This document shows positions 1 to 64,000 of a stretch of DNA of 64,000 nucleotides, piece after piece. The translations under genes were made by a program, and so were the position numbers. Origin of the DNA: Microcoleus sp. bin38.metabat.b11b12b14.051 (GTDB taxonomy: Bacteria; Cyanobacteriota; Cyanobacteriia; Cyanobacteriales; Microcoleaceae); assembly GCF_013299165.1 (NCBI RefSeq), contig NZ_JAAFKD010000002.1:62001-126000 (forward strand), read 5' to 3'. The first letter of the stretch is position 1. Every line of letters starts with the position of its first letter. The notes under the pieces were generated by a model that made no database searches, was not told where the DNA came from, and worked only from the letters and a program-made list of their open reading frames with translations.

Positions 1-1026
1 GAGATATTTCTGGCGAGACGGAACCAAATAAGTGGCGACGCACGATCGACCCAAGCCCAGAATCCGCCCGTGCAAATAGCACCCCCACCGCCCATAACGC
101 CAGCGCCAGTCCCCACACCAGCACCAGCGCCAACACCTGCACCCGCACCAGCCCCCGCACCAGCGCCAGCGCCAGCACCGCAGGCGGAAGCACCAGCGCC
201 AGAACCAGAACGCATTGCAGCTAGGGAACCGCAATCACCTGCGGAGTCGGCAATTAGTTCGATGGTGCGCGGCCAGCAAACCTATGTTGTTCGCAACCGC
301 GATTTTCTCAATTCTGTGCCGTCGATCGCCAAAAGCTTTAGTATTTTATTGCCACAGGATTACAACTTTGCGATTCGCACCACCACCAGAGGCGCTTTTC
401 ACTACGCAATACCTAAGTCTGCCGACATGAAAGCTTATGTGGGAGCAATTTTCCTAGAGGAAAACGCCAGTTTAAGCAATCCAACGACTGTCTCGATAGT
501 CTGCGAAGCCACAACAGCAATCAATGTTCGCCCTTCCGATCCGACTTACGGCAGAAATAATTTAGCTTGCGGTGTGGGTACCGAGCGCAAGAGTGCCAGC
601 AGTCTGCCCCAGCAAAACAACCTAGTAACCCAGCCTGCACCTGCGCCAAGGCCTGCACCTACTCCCGCAGCCAGAGTAAATCCACCTCAAACTAGAGCCG
701 CAGGGCCGATCGGGTTTTTGAGCCTAGTGAATGTTTGCAACACTTACGACCTCAGCGGTCAAACTCCCCACCAAGAGAGAGCATTAGAGTGGTTGCAGGG
801 CAGAATTTCCGCCCAAACCATGGAAAAATTCGCCCAAGAGTGGCGCACTCAATTGATAGCAAGAGCCGGTAACAAACCGATAAACTTGGTGGATGTCTGC
901 AAAGTGTACGATCGCACCGGCCTCCACCCCCACCAAAATCGTGCCCTGGAATGGTTGCAACAGCAAATTCCCAAGGAAACGCTCACAGATTTCGGCAAAA
1001 AGTGGCAAAATCAAGCCGGTTCGTAG
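1..1026 (+). CDS. Pro/Ala-rich protein with duplicated C-terminal motif (5' partial)
   Basis: The frame is open to the left window edge, so the true start is probably upstream; the first internal start is a GTG at 70. Residues after that GTG form a long low-complexity Pro/Ala stretch (PAPAP-type), then a central region of about 120 residues, a second Pro/Ala linker and two copies of a roughly 42-residue motif at the C terminus. Each copy contains VDVC or VNVC, then YD, then a HQ-RALEWLQ core. The Pro-rich spacer suggests an envelope or exported protein, but no signal peptide is visible because the N terminus is missing. The last codon and TAG stop lie inside the first unit of the downstream 31-bp repeat array. 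I do not recognise the family. Confidence 0.7.
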   Translation, partial: EIFLARRNQISGDARSTQAQNPPVQIAPPPPITPAPVPTPAPAPTPAPAPAPAPAPAPAPQAEAPAPEPERIAAREPQSPAESAISSMVRGQQTYVVRNRDFLNSVPSIAKSFSILLPQDYNFAIRTTTRGAFHYAIPKSADMKAYVGAIFLEENASLSNPTTVSIVCEATTAINVRPSDPTYGRNNLACGVGTERKSASSLPQQNNLVTQPAPAPRPAPTPAARVNPPQTRAAGPIGFLSLVNVCNTYDLSGQTPHQERALEWLQGRISAQTMEKFAQEWRTQLIARAGNKPINLVDVCKVYDRTGLHPHQNRALEWLQQQIPKETLTDFGKKWQNQAGS

Positions 1027-1272
1027 TGAGGACTTCAGTCCTTCTTAAAGTTCGTAGTGAGGACTTCAGTCCTTCTTAAAGTTCGTAGTGAGGACTTCAG
1101 TCCTTCTTAAAGTTCGTAGTGAGGACTTCAGTCCTTCTTAAAGTTCGTAGTGAGGACTTCAGTCCTTCTTAAAGTTCGTAGTGAGGACTTCAGTCCTTCT
1201 TAAGGTTCGTAGTGAGGACTTCAGTCCTCTCTCATCTGATAAAATAAGGACTAAAGTCCTTACTACAAACAA
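1020..1272. repeat. 31-bp tandem array (7 units) closed by an inverted half-unit
   Basis: Seven head-to-tail copies of a 31-bp unit containing tagtgaggacttcagtcc start at 1020, 1051, 1082, 1113, 1144, 1175 and 1206. They are followed at about 1247-1270 by one inverted copy (ggactaaagtccttactac). It belongs to the same palindromic family as the array at 46489-48544, but here only the left half-unit was multiplied. It supplies the stop codon of the upstream gene and ends just before the convergent kinase gene. Confidence 0.9.
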
Positions 1273-1277
1273 CAAAA

Positions 1278-2798
1278 TTAGTTAATTTCAAACGAATTCA
1301 TCATATTTTCAGCAGTTTTCAAATATTGCGAATACTCTGATTTTTCCGCAGTGTAAGTAATCACGTAAGCTTTATTATTCATCAACGTCCAAGTTTGCAT
1401 TTTTTTAGTATTTGTCTGTCCGTCTTTATCATCAAAAACAACAGTATAGCCTCGATGATTAGCAATTGTTTTAGGATTTTCTTCTAAAATTTTAACATCA
1501 GTAAAATTACTTTTAATTTGTTTGAGAGACGACTGATTGTATTCATCGAGAGACATGGGCTTCGGCAAATCTTCAATGCTGATAGTAATTTGTTCTTGAT
1601 AAGCATCAGCGGTATTCTTTTTGGGGGCGATGAATACAACCACATCGTTAATTACTGGGTTTTGCAACTCTTGTTTTTCCCACTTTTCAGGATACTTGAT
1701 TTTAAAATTATGGGCGGAACTTTGATAACTTAATAAATTTTCAAATTGAGTTTTAGAGAAATTTTGGATTGCGAAAGTGGAAGCTGCGATCGCCCCTGCA
1801 ACTCCCAGCCCGACTAAAGCCGGCTTCCACCCCAAAGCAAATGCAGGAGTTTTCTGAGAGGAAGATGGCGATGGCGGGCTATTCCCTACGGGATAGCTTG
1901 GCTTCACGACCATTTTACCTAGTCGCTGCAACAAAATTTGCGTATCTTTCGGGCGCCCGTTTGGGAAATGAGCCATTAAATCGTCAACCAAGTCGGCTAC
2001 CGGCTTCGATACTTGAGTCGCCAAAGTCCGCCAAATCAATTTACCCGATCGCGGATCTTCCTGCAAATTTCTCGGTTCTTGAGCCGTCAGCAAATACACA
2101 AAAGTCCGGCCCAAAGCAAAAAAATCCGATCGCGGCTCAGCCTTGCCATTTTTCTGTTCCGGCGGAGTGTAACCCATCGAAGAAATTCTTGTCACCTCTC
2201 CACTGGTTCTTTGAACAGTTTCTGTGAATTCCCGCACCGCCCCAAAATCAATCAAAGTTAATTTATCGTTCGAGCGGCACATAATATTCGGCGGCTTAAT
2301 ATCCCGGTGAAAATAATTTTGATTGTGAACGAGATTCAAGATTTCAGTCAGTTGCGTCAACCAGTCTATAGCTAGTTCCGAGGAAATAGGTTGGTGGTTC
2401 CGCTCCGCCAACCATTGCAGCAAATTCTTACCTTCAATCTTCTCCATTACCAGACAGTGCAACAAATTGCTCGTATCGTTAGGTTTGAAAGTAAAATAGG
2501 CGTCGGGTTCTACTTTCGGAAGTCCTGGATGCTTCAGCCGCTGCAAAACATGAGCTTCTCTCTGAAACAGTTCCACCGCCAAAGGATCGTTGTTAATCAG
2601 AACTTTTAAAACTTTCCGACTCTCGTCTCTATCTCTGACTTCAAAAGTTTTGCCAAAGCCTCCTTGTCCCAAAACACTAATTACCCGATAGCGTTCGTCT
2701 ATCAACAACTTTGAGCCGCAGCTTTGGCAAAACTTGATATTCTCCTGATTTTGTGGATTTTCTGGATAGCGGCAGTTGGGATTAATGCAGTAGCTCAT
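1278..2798 (-). CDS. Zinc-ribbon Ser/Thr protein kinase with C-terminal extracytoplasmic domain
   Basis: A 506-residue Hanks-type kinase. Residues 4-27 hold a Cys4 zinc-ribbon (C4, C9, C24, C27). The kinase domain follows at about 38-290, with glycine loop GQGGFGK, VLK lysine K65, catalytic HRDIKPPN (D166) and DFG at 184-186, so it looks catalytically intact. A Pro/Ser linker and one hydrophobic segment (about 328-348) lead to a C-terminal domain beginning near HNFKIKYPEKW that resembles PsbP-like or DUF1795-type domains. This gives a membrane-anchored kinase with the sensor domain on the far side. Cyanobacteria carry many such 4-Cys kinases and their targets are mostly unknown. It is transcribed alone, divergent from the FHA/ABC gene at 2994. 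Confidence 0.9.
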   Translation of the reverse strand: MSYCINPNCRYPENPQNQENIKFCQSCGSKLLIDERYRVISVLGQGGFGKTFEVRDRDESRKVLKVLINNDPLAVELFQREAHVLQRLKHPGLPKVEPDAYFTFKPNDTSNLLHCLVMEKIEGKNLLQWLAERNHQPISSELAIDWLTQLTEILNLVHNQNYFHRDIKPPNIMCRSNDKLTLIDFGAVREFTETVQRTSGEVTRISSMGYTPPEQKNGKAEPRSDFFALGRTFVYLLTAQEPRNLQEDPRSGKLIWRTLATQVSKPVADLVDDLMAHFPNGRPKDTQILLQRLGKMVVKPSYPVGNSPPSPSSSQKTPAFALGWKPALVGLGVAGAIAASTFAIQNFSKTQFENLLSYQSSAHNFKIKYPEKWEKQELQNPVINDVVVFIAPKKNTADAYQEQITISIEDLPKPMSLDEYNQSSLKQIKSNFTDVKILEENPKTIANHRGYTVVFDDKDGQTNTKKMQTWTLMNNKAYVITYTAEKSEYSQYLKTAENMMNSFEIN

Positions 2799-2993
2799 GG
2801 TAGGGAGGAATTAGCTTGGTAGAAATATTATCTAGTGCCAAAGCAGCTTCCTGAAAGCTACCCGAATTGGGATAGCTGGGAATTAGTGAGGTGCTGGTCA
2901 GCATTGATTATTAAACATGATATAACATTACTCATGTTTTGAATACTGAATTATCGTCGAATCTAAAATCAAAAATCTAAAACCTAAAATCCT

Positions 2994-5387
2994 ATGACCG
3001 GTCACACCCAGAAAAAAACAAACTTAATCGCCAACCCCTATTTAGAAATCGACTATCAAGGCGAAGTGGTACGCTTGGAACTGACAAAGACTGAACACGT
3101 ACTGGGGCGAGCTCCCGACAAAGCTGACTTGCTAGTTCCTCAAGACTGGGAGAAACTGTCGAGATGTCAAGCTATTTTGCGCCAAGAAGGAGACGACTAT
3201 CGCATCTATGACGGCGATGGCGTCAAACCCAGCAGTGGCGGGTTATTTGTACTTCCTGCTGAAACTGCTATAACTCCGAATCAAGGCTGCGTTTTGCAGC
3301 ACGGAATCGAGTTGCGCGTCGGTAAAGATTTGAGAAATCCGGTGCGGGTAAGTTATTTCAATCCCGGAAGTCCGGCGCTGGCCGTTTTGGGTTCGCGGGA
3401 GTCTGTGTCTCTGAGAAATCGATCGGTCGTCTTGGGACGCGATCGCACTTCTACGCTAGAGTTAAATTCGCCGATCGTCTCCCGCACCCATTGTACGATC
3501 GATGCGAACAAACGCGGAGAATACATCCTCACAGACACCAGCGTTAACGGCGTGTTTGTTAACGGTAAACGCATCAAAAAAACAGCGGTTTTAACCGAAG
3601 GTGCAAAAATTCGGATCGGCCCTTTTCTGCTAATTTATCAAAATGAAGAAATCACCGTCCTCGATCCGGGAAATCCGATCCGCTTGGAAGCAATTAACTT
3701 AGTTCGACCTTTCGTCAACGATATTTCCCTAACAATCGAGCCCGGACAGTTAGTGGCGTTAGTCGGAGGAAGCGGTGCGGGAAAATCCACATTAATGCGG
3801 ACTTTGCTGGGGATTGAAACCACAACTCGCGGCGCAGTTTACGTCAACGGCGAGGAACTGCGAAAAAACTTTGCATCCTACAGTTCTTTAATCGGTTACG
3901 TGCCGCAAGATGATGTAGTTCACGGCGAATTGACGGTGGAAGAAGCCCTGACTTATGCAATTAAATTGCGACTGCCGCCGGATACGGATGTCGAGCAAGC
4001 TTTGACAAAGACTCTGGCAGATATTGATATGTCTCACAAGCGGAACATTCCGATCGCCAAACTCAGTGGCGGCCAGAGAAAGCGGGTGAGCATCGGCGTC
4101 GAGTTGTTGGCAGATCCGAAGTTGTTTTTCTTGGACGAACCGACTTCCGGACTCGATCCCGGGTTGGACAAAACGATGATGGAACTGCTGCGAAAGTTGG
4201 CAAATAAAGGGCGGACGGTGGTTTTAGTGACGCACGCTACGGCAAATGTCAATTTGTGCGATCGGCTAGTGTTTCTCGGCCGCAACGGCTACCTTTGCTA
4301 CTTCGGCCCGCCAGCAGATGCCACCAACTTTTTTGGAGTAGGTCAAGCCGACTTTTCCCAAATCTACAACCAACTAGAAACCAGCGAAACAGTTATCAAA
4401 GAATGGGCGAACAAATATCGCAATTCCGCCTATTACCAGCGCTATGTTGCCGCGCCCCTGAGTCCCAAAGCACCGCAAAAACAAGCCCCACCCGCGCAAC
4501 TTCCCCAACCCGCCAGAGTCTCCCCAATTAAACAACTTTTATTGCTCGCCGATCGCTATTTTCAGCTAACTTTACGCGATCCGGTTAACGTGGGTTTAGG
4601 ACTGTTAACTGCTGCCGTTTGCCCGATTTTGCTAGCCGGAATCAAAGATATAGAACCGCTGGTAACAGGCACAGCAGATGACCCAGCCCTCGCTTTTTTA
4701 GCGCTGCGAATTGTGTTTGTATTTACATCAGCAGCTATTTGGGTAGGTTTGTCAAGTTCTTTGCAAGAAATTGTCAAAGAATCAGCAGTTTACCAGCGAG
4801 AAAGATTGGTAAATTTAGGTTTATTGCCCTATGTTGGTTCCAAGTTTGTAGTGCTAGCGGGATTGGCATTGCTGCAAACATTGCTGATGACAGGAGTAAT
4901 TTTAATTGGCTTTAAACAGCCGTCACCGGATACAATCTCTTGGGCGCTGGGCTTAGCTATTACCACATTTTTAACGCTGCTGGCCAGCATGAGTTTGGGA
5001 TTGATGGTATCGGCATTTGTCAAGAATGGCAGTCAGGCGAACAGTGCTTTACCTTTGCTGTTAGTGCCGCAGATTATTTTTTCAGGAGTCCTGTTCAGTC
5101 TGGGAAGTCTGTTTAAAATCGAGAAAATCGGTCAGTATATTTCGTGGTTGACGGTCAGTCGGTGGTCTGTGGGCGCTTACGGCAGCTTGGTTAACGTGAA
5201 CGCGATGGTGCCAAAGCCGATCGAATTACCCGATCGAACAATCCTACCGCAATTATTCGAGAAAAGCGCCGTCTACGAGCCAACTTGGCAAAACTTGGCT
5301 TTGAATTGGGGAATTTTAGGATTGCACGCAGCAGTTTATTTAACCGCAACTTTGCTATTGCAGAAGCGGAAAGATATTATTAAATAA
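2994..5387 (+). CDS. Double-FHA ABC transporter (ABCG-type half transporter)
   Basis: A 797-residue fusion. Two forkhead-associated domains occupy about 30-115 and 135-215; the second has the clear GR..SRTH...N core, so it is predicted to bind phosphothreonine. The ABC ATPase follows, with Walker A GGSGAGKST near residue 260, signature LSGGQRKR near 353 and Walker B LFFLDEPTSGLDPG near 376. A Pro-rich linker (about 490-510) joins an ABC2-type membrane domain with about six hydrophobic segments from residue 540 to the end. This order is known for cyanobacterial FHA-ABCG proteins; the substrate is unknown. FHA domains read Thr phosphorylation, so the divergent Ser/Thr kinase at 1278-2798 is a plausible regulator, which is inference from adjacency. 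Confidence 0.92.
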   Translation: MTGHTQKKTNLIANPYLEIDYQGEVVRLELTKTEHVLGRAPDKADLLVPQDWEKLSRCQAILRQEGDDYRIYDGDGVKPSSGGLFVLPAETAITPNQGCVLQHGIELRVGKDLRNPVRVSYFNPGSPALAVLGSRESVSLRNRSVVLGRDRTSTLELNSPIVSRTHCTIDANKRGEYILTDTSVNGVFVNGKRIKKTAVLTEGAKIRIGPFLLIYQNEEITVLDPGNPIRLEAINLVRPFVNDISLTIEPGQLVALVGGSGAGKSTLMRTLLGIETTTRGAVYVNGEELRKNFASYSSLIGYVPQDDVVHGELTVEEALTYAIKLRLPPDTDVEQALTKTLADIDMSHKRNIPIAKLSGGQRKRVSIGVELLADPKLFFLDEPTSGLDPGLDKTMMELLRKLANKGRTVVLVTHATANVNLCDRLVFLGRNGYLCYFGPPADATNFFGVGQADFSQIYNQLETSETVIKEWANKYRNSAYYQRYVAAPLSPKAPQKQAPPAQLPQPARVSPIKQLLLLADRYFQLTLRDPVNVGLGLLTAAVCPILLAGIKDIEPLVTGTADDPALAFLALRIVFVFTSAAIWVGLSSSLQEIVKESAVYQRERLVNLGLLPYVGSKFVVLAGLALLQTLLMTGVILIGFKQPSPDTISWALGLAITTFLTLLASMSLGLMVSAFVKNGSQANSALPLLLVPQIIFSGVLFSLGSLFKIEKIGQYISWLTVSRWSVGAYGSLVNVNAMVPKPIELPDRTILPQLFEKSAVYEPTWQNLALNWGILGLHAAVYLTATLLLQKRKDIIK

Positions 5388-5409
5388 GTAGGTCATCTAG
5401 CTACGGAGA

Positions 5410-6504
5410 TTACGCGAAAACCAGAGCCACGCGAAAACCGGCGAACGGGGAGCGAAGGCCCACAAAACTCATGGCACGATAGGCACTGCGGCAAGTGAGC
5501 GCAGTCTCGAACCAGGAACTGCCACGCACCACTCGACCATCCCTTATGCCGCCAGTTTCCCAGGAACTTCCGTCAGTTGGTCCACCGTTACAGTCTTCGT
5601 GCCACGTATCGCTGCACCACTCCCAAACATTGCCGTGCATATCGCACAGTCCAAAGGCATTGGGGGGAAAACTCCCGACATCAGTTGTTTGTTTACGGGA
5701 AAGTCCTGTGGGGGCGTTTGCGTAGGGCCCGTATCCGTTATAGTTGACTAATTGCGGGGTAATGGTTTCCCCAAAATGAAATGGGGTTGTTGTACCCGCA
5801 CGACAGGCGTATTCCCATTCTGCTTCACTCAGGAGGCGATATTTTTTCCCGGTTTGTAGCGAGAGTTTGCCGCAGAATTCTACCGCATCATCCCACGATA
5901 CATTTTCTACAGGACGTTTTTCACCTTGGAAATGGGATGGGTTGTTTCCCATCACTGCTTGCCACTGTGCTTGGGTGATGGAGTATTTGCCTGCAAAAAA
6001 AGCTGGTACTGTGACTTGATGCTGGTGACTTTGCTGATAATTTACTCCCTCTTCGTCGTTGGGGCAACCCATCATAAATGTGCCGCCGGGGATGTAAACC
6101 ATTTCCAGTACAATTGAGTTACCTAAGTCTTCAGAAAAGAAGTGAGAAAACGACTTTCTGCGGCTGTTTTCTTTTCCATACGCATCGACTGTGATGACAT
6201 CAAATTCAAAATAGTTACGTAAATGTTGCTTTATCTTCTCCTCATTTCTATCTTTCAGCAGTGAATAGGCAGCAAATTTTACCTGCATTGACTCATCTTG
6301 CAATGCTCGAATTATCAAATCTAAGCCTGCTTCTCCATATTTCAGCGCTTCGGAGAGTGTGGCGATTCTAACTTCGACAGCGGGCGAGGCCAAGCGGCTT
6401 TTAAGGCCAGGAATGCCTCCAAGCACCGCAGCATTGACAGGAATTAAATTTTGACCGCCCTTGACTGCATCGTATTCTCTAGGTTCATTTTGATGGTCTG
6501 ACAT
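5410..6504 (-). CDS. Formylglycine-generating-enzyme-like (SUMF1-type) protein
   Basis: A 364-residue protein. Residues 30-110 look HEAT-like (paired helices with AALQDESMQVKFAAYSLL-type spacing). The rest is an FGE-sulfatase/DUF323 domain with MVYIPGGTFMMGC, ENVSWDDAVEFC, RLLSEAEWEYACRAG, GNVWEWCSD and the closing FAGFRVAL. Bona fide formylglycine-generating enzymes use two nearby cysteines in the RGGS region; here that segment reads RGSSWFETALTCRSAYR, with only one. A sulfatase-activating role is therefore doubtful, and a binding or other oxidase-like role is as likely. Its start is 4 bp after the stop of the 160-residue gene at 6509, so the two are surely co-transcribed. It converges with the ABC transporter gene. 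Confidence 0.85.
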   Translation of the reverse strand: MSDHQNEPREYDAVKGGQNLIPVNAAVLGGIPGLKSRLASPAVEVRIATLSEALKYGEAGLDLIIRALQDESMQVKFAAYSLLKDRNEEKIKQHLRNYFEFDVITVDAYGKENSRRKSFSHFFSEDLGNSIVLEMVYIPGGTFMMGCPNDEEGVNYQQSHQHQVTVPAFFAGKYSITQAQWQAVMGNNPSHFQGEKRPVENVSWDDAVEFCGKLSLQTGKKYRLLSEAEWEYACRAGTTTPFHFGETITPQLVNYNGYGPYANAPTGLSRKQTTDVGSFPPNAFGLCDMHGNVWEWCSDTWHEDCNGGPTDGSSWETGGIRDGRVVRGSSWFETALTCRSAYRAMSFVGLRSPFAGFRVALVFA

Positions 6505-6508
6505 GATT

Positions 6509-6991
6509 TCAACCAGGGATTTTTGCTAGTCGAGCCGGCTGCAATGGAGGCATCGCGAGCAATTCCTCAACTGAGAAAGGTTGGGGTTGAGGAATTTCAG
6601 ATTCAGCGTCCATGAGTTCTTTGATTTTATCACAAATCAAAACTGCTTCTGTTTCTCCGTCAGTTAGTTTTTCGTAAAAATAAGGTATGGAGAACCAATG
6701 CTCAAAAGCAATTTCTAACAAACCGTTAGTGGCTAATTGCACTTGCCAGTACCGAGAAAATCTGGCATCTACTATCTCAAATAACGGGGCTGGATTGTGT
6801 ATGGGATAATAAGTATAGCGTTCATCGCAAATATAGTACGATAAATTCCCTTGCCATTCAGAGATAGCATAGACAATATACTCTTTACCTACGATAAGTT
6901 TGAATTCAGTTTCTTTCGTGATGTCTAACGGTGGATTTAGGTAATTTTCCGGTAGATAAGCTCCTTTGTTGGCAATACAGCGAATCTTCAT
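6509..6991 (-). CDS. Hypothetical protein, co-transcribed with FGE-like gene
   Basis: A 160-residue soluble protein with no signal peptide or membrane segment. The N-terminal half (MKIRCIANKG..., then EYIVYAISEWQGNLSYYICDE) looks like a small beta-rich fold; the C-terminal tail is Pro-rich (SEIPQPQPFSVEELL). I do not recognise the family. Genes of this kind are often found with immunity or toxin-like loci, but nothing in the sequence proves that. It lies 4 bp upstream of the FGE-like gene and about 60 bp downstream of the small XRE regulator on the same strand, which suggests a three-gene unit. Confidence 0.7.
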   Translation of the reverse strand: MKIRCIANKGAYLPENYLNPPLDITKETEFKLIVGKEYIVYAISEWQGNLSYYICDERYTYYPIHNPAPLFEIVDARFSRYWQVQLATNGLLEIAFEHWFSIPYFYEKLTDGETEAVLICDKIKELMDAESEIPQPQPFSVEELLAMPPLQPARLAKIPG

Positions 6992-7050
6992 AGTATATTG
7001 ACCTCACTGGTTTTTAGGTGCTATTTTTTACTTACAAATTTAAAAAATAT

Positions 7051-7269
7051 TTAATCTACCAAATCGTCTAGGGAAAGCTTCAGGAGGTCGCACAATGCTT
7101 TCGTCTGTTCCACATAAAGCTTTGGAATATGTCGGCCCGCTTCCCAATTTTTCACAGTGGTTACAGTCACGCCCAATTCATCAGCAACTTGCTGCTGTGT
7201 CAAAGACAGCAATTGCCGTCGCTGTTTTAGTTTTTCCCCCACACTACTCATGCACTGTACCGATTTCAT
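7051..7269 (-). CDS. XRE-family helix-turn-helix regulator
   Basis: A 72-residue Cro/CI-type DNA-binding protein. The HTH runs through KLKQRRQLLSLTQQQVADEL followed by GVTVTTVKNWEAGRHIP, the typical helix 2/helix 3 signature, and the tail LLKLSLDDLVD closes the five-helix domain. Two ATG starts are possible (7269 or 7251); neither has a clear Shine-Dalgarno. It sits upstream of, and on the same strand as, the hypothetical and FGE-like genes, so it may regulate that unit and itself. The partner signal is unknown. Confidence 0.85.
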   Translation of the reverse strand: MKSVQCMSSVGEKLKQRRQLLSLTQQQVADELGVTVTTVKNWEAGRHIPKLYVEQTKALCDLLKLSLDDLVD

Positions 7270-7305
7270 AATTTCTATACTGGGCGGTTGAAACCGCGTC
7301 TATAC

Positions 7306-7333
7306 AAACAAAGTCGGCCTGCGCCGACTTGAA
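7306..7333. repeat. Short hairpin repeat (aagtcggc/gccgactt)
   Basis: The segment around 7309-7331 contains aagtcggcctgcgccgactt, a near-perfect hairpin between nrdJ and the XRE gene. It looks like one of the small dispersed palindromes common in these genomes; it has no U-tract on either side, so it is not called a terminator. Confidence 0.5.
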
Positions 7334-7437
7334 GAATCAACGGGGTCGAAAACCCAGATTTGCTATGACGCATTCTACTTAATTATGACAGTTGCGCCTA
7401 GGACTGTCCAGAACGGCATCGATCGAGAGTTTAGCAT

Positions 7438-7476
7438 TTTTTTACAAAAAAAATCCCCAAAAGCAGGGGATTTCTC
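7438..7476 (-). terminator. Rho-independent terminator of nrdJ
   Basis: Read on the minus strand, the stem aaatcccc/ggggattt with a 7-base loop is followed by a run of eight or so T residues. It begins about 20 bases after the nrdJ stop codon at 7498. This is the clearest intrinsic terminator in the window. Confidence 0.85.
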
Positions 7477-7497
7477 ATATTAAAGCTAAAGCTAAAT

Positions 7498-10400
7498 CTA
7501 CTTAGTCTCAGGCATCAAACACTTATCAGAATCGCAGCCCGCAGGCCCGGAATCCATCATTTCACCCATGTCATAACGCCTTAAAGCTATGTGGAAAACC
7601 TCTGTTTCGCGACGCGATAAAGCCTCTGCAACCATTTTGGTGTAAGTTTCCTTATTTATCGGTTCAAAGGGCAAACGCGGGAAAGTTTCGAGAGCATCAA
7701 ACCGGGCTAACAGGGCTGCGGAAATATAGCCTTCGTCATCGCGAATCGCTTCGTAAATCCGAGTTCCCAAGCTTTCAACTTCATTTTCCCGCAGTTCAAT
7801 TGTGGCTGAAGTGTTGTGTCTGACATAGAACTTTTGCACTTGCATATAAAAGTCCATTTGCGCGGCCGCCGAGAACTTGTTAATGTCAATTTCATCAGCA
7901 CCGGGTAAGTCAGCCCAACTTACAGCAACTGGTATTTCTACCAGCCATTCCGTGCAGCGTTCATCGAAAGGATTGTTGAGCAAATTGCCGTTTTCATCTT
8001 TGTCAGATTGCGACGGAATCACGTTGTATCCGTAGTCGATGCAGGCGAGGGCTACGGGGTCGTTCTTGCGGAAAGTGATTCGGCGAATAAAACGCTGGGC
8101 TTTGGGCGGATGCCACCCCGGAGAAGCGCCTGTGAGCAGAGATTTGGTGCCGGATGGTTGCACGGTTGTGCAGCGATTGGGGCGTTTCAAGGAATGGCGA
8201 TCGCAATAATCCCATACTACCCGATTCACAATCTCCCGCCAACCAGTCAAATACTCTTCTTCCCGCTGTTTAAACGCAATTCCCTGGGGAGTTTGCGGGC
8301 GGCCTTCTACCCACCAGCGCAGCCACTCAACACCGAAAGCGTGAACGAAGAAATCGAACAATCCAGTAAAAGATACGCCGACAATCGGGTCTAATTCGCG
8401 GCTGTATTGGTAGCGGGGTTCGAGAAATTTGTGATTGAGAAGTACCGCAACAGATAGAGCTCCTGCTTTGAAAGCTTCCTCTTGTTCTTTGAAATTGTAA
8501 GGGTCAATTTGATTGAGGTGGATCTCAGACAAATTGCAGAAAAAATTCGAGCCGATTATTTCACCACAGGGGTTTAAACCTACACGAACTAACCGATGAT
8601 CTAATTCTTCATCAGTCAGTTTTGGATAGCATTTCTGTAACCAATCTTTAGCTTTTCCTTCGTTGTAAGCTTTCAAGAACTCAACTTTAAGACTAGGTGT
8701 AGAAAGTAAGTCAACGTTCGATCGAGCTACAGCTTCGCCGGCCCATTGAATCGCACCTTCGCCCGAATAATACTGTTTGCGGACGGCATCAATACATTCT
8801 TCTAGTGTAGGTTTGGTATGAAAAACTCGCGTATGATTTGCCATACGAAGGGCATCGCGTTCTGGATCGATTCTCCAGTTGCCACTTTCATCTTGTTGCC
8901 ACAAATTGTTTTTAGCATTTGCTCCTAGTTCATCACCAGATTCAAACTGACGCATTCCGGCGCTGTTGTGCACTAGCAAGCCATCAGCAATAAATTCGTG
9001 ATCACCTTCGACTTCAATATCGAAAGTTTCAGCTTCACCCGCCGGTGCTACAAACAGAACTTCTATTGGCAACCAGTGAGGATTTACTAAGTCTTCAGCT
9101 AAAAGAGTGTCAAAGTTAGCATCTCGGAAATATCCCGGTCTCCCTTTGGCATCGCTCCAGAGTACATCAGCCCTACAAATAGTTTCAGGTTTCCATCCTG
9201 TTGCTGCTAACTCTTTAGCAAATTGATAGGGTAAAGTCAGCCCATTCTTTTTAGCTAACTTGAGCGTGAAATCATCCCGCACTGCAAACTGATTAATTAA
9301 AGCTACAGCTACAGCTTGGGATTGCAAACCTCGAATGTGAATGCAGTGGCAACCGTCATAGATTTTGTCTCTACCTTTCAAAGTTTTAGGTTCGCGCTCG
9401 TACAAGGTAGTAGCAATTCCTAACGAGAGAGCTAGCTTTTGCACTTCTCGTAAAAACTCTAACTTGCTAGAGTTGACCAAAACATTTCGGGAAGGAGTGC
9501 CATCTGCATCGCTCAATCCTGCGATAAAAGCAGCTCTAATTTCAGGAGTACCTTTCCAAATTATTTCTGGAATTACTGGAACTCCCCAAGGCTGTTTGTA
9601 TTTTAAAAGTTCTTCAGCTAGATCTTTCCGATAAACCTTGATGAAGCCACAATTTCCCTTGCTCCCACAAGCAACAGTAGGAGTATATCCTAGATTGCGG
9701 AGGATACGAAGGCATTTTTCACCTAGTTTTCCCTCAAGTCGGGATTTAGAAAAAGCAAAGACAACTTCAGACTGTCCAGTTTTTCGCCGATTGGCATAGC
9801 CATCTCCAATATAAAAGCCTACCAGCCAAGCATAATCAGTGCTAGCACAATCAGCACCTTTATTATGAGGGACGGATATGAGACGATCGCCCTTTTGCAA
9901 TTCGCCTGCATATTTCCAAGTGTAAGACCGCAGTCCGTCATAGACAGCAACGCGATGATTAGCAGTACAGCGAATCGAAGTCACTGGGGTACGGATTTCT
10001 ACAACATCCTGAGTACCTTGGATAAATTTATTAACAACAGGACGATATTCACCGGATGAAGTTAACACCAACTCCCCAACCTGAATATCTTGGATCGGCT
10101 TCATGCCAGAAATCGCTGAAACCTTTGTCCCGTAAGCGATACATCTGCGTATGTTGCCCGCCACGATTGTGACCGCAGCTTCGTCAATCAATACACAACA
10201 TTCAACTGAATTTAACTGCCGCCCTTGAGCCTTATTTAAAATTGCCGCACACCGCTGATAAAGTTCCGGCAATTTCACCGGATTTGCGACTCCGCCAAAG
10301 CCTTTTAAAGGTTCTCCTACCGGGCGAACGTCGCTTAAGTCGATGAAGATTTCAGCTTCTCCTGCAAATCTTTCATCTGTGGATAATTCCAGCAGAGTTT

Positions 10401-10980
10401 GATAGGATTTTACCCAGCCTTGGCGGGAATCTCCGACATAGATAGTGGCGGTTTTTTCGTCTATTTTTACTTCGGTTTCTTGGCGGCGGGATGCAGCGGG
10501 TGTTGAGCCGATCGCACCTTGCACTGTTACGGTTAAGCGGTTGCGAATGGGCGGCAGTCGATCGATATATTTTGGTTCCAAGACTGCACCGGTGCCGCAG
10601 CCCATCATTGCCAAATCCATCAACAAGCCAAAGGCGCGCCAGTCAAGAATGTTGGTTGAGGAACAGTTATAAGCGCCGGAAAAGTTCTCTGGCTGTTCGA
10701 TCCATTTGCTGCCACCTACCCACAGCCAGCGCCCTGAAGCGAGGGTTTTGAGCTCGTTTTGCATCCGGTGCAGCAGTTGTGTTTCTTCGGAGGTGAGGTT
10801 TCCCAGCTTCTGTAAACCCTTGACGGTTCGATCGCACACTTCGGCCCAAGTCTCCCGCCCTGTCTCGGTACGGCGGCTGTAAGTCCTGAAAAATACTGGA
10901 TTGGCTGCGGGTGCTGTTTCGGGAAAATCGGACAGGTTGCGTTTTTCGCTGGCACTCGATCGCTCTAATTCTCGAACCAT
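7498..10980 (-). CDS. nrdJ: Adenosylcobalamin-dependent (class II) ribonucleotide reductase with intein
   Basis: A 1160-residue precursor: extein residues 1-279, an intein at 280-672 and extein 673-1160. The spliced enzyme would have 767 residues, the size of monomeric class II reductases of the Lactobacillus RTPR type that reduce ribonucleoside triphosphates with coenzyme B12. Visible landmarks are FSGAYNCSSTN (redox Cys), NPCGEI (thiyl-radical Cys), FCNLSEIHL, PSGTKSLLTGASPG and a C-terminal CDSDKC pair that re-reduces the active site. As the apparent sole RNR in view it supplies dNTPs without iron-oxygen chemistry. It is transcribed alone and followed by a strong terminator at 7438-7476. 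Start ATG 10980 gives the usual short N-terminal extension. Confidence 0.96.
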   Translation of the reverse strand: MVRELERSSASEKRNLSDFPETAPAANPVFFRTYSRRTETGRETWAEVCDRTVKGLQKLGNLTSEETQLLHRMQNELKTLASGRWLWVGGSKWIEQPENFSGAYNCSSTNILDWRAFGLLMDLAMMGCGTGAVLEPKYIDRLPPIRNRLTVTVQGAIGSTPAASRRQETEVKIDEKTATIYVGDSRQGWVKSYQTLLELSTDERFAGEAEIFIDLSDVRPVGEPLKGFGGVANPVKLPELYQRCAAILNKAQGRQLNSVECCVLIDEAAVTIVAGNIRRCIAYGTKVSAISGMKPIQDIQVGELVLTSSGEYRPVVNKFIQGTQDVVEIRTPVTSIRCTANHRVAVYDGLRSYTWKYAGELQKGDRLISVPHNKGADCASTDYAWLVGFYIGDGYANRRKTGQSEVVFAFSKSRLEGKLGEKCLRILRNLGYTPTVACGSKGNCGFIKVYRKDLAEELLKYKQPWGVPVIPEIIWKGTPEIRAAFIAGLSDADGTPSRNVLVNSSKLEFLREVQKLALSLGIATTLYEREPKTLKGRDKIYDGCHCIHIRGLQSQAVAVALINQFAVRDDFTLKLAKKNGLTLPYQFAKELAATGWKPETICRADVLWSDAKGRPGYFRDANFDTLLAEDLVNPHWLPIEVLFVAPAGEAETFDIEVEGDHEFIADGLLVHNSAGMRQFESGDELGANAKNNLWQQDESGNWRIDPERDALRMANHTRVFHTKPTLEECIDAVRKQYYSGEGAIQWAGEAVARSNVDLLSTPSLKVEFLKAYNEGKAKDWLQKCYPKLTDEELDHRLVRVGLNPCGEIIGSNFFCNLSEIHLNQIDPYNFKEQEEAFKAGALSVAVLLNHKFLEPRYQYSRELDPIVGVSFTGLFDFFVHAFGVEWLRWWVEGRPQTPQGIAFKQREEEYLTGWREIVNRVVWDYCDRHSLKRPNRCTTVQPSGTKSLLTGASPGWHPPKAQRFIRRITFRKNDPVALACIDYGYNVIPSQSDKDENGNLLNNPFDERCTEWLVEIPVAVSWADLPGADEIDINKFSAAAQMDFYMQVQKFYVRHNTSATIELRENEVESLGTRIYEAIRDDEGYISAALLARFDALETFPRLPFEPINKETYTKMVAEALSRRETEVFHIALRRYDMGEMMDSGPAGCDSDKCLMPETK
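8965..10143 (-). other. Intein with LAGLIDADG homing endonuclease inside NrdJ
   Basis: The intein covers precursor residues 280-672 (393 aa). It starts with Cys1 (CIAYGTKV) directly after GNIRR and ends VHN before Ser+1 (SAGMRQF), so all splice-site residues for standard protein splicing are present: Cys1, the block B TANH, the C-terminal His-Asn, and Ser+1. Two DOD-type endonuclease motifs are intact (LVGFYIGDGYA and FIAGLSDADGT), each with its acidic residue. It is therefore predicted to splice and possibly still to home. The insertion point lies in the highly conserved GNIRR/SAGMRQ segment, a typical intein target. Confidence 0.95.
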
Positions 10981-11184
10981 AGGTTGTGTACTGACGTGTC
11001 GGAATATATCAAACTACGAATATACAACAGGATTCAGATTTAGGGTAAAAGCTTGACAAATTTGACAATTTGCACTAAATATGGGGCCTCGGACTCGGGA
11101 AGCTCGATCGGGCGATCGGTCAAAAACTTCAGCAAAAACCCGATTTCTACCAGAAACCGGGTAATGCACAAACCTTGTCAATTG
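10981..11184. other. Intergenic: nrdJ upstream region
   Basis: This holds the presumed nrdJ promoter, but no -35/-10 pair or cobalamin-riboswitch core (B12 box) that I can recognise. Near 11130-11163 lie two oppositely oriented copies of the acccg/cgggt motif (aaacccgatttct and agaaaccgggta), members of the dispersed agaaaccgggtttct repeat. Confidence 0.5.
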
Positions 11185-11472
11185 TCAATTCTTTGTCAAT
11201 AAAAACTCAATATTGGGTAACAGCGGGTCTTGAACAACCCCCACACCATTAAATCCCCAACGTTCCAGTAGCTTTTTCACCGACGAACCGGAGATAGATT
11301 CTACTGCAAATCGATCGGCAACCTCGGCCGCGTGAGCGTTGAGATAGCTCAAAGCATCATAGTCTTCGCGAAACATCAGCAAGTAACTAACTGCCGAATC
11401 TGGATTGGGATTAGCGGAGAGATATTTGCCATCCGCGCGAGAACGTAGCAAGTAAAAAACTTGGGATAACAT
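11185..11472 (-). CDS. Small hypothetical protein
   Basis: A 95-residue soluble protein without signal peptide or obvious catalytic motif. It starts MLSQVFYLLRSRADGKYL and has the composition of a genuine small cytoplasmic protein, with no competing longer frame. I do not recognise the family; similar short proteins occur in filamentous cyanobacteria as far as I can recall. It lies alone between nrdJ and a disrupted gene, with a short ttgggaa heptamer array just upstream (11507-11532). Confidence 0.6.
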   Translation of the reverse strand: MLSQVFYLLRSRADGKYLSANPNPDSAVSYLLMFREDYDALSYLNAHAAEVADRFAVESISGSSVKKLLERWGFNGVGVVQDPLLPNIEFLLTKN

Positions 11473-11506
11473 TTTATCTTTTTTGTCAAAATAATATGTT
11501 ACCTCA

Positions 11507-11532
11507 AATTGGGAATTGGGAATTGGGAATTG
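11507..11532. repeat. Heptanucleotide repeat (ttgggaa)n
   Basis: About 3.7 perfect period-7 units upstream of the 95-residue gene. It is the same unit as the long array at 27230-27324, in the reverse orientation. Confidence 0.85.
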
Positions 11533-11600
11533 CCCAAACGATTAGACTTGCATTGCATCTTTGATAGAGCCGGTCAACCGCAGATGCAAGGTAGATCAAC

Positions 11601-11647
11601 GCAGATGGACGCAGATATTTTCAAGATAAGAGAGCGAATAAATGCAA
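11601..11647. repeat. Dispersed repeat shared with 55745-55791
   Basis: The 47-bp segment around gcagatattttcaagataag recurs with few changes at 55745-55791. It is preceded by degenerate cgcagat units. Nothing else was found in the surrounding 11533-11703 intergenic stretch. Confidence 0.75.
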
Positions 11648-11703
11648 TCCAAGTCGATTTTAGATTGCCCTAAAGTCAATCTAAAATCGCTGGAATTTAG
11701 CAT

Positions 11704-12036
11704 TTAAATCAAAGTCAGTGCCAAACCTTTAATCGATCGCCCGTCGCCAATTTGACCGACGATCGAAGCCCGACCAGTCGTCAGATTAATATTGTACAGG
11801 CTCGAAACTCCGCCAACATCGATCGCAGCCAAAGCCGTTTCGTTGCCGCCAACACTCCTGATATCAAAGCCAAGGACGGTAGAAGCGTCAATTCCCAAAG
11901 ATCCGATCGTATTCAACACTCCATTATTCGGCGGATCTTGCCGCACCAAAACATCCGAATTGCTGTCAATTACAAACAGCGTTGTCGAAGTCGCCCCGGC
12001 AAAGTTATTCACATAGGTAGCCCCCGCGCCGGCGGC
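11704..12036 (-). pseudogene. DUF4394-like gene, C-terminal fragment cut by a MITE
   Basis: The encoded C-terminal part reads AGATYVNNFAGATSTTLFVID, then SLGIDASTVLGFDIR, ALAAIDVGGVSSLYNINLTTG and the final IKGLALTLI. This is the repeating beta pattern of DUF4394 domains (surface or periplasmic proteins of unknown function). The frame formally continues to an ATG at 12078, but residues before GAGATYV are translated from the terminal repeat of the MITE at 12036-12234 and are not part of the family. No matching N-terminal half is found on the other side of the MITE, so the 5' part of the gene has been lost. Probably not functional. Confidence 0.8.
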
Positions 12037-12234
12037 TACGGTGTACACACAAGTCGAGTTGGAAATCAAATGACGCAAAAAAACGGAAATTTATTTTTTA
12101 AATCCTTGATTTCCCGTCAGCCATTATCAATAAATTAAAACTATTGATAATAGGATCGAGCGTCTAAAAACCTTGTCTAAATGCGGGTTGTGTCAGACAC
12201 AGCAAGGTTTTGGCAAGTTGTGTGTACGCGGTAG
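12036..12234. mobile_element. MITE family A, copy 1 (199 bp)
   Basis: It begins ctacggtgtacacacaag and ends ttgtgtgtacgcggtag, giving imperfect terminal inverted repeats of about 17 bp. It has exactly the same length as the copy at 18150-18348 and differs from it at about 25 positions counted by eye. There is no coding capacity. Flanks show no target duplication here (left ends ggcgg, right begins ctcaa), consistent with an adjacent deletion that removed the 5' half of the DUF4394-like gene. Confidence 0.9.
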
Positions 12235-12323
12235 CTCAATAAATCGGGGTAGGCTACCGTGTTGGGAACGATTTTGCGATGTTTGAGACTTATCAGTGAG
12301 CGATTTCCCCCGATTTATTGAGC
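12234..12323. repeat. 90-bp inverted-repeat segment abutting MITE A
   Basis: Perfect 16-bp arms gctcaataaatcgggg (12234-12249) and its inverse (12308-12323) bracket a short unique core. It touches the right end of MITE copy 1. It may be a second small element that came with the deletion. The remaining intergenic DNA to 12642 is AT-rich and must hold the promoter of the ECF sigma gene; no clear motif is visible. Confidence 0.7.
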
Positions 12324-12642
12324 GGATACATATTAACTTTGTCAAGTTAAAGCGTTTGCAGCCTCAAAAAACTCAAATGGGTTCTATATAAAATCGCTTC
12401 CTGTCGCCTGATTCAGTTTAAGAAAAACAAGAAATGTAAAGTTTTGATACAACCATACCAGCCCCATAAATTTTATGCAAGACTTGGATTGTCAAGAAGT
12501 GGGCGGTATATTTAATTCAGAAAGTAGAACTTTTTTTAACTAATACTACATGACTTAATAGCCCAGTAGAAATGCTAGATTAGCAGATTAGTTATTATTG
12601 CAAAAACTCAAAACATTTTTGTAAATCTCCTTTAGTTATCTC

Positions 12643-13485
12643 ATGAAAAATCCAGTGTATTTAGAAAATCGAATAAAAGTGAAAGATTTTCGGGTTAAGA
12701 AGGATGAGAGGGATGACACCGACTTTTGGCAGTTGTGGTTGCAGCATCAAGACTATCTCTATAAGCGCTGCCTGAGTTGGATGAAAGGCAATCACGAGCA
12801 AGCTGAAGAAGCGCTCAGTCGAGCCAGAATCAAAGCTTGGGAAAAATGGCTTGAAGTTGCAAGTAAAGTTACTAATCCCAAAGCGTGGCTGACTAAACTA
12901 ACTCACAACCTCTGCATGGATATGCACCGAGAACGTGTTAAAGCAGCCATAAGAATCGATAGATTTGAAAAAATTGCTGCTACAGAAGACTCGTCTGTTT
13001 TTGCTAGCATGACATCTCCAGAAGCAATAATTATAAACCGTGAATTGGATGCTTGCATCCGCAATGCTGTGGATGCTTTACCAACAAAACTCCGTACTGC
13101 TTTTCTCCTGCGCTGCTACCAAGAAATGCCGTACCAAGAAATTGCCAAACAACTGGCAATCTCCAACGACAGCGCGCGAAAAAGGGTGCAACAAGCACGA
13201 ATAATTCTGCAAAAAAAGTTGCACAGCTATGTTTTAGGCTTAGATAACTCCCAATTGCAAGAACCAACTTGTTCGAGCGAAACGGAAGTAAGAAAAATAG
13301 ATACAAAACCTGGATTTTCTATTGTAAAAAACAATAAAAAACAGGTTAGTTGCGACAAATTGCCAACTACAAAAATATTGATAAATACAAGGTGTACTTC
13401 AGGATTAATTAATTACAAAATTACTGCAATATGTCTGGAAAAACTCCCGCATATATGGTACAGCTCGTCCAGCTTTCTGGATTAG
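12643..13485 (+). CDS. ECF-type RNA polymerase sigma factor
   Basis: A 280-residue sigma-70 family protein. Region 2 spans about 30-100 (DFWQLWLQHQDYLYKRCL, then WLTKLTHNLCMDMHRERV) and region 4 spans about 130-195, with a clear HTH (QEIAKQLAISNDSARKRV). It lacks the regions 1 and 3 of primary sigma factors. After residue 200 there is a tail of about 80 residues with no similarity that I recognise. The next gene (TPR protein) starts 2 bp after this stop if its ATG at 13488 is used, so they form an operon, and the TPR protein may be a partner or target. No anti-sigma factor is visible nearby. Confidence 0.88.
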   Translation: MKNPVYLENRIKVKDFRVKKDERDDTDFWQLWLQHQDYLYKRCLSWMKGNHEQAEEALSRARIKAWEKWLEVASKVTNPKAWLTKLTHNLCMDMHRERVKAAIRIDRFEKIAATEDSSVFASMTSPEAIIINRELDACIRNAVDALPTKLRTAFLLRCYQEMPYQEIAKQLAISNDSARKRVQQARIILQKKLHSYVLGLDNSQLQEPTCSSETEVRKIDTKPGFSIVKNNKKQVSCDKLPTTKILINTRCTSGLINYKITAICLEKLPHIWYSSSSFLD

Positions 13486-13487
13486 AA

Positions 13488-15065
13488 ATGAATGCTTACC
13501 TCGTTTTAGAAGAGAAGCCTAACCGACAAGAACAGAAACTGAAAACCTTAAGCAATTACGTGCAGCAGTATCCTTCGGGATGGAAGAAACGTTTAGAATT
13601 AGCCGATCGCCTTTACAGTTCGGGACAGTGGCAACAAGCCGTTCAGGAATACCGCCAAGTGCTCGTTCGCCAGCCCCGTTTGATGGATGTGTGTCTGCAA
13701 CTGGGGAAAATTTTGCATCTCATGGGAAACAATACAGAGGCGATCGCAGCTTATCAAAATGCTTTGCCGTTGTCGCACCATATTTCAACTCAACAGCATA
13801 TCAATGGCTTAATTGAAGCTTGTCGCGATCGCCCTTTCACAGCCGTTCAACTCTTCTCCTGTGCCGCCTCCGCAGAACCCGACAACCCCGCCCACTGGTA
13901 CGCCCTAGCGCAGGTTCACTTGGATGCAGAATCCCCTGTGGCAGCGCTGCGTGCCTTTGAAGCCGTCTTATCCCTCAACCCAGATGATGCTGTTGCTTTA
14001 AGCCAGAGTTGCCCTCTGTTGTTAGTTAGCGGCAACTTTCAAGAAGCCGAGAGGCGTTTGGAAAGAACGATCGAATTAGCTCCCAATGATTGTCGCGCGA
14101 TCGAATTGCTAGCGACTTATCGCTGCCACCGAGGGTTAATTTCCGGCGATGAGGGCAAACACACCAAGCAATTGATAAAAGCTGCCTTAGCTTTGACTCC
14201 TAATTCTGCCAGCGCTCATCAGGTTTTGTCATTTTACCATCTGTGCCGGGGCGAGCGGGACAAAGCAATTGCACTGTTGCTCGAGTTTACGCAGGCACAC
14301 CCCAAAAGTCCTAATGGCTGGTATCACTATGCCCGGTGTCTCTTCCACACTAGCAATTCCCAGGCAGCAGCCGATGCAATTTTGAAAGCTTATGCGCTGT
14401 ATCAGAAAGACAGTGAAATCTATCGCGCACTGTGCGAGATTTTGCCTGCTGCCGGCAGATTGGAGGAATTTCGCATCAATTCCCCCGATGCCTCCTTCAA
14501 CAAGGGGGGGCAAGAACATCAACCGATCGAAACTACTTCCCCTTCCCTCATAGAAGAAATGCTAGAACGCTTTCCCCATCGGTGGAGTATTTGGGTGACA
14601 GCAGGGAGGGTATTGGTGGAAACATTTAAGGATTGCGATCGCGGTTGCGTACTTTCTGCCAAGGGGCCGCAACTTCAGCCGGATCTAGCCGACGCTTGGT
14701 TTCGACACGGGCGGGTGTTGGCTTTAGCGGGGAGACACCAAGAAGCAGTTGAAGTGATGCTGCGGGGGTGGGAATGCTTGTCAGAAGGGGGTTACGTGCG
14801 ATCGCTCCCTGCGGTGGCATGGCTGGCAGAAAGTTATCGGGAATTGGGAGAAGAGGCAAAAAGTCGGCGATGGTGGGAAGCAGCCTTGCATCTGGCCAAA
14901 ACATTAAAGGAGTTTAACCCGGTGACGGCTGATTACTGGCAAGGGAAAGTATTGCTGGCATTGGGCGATCGATCGGGTGCCAAACAAGCTTACCGCAAGG
15001 CACTGTCCGAGCAATTGTTTTACCCCGCACGTTCTGAAGTTAAAGACGTTTTAAAACATTTGTGA
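13488..15065 (+). CDS. Tetratricopeptide-repeat protein
   Basis: About 525 residues from ATG 13488 (MNAYLVLEEKP); the frame is open to 13431, but that earlier start would overlap the sigma gene. It is made mostly of TPR-like helical pairs (WQQAVQEYRQVLVRQPRLMD, AALRAFEAVLSLNPDDAVAL, QEAERRLERTIELAPN, HQEAVEVMLRGWE). There is no signal peptide and no catalytic domain. A short stretch SPDASFNKGG at 14478-14515 is repeat-derived (see findings). A scaffold or interaction role is likely, possibly with the sigma factor encoded just upstream. A 90-bp decayed duplicate of 14575-14665 lies at 15437-15530. Confidence 0.85.
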   Translation: MNAYLVLEEKPNRQEQKLKTLSNYVQQYPSGWKKRLELADRLYSSGQWQQAVQEYRQVLVRQPRLMDVCLQLGKILHLMGNNTEAIAAYQNALPLSHHISTQQHINGLIEACRDRPFTAVQLFSCAASAEPDNPAHWYALAQVHLDAESPVAALRAFEAVLSLNPDDAVALSQSCPLLLVSGNFQEAERRLERTIELAPNDCRAIELLATYRCHRGLISGDEGKHTKQLIKAALALTPNSASAHQVLSFYHLCRGERDKAIALLLEFTQAHPKSPNGWYHYARCLFHTSNSQAAADAILKAYALYQKDSEIYRALCEILPAAGRLEEFRINSPDASFNKGGQEHQPIETTSPSLIEEMLERFPHRWSIWVTAGRVLVETFKDCDRGCVLSAKGPQLQPDLADAWFRHGRVLALAGRHQEAVEVMLRGWECLSEGGYVRSLPAVAWLAESYRELGEEAKSRRWWEAALHLAKTLKEFNPVTADYWQGKVLLALGDRSGAKQAYRKALSEQLFYPARSEVKDVLKHL

Positions 15066-15079
15066 ACTTTTATTTCTAT

Positions 15080-15252
15080 CAATACTTCGGACAGTTTTAG
15101 ATGCGATAGAGTGTCCGAAACCCTTGCTGGCTATATGGTAGACTATGTTTTTAAGGTTTAAGTCCAGCCCTAAGTTTCCTAAAATGCGTTAATAATGGCA
15201 GGGCTTCCTCCGCAAGGCTTACAGGGTCGTTAAAAAACTGTCCGAACTATTG
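15080..15252. mobile_element. MITE-like element, family D (173 bp)
   Basis: Terminal inverted repeats of 19 bp with one mismatch: caatacttcggacagtttt on the left and the inverse of caatagttcggacagtttt on the right. There is no ORF inside. No target duplication is visible, so the boundaries are less certain than for families A-C. Confidence 0.6.
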
Positions 15253-15436
15253 TCAGAGGGCAGTTTGTGAAATTTTTCGAGTTAGAGGCAATTTTTTCAA
15301 AATAGGTGGGTAAGTCGAAAAAAGCCTCAAAAGTAGAACAAAATAGTAACAAAACTTCATAAGTCTAGCTAAACCTGTTTCACCTACCCTCGTGCTGGGT
15401 AGAGTAACTATCTAGACAAGTCGATGCAGTAAGCCT

Positions 15437-15530
15437 TACCCCCACCGCTGGAGTATTTGGGTGATAGCAGGGCGGGTACTGGTGGAAACATTTAAAGATC
15501 GCGATCGCGGGTGCGCGCTTTCTGCTGTAA
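15437..15530 (+). pseudogene. Decayed duplicate of an internal part of the TPR gene
   Basis: The segment matches 14575-14665 closely: both contain ggagtatttgggtga, then cagggcgggt or cagggagggt, then ggtggaaacatttaa, a gcgatcgcgg site, and ctttctgc. No start, no continuous frame and no homology on either side. It is probably the remnant of a tandem copy of the TPR gene whose remainder has been deleted or overwritten by MITEs. Confidence 0.8.
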
Positions 15531-15638
15531 GGTTTTGCTGCAAAAAAGCAGATTTTTTTCGACTTTTGCGCCTATTTTGCCAAAAATGCTCGTAACTCAA
15601 AAAATTCCCAAATCGATCTGCGCGAGCGTCTTATAGAT

Positions 15639-15774
15639 CAATACGGTTTACTTAAGGATTTTTGACGAATTTCTTAAGCCAACCATATTGCGGTAGGGGT
15701 GGGTTTAGCGAATAATTCATGAAATAATCGACTGTATTAAGGCAAAACCCACCCAATACAAGTAAACCGTATTG
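15639..15774. mobile_element. MITE family B (136 bp) with 10-bp target duplication
   Basis: Perfect 15-bp terminal inverted repeats caatacggtttactt and inverse. A direct repeat tcttatagat flanks it on both sides (15629-15638 and 15775-15784). An inner inverted pair (gggtgggttt/aaacccaccc) adds secondary structure. No coding capacity. Confidence 0.92.
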
Positions 15775-15908
15775 TCTTATAGATAGAGCAAGCAAAAGCG
15801 AGAGCGATCGAGCGTTTGTTTGCTGAGGCTTGTCAGAGATACAAGCTCTGATTAACAAGTCTCAAATGTGCAAAAACTTTTCAAACTAACAATTGAGAGG
15901 AAAAAACA

Positions 15909-15950
15909 ATGAAAGCAACAATCAACCAGATGATAAAAGCAGGGAGATGA
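15909..15950 (+). CDS. Possible 13-residue leader peptide before hydrolase gene
   Basis: An ATG at 15909 with a purine-rich Shine-Dalgarno (gagagg) opens a short frame, MKATINQMIKAGR, ending in TGA at 15948-15950. Its stop lies 8 bases before the hydrolase ATG, and its last codons contain the likely ribosome-binding site (aggga) of that gene. Translational coupling is possible. It could equally be chance; no attenuator stems were identified. Confidence 0.3.
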   Translation: MKATINQMIKAGR

Positions 15951-15957
15951 CTCATCT

Positions 15958-17091
15958 ATGTCCAGCGTAACTTTACATTCTCGCAAGCCTCAGCCACCAA
16001 CAGAACCTGATTATTCTTACATTTCACCAACCTATCAAACTTCGATCGCGGGAAGCCACCAGCAGGGTAATTACATTAAATCCTACGTACCTGACACGCC
16101 CTACCGCGATCCCAAAACCAATAATTTTAAAGCTGTAGTTTACCTGCACGGGTTTTCTTTAGGTATACCAGCTCTTTACGAAACCCACTTAGAACATCTC
16201 GTAAAACAAGGATATTTTGTCTTTTTCCCAGATTATCAAAAAGACAGTTATAAAGACGAGGGTCAATGTCAAATTGAACATGAGATTGAACTGATATCGG
16301 CGGTAGTAGAAAGCTTGCATTCCAGTCCCAAAGATTGGATAAAAGCTGCTATAAAGAGTACCTCAGGCGCATTCGATCGCGTAACAATACCGCAAACTCA
16401 GCCAGCGCAAAAGCTGAGCGATGCCAATATAGATGTTTATTTTTTCGGTCATTCTATGGGAGGTTTGTTCGCTCTTAGCTGGCCTTACTACCTTTCTCAA
16501 GAGCAACAAAAACTGATGCCGCTGCAAGTGGTTGCCGCCGATCCAGTACCAGATTCTCTATCCAATCTTCCGGCTTTTGTTCGAGACTTGCTCGATCGAT
16601 ATTTTAAGGGTTCTCCCTTTGTCAAAAACCCGATGAAGATTGAAGATACTGGCAAAAGCTTAACCGTGCCCGTGGCAATCCTTCACGGAAAGCAAGATAC
16701 GATCGTCTCTCCATGTTCTTGGAAACATCCTTTTGAGGCAATAGCCAGCAAACATAAGAAAATTTACTTTTCTAACAGCGATGATACTGGCAACCCGAGT
16801 TTATCTGCGAATCACAATCAATCTGTAACCGATACGAAAGCTTTGTTGCCTGACTTTTTGGCTAAAGCATTAGGAGGTGCTAAGTCCCAAGCGGACGACT
16901 TGAACTGGCGTTATATATGGTTTGCGCTCGATCGAGCGATCCAAGGTACAGCAGTTGATACCTTGCAGTTCGATATGGGAAAATGGTCAAATAATACACC
17001 TGTCAAGCCGATAGATGAGTCTTGGCCTAAAAAATGTGAAAGCTTAGAAGCTACCACCGCGTCTTTAAGACAGTCATCAGTGATAAGTTAA
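15958..17091 (+). CDS. Alpha/beta hydrolase
   Basis: A 377-residue protein with the serine-hydrolase fold: oxyanion region VVYLHGFS near residue 62, nucleophile elbow GHSMGG near 165, a candidate acid in HGKQD and a candidate base in SANHN. The best general match is the lipase/chlorophyllase-like or dienelactone-hydrolase-like group; the substrate cannot be read from the sequence. There is no signal peptide, so it is predicted to be cytoplasmic. It stands alone, followed by a hairpin at 17137-17168. A 13-codon frame precedes it. Confidence 0.82.
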   Translation: MSSVTLHSRKPQPPTEPDYSYISPTYQTSIAGSHQQGNYIKSYVPDTPYRDPKTNNFKAVVYLHGFSLGIPALYETHLEHLVKQGYFVFFPDYQKDSYKDEGQCQIEHEIELISAVVESLHSSPKDWIKAAIKSTSGAFDRVTIPQTQPAQKLSDANIDVYFFGHSMGGLFALSWPYYLSQEQQKLMPLQVVAADPVPDSLSNLPAFVRDLLDRYFKGSPFVKNPMKIEDTGKSLTVPVAILHGKQDTIVSPCSWKHPFEAIASKHKKIYFSNSDDTGNPSLSANHNQSVTDTKALLPDFLAKALGGAKSQADDLNWRYIWFALDRAIQGTAVDTLQFDMGKWSNNTPVKPIDESWPKKCESLEATTASLRQSSVIS

Positions 17092-17136
17092 AGCTGTATG
17101 CCAGTTGTCAAGATTTTTTAAGGCAATTAAAAACAG

Positions 17137-17168
17137 AGTGCTCTCTCTTTGTTGAAAAAGAGAGCGCT
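17137..17168 (+). terminator. Terminator-like hairpin after the hydrolase gene
   Basis: Arms agtgctctctcttt and aaaaagagagcgct flank a short loop about 45 bases after the hydrolase stop. There is no good U-tract beyond the stem, so this is a moderate call. Confidence 0.5.
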
Positions 17169-17340
17169 ATTTGCTGGCAGTGAAACTGCGCGATCGCTCT
17201 TCATAATTTATACCTTTGTGTAGTTGATGAATTGACCTTTGTCTTCAAGTTTTGAGCCAATCTTGTAAAAAAAGTACCTAAGTCAAAAAATCACAAATTC
17301 CCTCCTTAGATCGTCTTACTTATAGCGGTTCTCAAAAAAG

Positions 17341-17453
17341 CGAGGTATGCCCGGTTTGGACTATGCCCTATGCCCGGTTTGGACTATGCCCTATGCCCTA
17401 TGCCCTATGCCCTATGCCCTATGCCCTATGCCCTATGCCCTATGCCCTATGCC
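17341..17453. repeat. Heptanucleotide array (ctatgcc)x10 with two longer prefix units
   Basis: Ten perfect period-7 units occupy 17384-17453, preceded by two copies of a longer unit containing gcccggtttggactatgcc. It lies between the hydrolase and the small secreted protein. The remaining intergenic DNA (17169-17340 and 17454-17564) shows nothing else, apart from a good Shine-Dalgarno (aaggag) at 17551-17557. Confidence 0.95.
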
Positions 17454-17564
17454 GTCGGATAGTACCTCATCTTTCTGAGAAAGGCTATATATGCGAAGCA
17501 ATTCAATATTCGCGCATTAACTGACAAGAAACCCAATCATTTGCATTAACTAGAAGGAGAAAAA

Positions 17565-18023
17565 ATGAAAAAAAATTATGCAGTCTTTTTGAGCTGTATT
17601 TTGGCAATGACGGTCTTTTTTACTGGTGGAATCGCCCTAGCAGCCTCCTCGGGAGATTATCGCGTTTCATTTGCAGTTCCAGATGATATCACGGAAACAA
17701 TTTACATTACTGGAGGCAAGTTTACCGTTGACCTCAAAGCCATTCCTGTTCCCAACAATCTGACTGTTCGTTCTGCTGTGGTTACTTTACCTGCGCGTGA
17801 AATTGGAATCTTGAATTCGATTTCAATTATCGGACCTGATGGATCTAGTGAATTCGGCTGTGTAAATACCAGAGTCAGGAATGGTACTGACTTAATTAAA
17901 GCTTGTGGTGGACCTGCTGTTTTAAAAGCTGGAAATACGCAGTATACAGCAGAAGGAAGTGATTTTAGACCAAACCCAGATGTTCCTTTTTCGATTACTT
18001 TAAGCCCTGATTTCCCGGATTAA
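17565..18023 (+). CDS. Small secreted protein of unknown function
   Basis: A 152-residue protein with a classical signal peptide: MKKN, a hydrophobic core (VFLSCILAMTVFFTGGIA), and probable cleavage after ALA-A near residue 27. The mature part is beta-rich with two cysteines (EFGCVN and KACGGP) that may form a disulphide in the periplasm. I do not recognise the family. It starts 8-10 bases after a strong aaggag site. No partner gene is adjacent; mobile DNA follows. Confidence 0.75.
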   Translation: MKKNYAVFLSCILAMTVFFTGGIALAASSGDYRVSFAVPDDITETIYITGGKFTVDLKAIPVPNNLTVRSAVVTLPAREIGILNSISIIGPDGSSEFGCVNTRVRNGTDLIKACGGPAVLKAGNTQYTAEGSDFRPNPDVPFSITLSPDFPD

Positions 18024-18049
18024 GGCACAACCAGCAATAATATAGATCC

Positions 18050-18082
18050 CTGTAGGGACGCGGCAATGCCGCGTCCCTACCT
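18050..18082. repeat. Palindromic repeat gtagggacgcgg/ccgcgtccctac
   Basis: A perfect stem gtagggacgcgg-caatg-ccgcgtccctac lies just after the secreted-protein gene. It may end that transcript but has no U-tract. A related but degraded sequence (cctgtagggacagggcc) is at 42628-42660. Confidence 0.65.
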
Positions 18083-18149
18083 CTGATATATAGCAAGGGA
18101 CTAGGGCGTGTTTTCAAACTCTAAGATCCCCCGGCCCCCCTTAAAAAGG

Positions 18150-18348
18150 CTACTGTGTACACACAAGTCGAGTAGAAAATCAAATGATGGAAAAAAACGG
18201 ATATTTATTTTTTTAATCCTTGATTTCCCGTTAACTATTATCAATAAGCCAGAACTATTGACAATAGTCTTGATAATCTAAAAACCTTGCCTAAATGCCG
18301 CTTGTGTCAGACACAGCAAGGTTTTGGCAAGTTGTGTGTACACGGTAG
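18150..18348. mobile_element. MITE family A, copy 2 (199 bp) with 10-bp target duplication
   Basis: It starts ctactgtgtacacacaag and ends gtgtgtacacggtag. The direct repeat cttaaaaagg is present on both sides (18140-18149 and 18349-18358), which fixes the element ends and lets the ends of copy 1 be assigned. The target was a ccccctttttaaggggg-type dispersed repeat, whose other half continues to about 18410. Confidence 0.95.
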
Positions 18349-18533
18349 CTTAAAAAGGGGGGAGAAAGGCTCTTAAAGTCCCCCTTTTTAAGGGGGATGC
18401 GAGGGGGATCGGGGCCTCAAGGAGTAGTTTGAAAACACTCCCTAGGGTCTCTCTTACTGGGGACTAGGGGAAGAAGGGAATAGAATCAAGGGTTTCAGTA
18501 GTTCAGAATGTCCTAACCACCTTGGCGGTTTCT

Positions 18534-18668
18534 ATAATATTGTGTCCTGTCGATCGACCGCAATCAATCAGGTTTGTAGTGCGGACTTCAGTCTGCAGCA
18601 TGGAAGCGGACTAAAGTCCACACTACAAATGGTTTTTGTTAGAGTAATCGATCGGACATGATAATATA
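18534..18668. repeat. Nested palindromic element, single copy
   Basis: Inner arms gtagtgcggacttcagtc / ggactaaagtccacactac sit between outer arms atattgtgtcctgtcgatc / gatcggacatgataatat. The outer arms are shared with the copies at 21965-22095, at 53790 (left) and at 46464 (left). No target duplication was identified. It lies downstream of the dppB-like gene on the minus strand. Confidence 0.75.
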
Positions 18669-18682
18669 ATTCCGCGATCGCA

Positions 18683-19723
18683 CTATTTAAGATTTTCCAG
18701 CTTAATCCGAGGATCGACCGCCTTCAACAGCAAATCCGCAAACAAATTACCAACAATCAACATGGTAGCGCCCATCATCAAACTCGCCATGACTAAATAC
18801 AAGTCTTGATTGTTCACCGCATCCAAAGTCAGCTTTCCCAAACCAGGCCAATTAAAGAAAAATTCAGCAATAAACGCACCGCTCAACAAACTCGCAAACT
18901 CAAAACCCAACAGCGTCACTAAGGGATTAATCGCATTCCGCAGAGCGTGAATGTAAATTACTCGATTGTCCGGCAAACCTTTAGCCCGTGCTGTGCGGAT
19001 ATAATCTTGACGCAGCACGTCTAATAATTGTCCGCGCATCAATCTTTGCAAACCAGCAAAACCTGTAACGCTGAGGGCGACTGTTGGCAAGATTAAGTGC
19101 CAGCAGTAATCGAGGATTTGACCCCACCAAGGTAAGTCTGCATGATCGATGCTTGTCATTCCTCCAACTGGGAAAAGAGGCGAGGTATTCTGAGCAAAAA
19201 ATAGCAGCAGCAAGGCTGTGATAAAGCTGGGAAATCCTTGTCCCGTGTAGCTGACTACTTGCAAAACCCGATCGACTGTACGGTTTTGATTGACAGCCGC
19301 GACAATTCCCAAAGGCAGTGCGATCGCCCAAGTTACCAATAAAGAGGCGATCGCCATCAATAACGTCGCCGGTACCCGTTCCCACAGCAGCGACGCTACG
19401 GATCGCTGATACACAAAACTCGTGCCAAAATTCCCCTGTGTCAGAATTTGTTTCAGCCACAGCCCATATTGCACAATCGCTGGTTTATCTAAGCCGAATT
19501 GCTGTTCGAGTTGCTTGAGTGTCTCCGGCGAAATCTTGGGATTTTGGCTTAAAGTATCTAAGTAATTTCCCGGTGCTAGTTCAATAATTGCAAAACAAAG
19601 AGCCGATGCTAAAAATAGGGTTAAAAGTGCTTGCAACAGTCGCTTGACAACATAGCTAAATGTCTCGTTGCCAAATATATAACTCAAGATTCGCCCATTT
19701 CGATTTACTTTAACAGAAGTCAT
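18683..19723 (-). CDS. ABC transporter permease, DppB/OppB family
   Basis: A 346-residue inner-membrane permease. It has an N-terminal membrane anchor (YVVKRLLQALLTLFLASALC), the periplasmic segment FGLDKPAIVQYGLWL typical of peptide/nickel transporter permeases, and five further hydrophobic spans. The EAA-like loop is RTARAKGLPDNRVIYIHALRN. Partners (substrate-binding protein, DppC-type permease, ATPases) are absent on both sides, so it must act with proteins encoded elsewhere, as is usual in cyanobacteria. The substrate, peptide or other, cannot be told. Confidence 0.9.
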   Translation of the reverse strand: MTSVKVNRNGRILSYIFGNETFSYVVKRLLQALLTLFLASALCFAIIELAPGNYLDTLSQNPKISPETLKQLEQQFGLDKPAIVQYGLWLKQILTQGNFGTSFVYQRSVASLLWERVPATLLMAIASLLVTWAIALPLGIVAAVNQNRTVDRVLQVVSYTGQGFPSFITALLLLFFAQNTSPLFPVGGMTSIDHADLPWWGQILDYCWHLILPTVALSVTGFAGLQRLMRGQLLDVLRQDYIRTARAKGLPDNRVIYIHALRNAINPLVTLLGFEFASLLSGAFIAEFFFNWPGLGKLTLDAVNNQDLYLVMASLMMGATMLIVGNLFADLLLKAVDPRIKLENLK

Positions 19724-19726
19724 ACA

Positions 19727-19757
19727 ATTTTAGATTTTAGATTTTAGATTTTAGATT
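19727..19757. repeat. Heptanucleotide repeat (attttag)n
   Basis: About four period-7 units directly upstream of the permease start. Short copies of the same unit also occur at 20665-20689, 42553-42577, 44366-44398, 44832-44862 and 46372-46388. Confidence 0.85.
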
Positions 19758-19826
19758 GGAAATTTGGGATGCTTGATTGATGAATTGTTTGTGAAGCATC
19801 GATCGCGGCTCATAGGATTGCTATAT

Positions 19827-19932
19827 GTTTGTAGTGATGGCGGAAGTCCTTGCTTGCGGGTTTAAGCCAAATGCGGACTAAAGTCCTCACTACAAACCTC
19901 TTTTATTATGGTTAATCGATCGGACGCGATCG
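19827..19932. repeat. Nested palindromic element, partial copy
   Basis: Left arm gtttgtagtgatggcggaagtcc and right arm gcggactaaagtcctcactacaaac, then the outer-arm motif taatcgatcggac. The left outer arm is missing or eroded. Confidence 0.65.
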
Positions 19933-19938
19933 GACTAA

Positions 19939-19970
19939 TGACAACTGACAACTGACAACTGACGACTGAC
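19939..19970. repeat. Heptanucleotide repeat (caactga)n
   Basis: About 4.5 period-7 units in the 357-bp gap between apt and the permease. The rest of this gap (to 20080) contains two degenerate copies of a cgcgggcggg-containing segment and more caactg units; no gene was found. Confidence 0.8.
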
Positions 19971-20080
19971 TTCTGTCAACTCTTCGACTCCCCTCGACTT
20001 CGCGGGCGGGCAAGTCGCGAGCGCGCAAGCTGTCAACCCCTCGACTCCGCGGGCGGGCTCTTCTGTCAACTGTCAACTGA

Positions 20081-20593
20081 CTAATATTCAACCAAGCTGA
20101 CGATCGGCACATCCGGCAATTTCTGCCGCCCGCCCAAAGCCTGCAATTCAATCACAAAAGCAAAACCGACAAGTTCGCAGCCCGCTTGCTGCAACAACTG
20201 AACCGTCGCCGCCGCTGTGCCGCCAGTGGCGATTAAATCGTCCACAACCAGCACCCGGCTGCCGGGTTTCATGGCATCTTTGTGCATTTCCAGTCGATCG
20301 ACACCATACTCCAACTCGTACTCAGCAAAATAAACTTCTCCTGGTAGTTTCCCCGGTTTGCGAACAGGAATAAAGCCCACTCCCATTTTATAAGCCAAAG
20401 GCGTGCCAAAGATGAAGCCCCGCGATTCCATGCCGACCACATAGTCAGCAGACATTGCAGAGCATTTTTCGGCTAAAGTGTCAATAGTGTAGCTCAGTCC
20501 TTGGGGGTTGCAGAGCAAAGTTGTAATGTCTCGAAACATAATTCCCGGCTTGGGGAAATCAGGAATGTCGCGAATCAGAGATTTGAGATCCAT
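20081..20593 (-). CDS. apt: Adenine phosphoribosyltransferase
   Basis: A 170-residue purine salvage enzyme, the normal bacterial Apt length, converting adenine and PRPP to AMP. Visible motifs are the start [22 protein letters not shown] (split here between residues 1 and 22), the flexible-loop region [20 protein letters not shown] and the PRPP-binding loop [14 protein letters not shown]. Cytoplasmic. Start ATG 20593 matches the family N terminus. It is divergent from the aminotransferase gene at 20790, with a short attttag array between them. Confidence 0.96.
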
Positions 20594-20789
20594 AAGCTTG
20601 CAGATCGGGGTTGAGGGTAACGAGGCATCAAAAATGCTACAATCATAACCTCAATCGATTTTAAATTTTAGATTTTAGATTTTAGATTCACTATACGTAA
20701 ACAAATGTCATAATTTCCTAACGACAGGGTTGAATATCAAGATTTGTCAACCTATGATCTAAAGTCAAAAATATAATATCTAAAATCCA

Positions 20790-21956
20790 ATGATCAAGTT
20801 GGCAGCACGAGTGGGTGAGGTTCCTCCTTCGATAACCTTGGCGATCGCAGCTAAGGCTAAAGCCATGAGGGCCGAAGGGATTGATGTTTGTAGTTTGAGT
20901 ACGGGAGAACCCGACTTTGATACCCCCGAACACATTAAAACAGCGGCTAAGCAAGCTTTGGACGCGGGGAAGACTAAGTACGGCCCTGTGGCTGGGGAAC
21001 CGCAGTTAAAAGCTGCGATCGCCCGCAAACTCCGCGACGACAACAATCTCAACTATCAACCGGAAAATATCCTTGTTACCAACGGTGGCAAGCATTCGCT
21101 CTACAATCTGATGATGGCTCTGATCGAGCCGGGAGATGAAGTCATTATCCCCGCTCCGTACTGGCTGAGCTATCCCGAAATGGTCAAACTCGCTAGCGGT
21201 AAGCCCGTAATTGTACGGACAGATGCTTCGACAGGATATAAAATTACACCGGAACAACTAAATCGAGCGATCACTCCCAAAACCAAGTTATTTGTGCTGA
21301 ATACGCCTTCTAACCCGACGGGAATGGTGTACACTCCCGCAGAAATCAAAGCGCTCGCCGAGGTGATAGTCGATCGAGATATCTTAGTCGTTTCTGACGA
21401 AATTTACGAAAAAATTATATATGAGGGCGCCCAACACGTCAGCATCGGTTCCCTGGGTAAAGAAATATTCGATCGCACCATAATCAGCAGCGGTTTTGCT
21501 AAGGGTTATGCGATGACAGGTTGGCGCATTGGCTATTTGGCCGGCTCGCTTGAATTAATCAAAGCCACCAGCACCATTCAAGGTCACAGTACCTCAAACG
21601 TGTGTACTTTTGCACAGTACGGGGCGATCGCAGCTTTGGAAAGCAGCCAAGAGTCTGTGGAAAAAATGCGCTTAGCTTTTGCCGATCGGCGTGAGGTAAT
21701 ATTTGAATTGCTCGATGCCATCCCCGGAATTAGCTGCATCAAACCAGACGGCGCTTTCTATATGTTTGTCAATATCAGTAAAACTGGAATGACTTCTCTG
21801 CAATTTTGCGATGCTTTCTTAGAACAGCATCAAGTCGCAGTTATTCCAGGGATTGCATTTGGTGCAGACGATCATATTCGCTTGTCTTACGCCACCGATT
21901 TAGGCACAATTAAAAAAGCTGTAGAAAGGCTCGATAAATTTGTTCGCAGTATCTAA
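20790..21956 (+). CDS. aspC: Pyridoxal-phosphate aspartate aminotransferase (class I)
   Basis: A 388-residue fold-type I aminotransferase that interconverts aspartate and oxaloacetate with 2-oxoglutarate/glutamate. Landmarks: [12 protein letters not shown] near residue 33, [10 protein letters not shown] near 95, [11 protein letters not shown] near 170 (Asn that holds PLP), SDEIYEKI near 200, the Schiff-base lysine in [17 protein letters not shown] near 232, and the C-terminal IRLSYA arginine that binds the carboxylate. This signature is of the type Ib/I-gamma enzymes of cyanobacteria, which may also accept prephenate. The gene is monocistronic, with ATG 20790 giving the expected [10 protein letters not shown] terminus. 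Confidence 0.93.
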
Positions 21957-21964
21957 AAATTAGT

Positions 21965-22095
21965 CATATCGTGTCCGATCAATTAACAGCAATAACATTC
22001 GTTTGTAGTGCGGACTTCAGTCCGCAGCTTTAGAGCGGACTGAAGTCCGCACTACGAACCCTTTTTGTTATCCTAATCGACCGGACATGATATCA
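21965..22095. repeat. Nested palindromic element, best-preserved single copy
   Basis: Inner arms gtttgtagtgcggacttcag / ctgaagtccgcactacgaac are nearly perfect. Outer arms catatcgtgtccgatcaatta / taatcgaccggacatgatatc match with few changes. Between them lie unpaired spacers of about 15 bp. The whole is about 130 bp and has no ORF. Confidence 0.85.
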
Positions 22096-22117
22096 TTGGT
22101 CATTGATAGTAACTGAC

Positions 22118-22209
22118 CAACTGTCAACTGTCAACTGTCAACTGTCAACTGTCAACTGTCAACTGCCAACTGTCAACTGTCAACTGTCAACTGTCAACTG
22201 TCAACTGTC
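22118..22209. repeat. Heptanucleotide array (caactgt)x13
   Basis: About 13 period-7 units, one with a single substitution. The array runs up to and into the TAG stop codon of sigF on the opposite strand, so it marks the 3' end of that gene. Confidence 0.95.
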
Positions 22210-23030
22210 TAAAGCTGTTTAGTCATAATTTCCTTCAGCAAATCCAGTCCTTTCTTAACTCGCCGAGAAACCGTCACCGCGCTGATACCCAAGCGTTCGG
22301 CTGTTTCCTTCTGCGTCAAATCGTATAGAAAAACAAACTCCAATATCTCCCGAGTCCGTTGTTCCAACATCGCCAAAGCTTGCTGTACGCGAATTTGATC
22401 TTCTTGGGCCAACTGAAAACTCCGATACTTGCTATCGGGCACCAATTCTCCCAGACTTGTCGCCCCCTCATCCTCGTCCTGCACCGGCGCGTCTAAACTT
22501 AAAGGCGATCGGTTGAGATGGGCCAACTTAATTTCTTGCCATTCTGCTACAGACACCTCAAGCACCGCTGCTACTTCAGCATCTGTAGGTTTGCGGTTGA
22601 ACTGTACCTGCAAATCCTTGATTGCTGCGACTGATTTGCGTTCCAGGGCCAGCCAGTGGCGGGGAACTCGCACTGAAGGGCTTTTGTCCCGCAAGTAGTG
22701 CTGAATTTCGCCCCGAATGTAGGGAATTGCAAAGGAACTAAAAGCGTGTCCCTTCGAGATATCAAATCGCTCGATCGCCCCGATCAGCCCAATGCACCCC
22801 ACTTGCAGCAAATCGTCGTAGCTTTCACCGCACTGGTTGATCCAGTGATAAACTTCTTTTCTCACAAGTCCAATATTCAGTTGAACTAACTGATTGCGGA
22901 CTTCATTCGATCCAGAATGTTGGTACTGGCGCAACAATTGCAAATTTTCGCTTTTTAGGTCGTTCGGGACTGTGGTAGACATGGTGGCATAAGGGTTGGT
23001 AGAGCAGGGGACTGATGTTGCTTTAGACAA
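22209..23030 (-). CDS. sigF: Group 3 RNA polymerase sigma factor, SigF type
   Basis: A 273-residue sigma-70 factor with regions 2, 3 and 4: QLNIGLVRKEVYHWINQCGE and DLLQVGCIGLIGAIERFD (region 2), FSSFAIPYIRGEIQHYLRD (2.4), PRHWLALERKSVAAI (region 3) and the C-terminal HTH TQKETAERLGISAVTVSRRV. The order and spacing are those of cyanobacterial SigF, which in Synechocystis controls motility and pilus genes; that role here is inference. ATG 23030 and ATG 22982 (MSTTVPNDLK) are both possible starts, and the shorter form is closer to the usual family N terminus. Its stop overlaps the heptamer array. Confidence 0.92.
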   Translation of the reverse strand: MSKATSVPCSTNPYATMSTTVPNDLKSENLQLLRQYQHSGSNEVRNQLVQLNIGLVRKEVYHWINQCGESYDDLLQVGCIGLIGAIERFDISKGHAFSSFAIPYIRGEIQHYLRDKSPSVRVPRHWLALERKSVAAIKDLQVQFNRKPTDAEVAAVLEVSVAEWQEIKLAHLNRSPLSLDAPVQDEDEGATSLGELVPDSKYRSFQLAQEDQIRVQQALAMLEQRTREILEFVFLYDLTQKETAERLGISAVTVSRRVKKGLDLLKEIMTKQL

Positions 23031-23549
23031 GGTGTTTAATCTAGTCTAAAAAAAATATCTTGAGGCGGTGTAATCCTAGCACTTGATAGATGTGACCAAG
23101 CACACGCCTGTTTAACTTTGGGGCTGCGCTGCGATTTTTTTGGGGGGTCAGTGGAGCTGAGATTTTCTATTTTTCGATTTGAGATTTACTCGCATTGATT
23201 GACTTGAGAGCTTCAACACCCGCCTCAAATTTGGAAATCGACCATCAATATCGTCAGGGCTTGTATCACTTTTTGGTCTGGGTCATCGGCAAGTGTTCCG
23301 CAACATCCGTATTTTTACTGATGTTTATTTTTCACACCATATTATAGTCCGAAAGTTGTTGAACCGCAATACTTTAACTAATTAAAAATCGTTGTTTAAT
23401 AACTGGCAACGTAATAACACTGTAATCATAAATTTAGTCATTAGTCAACAGTCTTCAGTTATAGTGCTCAAGACTGTTGGCTAATGAAGGGCGAGCAGTA
23501 GCTTTAGGACAAAAAACTGCTCAAGTTCGATCGATCCACAAAGCCAATG
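23031..23549. other. Intergenic with hairpin, psbO to sigF
   Basis: This carries the sigF upstream region and the psbO 3' region. The one clear structure is a hairpin at 23439-23486 (cattagtcaacagtctt / aagactgttggctaatg), about 65 bases after the psbO stop, which may terminate psbO. The rest is AT-rich, without repeats or frames that look like genes. Confidence 0.6.
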
Positions 23550-24392
23550 TTAGGACACAGAAGGCTCAATGCGAGCGTAAAACAAACCGCGGATTTTCAC
23601 GTCAAGAGCAGGTCTAGCTCCCAAATCAGTATCAGAAGGCTGCGTACTCTCAAAAATCCCGCCAATTTCGCCAGTGGCGCTGTTGACTTTAGCAACTTGG
23701 AGAGAAATTTTGCCCGCCTTGGTGCGGGTGTCAGCCAGCTTAACGTTAGAGCGTTTCAGCTTGGAATTGTCAGTAGCCGGAAGCGCGACAGCATTGTCGT
23801 AGCCCGTGGATACACCGCGACCTTTAGGGTCTAAAAAGCCTGCGCTGCGGTAAGAAGGAACGTTAAAGTCGCCTTTGAGATCCGTAGAAGTATTGATAGC
23901 AACGACTCCCGGATCGGAAGTAGCCACCAACTCTTTAATGGTGAACAAGAAAGGTACTTGCTCTCCGCCCGGTAACTGAATCGTAATTGCTTGAAAGTCC
24001 AAGCCGTCCTCTTCTTTAAAAGTCAGAGTGCCGTCATTACCAACCTTGAGGGTACCTTGAACTTGGTCAATGCTCGACGTGAACCGCGTCAGCAATTTAC
24101 CAGGCACAAATTCTGCTTCTTGGCGTTTGTTTGCAGGTTCTTCCTTCACAAAATAAGTTGTGGGCTGCAAACACATACCAGCCAGTTTATAGGTGCCGCC
24201 CGCTTCGATGGGGATCGAGCCGCGAGAAGTTTCTGCCAAGCTAGGGCAGTTATTAGCCAATCCGGTACCCCTAATCTCGTCGTAGGTGAGCAACTCGGTA
24301 GTAGCCACCGTCGTGTCAGAAGCAGAAGAACAAGCAACCAGCGCACTCATGCAAAATGCTAAAAGTGCAACAATTAAAGCACGATATTTCAT
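23550..24392 (-). CDS. psbO: Photosystem II manganese-stabilizing protein PsbO
   Basis: The 33-kDa extrinsic subunit that shields the Mn4CaO5 cluster on the lumenal side of photosystem II. Landmarks: LTYDEIRGTGLANNCP, the second cysteine in AGMCLQPT (the conserved disulphide), LLTRFTSSIDQVQG, GLDFQAITIQLPGGE and the C-terminal VKIRGLFYARIEP. I use ATG 24392 (MKYRALIVALLAF), which has gagg upstream; the frame is open to 24449. Residues 12-20 end in LVAC, a lipobox, so the export signal looks like that of a lipoprotein with Cys as the first mature residue. Monocistronic. Confidence 0.97.
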   Translation of the reverse strand: MKYRALIVALLAFCMSALVACSSASDTTVATTELLTYDEIRGTGLANNCPSLAETSRGSIPIEAGGTYKLAGMCLQPTTYFVKEEPANKRQEAEFVPGKLLTRFTSSIDQVQGTLKVGNDGTLTFKEEDGLDFQAITIQLPGGEQVPFLFTIKELVATSDPGVVAINTSTDLKGDFNVPSYRSAGFLDPKGRGVSTGYDNAVALPATDNSKLKRSNVKLADTRTKAGKISLQVAKVNSATGEIGGIFESTQPSDTDLGARPALDVKIRGLFYARIEPSVS

Positions 24393-24793
24393 TGCCAACC
24401 TCAATATCCAACATCGGATTATATTAAGAAAAAGCCCTAGTTCGAGCAAAATATAATTGCCCGCTGGCAGGCTAGGCCAGCGCCTCGGGTAGCATTTAGA
24501 TCCTGATCCCTCACTTCACCGACACCGGCATTGACTACAAAAATCTTGTGCAGTGCAGTGAAAATAAGCAAGAACTTTTGATTTCTCAAAAGGGAAGGAT
24601 CGCAGCCCAATACACATCCTACGACGGGTTGTGCTCTTTTCTTGGCTTAGACTGCAAATTAATATTGCGATCGTCAACCTACTTAAGTTACTTTGCTTAT
24701 TGCCCCCGAATGACGATCGCCACTACCTTGATTAGTCGGCTGACACCAGCGGCCGGGCACTTCGGCTTTGTAGATTTCACAGGAAGCAGCGGT

Positions 24794-25156
24794 ATGGACA
24801 ACGGCAAAGATTTAGAGTCAGAACAGTTGGAGTCTCAACTGCAATCTCTGACAGAGGCGATTCGGACTTTAGCCGAAAATTGTCAGGGAGACAGCGTGCT
24901 GCTTTTGGGTTTGCTGCGGGCGTTGGAAGCTTTGCACCGGGAAATTCGGGACGGTTTGTTCCAAGCGTCTTTTCCCGACAACCGCCAAGCACTTTACAAA
25001 TTGCTCAGGAATATTGAAGGCAATGGCGGCTGGCCTTACATCCATCGCATGAAACTTCGATCGCTCTTGGGGTACGCCCAACAATTATCTCCCCTAGAAG
25101 ACAATCGGGCCGATTCACCTGAACCCTCGGCTCAGACTGAGGAAGGCATTAAATAG
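24794..25156 (+). CDS. Small hypothetical protein, helical
   Basis: About 120 residues from ATG 24794 (MDNGKDLESEQLE), preceded by a weak aggaag site. The frame is open back to 24548, but the upstream 82 residues have atypical composition and include the psbO promoter region. The protein is acidic and mostly helical (LTEAIRTLAENCQGDSVLLLGLLRALEALHREIRDGLF), with a disordered acidic tail. I do not recognise the family. It is divergent from psbO and convergent with the RTX gene. The 344-bp gap upstream shows no other feature. Confidence 0.65.
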   Translation: MDNGKDLESEQLESQLQSLTEAIRTLAENCQGDSVLLLGLLRALEALHREIRDGLFQASFPDNRQALYKLLRNIEGNGGWPYIHRMKLRSLLGYAQQLSPLEDNRADSPEPSAQTEEGIK

Positions 25157-25239
25157 TTTTGAGCGCTCCAGTTATGAGCTGCGAGTTAATTCACTAACTC
25201 GCAACTCATAACTGGTAGCGAAAGCTCCTGCGATCGTAC

Positions 25240-26859
25240 CTAGAACCCGAAAGGTGTAGGAGGTACCGGTATCGGGAAGATCGGCGTCTGGCCGGGCATT
25301 GGCAACAGTCCGGGAGTCGGCGTCGGGGCGATCGAACTAATTGACACCATCGAAGCAGGTATGGTAATTGTCGGCGCCGTCGGAATCCTCGAAGCCGTCG
25401 GAGTTGGAGTCGCAGTCGTCGGAGTCGGAGTCGTTGTCGTCGGAGTCGGAGTCGTTGTCGCAGTCGTCGGAGTCGGAGTCGTTGTCGTCGGAGTTGGAGT
25501 CGTTGTCGTCGGAGTCGGAGTCGTAGTCGTCGGAGTCGGAGTCGTTGTCGTCGGAGTTGGAGTTGTTGTCGTCGGAGTTGGAGTCGTTGTCGTCGGAGTT
25601 GGAGTCGTTGTCGTCGGAGTTGGAGTCGTTGTCGTCGGAGTTGGAGTCGTAGCCGTCGGAGTTGTTTCCGTCGTAGTCGTAGTCGTAGTCGTAGTCGTAG
25701 TCGTAGTCGTTGGTCTGGGGGAAAACGTCCCAGTCACACTGATAAAATCAGTAGCATCAATCAGCGCCGACGGAGTGTTAACCAAAATTGCTAACAGCTT
25801 GCCGTCAAGTGTAATTACTGTATCTCTGAGATTTGCACCGTTACCTTGGCGGACTTGCAATTGACTGAAAGATAAATTGCTCGGCAGTCCAAAGAAATCC
25901 TCAGCCTCATTGTAATCAGTAATTAAAACCAAACTTCCCGGCCCAGATCCCAATCCAAAAATATCGCTGCCGCTGCCGCCCGTCAGAGTATCCGAACCCT
26001 CACCTCCGATCAGAGAATCATTACCCTCTGCCCCAAATAAATTGTCATTGCCGAAACTGCCCAAAATTGTATCGTCACCGAGACCTCCGGCCAAGGAATC
26101 ATCGGCAAAACCGCCATCGAGAACATCATTACCCTTGCCACCAAACAGGAAGTCATTACCTTCATCTCCCATCAAGCAGTCATCGCCTTCATCGCCGCGA
26201 ATCGTATCCAAACCGCTGCCGCCAGACGCTGTATCGTTAGCCTTGCCGCCGAATATTTGGTCGTTGCCAGATTCTCCCAAGAGCGAATCAGTGCCAGCAT
26301 TGCCGTACAAAGTGTCATCGCCATCGCCCGCGGCAAAGTAGTCGTTGCCGTCACCGCCAAACAGTTGATCCCTGCCGAGACCGCCGTTAAGAGAATCGTT
26401 CCCCACATCTCCGTACAGATAGTCGTCATCACCATTCCCAAACACGGAATCGTCGCCGTCACCGCCTCTGAGGGTGTCGTTCCCAGTACCGCCGGCAATC
26501 ACATCATTGCCCGCATTGCCACGAAGCAAGTCGTCCCCTGCATCTCCCAACAAACTGTCTAACCCGTCGTTGCCGTCGAGGGTATCGTTGCCCAAACCGC
26601 CTTGGATCGAGTCGTCCCCATTGCCACCAGAAAGAAAATCGCGGCCTTGGTTGCCAATGAGTTCGTCATTTCCTTCACCCCCAAACAGCGAATCTGCTCC
26701 GTCGCCTCCCAGAAGCTGGTCCTTGCCTGCGTCTCCTTCTAGGGTGTCATCTCCTCCGGCACCCGAGAGCGTGTCATCGCCATCTAAACCACGAATTCGA
26801 TCGCCCTGGGTCGTACCTAGAATAAAGTCGTTGCTGTCTGTGCCGATCAGGTTTGCCAT
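25240..26859 (-). CDS. RTX-type calcium-binding repeat protein with Thr/Pro-rich tail
   Basis: About 539 residues from ATG 26859 (MANLIGTDSND; gaggag about 13 bases upstream). Residues 10-310 are about 30 glycine-rich nonapeptide repeats (GGxGxDxLx pattern), which form a calcium-binding parallel beta-roll in haemolysin-type exported proteins. A short globular segment (about 310-375) follows, then a Thr/Pro tract of roughly 100 residues in (TTTTPTP)n units and a Pro-rich end. No N-terminal signal peptide is seen; such proteins usually leave by type I secretion using C-terminal signals. No protease, lipase or toxin domain is present, so an extracellular or surface (S-layer-like or motility) role is only a guess. 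The TP tract is encoded by a 21-bp tandem repeat. Confidence 0.9.
   Translation of the reverse strand: MANLIGTDSNDFILGTTQGDRIRGLDGDDTLSGAGGDDTLEGDAGKDQLLGGDGADSLFGGEGNDELIGNQGRDFLSGGNGDDSIQGGLGNDTLDGNDGLDSLLGDAGDDLLRGNAGNDVIAGGTGNDTLRGGDGDDSVFGNGDDDYLYGDVGNDSLNGGLGRDQLFGGDGNDYFAAGDGDDTLYGNAGTDSLLGESGNDQIFGGKANDTASGGSGLDTIRGDEGDDCLMGDEGNDFLFGGKGNDVLDGGFADDSLAGGLGDDTILGSFGNDNLFGAEGNDSLIGGEGSDTLTGGSGSDIFGLGSGPGSLVLITDYNEAEDFFGLPSNLSFSQLQVRQGNGANLRDTVITLDGKLLAILVNTPSALIDATDFISVTGTFSPRPTTTTTTTTTTTTTTETTPTATTPTPTTTTPTPTTTTPTPTTTTPTPTTTTPTPTTTTPTPTTTTPTPTTTTPTPTTTTPTPTTATTTPTPTTTTPTPTTATPTPTASRIPTAPTITIPASMVSISSIAPTPTPGLLPMPGQTPIFPIPVPPTPFGF
25400..25710. repeat. 21-bp coding tandem repeat in the RTX gene (TTTTPTP units)
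   Basis: The DNA unit is based on cggagtcggagtcgttgtcg, repeated about 13 times with third-position variation between gtcgga and gttgga. On the coding strand it gives TTTTPTP heptapeptides, ending in a poly-Thr run. The reverse frame is open but is a by-product of the repeat. Confidence 0.9.
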
Positions 26860-27017
26860 AGGGAATACACCGCTCCTCAATAAAATAAATTGTTTTAAAG
26901 TATGTCAATCGCCTGCGTGACAAGGCATTGCTGCTTGCCTACGTTAGCATAGTTGAGATTTTGCTAATTTGCTTTATGAGCGGGGGAAATTGTGCGAGTG
27001 TCGGGAGGTGCGATCGG

Positions 27018-27214
27018 CAAATAGGTTAGTAGTGAGGACTTTAGTCCGCATCCATCCCAGGACTTTAGTTCGATCGCAAAGCAGAAGAGTTTAAAACCGC
27101 TGGGTGCATCTCAGTTTTACTGTATATCGTCAAATAGGTTAGTAGTGAGGACTTTAGTCCGCATCCATCCCAGGACTTTAGTTTGATCGCAAAGCACAAG
27201 AGTTTAAAACCGCT
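27018..27214. repeat. 84-bp direct duplication containing a palindrome half-unit
   Basis: Two copies of an 84-bp sequence at 27018-27101 and 27131-27214 differ at two positions. Each contains tagtgaggactttagtccgc from the palindrome family, followed by a changed right half (ccaggactttagtt) and the tail gagtttaaaaccgct. They fill most of the 466-bp gap between the RTX gene and the giant kinase. Confidence 0.85.
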
Positions 27215-27229
27215 ATCATCACTATTGAC

Positions 27230-27324
27230 CAATTCCCAATTCCCAATTCCCAATTCCCAATTCCCAATTCCCAATTCCCAATTCCCAATTCCCAATTCCC
27301 AATTCCCAATTCCCAATTCCCAAT
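27230..27324. repeat. Heptanucleotide array (caattcc)x13
   Basis: About 13.5 perfect period-7 units ending 3 bases before the stop codon of the giant kinase gene on the minus strand. Confidence 0.95.
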
Positions 27325-27326
27325 GA

Positions 27327-30300
27327 CTAATAACTTTGTTCATTAACAGGCAACACGATCGCAAATTCAGTTCCATTTCCCTGATGGGAATTCACCTCAA
27401 TGGTGCCGCCATGTTTCTCGACAACTATTTGGCGGGCGATCGCCAATCCCAATCCTGTACCTTTTCCTACCGCCTTCGTGGTGAACAAATGGTCGAATAT
27501 CCGCTGTTTTAATTCTTCTGTCATCCCCGCACCGTTATCGGCAATTGTAATGACAATGTGGCGATCGCCCTCCCAACCGCTGTAAATCTTGATACAGTTA
27601 GGATTAGCTTCAATTTCGGCAAAACTGCGGCCTTGACTTGACTCTTCCAAGGCATCGATCGCATTTGCCAGCAAGTTCATAAAAACTTGATTTAACTGAC
27701 CGGGAAAGCATTCGATTTTCGGGATATTTCCGTACTCTGTAACGACTTCAATCGCCGGACGGTGTTCGTTAGCTTTCAGCCGGTGTTTCAAAATTAAGAT
27801 GGTGCTGTCAATCCCTTCATGGACATTAAAGGGCACTTTATAGTCTTTGTCGGCCCTGGAGAAGGTGCGGAGGCTGGTGCTGATGCCGCGAATGCGATCG
27901 CATCCCACCTTCATCGATGACAGCATCTTGGGCAAATCTTCCACCAGATAATCTAAATCAATATCCTCAGCATTCTGCTCGATTTCTGTTCCGGCATTCG
28001 GGAATATTTTCTGATACAATTGCAACTGACCAATGATATCTTTAAACCCAGCAGTTGCTTCTGTCAGATTGCCGCTGATAAAGCCGACAGGATTGTTAAT
28101 TTCGTGGGCGACACCCGCTACGAGATTGCCCAAGGCGGACATTTTTTCACTTTGTACGAGTTGTAACTGGGCTTGCTGTAAGTCCAAGAGCGATCGTTCT
28201 AATTCTTGGGCATAAGTTTGAGATTGTTGGTACAAGCGGGCATTTTCTAGCGAGATTGCCGCTTGGGCGCACAACAGTTGGATGACTTGAGTGCGATCTT
28301 GTGTAAATGCCCCGATTGTCAAGTTATTTTCTAGATACAGCAACCCGATTAATTTACCCTGATGCAAAATCGGCGCGCACAGCACACTTTTGGGCTTTTG
28401 CTCCATCAAATACGGCTCTGCCATAAAATCGTTTTGTGCTGCTGCATTATCCAAAATTACAGTTTCCAAAGTGCGCTTAACATAGTTGACTACAGCAGCA
28501 GGAATCTCCTTTCTATCTGACAGCGGTACAGACATTGAGATGACATCTTCATCCAGAGATGCTACGGCTTCGATCGCCATATTCTCATCCTTAATCAACA
28601 GCAAAACTGATTTTGTTGCCCCGGCATTTTCTAGCAACACAGACATGAGTGAAGCAAGCAATTTTTCTAATTCTATTTCACTAGACAGAGCTTGGGAAGC
28701 TTTGAAAATCGTGTGGAAATCGATGGCTTCCGAAATACTGCTGCTCGATGATTTAGTTGTTTGGAATGTTTGATGTAATACTGAGGATGTATTGATGGTT
28801 TGTCGGCTCCTTTCGCTGATGGCAGAACGGTTGTGTTTTGCCTGCAATATGGGAGCCAGAAGTTGCGGATAGCGTTTTTCTAAGTCATCGATTTTGGCTT
28901 TAGCACCCCAGCGGGCGTAGCAGTAGTATGCTTCTTGCATATAGGATTGGGCGACTTTTTCTTTGCCCCAATCGAGGTAGAATTTTGCTGCTAGTTCGTT
29001 GGCTAGGGCTTCTTCTTGGATGTATTCGTTTTGTTTGGCACCAGCGATCGCGCGATCGTATAAATCGATAGCTTCAGCTTTGTTACCTAAAAATCGGTAT
29101 TTTTGTGCTTCTACCAATTGCCACTTATGCAAATAATTCATCGGGGCGTGTTCTGCCCAATGCTGCAACTGCATTTGATTTTCCTCAACTCGTTGCTGCT
29201 GCATTTCTAAGTCACCCTCGGAGTCAAGAGTTGCAGCAAAGGCGATGAGTGAGTCATAGAAATAGAGACCAGCTTCGTAAGTATATCCTAAGCCTCCGGC
29301 GATATAGTCTCTTGTTGTAGCGATATCTTCTGCTGCCCCAGCAATATTTCCCAGCAGAAATTTCACCATCGCCCTGTACGCATAGAAGCTGAAGAGGCGG
29401 TAGAAATCGTTAGAGGCGATCGCCTGAGAAACCAGCTTTTCCTCATACCTGCTGTCTGCAAACGAAATTTCAGCTTGGTCGGCATTACCCAATAAACATA
29501 GCGTTGTTGCCAAATAAATCGAACAATAATTTGCCGCCGTTTGTTGGTTGATATCTATTAATTGCTGGCGGTATGCCCGAATTTGGAACTCTAGTTCTGG
29601 TAAAGGTACACCGCACCAGTAAGCATTTGCACAAAAGCCATGCCCGTTATACCCAACAAACTCTAGATTCCCTGTTTCTAATCCAGCTTGATAGCCGGCG
29701 TGAACAATGGGGAGGGTTCCCCGCAAATGCGATTTCCGGTGGTACAAAGACAGTCCGATCACCAGAAAAGTTGGAGGGCGAATATTTTTAGCATCAGCAA
29801 ACATGGCAAGACGGTAAGCTAATTGACAAAACCGATCGGCTCCCGCTACATCTTGTAAAAAGTTGTTGAGAAAAACGCCATAGCAACTATAGCTATAAGC
29901 TGAAATACGACTGTTGCCATATTGAATAGATAAATTTACCTGTAAGGCAATCACCAGCCCAAACAGAGGCGAACCAGCTATGTAACAAGCTGGCGAAATA
30001 CTTGCCGCCACTTGCATCGCGGCCAACATTTCGGGATTTGCCATCGCTGGCAGATCGAATAACTCTTCTATTGGTCGATCGCCGATCGAGCGATTAATTT
30101 CCTCCATTGCTTGTTGAATATCTTCTAATTTAGGAGAGTCGGGAAACTCAAATCCTAATTCTTTAAGAATCAACAGCCCGATAGAAATTGCTGCTAATAA
30201 CTCTTTTTGGGATGATAATGCCTGAATTTTGATGGTGTAAATGCCCACTTGCTCTAGAGGAGTCTTGATCTGACGAATCGCAGTGTCAATCCACTGATTC

Positions 30301-32813
30301 ATCTGGTCAAATTCGCCACATAGTGAAGCTACTTCGGCTGCTAGCTCGTGCAAGGTCAATGTCATCTGGTAGTGTCGCTGCCAAGCATCGTCTGACAGCA
30401 AATTTAGCCCGATCTCAGCATACTCGCGAGCAGCTTGATAGGCAGTAGCAGCTCTGGCTTTGCGAGCTGCCGTAAGATTAAGTTGCGCTAAATTATCGCG
30501 TTCTGTTTGGCCTTCAATCAGCGCAATCCCATAATTCAACTGATTGACTACTGAAAATATTTGCTCTTCTATAGCTGCGGGTGAAATTTGCTGGAGCAGC
30601 AATTGTCCAATGTGATAGTGAGCGCGCGCTCGCTCTTGTTCGGGAATTAGTGAATAGGCGGCTTGCTGAACGCGATCGTGCAAAAACTTGTAATTAACCA
30701 CCTCATAATTTTCTGCCTCATCTCGTATTTCCCGCCCCACATAAAATTTATAGATTTCAGTTTCAGGCAGGATTAAACCTTCTTGCAATGCCTTCCACAA
30801 ATTTGCGGCTGTTTCCGTTGTTAATTGCTCAGAGATCACGGCCAGAGTCGCCAAATCAAACTGATTACCCATGCACGCCGCTAATTTCAACACATTCTGC
30901 GTGGCTTCCGGTAACTTCTGCAACTGCAACGCTATAAACTCCACCACATCATCCGTCAGTGCCGCTTCCCGTACTCGAACAATATCGCACTGCCAGCCCC
31001 CCGTAGCCCTGCCTTGCTCAGGGGGGGTGGGCGGGGTCAAACTAATGAACCCATCTTGATGCAGTGCCTTAAGAAACTGCGTCGCAAAAAATGGATTACA
31101 TTGAGTTTTTTGTGCCACCAAATCAGTCAAAGGTTTTGCCAAATCTGGAACACAATTGAGCGTATCAGCAACCAAATCATTTAGATTTTCTGCACTCAAA
31201 GGTTTCAGTGTAATCGTATTCACCGTTGCCCCAGCTTTGATTACTCCATCCAGTGTCAGCATCAACGGATGTGCGGGCGATACTTCATTATCTCGGTAGG
31301 CACCAATTACCAATAAATAACCAGTTTCCGATTCTGACATCAGCAGTTGCATTAACTGTAAGGATGCGGAATCTGCCCACTGCAAGTCATCCAAAAATAT
31401 CACCAGCGGATGTTCAGCTTTTGCGAACACCTGAATAAAGTTTTGCAACAGCAAATTAAACCGATTCTGTGCCGCATTTCCCGAAAGTTCGGTGGCTGGT
31501 GGTTGTGGCCCAATGATTTTTTCGAGTTCCGGAATTACTTCAATAATGACTTGCGTGTTATCGCCCAATGTTTGCAATATTTGAGTTTGCCATTTTTGCA
31601 ACTCTTCGTCACTTTCGCCCAGCAATTGTCCCATTAAATCTTGAAACGCTTGCACAAATGCTTTCAAGGGAATATTCCGGTTAAATTGGTCGAATTTACC
31701 TTTGATGAAATAACCCCGTTGCCGTACAATTGGTTTGTGAACTTCATTGACAATTGCAGTTTTCCCAATTCCTGAAAAACCTGCCACTAACATCATTTCG
31801 ACCCCCCTGTGTCCCCCCTTGGTAAGGGGGGATGAAAGGGGGGTCGCAACGCGCTCAAAGGCTTCTAGTAGGGTTTGTACTTCGGTTTCTCTCCCGTAGA
31901 GTTTCTCTGGTATGCTGAAGCGATCGCACAAATCCCTCTGACCTATTTCAAAGCCTTGTATTTTACCACTTTCTTGTAATTGACGCCAACACAATTGTAA
32001 GTCAAATTTCAGCCCCAAAGCACTCTGATAGCGGTTTTCAGCATTCTTAGCCATTAATTTGCTGACAATATCCGAGAGTACCTGCGGGATTTGCGGATTG
32101 ATGTGGTGCAGCGGTGGCGGCTGCTTGGCAATATGACAGTGTACCAATTCCATCGCATCGTTGCTTTGAAACGGCAACTCTCCCGCCAGCAATTCGTAAA
32201 AAGTCACACCCAAAGAATAGAAATCTGTGCGGTAGTCAATACCGCGATTCATCCTTCCCGTTTGTTCGGGTGACAAATAGCCGAGTGTGCCTTCGAGCAC
32301 GTTAGGATTTATGAGGGTTTGAGTTTCCCTCGGTAGCAAAGATGCGATGCTAAAGTCAATCAGTTTGACTTCTTTGGTTTGGGGATTAATTAAAATATTG
32401 GCTGGCTTAATATCTTTATGAATGATGCGGTGGCGGCAAAGTATATCTAATGTACTGCTGATGTCGATCGCCATTGGCAACAATTCACTCAAATTCGGCG
32501 CATTTTCCCCTTGTTCTCTCCATTCCTTGAGAGAGATTCCCCCGAAGTCTTCCATTACCAGCGCATAGCTATTTTGGTATGCTTCTAAGCTGTAGGTTTG
32601 GATGATTCCGGGTAAATTCAGGTTTTTGGCGATCGTATATTGATTGCGAAATTGCACCAGTTCGCTGAAGCTGGGATACTCGCTGTGCAAGACTTTGATG
32701 GCTACCGGCTGTTTGTCGCAGAGGCGAATTCCGCGGTAAACTAGGGTGCGCGTTCCTGAGTAAATGCGATCGAGGGTTTCATAACCTGTTAATGTAAAAT
32801 TTTGAGTTGTCAT
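27327..32813 (-). CDS. Giant Ser/Thr kinase - AAA ATPase - GAF - histidine kinase protein
   Basis: An 1828-residue multidomain signalling protein. Domains in order: Hanks-type kinase (about 8-275; [10 protein letters not shown] and IDFSIAS in place of canonical DFG), AAA/STAND ATPase (about 310-600; Walker [10 protein letters not shown], Walker [13 protein letters not shown]), a long TPR-like helical region (about 700-1350), GAF (about 1390-1545), coiled coil, HisKA with [15 protein letters not shown], and HATPase with [19 protein letters not shown] and [11 protein letters not shown]. This composite is common in filamentous cyanobacteria; no response regulator is adjacent. Two short repeat-derived peptides interrupt it ([15 protein letters not shown] at about 31798-31850 and [14 protein letters not shown] at about 30995-31040). 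Cytoplasmic. Confidence 0.93.
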
Positions 32814-32979
32814 ATTTTTATTATTTGCCTCATCCGTGGGCTATATGTAGCTTAACAGAAGCAAATTGAATTTCCAGTCACAGTGATTGTTAAGTAAAAT
32901 GAACATGACATAGATCGCTCAACGATTGTGATACCAGTCACTGATACAATAGCCTTTTTAAGATTAATAAATTATATTT

Positions 32980-33963
32980 TTATGGAAAATTGAATAGCCA
33001 CATCCAGATCGGAATAGTGAACAATAAACTAACGCAGCCCATGCCGATCGCAGTTACGGTCAATTCGCGATCGAGATTGAAAACTTCTGCCAGCAAAGTA
33101 GTACCAAAAGCCGGAGGCATCGCCATTTGCAGCACCAGCGAAAGGCGCGGCACACCTCCCATCCCAAACAAAGTTAAACCCGTGCCAAATATCAAAGGAA
33201 CTAACAGCATTTTAATCGCCAGACAAGCCAAAACTTGTTTGAGATTGTGCAAAGAATTCAAATTGCTCAACTGCATTCCGATCGTCATCAAAGATAAACT
33301 AATCACAGCCCAAGCAGCAGTTGTTAACAATCCTGCCATTTGTGCCGGTAGCGGCAAGCTGCGCGAGACAAATCCCATACCGAGAGCCCACAGTGCCGGA
33401 TTCTGAAAAATTGCCCCCAGGAGAGTCAACCAATCCTGATGCAAACTGCTGTTACCGCAGTAAGAGGCGATCGCAATTCCGAGTAAATTGATGGCGATAC
33501 CAGTACCCAGCAAATCGTAAAACAATGCCCAGGCGAAGTGTTCCGAGCCCAATAAAGACAAGCTGATGGGAATTCCTAAAAAACCCGTATTCCCAAACAT
33601 CGCCGCTAACAAAAAGCTGCCTTGAGTCGGCAAATTCCAGGTGGTTTTGCACTCCGAGGTATTTTTGCCCGGATCGAGAATGTTGAGACGTTTTTCGCTG
33701 ACGAAATTGACCGCAATCCAAGCAAGTCCGCCACCTGCTAGAGTAGCCACACCAGCTATCAGCGGTGCAATCAAAATAGCGCCAGATAAATTGGCGCCAC
33801 GGATGAAAGCAACAATACTCAACGGAGTGCCAAAGTAGAAAAGAAACTTGGCTAAATATGTAGAAGAGATTCTCGGTAGGAGGCGGCCGAGAATAAATCC
33901 GACTGCTACCCATCCGATTAAATTTAGATATAGTTTGAGCAGCGGATTGTCTAAATTTAGCAT
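32980..33963 (-). CDS. AEC-family membrane transporter
   Basis: A 327-residue protein with about ten membrane segments arranged as two five-helix bundles. Landmarks are the N-terminal LIGWVAVGFILGRLLP, the middle GSFLLAAMFGNTGFLGIPIS motif (NTGFLG is typical of the auxin-efflux-carrier family) and the C-terminal PPAFGTTLLAEVFNLD. Bacterial AEC proteins move organic anions such as malate, or remain undefined. It is transcribed alone between the giant kinase and the RNase D-like gene. Confidence 0.88.
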   Translation of the reverse strand: MLNLDNPLLKLYLNLIGWVAVGFILGRLLPRISSTYLAKFLFYFGTPLSIVAFIRGANLSGAILIAPLIAGVATLAGGGLAWIAVNFVSEKRLNILDPGKNTSECKTTWNLPTQGSFLLAAMFGNTGFLGIPISLSLLGSEHFAWALFYDLLGTGIAINLLGIAIASYCGNSSLHQDWLTLLGAIFQNPALWALGMGFVSRSLPLPAQMAGLLTTAAWAVISLSLMTIGMQLSNLNSLHNLKQVLACLAIKMLLVPLIFGTGLTLFGMGGVPRLSLVLQMAMPPAFGTTLLAEVFNLDRELTVTAIGMGCVSLLFTIPIWMWLFNFP

Positions 33964-34240
33964 AATTAATTAAATATTTTAGGACTTGTGCGGGTGGTCA
34001 GAAACCGGGTTTTTTTACGAAAATATTTTTTTCCCCCCGCAGATTCGGTAAAAAACCCGGTTTTTTTGGTCTTAATGTGCGAATTAAAAGAGAGCGATAC
34101 ACCCTACAAATACACTTATATCATTTTTGAATAATTGTATAATGTTCGATCGTGCGGACTTCAGTTATCTTCCGAATTGAGCGGACTGAAGTCCTCACTA
34201 CGAACCATTTTTTCGTGTAACTTACAGAAAAATATATTAC
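33964..34240. repeat. Intergenic with cccggtttt repeats and a palindrome copy
   Basis: Two facing copies of the agaaaccgggttt motif (33998-34012 and about 34050-34066) form a long hairpin with a T-rich end. The nested-palindrome inner arms are present at 34144-34206 (gtgcggacttcagt / actgaagtcctcactac). No gene. Confidence 0.75.
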
Positions 34241-35536
34241 TTAAAACGGAATTTCCTCATCTTCATCTTCCACAGTCTTAGCCGTCATCCGCCAACTGGT
34301 AATATACTCAATTTGCACATCAATTTTATTGATCGCATCGCCTAACTGCTTTTGAATATATTGAGTCAACGTCACCATAAAATCTAACTCAACTCCCACA
34401 GACTGCACAAGTTTAGCCAATCTAGCAAAATCCACCTTCAAAATCGAGGAACTCGATAACTTAAAATGAGAAGTATTGCTCTTATTTTGCACGAACATTG
34501 CTTTTTTTATCCGCTCTTTCAGATGCTCAACTTCCGAATCCAGCAACTTCCACTCGGGCAAAATTTCTTGATACCTATTTCCCAATACTGTTAAATCTTC
34601 ACTCTCCGGTTCCGGGACAATTTTCTTAGTAGTAGATTTTCGCCGTTGCTGTACAATAGAATTCAACCGCCAACTAGCAATATCCTCAACTTGTAAAGAT
34701 GGATGACTAATAAGTTCCCCTAACTGTTTTTGAATTTCTTTCGTCAGCGTCACTGGAAAATTTAACTCAATTCCCTGAGTTTGTGTCAGTCTCGCCAGTG
34801 TCATAAAATCAACTTTCATCGTGATCGAACTGGAAAGCTGAAAACAAGAGCTATCTTTGAGCTTTTGCGCCATCATCGCTGCTTTAAATCGTTCTTTAAC
34901 TTCAGCTATTTCTGAGTCAAGTGGCTTCCACTGAGATTCTATTTTCTGATATTTTTCCCCCAATGCTGCCAAGTTTTCCGTTGCTGGTTCGGGATAAGAT
35001 TGGGCAAGGATTTCTAGCAGGCGTTGATGCACTCTGGCTAAATACACTGCGTCCATTTTGGCATATTCTAGCTGCTTCTCTGTCAGGGGACGCTTTGCCC
35101 AATCGCCACTTTGTTCTGTTTTATTTACATAAGTAATGCCACAAAGTGTTTCGATTAATGTTTTGAGTTGTCGGTTGGGTAATGGCAGAATGTAAGCTGG
35201 AATCTGTCTCGACATTTTTAATGTGCAAGTGACATTCTGGGCGTCGTCATTTCCCAAAAATCTGATGTCATAGCTGGCGCTGTGGAAGACTTTTTCAATA
35301 TCTGGATTTACCATGATTTGGTTGATAAAATCTTTGGCTAATTCAGGTTGATCTAAGACATCTAGTATAAAAATAGCATCTCCTGTCGCATCGGTGGAGT
35401 CTGCTAATACTTGAATTAGTGATAATCTGGGGTTGGATTTATAGTCTGCTATTTCTGTGTCAACCCACAGGATTTTAGCTTGGGAAAATTTATCGATGAG
35501 TGCTTTGATGTCGTTGGGTGCTGTTAAATAAGGCAT
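34241..35536 (-). CDS. RNase D-like 3'-5' exonuclease with duplicated C-terminal domain
   Basis: A 431-residue protein. Residues 1-175 form a DEDDy exonuclease domain: D26 and E28 in WVDTEIADY, D90 in HSASYDIRFLG, and Y158/D162 in LEYAKMDAVYLARV, so all four metal ligands and the Tyr are present. RNase D family enzymes trim RNA 3' ends. Instead of standard HRDC domains, the C-terminal part holds two copies of a roughly 103-residue unit, about 189-291 and 315-417. Both have EKYQKI/NRYQEI, LDSE, KERxKxAM, F(Q/K)LSSS, KVDF, GxEL, IQKQLG and SWR at matching positions. A short acidic tail (VEDEDEEIPF) ends the protein. Monocistronic. Confidence 0.87.
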   Translation of the reverse strand: MPYLTAPNDIKALIDKFSQAKILWVDTEIADYKSNPRLSLIQVLADSTDATGDAIFILDVLDQPELAKDFINQIMVNPDIEKVFHSASYDIRFLGNDDAQNVTCTLKMSRQIPAYILPLPNRQLKTLIETLCGITYVNKTEQSGDWAKRPLTEKQLEYAKMDAVYLARVHQRLLEILAQSYPEPATENLAALGEKYQKIESQWKPLDSEIAEVKERFKAAMMAQKLKDSSCFQLSSSITMKVDFMTLARLTQTQGIELNFPVTLTKEIQKQLGELISHPSLQVEDIASWRLNSIVQQRRKSTTKKIVPEPESEDLTVLGNRYQEILPEWKLLDSEVEHLKERIKKAMFVQNKSNTSHFKLSSSSILKVDFARLAKLVQSVGVELDFMVTLTQYIQKQLGDAINKIDVQIEYITSWRMTAKTVEDEDEEIPF

Positions 35537-35633
35537 TTTTACAGACTTTTACTATTGATTTTATGCTTATATTATGCTATAGTAATTATAGTGTCAATTA
35601 TCAACAAGCAAAATCGCAAACACACGCACAACT

Positions 35634-35774
35634 AGGGCTATTTCATTCTCGAAAAAACGAGGGTTTTGTAGGGGTAGTGCCCCCGTGCCTACCCCCCCAC
35701 CGAAGAATTATCGTTCATTTCAGGCATCGGGGCAACCACGGGGGGATGGCCCCTACAAAGAATGAAATAGCCCT
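35634..35774. mobile_element. MITE family C (141 bp) with 8-bp target duplication
   Basis: Perfect 16-bp terminal inverted repeats agggctatttcattct and inverse, flanked by the direct repeat gcacaact (35626-35633 and 35775-35782). An inner pair of gtaggggtagtgcccccgtg-like arms makes most of the element foldable. No coding capacity. Confidence 0.92.
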
Positions 35775-35782
35775 GCACAACT

Positions 35783-35860
35783 CAGAAACCCGGTTTCTAC
35801 GAATTTTGTCAACAGGAACTAGAAATCTACGAAGAAACCGGGTTTCTGGCCTCCAGTTAA
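35783..35860. repeat. Facing agaaacccggtttct motifs
   Basis: agaaacccggtttct at 35785-35799 and its inverse agaaaccgggtttct at about 35840-35856 bracket a 40-bp core containing aggaactagaaatctacg. It is the best-preserved copy of this dispersed motif. Confidence 0.75.
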
Positions 35861-35881
35861 AAAAGAATGTACTCGATCGCA

Positions 35882-36016
35882 CTATTGAACATTCCCGCGA
35901 ACTTCATCTAAAAACCAGTTCCCTACTTCTGTGTTGTCCGTCTGGCGACTGCGGCGCAAACCTTCTTCTAACAAAGCAACTTTTAGTCCCGGCAAAACTT
36001 GAGATTGCCTGGGTAA
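35882..36016 (-). pseudogene. Possible gene remnant (C-terminal fragment)
   Basis: A minus-strand frame ends at 35882 with the natural-looking sequence LKVALLEEGLRRSRQTDNTE followed by VGNWFLDEVRGNVQ, and has no start codon before it merges with repeat DNA (ggctctgcctcc-type) at about 36016. It looks like the end of a real small protein, perhaps of the accessory gene pool. I cannot name the family. Confidence 0.35.
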
Positions 36017-36164
36017 GCAGATCAGGAGGCTCTGCCTCCAATTTTCCTAGTCACAAGCGCAATCGAGGCAGAGCAAGAGTGACATCTGTTCCCAGGCAGA
36101 GCCTGGAAGCCAGTTAGATTTAAGCAGTAAGGTACGCAGCGCGCACCTTACAAACCATTAACCT

Positions 36165-38873
36165 TTACTCTTCTGTCGCTTCCTCGGATGCCGCTTCTTC
36201 TGCCGATTCTTCACCCGCAGGTGGCACCAAAGCCACAGCTACGATCGAATCATCCTCATCCAAGCGCTGCACTCGCACGCCGGTTGCAGTGCGCGATTGC
36301 GTTGAAATTGCACTCACAGCCTGACGGATAATAATCCCTCGGTTGGTAATAATCATCAACTCATCGTCGTCATTGACAATTCGTAGTGCAGCTACCTCAT
36401 CTTTACCTTTTTTAGACTTGAATTTAGTAGCAGTCAATCCCTTGCCAGCCCGTCTTTGCAGGCGGAATTGAGAAACAGGAACTCGCTTACCGTAGCCGTT
36501 AGTTGTGATTACCAACACCGAAGGAACTTCGCTGCCAACTGTGGGAATTTCTTCGGCATCTTCGCCTTCAGTTTCCTCAGCTTCCACATCTACTTCTTCG
36601 TCTTCCAATTCCACATCTTCTGTTTCTAATTCGGCAATTTCTGCGCCTTCCAATTCCGAATCTTCAGTGTCTAACAGAGCAATATCTGTTCCTTCCAATT
36701 CCGCATCTTCAGTGTCAGCAATTTCGGCAACAATTGAACTCGGCAAGATGTCCATGCTGATCAACTCATCGGTCGATCGCAATTTCATTGATTTTACACC
36801 CCGCGTCGCCCTACCAACCGGGCGCAACTGCTCGTGATTTGTGCGGAAGTGAATCGCCATCCCTTGGCGCGTACCGATGATAATGCTATCACCAACTTTT
36901 GCTCTCCGCACCCAGCGCAATTGATCGCCTTCTTCTAGGGAAATCGCGATTAATCCGTTAGTGCGGATATTCGCAAAAGCTGAAAGTGCGGTTTTTTTGA
37001 TGTAACCGCTGCGAGTGAGCATCACCAAGTATTCTTCGCTGGTGAATTCTGTAACTGACACCATAGAAGTGATTTTTTCTTCTATGGGAATCGGCAGCAA
37101 TTGCACTACGGGAGTACCGCGAGCAGTCCGGGAACTGACAGGTATTTGATAAGCTTTGAGAGAGTAAACTACGCCCCTATCGCTGAAGAACAAAACGCTG
37201 TCGTGATCGCAACAAGAAAGGAAATGTTCTACTCCGTCATCTTCCTTCATTTTCGCGCCTGCTTTGCCGCGAGTAGCTCGACTTTGGGCCTCAAAAGTGC
37301 TGACCGGCATTCGCTTGATGTAGCCTTGCTCTGTGATCAGAATAATTGCTTGTTCGTTGGCAATTAAATCTCTTTCATCGATTTCTCCTTCGGCGTGTTC
37401 GATGATGCTGCGTCTGGGAGTGGCGATTTTAGTTTTAATTTCTACTGCTTCAACTTCGGCGATTTCTAAGATGCGTTCCCGGCGCGCTAAGATATCTTCT
37501 AAGTCGGCGATTTTAGTTCGCAGTTCTTCGTGTTCTTGCTGGATTTTTTGCGCTTCCAAGGCTGTCAAGCGCCGGAGCTGCATTTGCAGAATTGCGTCGG
37601 ATTGCTGTTCGGACAAACCGTAATTATCGATCAATTCTTGTTTGGCTGCTGCGGAGTCGGCAGCGGCGCGAATTAAATGAATAATTCCATCTAAGTTGTC
37701 GAGGGCAATTAATAAGCCTTGCAGCAGATGGTCGCGTTCTTCTGCTTTGCGGAGTTCGTATTGAGTCCGGCGAGTAATTGTCTCAATGCGGAAGTCTAGG
37801 AAGACATTGAGGAATTGCGAGAGCGTCAGTAGTTGGGGTTCCCCGTTTACTAGCGCTAACATATTGGCTCCAAAATTTGATTGGAGTGGTGTTTGTTTGT
37901 AGAGGTTGTTGAGGACAACGCGGGGATAGGCGTCGCGTTTGAGTTCGATCACGATCCGCATTCCGTCTCTGTCGCTTTCGTCGCGAATGTCGGAAATCCC
38001 ATCTAATCTTTTGTCGTTTACGAGTTCGGCAATTTTCTCAATTAGTGCTGCCTTGTTTGTTTGGTAAGGCAATTCCGTGATAATGATTGCTTCTTTGTCG
38101 GGGCGGCCGACGTGTTCGATCGTTTCAATGTTGGCGACTCCGCGCATGGTAATCGAGCCGCGCCCGGTGGTGTAAGCATCGCGAATGCCACCTTTGCCGA
38201 GAATTTGCCCGCCGGTGGGAAAGTCCGGGCCGGGGATGTACTGCATCAATTCCAGGTCAGTCATTCCTGGATTGTGGATGAGTGCTACCAAACCGTCAAT
38301 TATTTCGCCCAAGTTGTGTGGCGGAATGTTGGTTGCCATCCCTACGGCAATCCCGGAGGAACCGTTGAGCAAAATTTGGGGGATGCGTGCGGGGAGGACG
38401 AGGGGTTCTTGTTGGGAACCGTCGAAGTTGTCGCCGAAATCTACGGTTTCGCAGTCGATGTCGCGCAGCATTGAGTCGCTAGTCAGGGCTGTGAGGCGAC
38501 ATTCGGTGTACCGCATGGCAGCGGGCGGGTCGTTGTCAACGGAGCCGAAGTTGCCGTGGCCGTTGATCAGGCGTTCCCGCATGGAGAAATCTTGAGCCAT
38601 CCGCACCAGGGCGTCGTAAACCGCTGTATCTCCGTGCGGGTGATACTTGCCCAGCACCTCCCCGACGACGCGGGCGCATTTGCGGAATGGTCGATCGGGA
38701 GTCAAGCCCAATTCGTTCATGGCGTAGAGAATGCGTCGGTGAACGGGCTTGAGACCGTCCCTCGCATCTGGTAGCGCCCGACCGACAATTACGCTCATGG
38801 CGTATTCCAAGTACGATCGGGACATCTCACCACCCAGATCCGTCGGGATTATCCGCGACTCAGAGATACTCAT
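36165..38873 (-). CDS. gyrA: DNA gyrase subunit A
   Basis: A 902-residue subunit that cleaves and rejoins DNA in the gyrase complex. The N-terminal domain has [35 protein letters not shown] and the active-site tyrosine Y122 in AAMRYTE. Residue 83 is Thr, where E. coli has Ser. The C-terminal beta-pinwheel carries the GyrA-box-like QRRAGKG. Between two pinwheel blades lies an acidic insertion of about 60 residues (roughly 712-775) built from diverging [11 protein letters not shown]-type units, which makes the protein longer than the usual 820-870 residues. ATG 38873 gives the expected N terminus. Monocistronic. Confidence 0.97.
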
Positions 38874-39393
38874 AGGTTGAAAAACTCCGTTAAAACTTTA
38901 AATTTGACCGCTATAAATCCCAAAAATGCGATAAAATCGATTGGGATTCAGTAGAGCTGCCAAATATTGCAAATTACTCCTAAAATTATATCACAATTTG
39001 CCTTTGAATTGAGCGAAAATTCGCCGGAAAAATTGACCGACGGAACCAGGACAATTTGTGATTTGGCAGTTGGTGATTTAGTCATCAAGTGACCAAAGCT
39101 AGAAATGTTTTTTTATGCCGTCGGTTTTGCTGCTTGGGTGAGTTTTTTTGAGTTATATAAAAAATCGAAGGATCGTCAAGCACGCCAGCTTTAATGCCCG
39201 CTCTCCCCGCTCGCTTGTTTTTATAACCTCTGCGATCGGGCACAGCACGTATTAAAAAAAATGCTGTTTACAAAAATGAGATCCTCCCAGTTACAAGAGT
39301 GGCGCGATCGATTTTTAAATTTCACACAGCAGAATGGTGTCCAGAAGCAAATTGAAAATCTAAAATCTAAAATATTAACTCTAAAATCTGCCG
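38874..39393. other. Intergenic, gyrA upstream region
   Basis: It separates divergent gyrA and the deacetylase-like gene. AT-rich, with a short taaaatct heptamer run at 39356-39390 just before the downstream start. No gene, terminator or known motif seen. Confidence 0.5.
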
Positions 39394-40317
39394 ATGCTAC
39401 CCGTCATCTACTCCCCCGATTTCTTGCTGCACAAAACTGGAATGCTTCACCCCGAGCGACCAGAACGTTTGACGGCGATCGTCAATGCTCTAAAAGCTGC
39501 TCCCTGGGCCGATCGCCTTGAGTGGCAACTGCCCACTCCGGTAGCGCAGCGCGAACCAGAACTGTTGTCGGCGATCAAAAGAGTTCACGCGCCAAGATAC
39601 ATCAAAGAAGTCGAATATTTGGCCCATCGAGGAGGCGGCTACCTCGATGGCGACACGCCGATTTCTGCGGAAAGTTACGATGTAGCGCTGCTGGCGGCGA
39701 GTGCTTGGCTTGATGGGGTCGATCGAGTCCTAGCCAAAAATGCACCTGCTTTTGTGCTGGCCAGACCCCCGGGACACCACGCCGAAAACAACCGCGCCAT
39801 GGGTTTTTGCTTGTTTTCCAACGCTGCGATCGCGGCGAACTACGCCCTAGAACAGCCGGGAGTCAACCGCGTCGCCGTCCTCGACTGGGACGTGCACCAC
39901 GGTAACGGCACTCAATCTTTAGTGGAAAACAACCGACAAATTGCCTACTGTTCCCTGCACCAATCTCCGTGCTATCCGGGAACCGGAGATGCTGACGAAC
40001 ACGGCGCCTACAACAACGTGCTCAACATTCCCCTGTATCCGGGCGGTGGCATCGCTGAATACCTGAGCGCCTTTGAATCTCTTGTGGTGCCGTTTTTGTC
40101 AAACTTTGAACCGGATTTGTTGATTGTCAGCGCTGGTTACGACGCTACTGCGTCCGATCCGCTGGCGAGCATGAATCTGGCGCCGTCAGATTACGGTACT
40201 TTTACCGGATACTGCTTGCAAATTACTCGCCGCATCGTCTTTGGTTTGGAGGGGGGCTACGCGCTCCCAGAGTTGGCAGAGTCGGTGGTGGCTACTATTG
40301 ACCGCTGCCTCCATTAG
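39394..40317 (+). CDS. Histone-deacetylase-superfamily (AcuC-like) zinc hydrolase
   Basis: A 307-residue cytoplasmic amidohydrolase. The family signatures are all present: HPERPERL near residue 19, RPPGHHAE near 125 (His pair), DWDVHHGNGTQS near 168 (zinc ligands Asp and His), VSAGYDA near 247 (zinc-binding Asp) and LEGGYALPEL near 288. Bacterial members deacetylate acetylated lysine or polyamines, or act on acetoin metabolism; the substrate here is unknown. Monocistronic, with ATG 39394 at the family N terminus (MLPVIYSPDFLLH). Confidence 0.92.
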   Translation: MLPVIYSPDFLLHKTGMLHPERPERLTAIVNALKAAPWADRLEWQLPTPVAQREPELLSAIKRVHAPRYIKEVEYLAHRGGGYLDGDTPISAESYDVALLAASAWLDGVDRVLAKNAPAFVLARPPGHHAENNRAMGFCLFSNAAIAANYALEQPGVNRVAVLDWDVHHGNGTQSLVENNRQIAYCSLHQSPCYPGTGDADEHGAYNNVLNIPLYPGGGIAEYLSAFESLVVPFLSNFEPDLLIVSAGYDATASDPLASMNLAPSDYGTFTGYCLQITRRIVFGLEGGYALPELAESVVATIDRCLH

Positions 40318-40656
40318 CCATGAAAGTTGGCAGAATCGTCAGGAACAGAAGCCGTTAGAAGCGGATTGAGGGCTGTTGCGGGCGATCGACTTTTATCAGA
40401 AAAGCCGATCGGGCGATCGGCCCTCTTCCTTGTTCGCTCTGACTTCTGACTTCTGACTTCCGACCTGAGTGACAATCATCACAAATCTCAAAGATCCGAG
40501 TCACTCGACATCAAAGTATCCGTCACAGATCCTTAGCTCAAAAATCACACACTGTCAATGTTTTCGATCGCTTAAACAGTCACTCGCAGGCAGCATACTA
40601 GAATTACAATCAGCCTGTTAAATTTTTATCTATCTCAATCAATTAGGAGGTTTATC
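40318..40656. other. Intergenic with heptamer and hairpin
   Basis: A hairpin agccgatcgggcgatcggccc lies at about 40402-40424 and a short (ttctgac)n period-7 run at 40438-40463. The promoter of the 62-residue gene must lie in 40470-40640; the gene has a strong ribosome-binding site (taggagg) at 40644-40651. Confidence 0.5.
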
Positions 40657-40845
40657 ATGTCAGTATCCCACATGACACTCGAAGAGTTATTCGGTCAAGT
40701 GATGTTTTCCAGCGTCGTGACCCGCCACGACCGCAGACAGCTTAGAGCCGCACTTTTAGAAAGAACGCTGAATGAAGATGAGTATGCCATCATCAACCGA
40801 CTGCTGTACAACGTGCGCCGCGGTTGGGTAAAAATTGTTGATTAA
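40657..40845 (+). CDS. Small conserved cyanobacterial protein
   Basis: A 62-residue basic, all-helical protein starting 7 bases after a near-perfect aggagg site. Sequence highlights are MTLEELFGQVMFSSVVTRHD, RRQLRAALLERTLNEDEYAI and INRLLYNVRRGWVKIVD. It has no cysteines or membrane segment. I recall closely similar short proteins of unknown function in many filamentous cyanobacteria, often strongly expressed, but cannot name it. Monocistronic. Confidence 0.8.
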   Translation: MSVSHMTLEELFGQVMFSSVVTRHDRRQLRAALLERTLNEDEYAIINRLLYNVRRGWVKIVD

Positions 40846-41448
40846 AGAAGCTCCAGCCCGCTGCCGACAGGCAGTTAATACCGTTGAGGATTGGAGATTG
40901 ACGTTCAATAAGTAAGTGTGAATGACTCAAGACGATCGGCGTTGAGAACGCACACCACCAGTTGCATTGTTTTTGGAACTGGTTAAAAGTAGAACTTGCC
41001 ACTTCGGGAAGTTTTTTGTGTTTCATGCTTGACCCGACTGTTGAGGTGTTTGACAGTGCTACTAATGATTTAAATCGCGAGAAACATCAGCCTATAGGTA
41101 GAGATAATTATAAAATAACAGGTTTCGGGTGCATCTCTACTTGTTGAAAAAAATGTGAGTTTTGAGTTGCTAACCGCAAAGTTATAGTCAACTCAAAACT
41201 CATAATTTTGGGGAGGTGAAATCAGAGTTTAGAGATTGGGAAAAACTGAGGGCGATCGTCCAAAAAAAGCGATCGAGAGTTGAAAGTTGTGTCAGCACAC
41301 ACCGAAAGTCGCTCGCTACAAGCCGTTTGCCGCGATCGCCATCGTGGTACCACCGAAAGCACAGCGAGTCGCAGAGGTCGATCGCGCGATCGGGCAAATT
41401 GAACCCAGAAGTGTCAAAATATTAACAACCAGTTCACCCCAAAAATAT
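40846..41448. other. Intergenic before ABC ATPase
   Basis: A hairpin tgagttttgagtt / aactcaaaactca spans 41156-41202. HIP1 sites are dense (41252-41400). The reading frame of the ATPase is open to 41287, but its codon content there is atypical. No gene could be supported. Confidence 0.5.
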
Positions 41449-42471
41449 ATGGCTCCCGCCGTTTTAATTGAAAATCTTCAGAAACGCTACGGCAATGTAG
41501 AAGCCGTTAAAGATGTTTCCTTCAAAGTAGAACCGGGGGAAATATTTGGTTTGCTAGGCCCCAACGGTGCAGGCAAAACCACAACCCTGCGGGTACTTTG
41601 TACGTTGAGCGCTCCCGATAGCGGACGTATTGAAGTATCCGGCATTTCTGCTGTGAGCCAGCCGAGAATGGCCAGACAGAAACTCGGCTACGTGGCCCAA
41701 GAAGTCGCGCTCGATAAGGTGCTGACAGGGCGCGAACTCCTGCAACTGCAAGCCGCGCTTTACCATTTGCCGCGCCCTACGATTAAAGGACGGATTGACA
41801 AAATGGTGCAACTCCTAGGTTTGGAGGAGTGGGAAAATAAAAAAACAGGCACCTATTCAGGGGGTATTCGCAAGCGCCTCGACTTAGCAGCAGGATTGCT
41901 GCACCAGCCTGATGTTTTGGTATTAGACGAACCGACAGTCGGACTCGATATTGAAAGTCGGGTAGTGGTGTGGGATTTCCTGCGCCGCTTGCGGGAAGAA
42001 GGGACTACGGTGTTGATCACCAGCCACTATCTCGAAGAAGTAGATGCTTTGGCCGATCGCGTGGCGATTATTGACAAGGGTACAGTAATTGCAGAGGGGA
42101 CGCCGGAGGAGTTGAAAAATCGGGTTGGGGGCGATCGGGTGACTCTGCGGATTCGGGAGTTTTCGCCGATCGAAGAAGCCCAAAAAGCCCAAGCTTTAAT
42201 GCAATCTCTGCCTTTCGTGCAAGAAGTAATTATCAACAGCGCCCAAGGCAATTCTCTCAATTTGGTGGTGGGCGCACAAAGCGACGCCTTGGTGACGATT
42301 CAGCAAGCCTTGAAAGATGCGGGACTTCCTACTTTTGGGATTGCTCAATCTCGCCCGAGTTTGGACGACGTTTATTTGGCTGCTACGGGCAAAACTTTGT
42401 TGGATGCGGAGTTGGCTGCTGCGAGCAACCGCGATTTAAAAGCGGAACAAAAACAGGCTATGCGGTCTTAA
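41449..42471 (+). CDS. ABC transporter ATP-binding protein (DrrA/CcmA-like)
   Basis: About 340 residues from ATG 41449 (MAPAVLIENLQKRYGNVEAV), chosen because the nucleotide-binding domain starts there; the frame stays open upstream. Walker A GPNGAGKTTT, Q-loop VAQE, signature YSGGIRKR, Walker B VLVLDEPTVGLD and switch His in ITSHYLEEVD are intact. The C-terminal extension (DRVTLRIREF... and SLDDVYLAATGKTL) is typical of DrrA-like drug or polysaccharide/Gliding-type exporters. The matching ABC2 permease would be expected next but is not found here, so it must be encoded elsewhere. Confidence 0.92.
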   Translation: MAPAVLIENLQKRYGNVEAVKDVSFKVEPGEIFGLLGPNGAGKTTTLRVLCTLSAPDSGRIEVSGISAVSQPRMARQKLGYVAQEVALDKVLTGRELLQLQAALYHLPRPTIKGRIDKMVQLLGLEEWENKKTGTYSGGIRKRLDLAAGLLHQPDVLVLDEPTVGLDIESRVVVWDFLRRLREEGTTVLITSHYLEEVDALADRVAIIDKGTVIAEGTPEELKNRVGGDRVTLRIREFSPIEEAQKAQALMQSLPFVQEVIINSAQGNSLNLVVGAQSDALVTIQQALKDAGLPTFGIAQSRPSLDDVYLAATGKTLLDAELAAASNRDLKAEQKQAMRS

Positions 42472-42841
42472 ACTATACTAATTGCTGAAAGTATAGCAGT
42501 TCTCAGAAAGATGAGGTATTGACTAATTAATCCGTCAATCCCTCAATCCCCCAATCCCCCAATCTAAAATCTAAAATCTAAAATCAGAAACTGTACCTCA
42601 CCACGCTTGAGACTCGGCTATAACACCTGTAGGGACAGGGCCAGAAAGGCTTGTCCCTCTGGGTTTCCGGTGCAATCGAGATCGGACTCCTAGGATTTTC
42701 CCTTAGAGAATTGCCGATCGGATCACGTGCGATCTCGATTACCATAACAAAACGGTTTGTAGTTCTTCCTTCTTCCTTCTACTTATAAGTAGGAATTTTT
42801 AACTAAATTCGCGCTAAGCTGAGAATTAAAATATACTTGCC
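42472..42841. other. Intergenic with degraded repeats
   Basis: It contains a (ctaaaat)n period-7 run at 42553-42577, a degraded gtagggacagggcc repeat at 42628-42660 (related to 18050-18082) and a gatcggactcc/ggattttcc segment. No gene was found. Confidence 0.55.
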
Positions 42842-42850
42842 CTGCCATTT

Positions 42851-43282
42851 ATGAAATTTCGAGCTATCAGCCTTTTTTTTGCTACTTGCGCGATCGGAAT
42901 TTTTAGTTTGGTATTCACTCCACCTGCTTGGGCCCTGACGCAGATTAAACTTTCCGACCTTTCTTATCGCGAATGTCCGGCCGAAATGGCAGAAGGAACA
43001 GTCACCAGCGGCAGTTCTATGGAAGCTAACTGCTTTTTGATTACAGGGAAAGCTGAAAATAGCACCGGCAAACCTGTTGTTAATGCTGATATTTTCGGTC
43101 GTATTTATGATGCAGATGAAAATCCGGTGATGCAAAACCGCACTCGCTTGGGTTCTATCGAAGAAGTCCCTCCCGGAGTTAGCGATTTTCAGCTCAGAAT
43201 TTCCGTCGCCGCCAACCAACGAACTCCTTTGAAGCTCAAGCAATTTAAAGCTACAGGTTTTACTGGCGTGGTTCGCCGCTAA
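42851..43282 (+). CDS. Periplasmic protein with FxLYD-like beta domain
   Basis: A 143-residue protein with a signal peptide (MKFRAISLFFATCAIGIFSL) and likely cleavage after AWA-L near residue 28. The mature part has two cysteines (YRECPA and EANCFL), then a beta-sandwich stretch (ITGKAENSTGKPVVNADIFG, RIYDADENPV, and FQLRISVAANQ) that resembles FxLYD-type domains. Conserved in cyanobacteria as far as I can recall; function unknown. Terminator-like hairpin follows at 43353-43380. Confidence 0.75.
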   Translation: MKFRAISLFFATCAIGIFSLVFTPPAWALTQIKLSDLSYRECPAEMAEGTVTSGSSMEANCFLITGKAENSTGKPVVNADIFGRIYDADENPVMQNRTRLGSIEEVPPGVSDFQLRISVAANQRTPLKLKQFKATGFTGVVRR

Positions 43283-43352
43283 GGAAACAGTCTGAGATTT
43301 GAAATTTTAGGTGGTTGAGTTGCTGTGAATTTCTCAACTCTCATCTACGACA

Positions 43353-43380
43353 AACTCCCCGGCAAAAAAGCCGGGGAGTT
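43353..43380. terminator. GC-rich hairpin between convergent genes
   Basis: Arms aactccccggc and gccggggagtt with an A6 loop lie between the periplasmic-protein gene (+) and the YggT gene (-). Possibly bidirectional; no long U-tract. Confidence 0.6.
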
Positions 43381-43468
43381 CGTGTAAAAATATCAAATCT
43401 CAAATTTAGTGGCCGGCAATATCTGCCAGCAGTTGAGGCTAGATGCTGAAAAAATTAAGCTTTTTTAA

Positions 43469-43756
43469 CTAAAAAGCGGTTTGCAAGTTACCCAAAAGAC
43501 CGATCAGAAATTCCGAGCCAAACTGAAGTACAAAAAACGCAATCAGTGGAGAAAAGTCAATCCCTCCTAAGGGGGGGATAATTGAGCGAAAAAGATTCAG
43601 GTAAGGATCTGTTAACTGAGTCAAAATCGAAAACGGAGGCTCGTACAAATTGATGTTGGGGAACCAAGTTAACAGTACCCTAATAATCATCAGCACTAGA
43701 TAGATTTGCAGAAATGTCGCTAGCGTGTTTGCCAAAAGGCCTATTGAATAACTCAT
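43469..43756 (-). CDS. YggT family membrane protein (Ycf19-like)
   Basis: A 95-residue protein with two membrane segments (LANTLATFLQIYLVLMIIRV and FSPLIAFFVLQFGSEFLIGL) separated by the family signature FPNINLYEPPFSILTQLTDP YLNLFR (written in two parts) and IPPLGGIDFSP. YggT/Ycf19 proteins sit in the thylakoid or plasma membrane; the plastid homologues act in nucleoid placement or cytochrome b6f assembly, but the role of this copy is not known. Start ATG 43756 gives the family N terminus. Confidence 0.93.
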   Translation of the reverse strand: MSYSIGLLANTLATFLQIYLVLMIIRVLLTWFPNINLYEPPFSILTQLTDPYLNLFRSIIPPLGGIDFSPLIAFFVLQFGSEFLIGLLGNLQTAF

Positions 43757-43970
43757 AAATTTTGGTGATCGTTTGAGTAAAGTTTACAGACTCTTTAGCT
43801 TTAAGTTTAGCATAGCTGCGGGAGGGGGAGAGGGGGAGCATTGGGAGCATCCTCTGGAGTTTACGTTTTTTAGAAGTGCGAGTTCGCTGCGCGATCTGGG
43901 GCTGGCACTTTGGTGTGAAAGTCGATCGCCCGCATCCATCTACCAAGCTAATCTACAATCTTAAATGGAT

Positions 43971-44294
43971 TCAGGAATCTTCGCCGATCGCACGATCGCT
44001 GCTGTGGGCCTGCGCGTTACCGTTTACGTCACCCAGTTGCAGCCGCACCTCATCAATCGCCTGATTTAGCTGGGCAATTTTATCTTCCAAACTCAGTCTT
44101 GCTACTTCCATCCCTTCGGCTTCGAGTTGGGTGGCTTTTCTCTGGCGCATCTTTCTGGCTTTGGCATCTGAAGGTTCGCTAAGTAAAGCTTCAGCAGCGC
44201 GCCGCGACAGCACCGCACCCAAAACTGCACCCACCAATCCCCCAACTGCGGCTCCCGCAATAAATCCGCCTGTAAAACCCTCTCGATTGCTCAT
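43971..44294 (-). CDS. Small membrane-associated glycine-zipper protein
   Basis: A 107-residue protein. Residues 8-30 form a glycine-zipper hydrophobic segment (GFIAGAAVGGLVGAVLGAVL), followed by a charged helical region with coiled-coil character (LSLEDKIAQLNQAIDEVRLQ). The layout resembles YtxH-like or gas-vesicle-associated small proteins, but I cannot assign it. It shares orientation with YggT, separated by about 200 bp. Confidence 0.7.
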   Translation of the reverse strand: MSNREGFTGGFIAGAAVGGLVGAVLGAVLSRRAAEALLSEPSDAKARKMRQRKATQLEAEGMEVARLSLEDKIAQLNQAIDEVRLQLGDVNGNAQAHSSDRAIGEDS

Positions 44295-44365
44295 GGCTCA
44301 ACTCAACTGCACGATATTTCCTAGATTTGTCTATTTTGACACTCTCTGGAGCGATCGACCTGGAT

Positions 44366-44398
44366 CGGATTTTAGATTTTAGATTTTAGATTTTAGAT
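44366..44398. repeat. Heptanucleotide repeat (attttag)n
   Basis: About 4.5 period-7 units between the glycine-zipper and YkgJ genes. A second run of the same unit is at 44832-44862, immediately upstream of the YkgJ start. Confidence 0.85.
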
Positions 44399-44458
44399 TG
44401 ATCTACCGCTCCAACAATGCGCTTCCCAAACACAAAGCCCACAGGTGCATCAAGTCGG

Positions 44459-44827
44459 TTAGTTGTCGGGTAAGGCGATAATTCCGACTTCAGAGTGGAA
44501 GCGAATCATCTCCAAAGATCGATCGCCATACATATCTTCAATGTGCTCCAAACAGCAGTCGATCGCAAAATCGTTCAACTCCGTCGGCCGGGTCCCGTAC
44601 ATATCCTGAAACACTTCCTCGTCTACCCGACAAAAGCGCGGGCGATCGGCATAAATTCCGCATTCCCTCGTTTTTTTGTCAAAGTTTATACACCAACCGT
44701 CATCTCCCACTAAGGTCAAGTAGAGAGCTAATTCGTCTGTAGATAAATACTCGTCTAAGTCAGGGCGTTCTGTTGGGTCTAGGTAACAACAAGCACCGCA
44801 CTGCTTTACGCAACGCCAAGTAGCCAT
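44459..44827 (-). CDS. YkgJ-family cysteine-cluster protein
   Basis: A 122-residue soluble protein with the family pattern C-x3-C-x2-CC at residues 6-14 (CVKQCGACC), then CINFD, CGIYADRPRFC and a later Cys. This Fe-S/zinc-cluster family (UPF0153) is of unknown biochemical role; some members affect flagellin methylation in other bacteria, with no support for that here. Start ATG 44827 matches the family. Monocistronic, with heptamers on both sides. Confidence 0.9.
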   Translation of the reverse strand: MATWRCVKQCGACCYLDPTERPDLDEYLSTDELALYLTLVGDDGWCINFDKKTRECGIYADRPRFCRVDEEVFQDMYGTRPTELNDFAIDCCLEHIEDMYGDRSLEMIRFHSEVGIIALPDN

Positions 44828-45003
44828 AATTCGATTTTAGATTTTAGATTTTAGATTTTAGATTTGGAGCATGATCTCGAAAATGCCCAACTTTAAGAGA
44901 TTAAAGCCTTTCAAGTATACCAAGTGCCAGCGACGCAGATGGTAAATTGAAGCCTCGGTAGACAGTCGCGGATAATGTTGATATGTATAGATAACCGCGC
45001 GAT

Positions 45004-45267
45004 ATGGCTACCAAGCGACCAAGAACTACCATCAGCTTTGACTTTGACGAGTACAAGGAGTTAAAAATTTGGGCTGATTCTGAATTTCGTTCTATTCCTC
45101 AACTGGTTCTTGTCTTGGTCAAGAAAGCCTTGATAGAGAGAAATAAACGATCGTCAGCTCAAGTCAGCACACCTCCGAGTGAACCTGATAGCTCCAAACT
45201 CACAGAAACCCAACCTCCGCCAACTACCAAAGCTAAGCGGGGTAAGGAAAGTAACGAAGCTGGCTAA
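45004..45267 (+). CDS. Ribbon-helix-helix-like small protein
   Basis: An 87-residue protein. The N-terminal part RTTISFDFDEYKELKIWADS followed by IPQLVLVLVKKALIER fits a beta-helix-helix (MetJ/Arc-type) DNA-binding fold. The tail is a disordered Ser/Pro/Lys stretch. It lies 34 bp upstream of the Uma2-type gene on the same strand, so the two may form a regulator/nuclease pair. An antitoxin role is possible but unproved. Confidence 0.7.
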   Translation: MATKRPRTTISFDFDEYKELKIWADSEFRSIPQLVLVLVKKALIERNKRSSAQVSTPPSEPDSSKLTETQPPPTTKAKRGKESNEAG

Positions 45268-45301
45268 TGTCTATGATATCTAGCAAAGGAGGAACAACAC
45301 C

Positions 45302-45955
45302 ATGATGCAAGCCCAAACAATCCCCAAAACAGTCACTTTTGACGAGTTCGCGACCTGGTATCCAGAGAACTCAGTTCATCGCTACGAACTACACAATGGA
45401 GTAATTGTCGAAATGCCTCTAGGAACTGGCCGCCATTCTCGTGTTACAGGTTTTATCAGCTTAAAAGTAGGAGTTGAAATTGACCGACGCGAATTACCCT
45501 ACTCCATCCCTGGTGACTGCCTGCTTAAACCCACTCGTGATGAGGCAGGTTATCAGCCCGATGTGATTGTCCTAGACCAAGCATCTCTGGCAAACGAACC
45601 GCGCTGGGAAAGGGAATCCATCATCATGATGGGTTCTTCGGTACGGCTGGCTGTAGAGGTCGTCAGCACGAACTGGCGCGATGATTATTTTTTCAAAGCT
45701 TCTGACTATGAAGAAATGGGCATCCCTGAATATTGGATTGTGGACTATTTGGGTTTAGGCGGCCGCAAGTTCATTGGCAATCCCAAACAACCGACTCTCT
45801 CGGTTTGCCAGTTAGTAGATGGGGAGTACCAGATCAAGCAGTTTCGCGGCGATGACAGAGTTGAATCGCTGGCTTTTCCAGAATTGAGGTTGACTGCTGA
45901 GTTGATTTTTCGGGCGGGCTTGCCTCCCAGCAGCGACAGCGATGAACCGGGTTAA
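45302..45955 (+). CDS. Uma2-family (DUF820) putative restriction endonuclease
   Basis: A 217-residue PD-(D/E)xK-fold protein, as very often found in multiple copies in cyanobacteria. Landmarks: YELHNGVIVEMPLGTGRHSR, YQPDVIVLDQASL (catalytic Asp), RLAVEVVSTNWRDDYFFKAS (Glu, with the downstream Lys) and YEEMGIPEYWIVDYLG. A strong aaaggagg site precedes ATG 45302. The natural role of Uma2 proteins is unclear; association with mobile DNA or toxin-antitoxin function has been suggested. Confidence 0.92.
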   Translation: MMQAQTIPKTVTFDEFATWYPENSVHRYELHNGVIVEMPLGTGRHSRVTGFISLKVGVEIDRRELPYSIPGDCLLKPTRDEAGYQPDVIVLDQASLANEPRWERESIIMMGSSVRLAVEVVSTNWRDDYFFKASDYEEMGIPEYWIVDYLGLGGRKFIGNPKQPTLSVCQLVDGEYQIKQFRGDDRVESLAFPELRLTAELIFRAGLPPSSDSDEPG

Positions 45956-46134
45956 TTGCGGCCAGAAGTGAGGGTTTTTCAGCCGAATTTACGATCGCTG
46001 GCAGGTCGATCGTTCTTTACATTTTGTTGATTTTTGTAAACTTTCTTAAAAAATAGGGTCGATCGCCCGGTAAAATCAGAAGCGGATTTTCTCATTCAAC
46101 AATCTAGACTTACTCACTACAGTCAGGAGGACAC

Positions 46135-46278
46135 ATGGACTTTTTAACGGATTTTTTAAGCGGCAGCGTCGGCGGTGTCAACCTCCAACTGATTATTCAG
46201 GTAGCTTTACTTGCCGCAGTCGTGCTTTCTGGCCCGATCGTGATTTTTCTGTTGGCAGCTAAAGGCGGCGACTTGTAA
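46135..46278 (+). CDS. psb30: Photosystem II protein Psb30 (Ycf12)
   Basis: A 47-residue frame starting 5 bases after a strong caggagg site. It encodes MDFLTDFLSGSVGG and then one membrane helix, VNLQLIIQVALLAAVVLSGP followed by IVIFLLAAKGGDL. The NLxxIxQ..L...V.SGP.VI.LLA..GG(D/N)L pattern is that of Ycf12/Psb30, a single-helix photosystem II core subunit near cytochrome b559 that stabilises the complex. The N-terminal extension before VNL is longer than in plastids. It is a good match by eye; a profile search would settle it. Monocistronic. Confidence 0.8.
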   Translation: MDFLTDFLSGSVGGVNLQLIIQVALLAAVVLSGPIVIFLLAAKGGDL

Positions 46279-46309
46279 TTATACCACGGCTGGCGATCGA
46301 CCTTTGGGA

Positions 46310-46340
46310 GTTTTGAGTTTTAGTTTTACATTATGATGCA
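46310..46340 (+). terminator. Hairpin region downstream of psb30
   Basis: The copies of gaccttttgggagtttt-like sequence in facing orientation (cgatcgacctttgggagttt at 46294-46313 and its inverse near 46342-46362, with aaattcccaaaggtcgatcg) form a 20-bp stem around an AT-rich loop. This probably ends the psb30 transcript. Confidence 0.6.
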
Positions 46341-46883
46341 AAATTCCCAAAGGTCGATCGACAGTCAAGTTGATTTTAGATTTTAGATTTAGGATTTTAG
46401 ATTTGGGATTTACTGCACAGCTTGTGTCTGCGAGTATATGCAAGATTGAACAGGAGTCTAATATTGTGTCCAGTCGATTACGATAACAGGTTCGTAGTGA
46501 GGACTTCAGTCCGCATTTATAGAAGGACTAAAGTCCTTACTACAAACCCAGGTTCGTAGTGAGGACTTCAGTCCGCATTTATAGAAGGACTAAAGTCCTT
46601 ACTACAAACCCAGGTTCGTAGTGAGGACTTCAGTCCGCATTTATAGAAGGACTAAAGTCCTTACTACAAACCCAGGTTCGTAGTGAGGACTTCAGTCCGC
46701 ATTTATAGAAGGACTAAAGTCCTTACTACAAACCCAGGTTCGTAGTGAGGACTTCAGTCCGCATTTATAGAAGGACTAAAGTCCTTACTACAAACCCAGG
46801 TTCGTAGTGAGGACTTCAGTCCGCATCTATAGAAGGACTAAAGTCCTTACTACAAACCCAGGTTCGTAGTGAGGACTTCAGTC

Positions 46884-48365
46884 AAATGGCACTGAAAAAG
46901 GCTTAATCACCCCCGCAGTTTAGCTTTCAAGACAGAGCGAGGTTCCTGCATTCGACGATAGGGTTTCGGTCTGAGTTTCAAAACTCTAGGTTCCGAACGC
47001 CCGGGTCGAATCGTGAGTAAATTAGTTGCCACCTGTTCCAAAAGTAATTGACGCCATTGTCGCTGTTGACGTTTGACCGTAGTTGCCAACAGCGTCAATA
47101 ACAGATTAAACTGCTGCCTCGTTGATTGGAATGAGAGTTGAAAAACTGTATTTTCTGACGAAGATACAGCCTGCCACATAATGGTACGCAATAAAGTGTA
47201 AGCTAATAAGTGTGTCCAGATTTCTTTTCTCACCATCACCGGAGTTTTAGCTGTTAACATCTCCATTTTTAATGTGGTTTTAAGATAGCGTAAATTCACT
47301 TCGGCAGCCGACCAACGAAGTCCATATAAACAAGTCAACTTTTCAACAGTATACCGTTTGGCATCCATCAATGTTGTCACTATAATTATACGCTCGTCTC
47401 TGAAACCACGGCGTTTAATTCGTAAGCATACTTCCCGGACGATAAAACTAGATGGTAATGCCTCGAATTCCTCACTGGTCATGTGGTTAGGAGACTGCCG
47501 GGGTCGATTCCAGACGACTGTGTGATCGCCAATTCCCAACTTTTTCCCCCGCCCTTAAGTCCGTTTTACGGAGATGATTTTTACGAAAAACAGCGTCTGC
47601 CCCTTGCTCTTTTACTAAGACTAAATCGACATAATTACCATAAGCTTGATCTGCTAATATCACATCATCGGCAACTAAATTGGCATACAGCAAACGGCTC
47701 ATCACAATCTCACTGGTCGCCAAAGAATCTATGCCAGCGAATACCACGGCTCCAGTAAGCAATGAAAAAAGCACCACTATTTTAGCGATGGGAAATCCAC
47801 ACCCTGGTTTTTGATTGCTGTGTTGCGGATACTCGGCTTGATTAGCAGCAGTATCACTCATCAACACTGTTGTCCCATCTAATACCCGCACCCGTCGTCC
47901 ACACCATTGTTGTTCTATGGGAACTTGCTTTTCTAGAGATTCTGCGACTATGGGTACTAACTGTTGAACGAGTTTTTCTGGTAGTCGCTTACGAGCTTTA
48001 CAGTATGCCCCCGTGTCAGAAGAAGGAGGCTTGAGTCCGGCTGCACTTAGCCATGTACTCATCCGCTTCACGGCTTGACTCAAGCTTTTGTCGGGATCGA
48101 GTACCTGGGATACCATCGCCCACAAGGTGACTATCGGTGTGTAGATGCTTTGGTAGTAGGTGATCTTCTCATTCGCTAGAAGCTCCAGGACTAAGGAATC
48201 TGGCAGCAGCTTCTCCCAAGGTGAGGCAACGCTCTGCAAAAATTGTTGTTTGAGAATAGACGCACGATTTGACATAATAGAGATAGATTTTTGTGTTTGT
48301 AAGGCAATGATCTATATATATATTGCCTTACAGATTTTTTTTTGCTCACTTTTTCAGTGCCATTT
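46884..48365 (-). mobile_element. IS4-family insertion sequence, 1482 bp
   Basis: Ends are aaatggcactgaaaaag and its exact inverse (17-bp terminal inverted repeats at 46884-46900 and 48349-48365). The 10-bp direct repeat gacttcagtc flanks it (46874-46883 and 48366-48375), derived from one arm of the 62-bp palindromic unit. The target site is itself a small palindrome. It encodes one frameshifted transposase. Confidence 0.95.
46907..48275 (-). pseudogene. IS4-family transposase, frameshifted
   Basis: Two overlapping frames make one transposase. The upstream frame (47487-48275, 262 aa) carries the first catalytic Asp in VRVLDGTTVLMSDT and the second in ILADQAYGNYVD. The downstream frame (46907 to about 47550) carries the YGLRW...E...YLK region with the catalytic Glu. 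The frames meet at a G5 run (ccccc at 47546-47550 on the + strand). Removing one G restores AGKKLGIGDHTVVW, the expected IS4 sequence. This may be a recent inactivating indel, a sequencing error, or slippage; IS4 elements normally use a single frame. Confidence 0.9.
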
Positions 48366-48602
48366 GACTTCAGTCCGCATCTATAGAAGGACTAAAGTCC
48401 TTACTACAAACCCAGGTTCGTAGTGAGGAATTCAGTCCGCATTTATAGAAGGACTAAAGTCATTACTACAAGCCCAGGTTCGTAGTGAGGACTTCAGTCC
48501 GCATCTATAGAAGGACTAAAGTCCTCACTACAAACCCAGGTTCGATATTGTAGCTAGTCTTCGGTAGGCAAATTTTTGCTAGCTAATTTTCACTGCGCTG
48601 CA

Positions 48603-50690
48603 TTAGATTTGCGATCGAATACCGAGGGCGTGTTTAGCCGTTTGAATCAAATTCTCAAAAAAAGGTAGAGATACATCAACTTCCTTAGCATCTTGGCGGG
48701 AGTTACCCAACAAACCGATGCTTTGTCCCGGTGCGACAGCCAAAACTTGCCCTTGAGAGTTGCGAATTCTTAATTCCTCTTGAGAACCGGTGGGAGACAG
48801 ACTGCAAGAATAAGTGCGATCGCAATAATCAAACTCAACTTTTCCAAACATCGACGGTCTCGAACTAGCAGCACTTGCCGGTAAGCGGACACCCAACAAT
48901 TCTAACTCAACCGATATCTTACCATTAAAACTATTTTCCCGCAAGCGGTAAGCAATATCAACCCGCCGAGGCAACGGAAAATATTCGCCCCAACGCCACG
49001 CAATCCCCTTTACGCTAGCCGAACCTTTTTCATCTTGAGTTGCAGTTAGTTTAACATGACCTCCCTTACCAACAATTTTCTGCTCAGTTATGCAAACATT
49101 AGGCGTCCAAAATACCGGAGCCTTATTTTCAATTCCGCAAGGTTCCAGAGCATCAATTTGTCGGTAAAGGTCAAGATTAATTTCAGCCAAATCCGCTCGC
49201 ACATCTACTGAAACCAGCGGCTTGAGGTGTTCCGGCTGCAAACATTGATTCGCAAAAATTGACAGTTGCTTGCGAAATTGTTCTAGATTCTTGGCGGGCA
49301 TAGAAAAGCCTCCAGCCGCCTTATGTCCGCCAAATTTAGTTAATAAATCAGCGCAAAAATTCAGTCCGTCAAATACATTAAATTCAGGAATTCCCCTCGC
49401 CGAACCCCGGATGATATTACCCGTTTCGCCAGCCTCATCCTCAAAAGTACCGATAAAAACGGGTACGCCGTAACGTTCGAGCAACCGAGATGCTACAATC
49501 CCGATTACCCCGTGATGCCAACCGGGCTGCACTACAACTAACACCCGTTGCTGCTGTAAGTTAATGGCACTTTGCTCACACCAAGCGATCGCTTCCTGCT
49601 CAATTTCCTGACATAACTCTTGACGGCGCTGATTGATTTGTTCGCACTGCATCGCATTTTTGAGTGCCAATTCGCGATCGTCCGTTGTCAGCAACTCTAT
49701 CACAATTTGAGGGTCAGCCAGCCGTCCCACAGCATTAATCCGCGGCCCCAGCCGAAAACCAATATCTTCCGGCTTTAAGGTATTATTACTTTGACTTTTT
49801 GAATGGAGCAGAGGTAAAGTTTCCCCATTTGCCGCCTGCACTCCCGCTACCTGAATCAAAGCTTGAACACCAGCTAATTGAGAGTGAGGTAAAAGTCGCA
49901 AACCCCGCTTTACCCAGCGGCGGTTAACTCCAGTCAAAGGCGCTAAATCTGCAATAGTTCCCAAGGTAAATAATTCCAGCAGCGGATTCACCAAGCCGCC
50001 AACTTTATTCAAGTCTTGAGCCAAAGTAATCGCCAAAACATAAGCAACGCCCACTCCAGCCAAACCGCGATAAGGCGAAGATTCCGCAATTAATTTTGGG
50101 TTAAGAATAGCATCAGCCGGCGGCAGTTTTGGCGGCAAATCGTGGTGGTCTGTAATAATAACTTTTACACCAAGTTCTCGCGCTCTGGCAACTGGGCCAT
50201 AGGCTGCAATCCCGTTGTCAACCGTCAGAATCAGAGCCACACCTTCGGCGTGAAATTCTTCTACAATGCGATCGTTAATCCCGTAACCTTCGTGCATCCG
50301 GCTGGGAATAGCATAATCGACATTCGCGCCCAAAGCCCTGAGAGCTCGCAGCAACAAAGCCGTGCTCGTCATCCCGTCAGCATCATAATCGCCGCAAATC
50401 GCAATTTTTTGCCCTGCTGAAATCGCCTCCCGCAACAATTTGACACTCGCAGCCAAATCGGGAAACTCATCCAGTGGCGCCGGCAAAATCAGAGATTCCG
50501 GTTCGATAAACCCTTGCACTTCTTCCATAGAATCTATGCCGCGATTAACGAGTACCTGTGCTAGCAAGCATGACAAACCGATTTCATTGGCAAACTGTTC
50601 CGCTTGCTGTGGTTGAGGCGAATAAATCTGCCACCGTTGGTTCGGCAATCGCGGAGAATTCGGGGGTATAGATGTGGGTAGCTCTGGCAC
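48603..50690 (-). CDS. recJ: Single-stranded-DNA-specific exonuclease RecJ
   Basis: A 695-residue DHH-family 5'-3' exonuclease of recombination and mismatch repair. Landmarks: CGDYDADGMTSTALLL near residue 97, DNGIAAYG, VIITDHHDLPP (DHH motif), GVGVAYVLA, GLRLLPHS and the DHHA1 part with HHGVIGIVASRLLERY and KFGGHKAAGGFS, followed by the OB-fold. Manganese-dependent, cytoplasmic. It is divergent from the bestrophin gene, with only 51 bp between starts, so their promoters overlap. Residues 290-300 include a short Ser/Gln-rich linker. Confidence 0.96.
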   Translation of the reverse strand: MPELPTSIPPNSPRLPNQRWQIYSPQPQQAEQFANEIGLSCLLAQVLVNRGIDSMEEVQGFIEPESLILPAPLDEFPDLAASVKLLREAISAGQKIAICGDYDADGMTSTALLLRALRALGANVDYAIPSRMHEGYGINDRIVEEFHAEGVALILTVDNGIAAYGPVARARELGVKVIITDHHDLPPKLPPADAILNPKLIAESSPYRGLAGVGVAYVLAITLAQDLNKVGGLVNPLLELFTLGTIADLAPLTGVNRRWVKRGLRLLPHSQLAGVQALIQVAGVQAANGETLPLLHSKSQSNNTLKPEDIGFRLGPRINAVGRLADPQIVIELLTTDDRELALKNAMQCEQINQRRQELCQEIEQEAIAWCEQSAINLQQQRVLVVVQPGWHHGVIGIVASRLLERYGVPVFIGTFEDEAGETGNIIRGSARGIPEFNVFDGLNFCADLLTKFGGHKAAGGFSMPAKNLEQFRKQLSIFANQCLQPEHLKPLVSVDVRADLAEINLDLYRQIDALEPCGIENKAPVFWTPNVCITEQKIVGKGGHVKLTATQDEKGSASVKGIAWRWGEYFPLPRRVDIAYRLRENSFNGKISVELELLGVRLPASAASSRPSMFGKVEFDYCDRTYSCSLSPTGSQEELRIRNSQGQVLAVAPGQSIGLLGNSRQDAKEVDVSLPFFENLIQTAKHALGIRSQI

Positions 50691-50741
50691 GGAAGCTGAG
50701 GTTTAAAGATACATAACTAATATTACCGAATAAAGTGTCTC

Positions 50742-51827
50742 ATGAAATCAATATTAGATTGGCGATCGATCGCAAAGATGAGTTTTTTCGGTAAAATCCA
50801 AAGGTTATTCGGATCGGGCAGTGTTCTGAAAGTGCGATCGTATCTGAAAACAAAGTCTATCAGGCACTTGTCCAGTCCGTATAGTCCTCAGTGGTGGATT
50901 TTATTTCAACAGGAGATTGTAATGATTGCAGAAAAGCGCCCCTGGTTTAAAGTTGCCTTCCAGTTGCAAGGGTCGATTCTTTTTTTTATCTGGCCCCGCG
51001 TCATGCTGTGCGCTGGTTTTGGGTTCTTGATTTCGGTGCTGCACTTTTTACAGTTTCCAGTATCCTTGCCCATCTTATCAAGCATTGTCCCCAGCATTGT
51101 CCTCGGCTTATTGTTAGTTTTTCGGACAAATACGGCTTACGATCGATTTTGGGAAGGCAGGAGGTGCTGGGGAACCTTAATTATTGCAGTCCGAAATTTA
51201 GCGCGTCAAATTTGGGTATCTATTAGCGATCGAGAACCAGATGATTTAGCGAAAAAAAAGTCTGCTTTACGATTATTAGTGGCTTTTGCCATAGCCATGA
51301 AATTGCACTTGCGCCAAGAGCCAATTGGCCCAGAAATAGAGCCTTACGTACCGCCACAACAGTATGAAAACCTCAAGAAAATGAACAATCCTCCCCTAGA
51401 AATTGCTTTTTGGATCGGGGATTATTTGAGCATACAGTACGAGGCAAATAACCTTGATGTCTATCGGCTAACTGCGATGAATCAGTTGGTAAATAACATG
51501 ATTGAGGCATTGAGCGGTTGCGAGCGAATTTTGAGAACTCCGATGCCTCTTGCTTACGCGATTCATCTCAAACAGCTACTCTTGCTTTACTGTTTGGCGC
51601 TGCCTTTTCAGATGGTAAAAGAGTTAACTTGGGGAACAGGCCCTGTGGTAGCTTTAATTAGTTTTGCTTTGTTTGGTATCGAAGAAATCGGCATTGAAAT
51701 CGAAAATCCTTTCGGGCACGATGCCAATGATTTGCCTTTGAATAATATCTGTGCTACTATGCAGCGCAATATTGAAGATTTAATTACTTTATCTCCTAGT
51801 GTTCACGCTCGCATAAAAGATCATTAG
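50742..51827 (+). CDS. Bestrophin-family (UPF0187) ion channel
   Basis: A 361-residue membrane protein. The core has WWILFQQEIVMIAEKRPWFK, hydrophobic helices around residues 78-125, the family motif LLVFRTNTAYDRFWEGRRCW and RNLARQIW, and a later pair of helices near LLLLYCLALPFQMV. Bacterial bestrophins are pentameric channels for anions or cations, and some cyanobacterial or algal members carry bicarbonate; the ion here is unknown. It includes an N-terminal extension of about 55 residues before the conserved core, and an internal start at M59 is possible. Confidence 0.9.
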   Translation: MKSILDWRSIAKMSFFGKIQRLFGSGSVLKVRSYLKTKSIRHLSSPYSPQWWILFQQEIVMIAEKRPWFKVAFQLQGSILFFIWPRVMLCAGFGFLISVLHFLQFPVSLPILSSIVPSIVLGLLLVFRTNTAYDRFWEGRRCWGTLIIAVRNLARQIWVSISDREPDDLAKKKSALRLLVAFAIAMKLHLRQEPIGPEIEPYVPPQQYENLKKMNNPPLEIAFWIGDYLSIQYEANNLDVYRLTAMNQLVNNMIEALSGCERILRTPMPLAYAIHLKQLLLLYCLALPFQMVKELTWGTGPVVALISFALFGIEEIGIEIENPFGHDANDLPLNNICATMQRNIEDLITLSPSVHARIKDH

Positions 51828-51831
51828 AATG

Positions 51832-51918
51832 ATTGGTCATTGGTCATTGGTCATTGGTCATTGGTCATTGGTCATTGATCATTGGTCATTGGTCATTGGT
51901 CATTGATCATTGGTCATT
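51832..51918. repeat. Heptanucleotide array (attggtc)x12
   Basis: About 12 period-7 units with two single-base variants (attgatc), starting 4 bases after the bestrophin stop. Confidence 0.95.
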
Positions 51919-51991
51919 AGTTAACTGTAGGAGCGCGTTCGCTAATAACCTTGACAGTAGATACATACAGATTGAATTAACCAGCTTCCGC

Positions 51992-53770
51992 CTAACGTTC
52001 AATTTTAGCAATCAACCACATTAACCCAGCTAAAACCAACAATAAAGGCGTCAGCCAATCTCCCCACTCCACATACAAAGTCCGAGTTTGCCGCCGATAA
52101 ATAGTAGCATCTTGGACTTCATAGGTATTAATTCCAGACTTCCAAATTGTCTCGCCGCGAGGGTTGACAAAAGCAGAATAACCTGTATTAGTTGCGATCG
52201 CAGCCCAGCGATCGATTTCAATGGCCCGCATCACATCCAAAGCGTGATGCTGAGCCAGCATCGGCGGTTTGTAATGGGCATTGTTGGAAGCTGTGAGCAT
52301 AAATTCGCCTCCCTGCGCCGCCTGAGAGCGAAAAACTTCAGCAAAGGCTGAATCGTAACAAATTCCTACAATAGCGCGGCCAAACGGCGTATCAAACAAT
52401 TGTTTTGAGTTACCTGGTACTAAATGAACATCCAAGGGAGACAGCCGATTGATAATGCTGCCTAAGATTTCGTAAAAAGGGATGTATTCGCCTAAAGGTA
52501 CTAACTTAATTTTATTGTAGCGGCTGATAATCTCTCCCGTGCGATCGATCGCCAATAAGCTATTAGTGATACTGTTCTCTTGCTGTGCGAATCCTCCAAC
52601 CCAAGCCAAAACGCCACGTTTGAGAATAGCTTGGTAAAAGGAAAGAGTAGAACGTTGATAGTCGTTTGTCCAGACAAAAGGCAAAGCCGTCTCTGGAAGT
52701 AACACAGCATCAACTTTTCTATCTGCTAACTGTTTGTACCCGGCCGTGTAACCTTCCAAAGCGCGCCGCCACCCACCTGAGTCAAACTTAATTTCATTGG
52801 GAATATTGCCTTGAATAATCCCAATTTTTAATGCTGTTCCTGGCTCTTCAATTAAGGGGCGATTGTACAAACTCCAGCCTCCAAGATGTAAAACTAAAAA
52901 CAAACTCGCAGGCAAAATATAAGCAATCCAATTCTTCCCTCTTGCTTCTTCCTTCTCTCCTCTTCCCTCTTCCCTCTTCCTTCTTCCTTCTTCCTTCTTC
53001 CTTCTTCCTTCGATAAAAGCTTCAGCAATTAAGCCATTTACTGCTACGATCGCCGCTGTTACTGCGCTGGGCCCGGAGAGCTGACCGAGCTGCAATATTG
53101 CTAAGTTGTGGGGGCTTTGGGTGTATGATAGTGATGTCCACCACAGCGCACTTGTACTCCAAATACTTTCTAAGGCACACCACAAAGCTGTACCAATTAA
53201 CACGCGAGTTAACGCTGATAATTGAGTTTTACCCCCCGCTGCCCCCGCTTGTAAAGGCGAGTTAAGAATAAGAGTAGGATTTTTGATTGGTACAGTGAGG
53301 GAGTTGAAAATTACAAATAGCCACGCCCAAAGGGTGACTAATGCGGCTCCCCAGATGGTGATGAATGCCCAACACAAAAGTGCGATCGCCAAACTCGGCC
53401 ACCAAGGAACTCCCAACCAAGTCATCGGGTGTATTCCCATAATCCAAGATAAGGCTAATCCGTGATAGCCAATTCCCCAAAGAGCAGGAATCAGGAATAA
53501 TGAATAAGGAATAAAGAGACACTTTTTTTGTTTTCCTTCTATTTCTGACCGTTGATAACTGACAACCAAAACCCAGAGGGGAGCTAAGGCTACCCATGCT
53601 AACGGCCAAGCATTGAATGGTGCTGTTGTCAATGCCATCAAAATACCGCTGAAAAATCCGTGAAGCGGAGCTATCCCGTAGGGAATCGCCCCGCTTAATA
53701 TTTGAGATTTCCCAACCGCGAGTTTTTCAAGTTTAAGTCTTTTAAATATCGCCACTTTGATGATTGCCAA
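51992..53770 (-). CDS. lnt: Apolipoprotein N-acyltransferase
   Basis: A 592-residue inner-membrane enzyme that adds the third acyl chain to lipoproteins. It has an N-terminal block of hydrophobic helices, then a nitrilase-type periplasmic domain. The catalytic Glu is in VLLPETALPF, Lys in NKIKLVPLGEYIP and Cys in GICYDSAF. The usual family length is about 500-530; the excess comes from two repeat-derived stretches: a charged EGRRKKEEGRRK-type linker (DNA about 52934-53011) and LNSPLQAGAAGG (about 53229-53262). Both lie near membrane-segment boundaries. An internal start is possible, since the first 25 residues are atypical. Confidence 0.95.
   Translation of the reverse strand: MAIIKVAIFKRLKLEKLAVGKSQILSGAIPYGIAPLHGFFSGILMALTTAPFNAWPLAWVALAPLWVLVVSYQRSEIEGKQKKCLFIPYSLFLIPALWGIGYHGLALSWIMGIHPMTWLGVPWWPSLAIALLCWAFITIWGAALVTLWAWLFVIFNSLTVPIKNPTLILNSPLQAGAAGGKTQLSALTRVLIGTALWCALESIWSTSALWWTSLSYTQSPHNLAILQLGQLSGPSAVTAAIVAVNGLIAEAFIEGRRKKEEGRRKREEGRGEKEEARGKNWIAYILPASLFLVLHLGGWSLYNRPLIEEPGTALKIGIIQGNIPNEIKFDSGGWRRALEGYTAGYKQLADRKVDAVLLPETALPFVWTNDYQRSTLSFYQAILKRGVLAWVGGFAQQENSITNSLLAIDRTGEIISRYNKIKLVPLGEYIPFYEILGSIINRLSPLDVHLVPGNSKQLFDTPFGRAIVGICYDSAFAEVFRSQAAQGGEFMLTASNNAHYKPPMLAQHHALDVMRAIEIDRWAAIATNTGYSAFVNPRGETIWKSGINTYEVQDATIYRRQTRTLYVEWGDWLTPLLLVLAGLMWLIAKIER
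52934..53011. repeat. Heptanucleotide tract (ttcttcc)n inside lnt
   Basis: Period-7 purine/pyrimidine tract with about ten units, read in frame by lnt as RRKKEEG-type heptads plus diverged copies. Similar tracts occur at 56390-56500. Confidence 0.9.
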
Positions 53771-53789
53771 ATATAATAATTGTTAATCA

Positions 53790-53948
53790 ATATATCATGT
53801 CGGGTCAATCAACTGTTTGTAGTGAGGACTTTAGTCAAGCGTCATGGATGCGGACTAAAGTCCTCACTACGAACCTGTCATGGATGCGGACTAAAGTCCT
53901 CACTACGAACCTGTCATGGATGCGGACTAAAGTCCTCACTACGAACCT
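53790..53948. repeat. Palindromic element with triplicated right arm
   Basis: One left half (outer arm atatatcatgtcgggtcaat and gtttgtagtgaggactttag) is followed by three 36-bp copies of gcggactaaagtcctcacta preceded by gtcatggat. Here the right half-unit was multiplied, the mirror of the left-half array at 1020-1272. It lies between lnt and psbA. Confidence 0.9.
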
Positions 53949-53971
53949 GATAAAAATATATTTTCCCAAAC

Positions 53972-54004
53972 AAAAAGCGCCCCTATTTCTAGGAGCGCTT
54001 TTTG
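53972..54004 (-). terminator. psbA terminator
   Basis: Stem aaaaagcgcccct / aggagcgcttttt with a 6-base loop lies 18 bases after the psbA stop. In the psbA direction the descending arm ends in T5, giving a good intrinsic terminator. Confidence 0.8.
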
Positions 54005-54021
54005 TCAATCAAAAGCTAAAT

Positions 54022-55104
54022 TTAGCCGTTGATGGCAGGAGCAACCATTGCTACTGGGGTGACTTCACCGGCGGCTAAGTCGAGGGGGAAGTTGTGAGCG
54101 TTGCGCTCGTGCATTACTTCCATACCTAGATTAGCGCGGTTGATGACATCTGCCCAAGTGTTGATGACGCGACCTTGTGAGTCGATAATCGATTGGTTGA
54201 AGTTGAAACCGTTGAGGTTAAACGCCATTGTGGAAATACCCAAAGCGGTAAACCAGATGCCAACTACTGGCCATGCGCCTAACAAGAAGTGCAAAGAACG
54301 ACTGTTGTTAAAGCTGGCGTATTGGAAAATTAAACGACCGAAGTAGCCGTGGGCTGCAACGATGTTGTAGGTTTCTTCTTCTTGACCGAATTTATAACCG
54401 TAGTTTTGCGATTCGCTTTCGGTTGTTTCGCGTACCAAAGAAGATGTAACGAGAGAACCGTGCATGGCGGAGAACAAGCTACCACCGAAGACACCAGCAA
54501 CTCCCAACATATGGAAGGGGTGCATCAGGATGTTGTGCTCGGCTTGAAACACGATCATGAAGTTGAATGTGCCGCTGATACCCAAGGGCATACCGTCAGA
54601 AAAGCTGCCTTGTCCGATCGGATAAATCAAGAATACTGCGGTAGCAGATGCCACAGGTGCGGAGTAAGCCACGCAGATCCAAGGACGCATTCCTAAGCGG
54701 TAGCTCAGTTCCCACTGACGACCCATGTAGCAAAAAATGCCGATGAGGAAGTGGAAAATGACGAGCTGGTAAGGGCCGCCGTTGTACAGCCATTCGTCTA
54801 AAGAAGCTGCTTCCCAGATTGGATAGAAGTGAAGCCCGATCGCATTCGATGAAGGAACAACAGCACCGCTGATCAGGTTGTTGCCGAACATCAAGGAACC
54901 AGCAACTGGCTCGCGGATGCCGTCAATATCCACAGGAGGAGCTGCCACAAAGGCGATGATGTAGGAGATGGTGGCGGTCAGCAGAGTTGGGATCATCAAA
55001 GTCCCAAACCAACCAACATAAATCCGGTTATCGGTGCTAGTTACCCACTCGCAGAACCGTTCCCAAACGTTGCCGCTTTCGCGACGCTGTACGGTTGTTG
55101 TCAT
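54022..55104 (-). CDS. psbA: Photosystem II reaction-centre protein D1
   Basis: A 360-residue D1 precursor that binds P680 chlorophylls, the Mn cluster ligands and QB in the thylakoid membrane. N terminus [39 protein letters not shown] includes Gln at position 130, the form tied to ordinary rather than high-light D1; [19 protein letters not shown] holds the chlorophyll and iron histidines; the end HNFPLDLA is followed by a 16-residue extension, removed after Ala344 by CtpA in the usual pathway. It resembles the common Synechocystis psbA2-type D1 and not the variant (D1' or far-red) forms. Monocistronic, with a long 5' region. Confidence 0.98.
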
Positions 55105-55892
55105 TTGTTTTATGATTGCTTAATTGAATTTTCAATGTTCGTTGTGGGAATGCCCCACGCTTATATTAGTAACATTATTCACTAAAGTTTGCCAAGGGGT
55201 TAGTGCTGACAATTCAAACTTTTTACAAAGGTTTACACTACTTGATTCTTAGTGAATTTTTGCAGTTATTGGTAAAGTAATATTACAAATACAATTCGCT
55301 TAAATACAGCGGACGGAAGAGCTGAATCTATTGTCTGTAGCTGCGTTCAGCAGTTGAATTAAATTATTATTGTTCAGGTCGATATCTAGTCGAGTTAAAT
55401 ATCTCTTAATTAGGACTTGAACAGACTATTTTTAATATTTGTTTACATATCGTCGGTGGATTCGGAGCGAGTAAATTTTGATGGAGAGAATATTAGCAAG
55501 CTGGTTGATGGTGCGATCGGGCTACATTACGCTTGAACTGCACAAGTCCTTTTAATTAAATTTTGGGACGCTGCTCAGAGCAACGTCCCACAAGAAAAAA
55601 AATTGTGGGACGTTGCTCTGAGCAGCGTCCAATTTATTTTTGCCAGACGTTTATTCTCAACAATTCCCCATCAACCGGATTTATTAGACAAGATTGCATA
55701 AATCTTTGATTAATACAGTCACCGCAGATTTCAAGCAGATAAACACAGATAAACGCAGATAGTTTCAAGATAAGAGAGTGAATGAATGCAAGAGGTCTAT
55801 TGACAAAAAAACCCGGTTGATAAGGCGCTTTGCAATAGCCATCAACCGGGTTTCTGAGCATGAGTCCGTAAGTTCTCCGTAAAAATAAGCCT
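55105..55892. other. psbA upstream region and repeats
   Basis: 788 bp without a gene. The psbA leader and promoter should lie in 55105-55270; the minus-strand sequence ttggcaaactttagtgaata followed by ttactaatataa is a candidate core, with poor certainty. Also present: a perfect 28-bp-armed hairpin (55564-55632), a repeat shared with 11601-11647 (55745-55791) and two facing aaacccggttg/caaccgggttt motifs at 55806-55853. Confidence 0.5.
55564..55632. repeat. Long hairpin gggacgctgctcagagcaac
   Basis: Arms of 29-30 bp (gggacgctgctcagagcaac then gtcccacaa, and the inverse) differ by one bulged base and enclose an A-rich 10-base loop. Each arm also holds a smaller palindrome (ctgctcagagcaac). 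No neighbouring gene ends here, so a dispersed element is more likely than a terminator. Confidence 0.85.
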
Positions 55893-56240
55893 CTAGCCTG
55901 GGGGCCAATTCATGTGTCGTCCGCCGAGAATATGAAGGTGCAGGTGATCTACTGTTTGGCCGCCGTCATTGCCGGTATTAATCACGACGCGATAGCCGTT
56001 GCTGAGTCCGAGTTGTTCTGCTACCCGTTTGACAGTCAGCAGCAGGTGTCCCATCAGGGCGTGGTCTCCCGACTCGGCATCGGCTAACTTGGGAATAGGT
56101 TTTTTGGGAATGACTAGGATGTGGATGGGCGCTTGGGGATTGATATCTCTGAAGGCGAGGGCTAAGTCGTCCTCATAAACGATGTCTGCGGGAATCTCTT
56201 TGCGGATGATTTTGCTGAAAAGCGTTTCTTGGGTTGTCAT
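55893..56240 (-). CDS. HIT-family (histidine triad, HinT-like) protein
   Basis: A 115-residue nucleotide hydrolase, usual length. Landmarks: [20 protein letters not shown] at the N terminus, [17 protein letters not shown], and the histidine triad [19 protein letters not shown]. HinT proteins remove AMP from phosphoramidates such as adenylated lysine. Cytoplasmic. Start ATG 56240 is followed directly upstream by a (cagttga)n repeat. Confidence 0.95.
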
Positions 56241-56587
56241 GGGTGTTAAGGAACAGTTGACAGTTGACAGTTGGCAGTTGGCAGTTGAAAGAAGATCCCG
56301 CCCGCTTTGGCTACGCGGTAGCCGAAGTTCAGTTTCCTGGGAGTCGAAGTTCAGCTACCGCGCAGTGGTTGGGTTTACAGTTGACAGAAGGAAGGAAGAG
56401 GGAAGCAGGAAGCGGGGAGTTGGGAGGGTGAAGGGGAAGAACGAAGGGGGAGAGCGAAGGCAGAAGACTCAGAAGGAGAAAAGGAAGAGGCGACGAAAAG
56501 TTTTTCTTGCCTCTTCCGATATTCATTAGTCATTGTTAATCATAATAGATGATGGATCGAAGACCGGCAAATTGAGGATCGAGAAAA
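56241..56587. repeat. Intergenic with period-7 runs and a purine tract
   Basis: A (cagttga)n run of about five units at 56253-56288 is followed by two diverged copies of a tagccgaagttcag/agtcgaagttcag segment (about 56321-56357) and a long gga/aag-rich purine tract at 56388-56505. No gene was supported; the open frame through it is low complexity. Confidence 0.7.
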
Positions 56588-58117
56588 ATGCTTGCTAGGG
56601 TTTGGAGTGCATCGATCGTAGGAATTGACGCGGTAAAGGTGGGTGTCGAGGCTGATGTATCGGGCGGGCTGCCGAAAATTGTGGTTGTGGGGTTGCCCGA
56701 TTCGGCGGTGCAAGAGGCTAAAGAAAGGGTTAAGGCTACGTTAAAAAATTCGGGATATGGTTTTCCGATGCGGAGTATTGTGATTAATTTGACTCCGGCG
56801 GATTTGCGTAAGGAAGGCCCGAGTTTTGATTTGCCGATCGCCATTGGCATTTTAGCAGCATCGGAACAGGTCAGCCCTGACCTTTTGGGAGATCATTTAT
56901 TTTTGGGGGAACTCTCTTTGGACGGGAGTTTGCGGCCGGTGGCGGGGGTTTTGCCGATCGCCGCTGCTGCTCAAAAAATGGGTATTTCGGGATTGATTGT
57001 ACCAGCGGCCAATGCCACGGAAGCAGCTTTAGTAAAGGGAATATCTGTTTACGGTTTTGAAAATATTTTTGCAGTTACTGATTTTTTGAACAATCCTCAA
57101 GTCTATTCGCCCGTAGAAGTAAACGGCATACAAGAATTAGGAAAAACCCGGTTTCCTGGTCTAGATTTAAAAGATGTAAAAGGGCAAATTCACGCCAGAC
57201 GGGCTTTGGAAATTGCGGCAGCGGGGGGGCACAATTTAATTTTTGTGGGGCCGCCAGGGAGCGGTAAGACTATGCTGGCGAGACGTTTGCCGGGTATTTT
57301 GCCCCCGCTGACGTTTGATGAAGCTTTAGATGTGACTCAAATTCATTCGGTGGCAGGTTTGTTGAAGGATAAGGGTATGCTGGTGAGCGATCGACCTTTT
57401 CGCAGTCCTCACCATTCAGCATCCGGGCCTTCTCTGGTTGGCGGGGGCAGTTTTCCGCGTCCGGGTGAAATTTCCCTAGCACATCGTGGCGTACTTTTCT
57501 TGGATGAATTGACCGAATTTAAACGAGATGTTTTGGAGTTTTTGCGGCAGCCATTGGAAGATGGTTATGTGACGATTTCTCGAACCAGACAATCGGTAAT
57601 GTTTCCGGCACAATTTACATTAGTTGCAAGTACAAATCCTTGCGCTTGCGGTTACTACGGCGATTCTATCCAACAGTGTACTTGTTCGCCGCAAAAAAGA
57701 GAGCAGTATTGGGCAAAACTTTCCGGGCCTTTGATGGATCGGATTGATTTGCAAGTGGCGGTTAATCGTTTGAAACCCGAGGAAATTACCAGACAGGCGA
57801 CGGGGGAGGAGTCGGAACCGGTGCGGGTGAGGGTGCAGCGGGCGCGAGAGATGGCGACTCACCGTTTTGAGTCGGAATCTGGCTTGCGGTGTAACGCGCA
57901 GATGCTAAGTGGCCACATTAACCAATGGTGTCAGTTGGATGATGCTTCGCGGAATTTGTTGGAGATGGCGATTCGGAAATTGGGGCTTTCGGCGCGGGCG
58001 AGCGATCGAATTTTGAAGGTTGCGAGGACTATTGCTGATTTGTCGGGGGATGAAAGCCTGAAGACTAATCATGTGGGGGAGGCTGTGCAGTATCGGACGA
58101 TCGATCGGATGCAGTAA
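56588..58117 (+). CDS. YifB/ComM-family AAA ATPase (Mg-chelatase-like)
   Basis: A 509-residue ATPase. An N-terminal Lon-protease-like ChlI domain (MLARVWSASIVGIDAVKV, PSFDLPIAIGILAAS, LSLDGSLRPVAGVLP) precedes the AAA domain, with Walker A GPPGSGKTMLARRLPGILPP, FRSPHHSAS, sensor-type GVLFLDELTEF (Walker B) and the zinc-like CACGYYGD...CTC cluster, then the C-terminal winged part LSARASDRILKVARTIADL. ComM homologues act as branch-migration helicases during natural transformation; that role here is inference. The gene carries an acccggtttcctggt repeat motif at about 57147, in frame (KTRFPGL). Confidence 0.93.
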   Translation: MLARVWSASIVGIDAVKVGVEADVSGGLPKIVVVGLPDSAVQEAKERVKATLKNSGYGFPMRSIVINLTPADLRKEGPSFDLPIAIGILAASEQVSPDLLGDHLFLGELSLDGSLRPVAGVLPIAAAAQKMGISGLIVPAANATEAALVKGISVYGFENIFAVTDFLNNPQVYSPVEVNGIQELGKTRFPGLDLKDVKGQIHARRALEIAAAGGHNLIFVGPPGSGKTMLARRLPGILPPLTFDEALDVTQIHSVAGLLKDKGMLVSDRPFRSPHHSASGPSLVGGGSFPRPGEISLAHRGVLFLDELTEFKRDVLEFLRQPLEDGYVTISRTRQSVMFPAQFTLVASTNPCACGYYGDSIQQCTCSPQKREQYWAKLSGPLMDRIDLQVAVNRLKPEEITRQATGEESEPVRVRVQRAREMATHRFESESGLRCNAQMLSGHINQWCQLDDASRNLLEMAIRKLGLSARASDRILKVARTIADLSGDESLKTNHVGEAVQYRTIDRMQ

Positions 58118-58139
58118 GGGGGATTTGTGCGATCGTCTT

Positions 58140-58361
58140 TCAAGTCGTAAGTTGATATATTGCAGGTCTATATTTTGGTTCGGGAATCGGTTTTCCCGTA
58201 GCTTTTGCAGCTTCCAGCCATGCTGTTTTAGCAATCTGTACTTCCTGCAAAGCTGATTCTGGGGTTTCGCCAAAAGCGGAACAGTATTTTAAATCAGGAA
58301 TATCGGCAATATAGCCTTCATCTTCGTTGCTGTAAAAAATATTGATGTGATAGTCTTTCAT
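58140..58361 (-). CDS. HicB-family antitoxin
   Basis: A 73-residue protein with the partial RNase H-like HicB fold: YHINIFYSNEDEGYIADIPD, then CSAFGETPESALQEVQIAKT, AWLEAAKATGKPIPEPKYRP. Its start overlaps the stop region of the toxin gene at 58358 (4 bp overlap), the usual toxin-antitoxin layout. It would neutralise the HicA protein and probably repress the operon. It lies just downstream of, and convergent with, the YifB gene. Confidence 0.9.
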   Translation of the reverse strand: MKDYHINIFYSNEDEGYIADIPDLKYCSAFGETPESALQEVQIAKTAWLEAAKATGKPIPEPKYRPAIYQLTT

Positions 58362-58615
58362 GGTTCATCATCCTCTATTGTGAGAGCGTATTCCTCGATT
58401 ATCGCTAAGAATTGACGGACTTGATAGGGTGTCACCTCACCTTTTTTATTTTGAATGTTAACGATTTCTGGCACTTCAGGATGATTGAATATGTGATGAC
58501 TCCCGCTGACTCTCGCCAGACTAAAGCCAAAGGCTTCTATCAGTGTCACCATTTCATTAAACTTGATGTTTTTTGATCCAGATAGCACCTTTTCTAAAAT
58601 TTTACGCTTTTTCAT
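58358..58615 (-). CDS. HicA-like toxin (YcfA family)
   Basis: An 85-residue mRNA interferase-type protein. The dsRNA-binding-like fold has VTLIEAFGFSLARVSGSHHI FNHP with the catalytic-type His in GSHHIF, and the basic IVNIQNKKGEVTPYQVRQFL. HicA cleaves mRNA in a ribosome-independent way in studied cases. Partner HicB follows with a 4-bp overlap. A 20-bp gap separates it from the excisionase-type gene upstream, so three genes may be one unit. Confidence 0.88.
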   Translation of the reverse strand: MKKRKILEKVLSGSKNIKFNEMVTLIEAFGFSLARVSGSHHIFNHPEVPEIVNIQNKKGEVTPYQVRQFLAIIEEYALTIEDDEP

Positions 58616-58637
58616 TGCTTTAAAAAGTGCATTAATC

Positions 58638-59084
58638 CTATTCCTCGTATAAACCAGCTTCTTCAGTCATCTCGATTAGCTGATCTAACAGTTTACGGCG
58701 CTTGCTGTCGCGATGTTCTTTATAAATGATTAAATCTTTAAATCGAATCCGCCGATGGGAACCTACTTTGATATAAGGGATTGCTCCTTCATCTAGCAAC
58801 TTGACAAGAAATGGTCGCGATACATTCAGAATATCAGCAGCTTGCTGCGTCGTCAGTTCGCGATTGTGAAGGACGATCGAAACAGCCCGATCTGATGCCA
58901 TTGCTTGCACAGCTTGACGCAGGATATTGCAGACTGATTCTGGAATTAGAATCTCTTCTCCGTTACTTGTGACTAATTTGGACTGTGCAGATTCTCGGCT
59001 GAGTATCTGTGCTAATTGTGCTATTGATTCTTGTTCTTTTTCTTGCAGCAGAACTGACTCTGGCGATGCTTTTTGCTTCAACAT
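58638..59084 (-). CDS. Excisionase-type HTH protein (possible orphan antitoxin)
   Basis: A 148-residue protein. The N-terminal half is helical and acidic; the C-terminal half holds an MerR/excisionase-like HTH, LTTQQAADILNVSRPFLVKL, followed by IPYIKVGSHRRIRFKDLIIY. Proteins of this type are commonly the antitoxin before a PIN-domain toxin. No PIN gene follows here: the next gene is the HicA-type toxin 22 bp downstream. It could be an orphan, a hybrid unit's regulator, or an excisionase left by a mobile island. Confidence 0.85.
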   Translation of the reverse strand: MLKQKASPESVLLQEKEQESIAQLAQILSRESAQSKLVTSNGEEILIPESVCNILRQAVQAMASDRAVSIVLHNRELTTQQAADILNVSRPFLVKLLDEGAIPYIKVGSHRRIRFKDLIIYKEHRDSKRRKLLDQLIEMTEEAGLYEE

Positions 59085-59279
59085 AGCAAGATATATTTTT
59101 GGGTTGTTGTCTTAACGGTAACACTTTTAGTGCATAAACGCAATATTCGCAACAAACGAAATATTCAAAATTGTATAGGAATTACACAGGTCGAGGACAG
59201 AAACCGGGTTTCTTTGTAAATCTCTACTTAAGAAAGCAAGGATTTGATAAAGTTCAATCAATGTTTATAACTATTCTTG
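59085..59279. other. Intergenic at the toxin-antitoxin/defence boundary
   Basis: It holds an agaaaccgggtttct-type motif at about 59201-59215 and nothing else recognisable. Together with the fragment at 59280-59414 it separates the minus-strand toxin-antitoxin genes from the plus-strand operon. Confidence 0.5.
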
Positions 59280-59414
59280 TCAGTGTTTGGCGGTTTTCTC
59301 GTAAGTATGTCCGTGAGTGTAAGGCTGCATAATATCAGTAAATTTACGCAAGCAGACAACAAAAACTCGCTCTTCTTTTGACCATTGAACGATCGGACTA
59401 TAATGGCTATTCAT
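59280..59414 (-). pseudogene. Truncated HicB-family antitoxin
   Basis: A minus-strand frame with its own ATG (59414) encodes 44 residues: MNSHYSPIVQWSKEERVFVV, then CLRKFTDIMQPYTHGHTYEK TAKH and a TGA. This is the N-terminal half of a HicB antitoxin (beta strands, then the THG-TYE turn), but the second helix and the IPEP-type end are missing. No HicA partner adjoins. It is too short to appear in most gene calls. Not the same subtype as the intact HicB at 58140. Confidence 0.75.
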
Positions 59415-59467
59415 GGGTTATAATACTTGAAATTACCAAGCACAGTTAAATTATATGAAATATAAAA

Positions 59468-61501
59468 ATGGATTATTTAAAATGGAATAATTCAATCGCA
59501 GCTCATTTTTTCAAAAATGAAATGGCACGGCGCAGCGTTCACCTGTATGTCACAGAGAAACTAATAAGACATATTGCTCAAGAAAGCGGTACTAATTTCT
59601 CAGATTTTATTGCAGCTATCAAAACAGGGCCTCCTGGGGTGACAAGGCAGGGTTTGTGCGTGAAAGCCTTACAAAGCCGGGATAATTGGCAGCAGCGAGA
59701 ATTGGACTATCCGCCTTATATCGCTTATTTAGCGCTATTTGTGTTAGCCGCCGGTATTAAAGGAACTTTTGCCGCGCATTCTTACTATCCGGGCTTGCGA
59801 ACATTACTTGGTGAAGAACCTACCACAGGCCAGTATCCTTCATTTAACCGGATGTCGGAACTCTGGGAAGATTTAGAAAAGTGGTCTGATCAAGATATAT
59901 CTGGCAAATGGGGTATTTTTAAGAGCCACAGCATTGGCAAGAGAAAGCACATTGGACTGCCGATCGCCCAAACTCTTTTGACTGAAAAAGAGCGCCGTGC
60001 ACTCCCTGCTATTTTTGCCGCTGCTGACTTAGATCCTATTTCATATCCCGCTGAGGGGGCGATCGCACTTTTATTAGCCAAACACGGCCGCGGACAACTG
60101 CGAAAACGGACGGTGGACTTATTAAAAGAAACCAGCGACAGTGACGAACTTCGCCAAGCATTGCTCGAATGGATTATTGATGAATTGCGCGATTGGAATG
60201 GAACTGCTGAAGATTCAGGTAAAGAGCAGATTTACGGACTATTGAGATTGTGCTGCAAACTCGATACAATTGCTAAACGCGCCACCCTCAGCTTGCGTTG
60301 CAGTACCAAACACGAATTTCCTGAAGACGATTTATTGTTATTTTTAGATGGTAATTGTCAGCCTTTCTCTTGTTACGAAGATAGTGGGGGTTGGTCTTCA
60401 CCTCTAATATGTGAGTCAGACGGAAAACCACTGGTTGCCTCTGAATTTGATTGGTTGAAAGGTTTGCAAGTGCGATCGGCTGACTCTAAATGGTGTTTTA
60501 AGCAGCCAGCATCGCCCATTCGAGTATTCGTTGATGGAGATACTGAGGGATTGCCGGGGTTCGTCGAAGTGCGCCAGTTGCCCACTCAAAAGCCATTTTA
60601 TTTAGCTGCACACGAACAGTGTTTAGAATTGCTGACAATATGGGGAGAATTGAGCTGTCAAGGCTTTGAAAAGTTGCAAATAATAGATGGTTTGCCCAGT
60701 GGGTGGCACTTGTTCAAAGCGCAGGCTGCTTGCAGTGACGAACTCATTAAACAAGAATACCCAATCTTAGCTTTCCCGACTAATGTACGGCTAGAGTTAG
60801 TTGGGGGAATCCGTCTCGAAAGAGGCAATAAGTTCTTTAAGTTTGCCCCGCCAAAATTATTTTTACAAGGTGGTAGCGAATCAATAAAAGTATATTGCAA
60901 TAATCAGCTATTAGATAGCAGAAACTCCGCAGGTAATTATGAACTGCCAGCCGATACTCCAGCGAAAACGAAGTTGCTAATTGAAGCACGCAGTGGGGAG
61001 GATATTATCAGGCGCTCTTCTCTGTTATTAGTAGAAAACTATTCTTTGCCATCCCAAAGCAACGCGCAACAGTTCGATCGCTTCGGGCATCGCCTGACTC
61101 ACGCAGATAATGAAAGCGCGGGCGTTGCAGGTGCATTGGTGCAGAACGTTGTTGGTTTCCCTCCCTTTGACTTCAACACTTGTTTGCCAATACAAGGAAA
61201 GCAGCGGATCTTATTTGTAGGCAAACAAGCAGGTCAAATAGTAACTTTGCCTGGGGAATCGCTGCCGACAGATTGGGAGCCTGTTTGGGCTATTTCCAAA
61301 GGTCGCCATCGCGGTCAAGTAATGTTTTGTGGCACTAATTTATCCGACTCAGAACCTGCAATATGCAAGTGCAGCAACCGCAAAAAAATGCGGGAGTGGA
61401 AAGAAATATTGTGGTACGATCGCAAGATAATTTCCCCGCCCGATCGACAAGAGTTAAGAGTATTGTGGAAAAAATTTCAAAAGGAGGCAGAACGTGTCTG
61501 A
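59468..61501 (+). CDS. Large protein of unknown function, first gene of helicase operon
   Basis: A 677-residue protein. N-terminal part (residues 1-230) is helical and conserved-looking: MDYLKWNNSIAAHFFKNEMA, YPPYIAYLALFVLAAGIKGT, HSYYPGLRTLLGE, GKRKHIGLPIAQTLLTEKER and GQLRKRTVDLLKE. The C-terminal part is beta-rich with Ig-like stretches (RLELVGGIRLERGNKFF; VYCNNQLLDSRNSAGNYELP) and ends with KCSNRKKMREWKE. The hydrophobic run near 78-98 is not a clear transmembrane span. I recall related proteins next to DEAD/DEAH helicases in defence islands, but have no name for them. The next gene overlaps by 8 bp, so the two are translationally coupled. Confidence 0.85.
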   Translation: MDYLKWNNSIAAHFFKNEMARRSVHLYVTEKLIRHIAQESGTNFSDFIAAIKTGPPGVTRQGLCVKALQSRDNWQQRELDYPPYIAYLALFVLAAGIKGTFAAHSYYPGLRTLLGEEPTTGQYPSFNRMSELWEDLEKWSDQDISGKWGIFKSHSIGKRKHIGLPIAQTLLTEKERRALPAIFAAADLDPISYPAEGAIALLLAKHGRGQLRKRTVDLLKETSDSDELRQALLEWIIDELRDWNGTAEDSGKEQIYGLLRLCCKLDTIAKRATLSLRCSTKHEFPEDDLLLFLDGNCQPFSCYEDSGGWSSPLICESDGKPLVASEFDWLKGLQVRSADSKWCFKQPASPIRVFVDGDTEGLPGFVEVRQLPTQKPFYLAAHEQCLELLTIWGELSCQGFEKLQIIDGLPSGWHLFKAQAACSDELIKQEYPILAFPTNVRLELVGGIRLERGNKFFKFAPPKLFLQGGSESIKVYCNNQLLDSRNSAGNYELPADTPAKTKLLIEARSGEDIIRRSSLLLVENYSLPSQSNAQQFDRFGHRLTHADNESAGVAGALVQNVVGFPPFDFNTCLPIQGKQRILFVGKQAGQIVTLPGESLPTDWEPVWAISKGRHRGQVMFCGTNLSDSEPAICKCSNRKKMREWKEILWYDRKIISPPDRQELRVLWKKFQKEAERV

Positions 61502-62504
61502 AACTAGCGAAAAACTGCTCTACGTTATTTCAGCAAAAAAGGAACTTGCTTGGCTATCCTTTAAGGAAACCTTTGATTATTTGTATAATCTTGAGACGGG
61601 TGTGAGGGAGGAAAATATAGACAAAGACGGAATTAAGAATAAAAGATTGCAAGCAATTCGCGCCCTCGATTCACTTGGTCATTGTGATTTTAATTTTAGC
61701 GATGATAGCAGCAAGAATAAGGTTTATGCAGCACCCCCTGTATTGGTGCGATTGCCTTGTACTGGCTTTCCTCAAGCCATTTTAGCAGGAGCGCGATCGC
61801 CTGCTACGATCGCACAATTATCAAATACTTGTCAGTCTGTGGGAAATCACATCAACCTTGAAATCAAAGAACAAGCCAGTGAATCAGTGCTGATACCGAA
61901 GCGAGTGGCTGTACAAGCAGAGGATGTGAGGGAATTAGAGGCGATATGCAATTCCCTTAAAATACCATTCATAGAAACCCCTTCTGCTTGGTCAGTGCTG
62001 CATTTTTCCGCCAGTATTGACGATTACTTAGCTACCATCCAATGGTCTAAAGAACCAGAATTAAACTGGCAAAACAAAACCTTTAACCCGATTTATTTAC
62101 AATTTGAATCCATCAAAGAAACCGATTACCCCATTCGCCTTACTGGATACAGTCACCCATCGCGAAATACCAAATCGTACTATCTTTGGCAAGACGAAAG
62201 GTGTACCGAAATAGACCTCGATTGGGGAAGGTATGCCGTTCTCAAAGCACTGCGGCGGAGTGTTCTTATCTACGACAAGTGCAGATTTACTATGGCAGTA
62301 CCAGCCAGCGCCAATCTGCCACGAATCCTAGAAAGAGCCTTAACCCTTTGTTCCGGTTATGCAGCAAAATATGAAAAAATGCCGCGTGTTCTGCCGCCAA
62401 TTCAGGGATTCAATTTATTCACCGCTGTTCCCCCTCAAATAGCAGAAATGACCGCCGCTAAATTAGGGCAGACACTATTGCAGCAATCTTTAAGTATAAC
62501 ATAG
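61494..62504 (+). CDS. Unknown protein, second gene of helicase operon
   Basis: A 336-residue protein starting at GTG 61494, which overlaps the upstream stop by 8 bp and is preceded by aaggaggc. The N-terminal 65 residues look like a winged-helix module (LSFKETFDYLYNLE, RLQAIRALDSLGHCDFNFSD). The rest is alpha/beta without a motif that I recognise: VYAAPPVLVRLPCTGFPQAI, SWSVLHFSASIDDYL-type and LKALRRSVLIYDKCRF segments. It could be a specificity or regulatory subunit of the helicase. Its stop is 11 bp before the helicase start. Confidence 0.8.
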   Translation: MSETSEKLLYVISAKKELAWLSFKETFDYLYNLETGVREENIDKDGIKNKRLQAIRALDSLGHCDFNFSDDSSKNKVYAAPPVLVRLPCTGFPQAILAGARSPATIAQLSNTCQSVGNHINLEIKEQASESVLIPKRVAVQAEDVRELEAICNSLKIPFIETPSAWSVLHFSASIDDYLATIQWSKEPELNWQNKTFNPIYLQFESIKETDYPIRLTGYSHPSRNTKSYYLWQDERCTEIDLDWGRYAVLKALRRSVLIYDKCRFTMAVPASANLPRILERALTLCSGYAAKYEKMPRVLPPIQGFNLFTAVPPQIAEMTAAKLGQTLLQQSLSIT

Positions 62505-62515
62505 TGAGGTAATTT

Positions 62516-64000
62516 ATGCACGACCCAATTAACGCCTTTAACACAATCCGCGACAACTTTCTACTTTACATAAAAACCGCTTTCGGAACTCAATTCCCCG
62601 AAATTGAACGAGAACGGGAAAGACTGCTGCGCCAACCCGGTGCATTCCATCAAGAACCCTGGATAGAACCGATGCCGAGCTATCAAAAATCAGGTAAAAC
62701 CATCCATGATTTAGATATTTCAAATGTACCGGGATTGGATGAAACTGCCCTTCAAGACTTTAAACAACTTGCCTTTTGCGGACTTGTAGGCAATTACGAA
62801 CTGTACAGCCACCAAATCCAAATGCTGCGACAGGCGTTAGAGGGTCAAAATGCTGTAGTAACGGCTGGTACTGGCTCAGGTAAAACCGAATCTTTCCTGT
62901 TGCCTTTGTTTGCTTATCTTGCCAAAGAATCAAGAACGTGGAATGCTCCAAATCCAGATTTACCTCATCTTAATGACTGGTGGAAAAATCAGGATTGGCA
63001 AGACGAATGTAACCCACGGCTAACAAAAAATCGCAGTTTTAAAAGGTCTTATCGCGTTCCTCAGAGGAGTCACGAAAAGCGGGATGCTGCCGTTCGCGCC
63101 CTGATTTTATATCCCATGAATGCCTTAGTTGAAGACCAGCTAACTCGACTTCGCCGGGCCCTCGATTCCGATGAAGCTAGAGAGTGGTTTCAAAATAATA
63201 GAAATGGAAATAGACTTTACTTTGGGAGATACAATGGCGTTACTCCCGTACCGGGGCATGAATACAAAGAAAATCGTAAACCTAATGGCAAAAAAATAGA
63301 AGAGCTGCTGGAAGCAATACAGCAGATGCAGTTATCAGCCGATCGCGCTAGCGAACACGCCGATCGCACTGGCGAGCGAGATGTGAGGTTCTTTTTCCCG
63401 CGTTTAGATGGGGCAGAAATGCGCTGTCGCTGGGATATGAAAGATGCCCCGCCAGATATCTTAATCACCAACTATTCTATGCTGAGTATCATGCTGATGC
63501 GCGATATCGAGCAAGATATTTTTGAAAAAACAAAGGAATGGTTAAACAAAGATGGTAGCGTCTTTCATTTAATTGTTGACGAATTGCACTTGTATCGCGG
63601 CACTTCGGGGACAGAAGTAGCTTATTTGTTGCGACTTTTGCTGCAACGTTTAGGGCTGCATCCCGGTCATCCAAAATTGCGGATTCTTGCCTCTAGTGCA
63701 TCTTTGGAACCAGACGATACAAAAAGCTTAGAATTTCTGAATCAATTCTTTGGTGCCGAATGGAATTCTGAGCAAATTATACCGGGTCATTTAGAACAAA
63801 TTCCACCAATCGAAGGTCAAAAATTTCTGGATAGCGAACCGTTTATCGCTTTGGCAGAAACACCAGAAATTAACAATACAGAAACTTTGAATAAAACTGC
63901 TGCATACAATGATTGCAGCCAAATTGTGGAATCTGAAACCGCGCAGGTTGGGGCTAGAATGGTCGAGGGTTGTAACGTTGATGGCAAAATTCGCGCCGTA
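62516..64000 (+). CDS. DELH-box superfamily 2 helicase, MrfA/DISARM/Druantia-like (3' partial)
   Basis: The frame opens at ATG 62516 (MHDPINAFNTIRDNF), after a tgaggt site, and runs off the window; 495 residues are visible. Walker A is AGTGSGKT at residues 117-124, motif Ia ALILYPMNALVEDQL, motif Ic-like ILITNYSMLSIMLMRD, Walker B DELH at 355-358 (IVDELHLYRGTSGTEVAYLL) and motif III ASSASL. Helicases with DELH-YRG are of the YprA/MrfA type and usually continue for 1000-2000 residues to a DUF1998 zinc domain. The same family provides DrmA of DISARM and DruE of Druantia. A DNA-translocating role is expected. Confidence 0.9.
   Translation, partial: MHDPINAFNTIRDNFLLYIKTAFGTQFPEIERERERLLRQPGAFHQEPWIEPMPSYQKSGKTIHDLDISNVPGLDETALQDFKQLAFCGLVGNYELYSHQIQMLRQALEGQNAVVTAGTGSGKTESFLLPLFAYLAKESRTWNAPNPDLPHLNDWWKNQDWQDECNPRLTKNRSFKRSYRVPQRSHEKRDAAVRALILYPMNALVEDQLTRLRRALDSDEAREWFQNNRNGNRLYFGRYNGVTPVPGHEYKENRKPNGKKIEELLEAIQQMQLSADRASEHADRTGERDVRFFFPRLDGAEMRCRWDMKDAPPDILITNYSMLSIMLMRDIEQDIFEKTKEWLNKDGSVFHLIVDELHLYRGTSGTEVAYLLRLLLQRLGLHPGHPKLRILASSASLEPDDTKSLEFLNQFFGAEWNSEQIIPGHLEQIPPIEGQKFLDSEPFIALAETPEINNTETLNKTAAYNDCSQIVESETAQVGARMVEGCNVDGKIRAV

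Follow-up and report, generated by a model that had tools for sequence, protein, structure and literature searches.

The three plus-strand genes at the right-hand end of the analysed window (the whole stretch of 64,000 nucleotides, positions 62,001 to 126,000 of contig NZ_JAAFKD010000002.1 from Microcoleus sp.) form a DruF-DruL-DruE operon that, judged from its sequence, is very probably a complete Druantia type IV system with a predicted anti-phage function, and the locus adds a further copy to an already catalogued system. Its features are as follows.

59468..61501, plus strand: druF, 677 aa, ATG start
61494..62504, plus strand: druL, 336 aa, GTG start
62516..64000 (window end), plus strand: 5' part of druE, ATG start, encoding a YprA-family SF2 helicase
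59415..64000, no strand assigned: window part of a mobile cassette recognised by blastn (whole homologous block 59415-68209, 8.8 kb)
59244..59414, no strand assigned: HicB-like remnant immediately left of the cassette, with a second copy at 68738-68908; the HicB label is weak

The gene layout given in the original prediction agrees with the ORF coordinates, in which druF and druL overlap by 8 bp, druL and druE are separated by a gap of 11 bp, and the third gene runs off the window, and the motifs GTGSGKT, DELH and ASSAS of this third gene were all located. Following the contig downstream, as had been suggested, showed the helicase to be intact, with a stop at L002:11192 (68191 in window numbering), no internal stops and a full length of 1891 aa. 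Its Pfam domains DEAD (98-218) and Helicase_C (1197-1243) are both over the cut-off, and its DUF1998-type region (MZB, 1671-1761) scores 20.3 bits, which is below the cut-off of 24.2. A promoter scan was uninformative (4 sites vs 1.9 expected).

In PADLOC, the 677-aa protein is DruF (PDLC00054, E 1.8e-218, residues 1-677), the 336-aa protein is DruL (PDLC00056, E 4.3e-101, residues 5-335), and the helicase is DruE, which matches the DruE2 and DruE4 models at E 0 over residues 1-1890. One DruE2 model scores slightly higher than DruE4 (1937 vs 1921 bits), and the helicases of types II and IV are therefore hardly separable. As all three profile matches are near full length and the synteny is conserved, the operon is more than a chance arrangement. 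According to the available parts of the PADLOC paper (PMC8565338), type IV was defined computationally in 2021 as DruF, DruL and DruE, and nothing essential distinguishes the present locus from it: the three genes are adjacent on one strand, and DruM and DruG were matched neither by genes 1 and 2 nor by the five neighbouring proteins scanned with PADLOC. The experiments found in the accessible portion of the paper naming type IV concern other new types, and no measured activity of any type IV system was found in the open-licence literature among the matches listed. It had originally been thought that neither partner matches a Druantia protein and that the trio may be a distinct or poorly described helicase system. 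DruF and DruL indeed have no accepted match in Pfam or NCBIfam, as would be expected of an undescribed system, but the three genes match one named PADLOC system, with which the published definition agrees, and this leaves practically no room for that reading; profile matches assigning the three genes to a named system had been set beforehand as the result that speaks against it.

The trio is also conserved as a unit. In profile searches of genome contigs, DruF and/or DruL accompany DruE at 77 of 80 DruE loci, two of the three remaining loci begin at a contig edge, and both partners are present at 19 of the 20 strong-DruE loci among 292 cyanobacterial genomes, a set that overlaps with the 80 loci. 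At 31 of the 80 loci, DruF and DruL are joined in a single ORF. Left out of these counts was one locus (L036, genome G056) in which a DruL-like ORF follows helicase ORFs with weak DruE matches. Partial helicase matches occur in two of 50,697 phage records, and single-protein queries found no relatives of DruL, or of the ~307-aa protein described below, in viral contigs.

In the present genome, the 8.8-kb cassette sits between yifB and purB, and in another genome of the same genus (G039) the operon is found at another place, the homologous sequence forming one blastn block (8809 alignment columns, 89%). The stretch 59415-68245 has no blastn match of at least 60 bp in eight relatives having both flanks. 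The cassette is mobile, as the operon was computed to occur at different places, and together with the conservation as a unit this bears out the earlier view of a helicase-centred, defence-type operon. The helicase shares its family and the DUF1998-type domain with MrfA/YprA, but a housekeeping function in DNA repair of that kind is highly improbable, given the patchy occurrence (19 of 292 cyanobacterial genomes have a strong DruE4 match), the copies on plasmids, a score of 90 bits vs a cut-off of 874 with the general DEAH-box helicase model TIGR03817, and the nearest scanned genes outside the operon, which are HicA/HicB, HTH_17, HicB-like and purB.

These neighbours had been described as an island of HicAB, an excisionase-type protein and a truncated HicB that fits the defence idea, which holds in part. 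HicA was recovered (PF07927, E 2e-11), and the HicB adjoining it is sub-threshold (25 bits vs a cut-off of 27). The 171 bp at 59244-59414, which share 82% identity with 68738-68908 on the opposite side of the operon, fit the truncated HicB, and an ORF in the relative L162 that matches this stretch gives a weak HicB match (22.6 bits, again vs 27). The excisionase-type protein belongs to HTH_17 (E 2e-12; TIGR01764, E 7.5e-14). Five of the eight relatives carry homologues of its gene (one partial), and in three of these a PIN-domain ORF adjoins it (PF13470, one above and two below the cut-off), an arrangement as in a toxin-antitoxin pair; the gene gives weak support to the reading as a sign of a mobile element. 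The yifB-purB interval is supported as a defence hot-spot because L162 carries a C-5 cytosine DNA methylase (PF00145, E 5.5e-65) in the equivalent interval.

Druantia type II consists of DruM-DruF-DruG-DruE. The present locus has the DruE and DruF families in common with it, and two long DruF2 models have a DruL-like C-terminus, but the methyltransferase DruM and DruG were not found here. It is conceivable, with chances somewhat short of even, that types II and IV belong to a single family with an F-L-E core, to which type II adds DruM and DruG and of which type IV is the bare form. The two long DruF2 models match DruL by their C-terminal part (E 9.2e-6 and 7.1e-5) and the DruL of L128 at E 3e-11 and 2.1e-7; at L128, on a Nostoc plasmid, a cytosine methyltransferase precedes DruF-DruL-DruE, and at L027, L028, L030 and L034 DruF and DruL are separated by an extra protein, which in the three cases scanned weakly matches SMC-like proteins or DruC. 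The DruE2 and DruE4 scores are alike as well. The DruF2 of a type II system (L131), however, matches the DruF alignment in part (E 7.4e-5, 78 columns) and hardly matches DruL (E 0.034), and PADLOC treats both types separately. DISARM systems have a separate DrmB (DUF1998) gene, with a methyltransferase or a PLD nuclease. The YprA-family helicase and the DUF1998-type region resemble DrmA/DrmB, but here the MZB region is inside the helicase, matches to DrmA models are weak (34.6 bits), and no DISARM-type neighbour (separate DrmB, methyltransferase, PLD nuclease) was among the genes scanned at the locus. Druantia type III consists of DruH-DruE and, like the present operon, encodes a large partner protein ahead of its YprA-family helicase; up to E 1, the PADLOC matches of the first two genes include no DruH model. 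The type III DruH has Ig-like domains, of which one is predicted also in DruF, but the type III DruE has PLD domains (both from the available parts of PMC13192584), whereas none was matched by Pfam in the present DruE.

In 89 aligned DruE sequences, the Walker A residues G, T, G, G, K, T, the DELH motif and motif VI (Q-Q-R-x-G-R-x-G-R-R) are invariant, and the C-terminus has a conserved H-P-(L/F)-W and two conserved arginines. No PD-(D/E)xK pattern was seen there by eye, and the Vsr family was neither among the Pfam matches of 30 DruE C-termini nor found in a PDB sequence search. The lack of a visible PD-(D/E)xK is in keeping with the Vsr of types I and II that Bell et al. reported to be inactivated (PMC12458937), and it is a testable statement that DruE of the present branch works without a recognisable nuclease. 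In the PDB, the 9wae group ("Helicase", 1970 aa), for which a search by five codes gave no related paper, matches the DruE profile (residues 2-1887, 1051.6 bits); no PDB chain matches the DruF profile, and none matches the DruL profile better than E 0.42.

DruF is predicted to have a helical N-terminal part (to residue 243), a beta-rich middle and an Ig-like domain at about 439-527. For DruL the structure model is confident, with a possible winged-helix N-terminus, an alpha/beta middle domain and a beta-rich C-terminus, and going by this model DruL may bind DNA through the winged helix. Foldseek gave no match at E 0.001 or better for either protein, and whole-model PDB searches gave no convincing match, with good coverage limited to DruL 79-162 and DruF 439-526, so the winged-helix reading is based on few rows. 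Against viral structures, the DruF model gave nothing at E 0.001 or better, and rows at TM ~0.1, which include tail or Ig-like proteins of phages, are not meaningful. No cluster of catalytic-type residues is conserved in DruF (62 sequences) or DruL (66 sequences). The polar columns conserved in at least 75% of the rows are R101, Y219, D241, R281, S287 and K323 in DruL, and Y3, N7, D46, Y84, Y87, Y106, Y107, Q168, R277, S310, R352 and E367 in DruF. It is unlikely that DruF or DruL belongs to an unrecognised class of nucleases and is an effector enzyme to which DruE merely feeds DNA, as these polar columns are few and have no acidic cluster, and no nuclease fold stood out in the fold searches, which were weak and covered only parts. 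Other nuclease candidates were not seen in the operon, which would favour such an enzyme, as would the type III DruH, whose dimer reportedly cleaves DNA (accessible parts of PMC13192584) notwithstanding the absence of a canonical nuclease domain in another study (PMC13316683).

A mechanism in which DruF and DruL serve recognition and loading and DruE acts on the phage DNA is proposed tentatively, as a whole with slightly less than even confidence. DruF with its Ig-like domain and the possibly DNA-binding DruL would form a single recognition and loading unit that, once cued by DNA of unusual structure or by a protein of the phage, would load or license DruE onto phage DNA with exposed single strands. 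DruE would then translocate or unwind by ATP hydrolysis and thereby either block replication or pass the DNA to host nucleases, a hand-over that is proposed because DruF, DruL and DruE contain no recognisable active nuclease. By analogy to type III, the upstream partner would act as sensor and the helicase as effector: in the available parts of one type III study, DruH is the likely sensor and DruE binds ssDNA (PMC13192584). It speaks against the proposal that a stable DruE-DruH complex was not seen in that study, even though a DruH pull-down with a DruE stand-in has been reported elsewhere (PMC13316683). The DruF alignment shows no sequence relation to one DruH (E 0.59; a single sequence is not a strong test), so the analogy would be functional only.

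An uncatalogued protein of ~307 aa (family A4), which adjoins other DruE-family helicases, is distantly homologous to DruL. There is about an even chance that DruL is a near-universal partner of the Druantia helicases of the type I, II and IV branch and connects various sensors with a single kind of helicase, in three forms: as a separate gene (type IV), as the C-terminal part of a long DruF in Bacteroidota and others, and as the diverged ~307-aa protein that, in a cyanobacterial system missing from the catalogue, is paired with a protein of 900-1050 aa and a helicase of the DruE family. Comparison with a single type I DruD, from a P. putida plasmid (L138), gave nothing for DruL directly (E 0.37), and a merged A2+A4 profile stayed below the highest shuffled score (16.1 vs a maximum of 30.0 in 60 shuffles). 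The A4 family by itself matches this DruD at E 0.004 (28.3 vs a maximum of 21.0 in 60 shuffles), its scores against DruA, DruB and DruC are 12.7-19.9, and a relation of A4 to DruD is suggestive only. Searches with the DruD1 model gave no match in 11 and in 292 genomes, and neither did the control.

The locus matters in that neither an activity test nor a mechanism for type IV was found in the literature and both partner families are missing from Pfam and NCBIfam. The present analysis adds to the description of type IV the F-L fusions, the DruL model, the cassette ends and a full-length DruE whose C-terminal domain has no visible nuclease motif, and the comparison leads to two further testable statements, namely that DruF and DruL act as one unit and that a DruL-type protein is common to several Druantia-like systems.

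The operon that crosses the end of the window (the window being C2:62001-126000 of a genome of 7.07 Mb in 64 contigs) is a sound observation of a system that is already catalogued, Druantia type IV. Its genes have the positions, common strand and spacing of the original prediction:

59468-61501, plus strand: druF, ORF, first gene of the trio
61494-62504, plus strand: druL, ORF, second gene, overlapping druF by 8 bp
62516 to past the window end, plus strand: druE, ORF, third gene, 11-bp gap after druL

PADLOC profiles identify the products as DruF (PDLC00054, E 1.8e-218), DruL (PDLC00056, E 4.3e-101) and DruE, and as type IV is defined by DruE, DruF and DruL without DruM and DruG (accessible part of PMC8565338), the original view that the partners stand outside Druantia is contradicted. 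Neither DruF nor DruL has an accepted match in Pfam or NCBIfam, which may be why they could not be placed at first. The advised extension downstream reached the helicase C terminus: druE is intact, with 1891 codons and no internal stop, and ends within L002, a stretch that runs on downstream from window base 57000 (its base 1). DruE carries a DEAD domain, a helicase C-terminal domain and a Pfam match to MZB (DUF1998-type) that stays below threshold. The accessible part of PMC8565338 reports 168 type IV instances from 11 phyla in RefSeq v201 and protection tests of Zorya III, Hachiman II and Lamassu II, not of Druantia IV. No further paper on the system was found among the best-ranked matches in the open-licence PubMed Central literature, and its activity seems untried so far.

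The trio had also been proposed for a check as a conserved unit, and it is one. Among 292 cyanobacterial genomes, the models of DruL, DruF and DruE4 (E up to 1e-30) match in 16, 18 and 25, respectively, and a strong DruE4 match (best piece of at least 860 bits) occurs at 20 loci in 19 genomes. Profiles built in the analysis find DruF and DruL beside it at 19 of these loci, with a damaged gene in three trios (DruF shortened in G197:C43, fragmentation in G119, DruE as two ORFs in G039). The exception is genome G189, where a 2152-aa DruE-family helicase without adjoining DruF or DruL (L124:8758-15216) lies divergent from a large ORF matching PADLOC PDC-S37 and Hhe. A search of genome_contigs with a DruE alignment gave 460 relatives, and synteny was counted in the best 80, which were chosen for likeness to type IV-like DruE, are silent on how frequently the partners are missing in more distant DruE, and overlap the 292 genomes (L045 and L115 apparently correspond to G039 and G262). 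Both partners are present as separate ORFs at 40 of these 80 loci (DruL in two pieces in L065; L054 and L096 counted here) and, frequently, as one ORF at 31 (DruL part weak in L113, E 2e-4). At least one partner occurs at six more: the operon is cut off by contig ends in L088, L092 and L107, only a weak DruF match is found in L101 and L102, and L116 has DruF as two ORFs and a DruL detected by tblastn. Neither partner was found in L067, L104 and L110, DruE beginning at a contig edge in the latter two. Hosts include Cyanobacteria, Chloroflexota, Bacillota, Bacteroidota, Acidobacteria and archaea. Extra sequence separates DruF from DruL in L054 (~3.3 kb) and DruL from DruE in L096 (~1.1 kb).

The operon is also mobile. 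Genome G039 carries a homologous operon at a different place (block matching window 59415-68209, 8809 columns, 89%), and here the operon occupies a variable spot:

window 58118 to 69579 (L002:12580): yifB-purB interval, variable in same-genus genomes

Both flanking genes, sought in 29 same-genus genomes (G000 included), lie on one contig in 11 relatives, the queries being less than 7 kb apart in eight, none of which has a blastn match of at least 60 bp to window 59415-68245. In G305, G326 and G099, outside this eight-relative comparison, they are ~18-20 kb apart on opposite strands. The gene content of the interval varies among the eight and includes toxin-antitoxin-like ORFs, and five (L162-L166) have related 391-415-aa ORFs, that of L162 being a C-5 cytosine DNA methylase; the spot thus takes up defence-type genes. 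The L162 interval also holds an 806-aa ORF. The operon adjoins the same yifB flank in L038, L066 and L069 and the purB flank in L046. Cyanobacterial plasmids carry relatives at 66-67% identity, and at least 80% of DruE is covered in 18 of the 76 plasmid records having a match. The excisionase-type HTH_17 gene at window 58638-59084 (minus strand), with homologues in L161 (partial), L162, L164, L166 and L167 and an adjoining PIN-domain ORF in L162, L164 and L166, is probably an orphan antitoxin. Tandem short repeats at L002:14810-15279 read, on one strand, as a series of MRTLVRQKSRFV units.

Other variants of the operon occur. In L027, L028, L030 and L034, small genomes of one family that are presumably picocyanobacteria, a 583-642-aa protein sits between DruF and DruL, with weak SMC-like or DruC matches in the three loci that were scanned. 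L027 and L028 also have a NERD-helicase protein after DruE. On a plasmid of Nostoc sp. C052 (L128:3806-14589), a cytosine methyltransferase precedes DruF, DruL and DruE, an arrangement that resembles a type II/type IV hybrid.

In 89 aligned DruE, the Walker A residues are invariant except S121 (87/89), as are DELH and the motif VI core. The last ~90 residues, behind the MZB cysteines, keep H-P-(L/F)-W (H in 88/89) and two arginines (83/89 and 86/89), and no PD-(D/E)xK pattern is visible there, which fits the inactivated Vsr domains described in this position for types I and II (Bell et al., accessible part of PMC12458937); Pfam and PDB sequences gave no Vsr relation. The DruE profile has a full-length match to a 1970-aa 'Helicase' (PDB group 9wae). 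Against PDB sequences the DruF profile gave no match up to E 1, and the DruL profile just two rows at chance level, with E 0.42 and 0.44. In type III, DruH, which has Ig-like domains, is a proposed sensor of late phage structural proteins, and DruE binds ssDNA-containing DNA (PMC13192584, in part); a mycobacterial type III system is activated by a minor tail protein (PMC13316683, in part). By analogy of roles, DruF-DruL would be sensor and loader, and DruE an effector driven by ATP. Whereas type III DruE cleaves through PLD domains (PMC13192584), type IV DruE has no recognised active nuclease and so seems likelier to block replication or to pass DNA on to nucleases of the host. Of the whole scheme this is the weakest step.

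DruL has relatives outside type IV. It is matched by the C-terminal part of two long PADLOC DruF2 models, and five cyanobacterial loci (L118, L119, L134, L135, L136), three of them on plasmids, have a ~900-1050-aa protein, a 304-310-aa protein and a DruE-family helicase in this order:

L134:4093-14289: both proteins and helicase
L135:3448-14286: both proteins and helicase
L136:4296-14172: both proteins and helicase

The L134 helicase, the sole one of the five loci scanned, has DruE1 as best PADLOC model, and that of L119 is broken into two ORFs. The larger protein has a chromosome-segregation-ATPase-like annotation in L134 and L135 (two ORFs in L135), and the partners scanned had no PADLOC match at E <= 0.01. 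The DruL profile aligned nearly end to end with the five-sequence alignment of the 304-310-aa family (A4; 282 columns, probability 84.7%, E 6.7e-6 as calculated for a single comparison), with a score of 46.5. For comparison, 200 column shuffles averaged 14.5 and peaked at 26.1, the reversed profile scored 16.0, DruF 14.9 and DruE pieces no more than 19.4. By profile comparison the smaller protein is thus a distant DruL homologue; its weak PADLOC rows are DruD1 (E 0.035) and a CARF model (E 0.039). A link onward to type I DruD is suggestive only. The accessible Druantia literature searched contains no statement on the F-L fusion or this DruL relationship, and the five loci are possibly a Druantia type that is missing from the catalogue.
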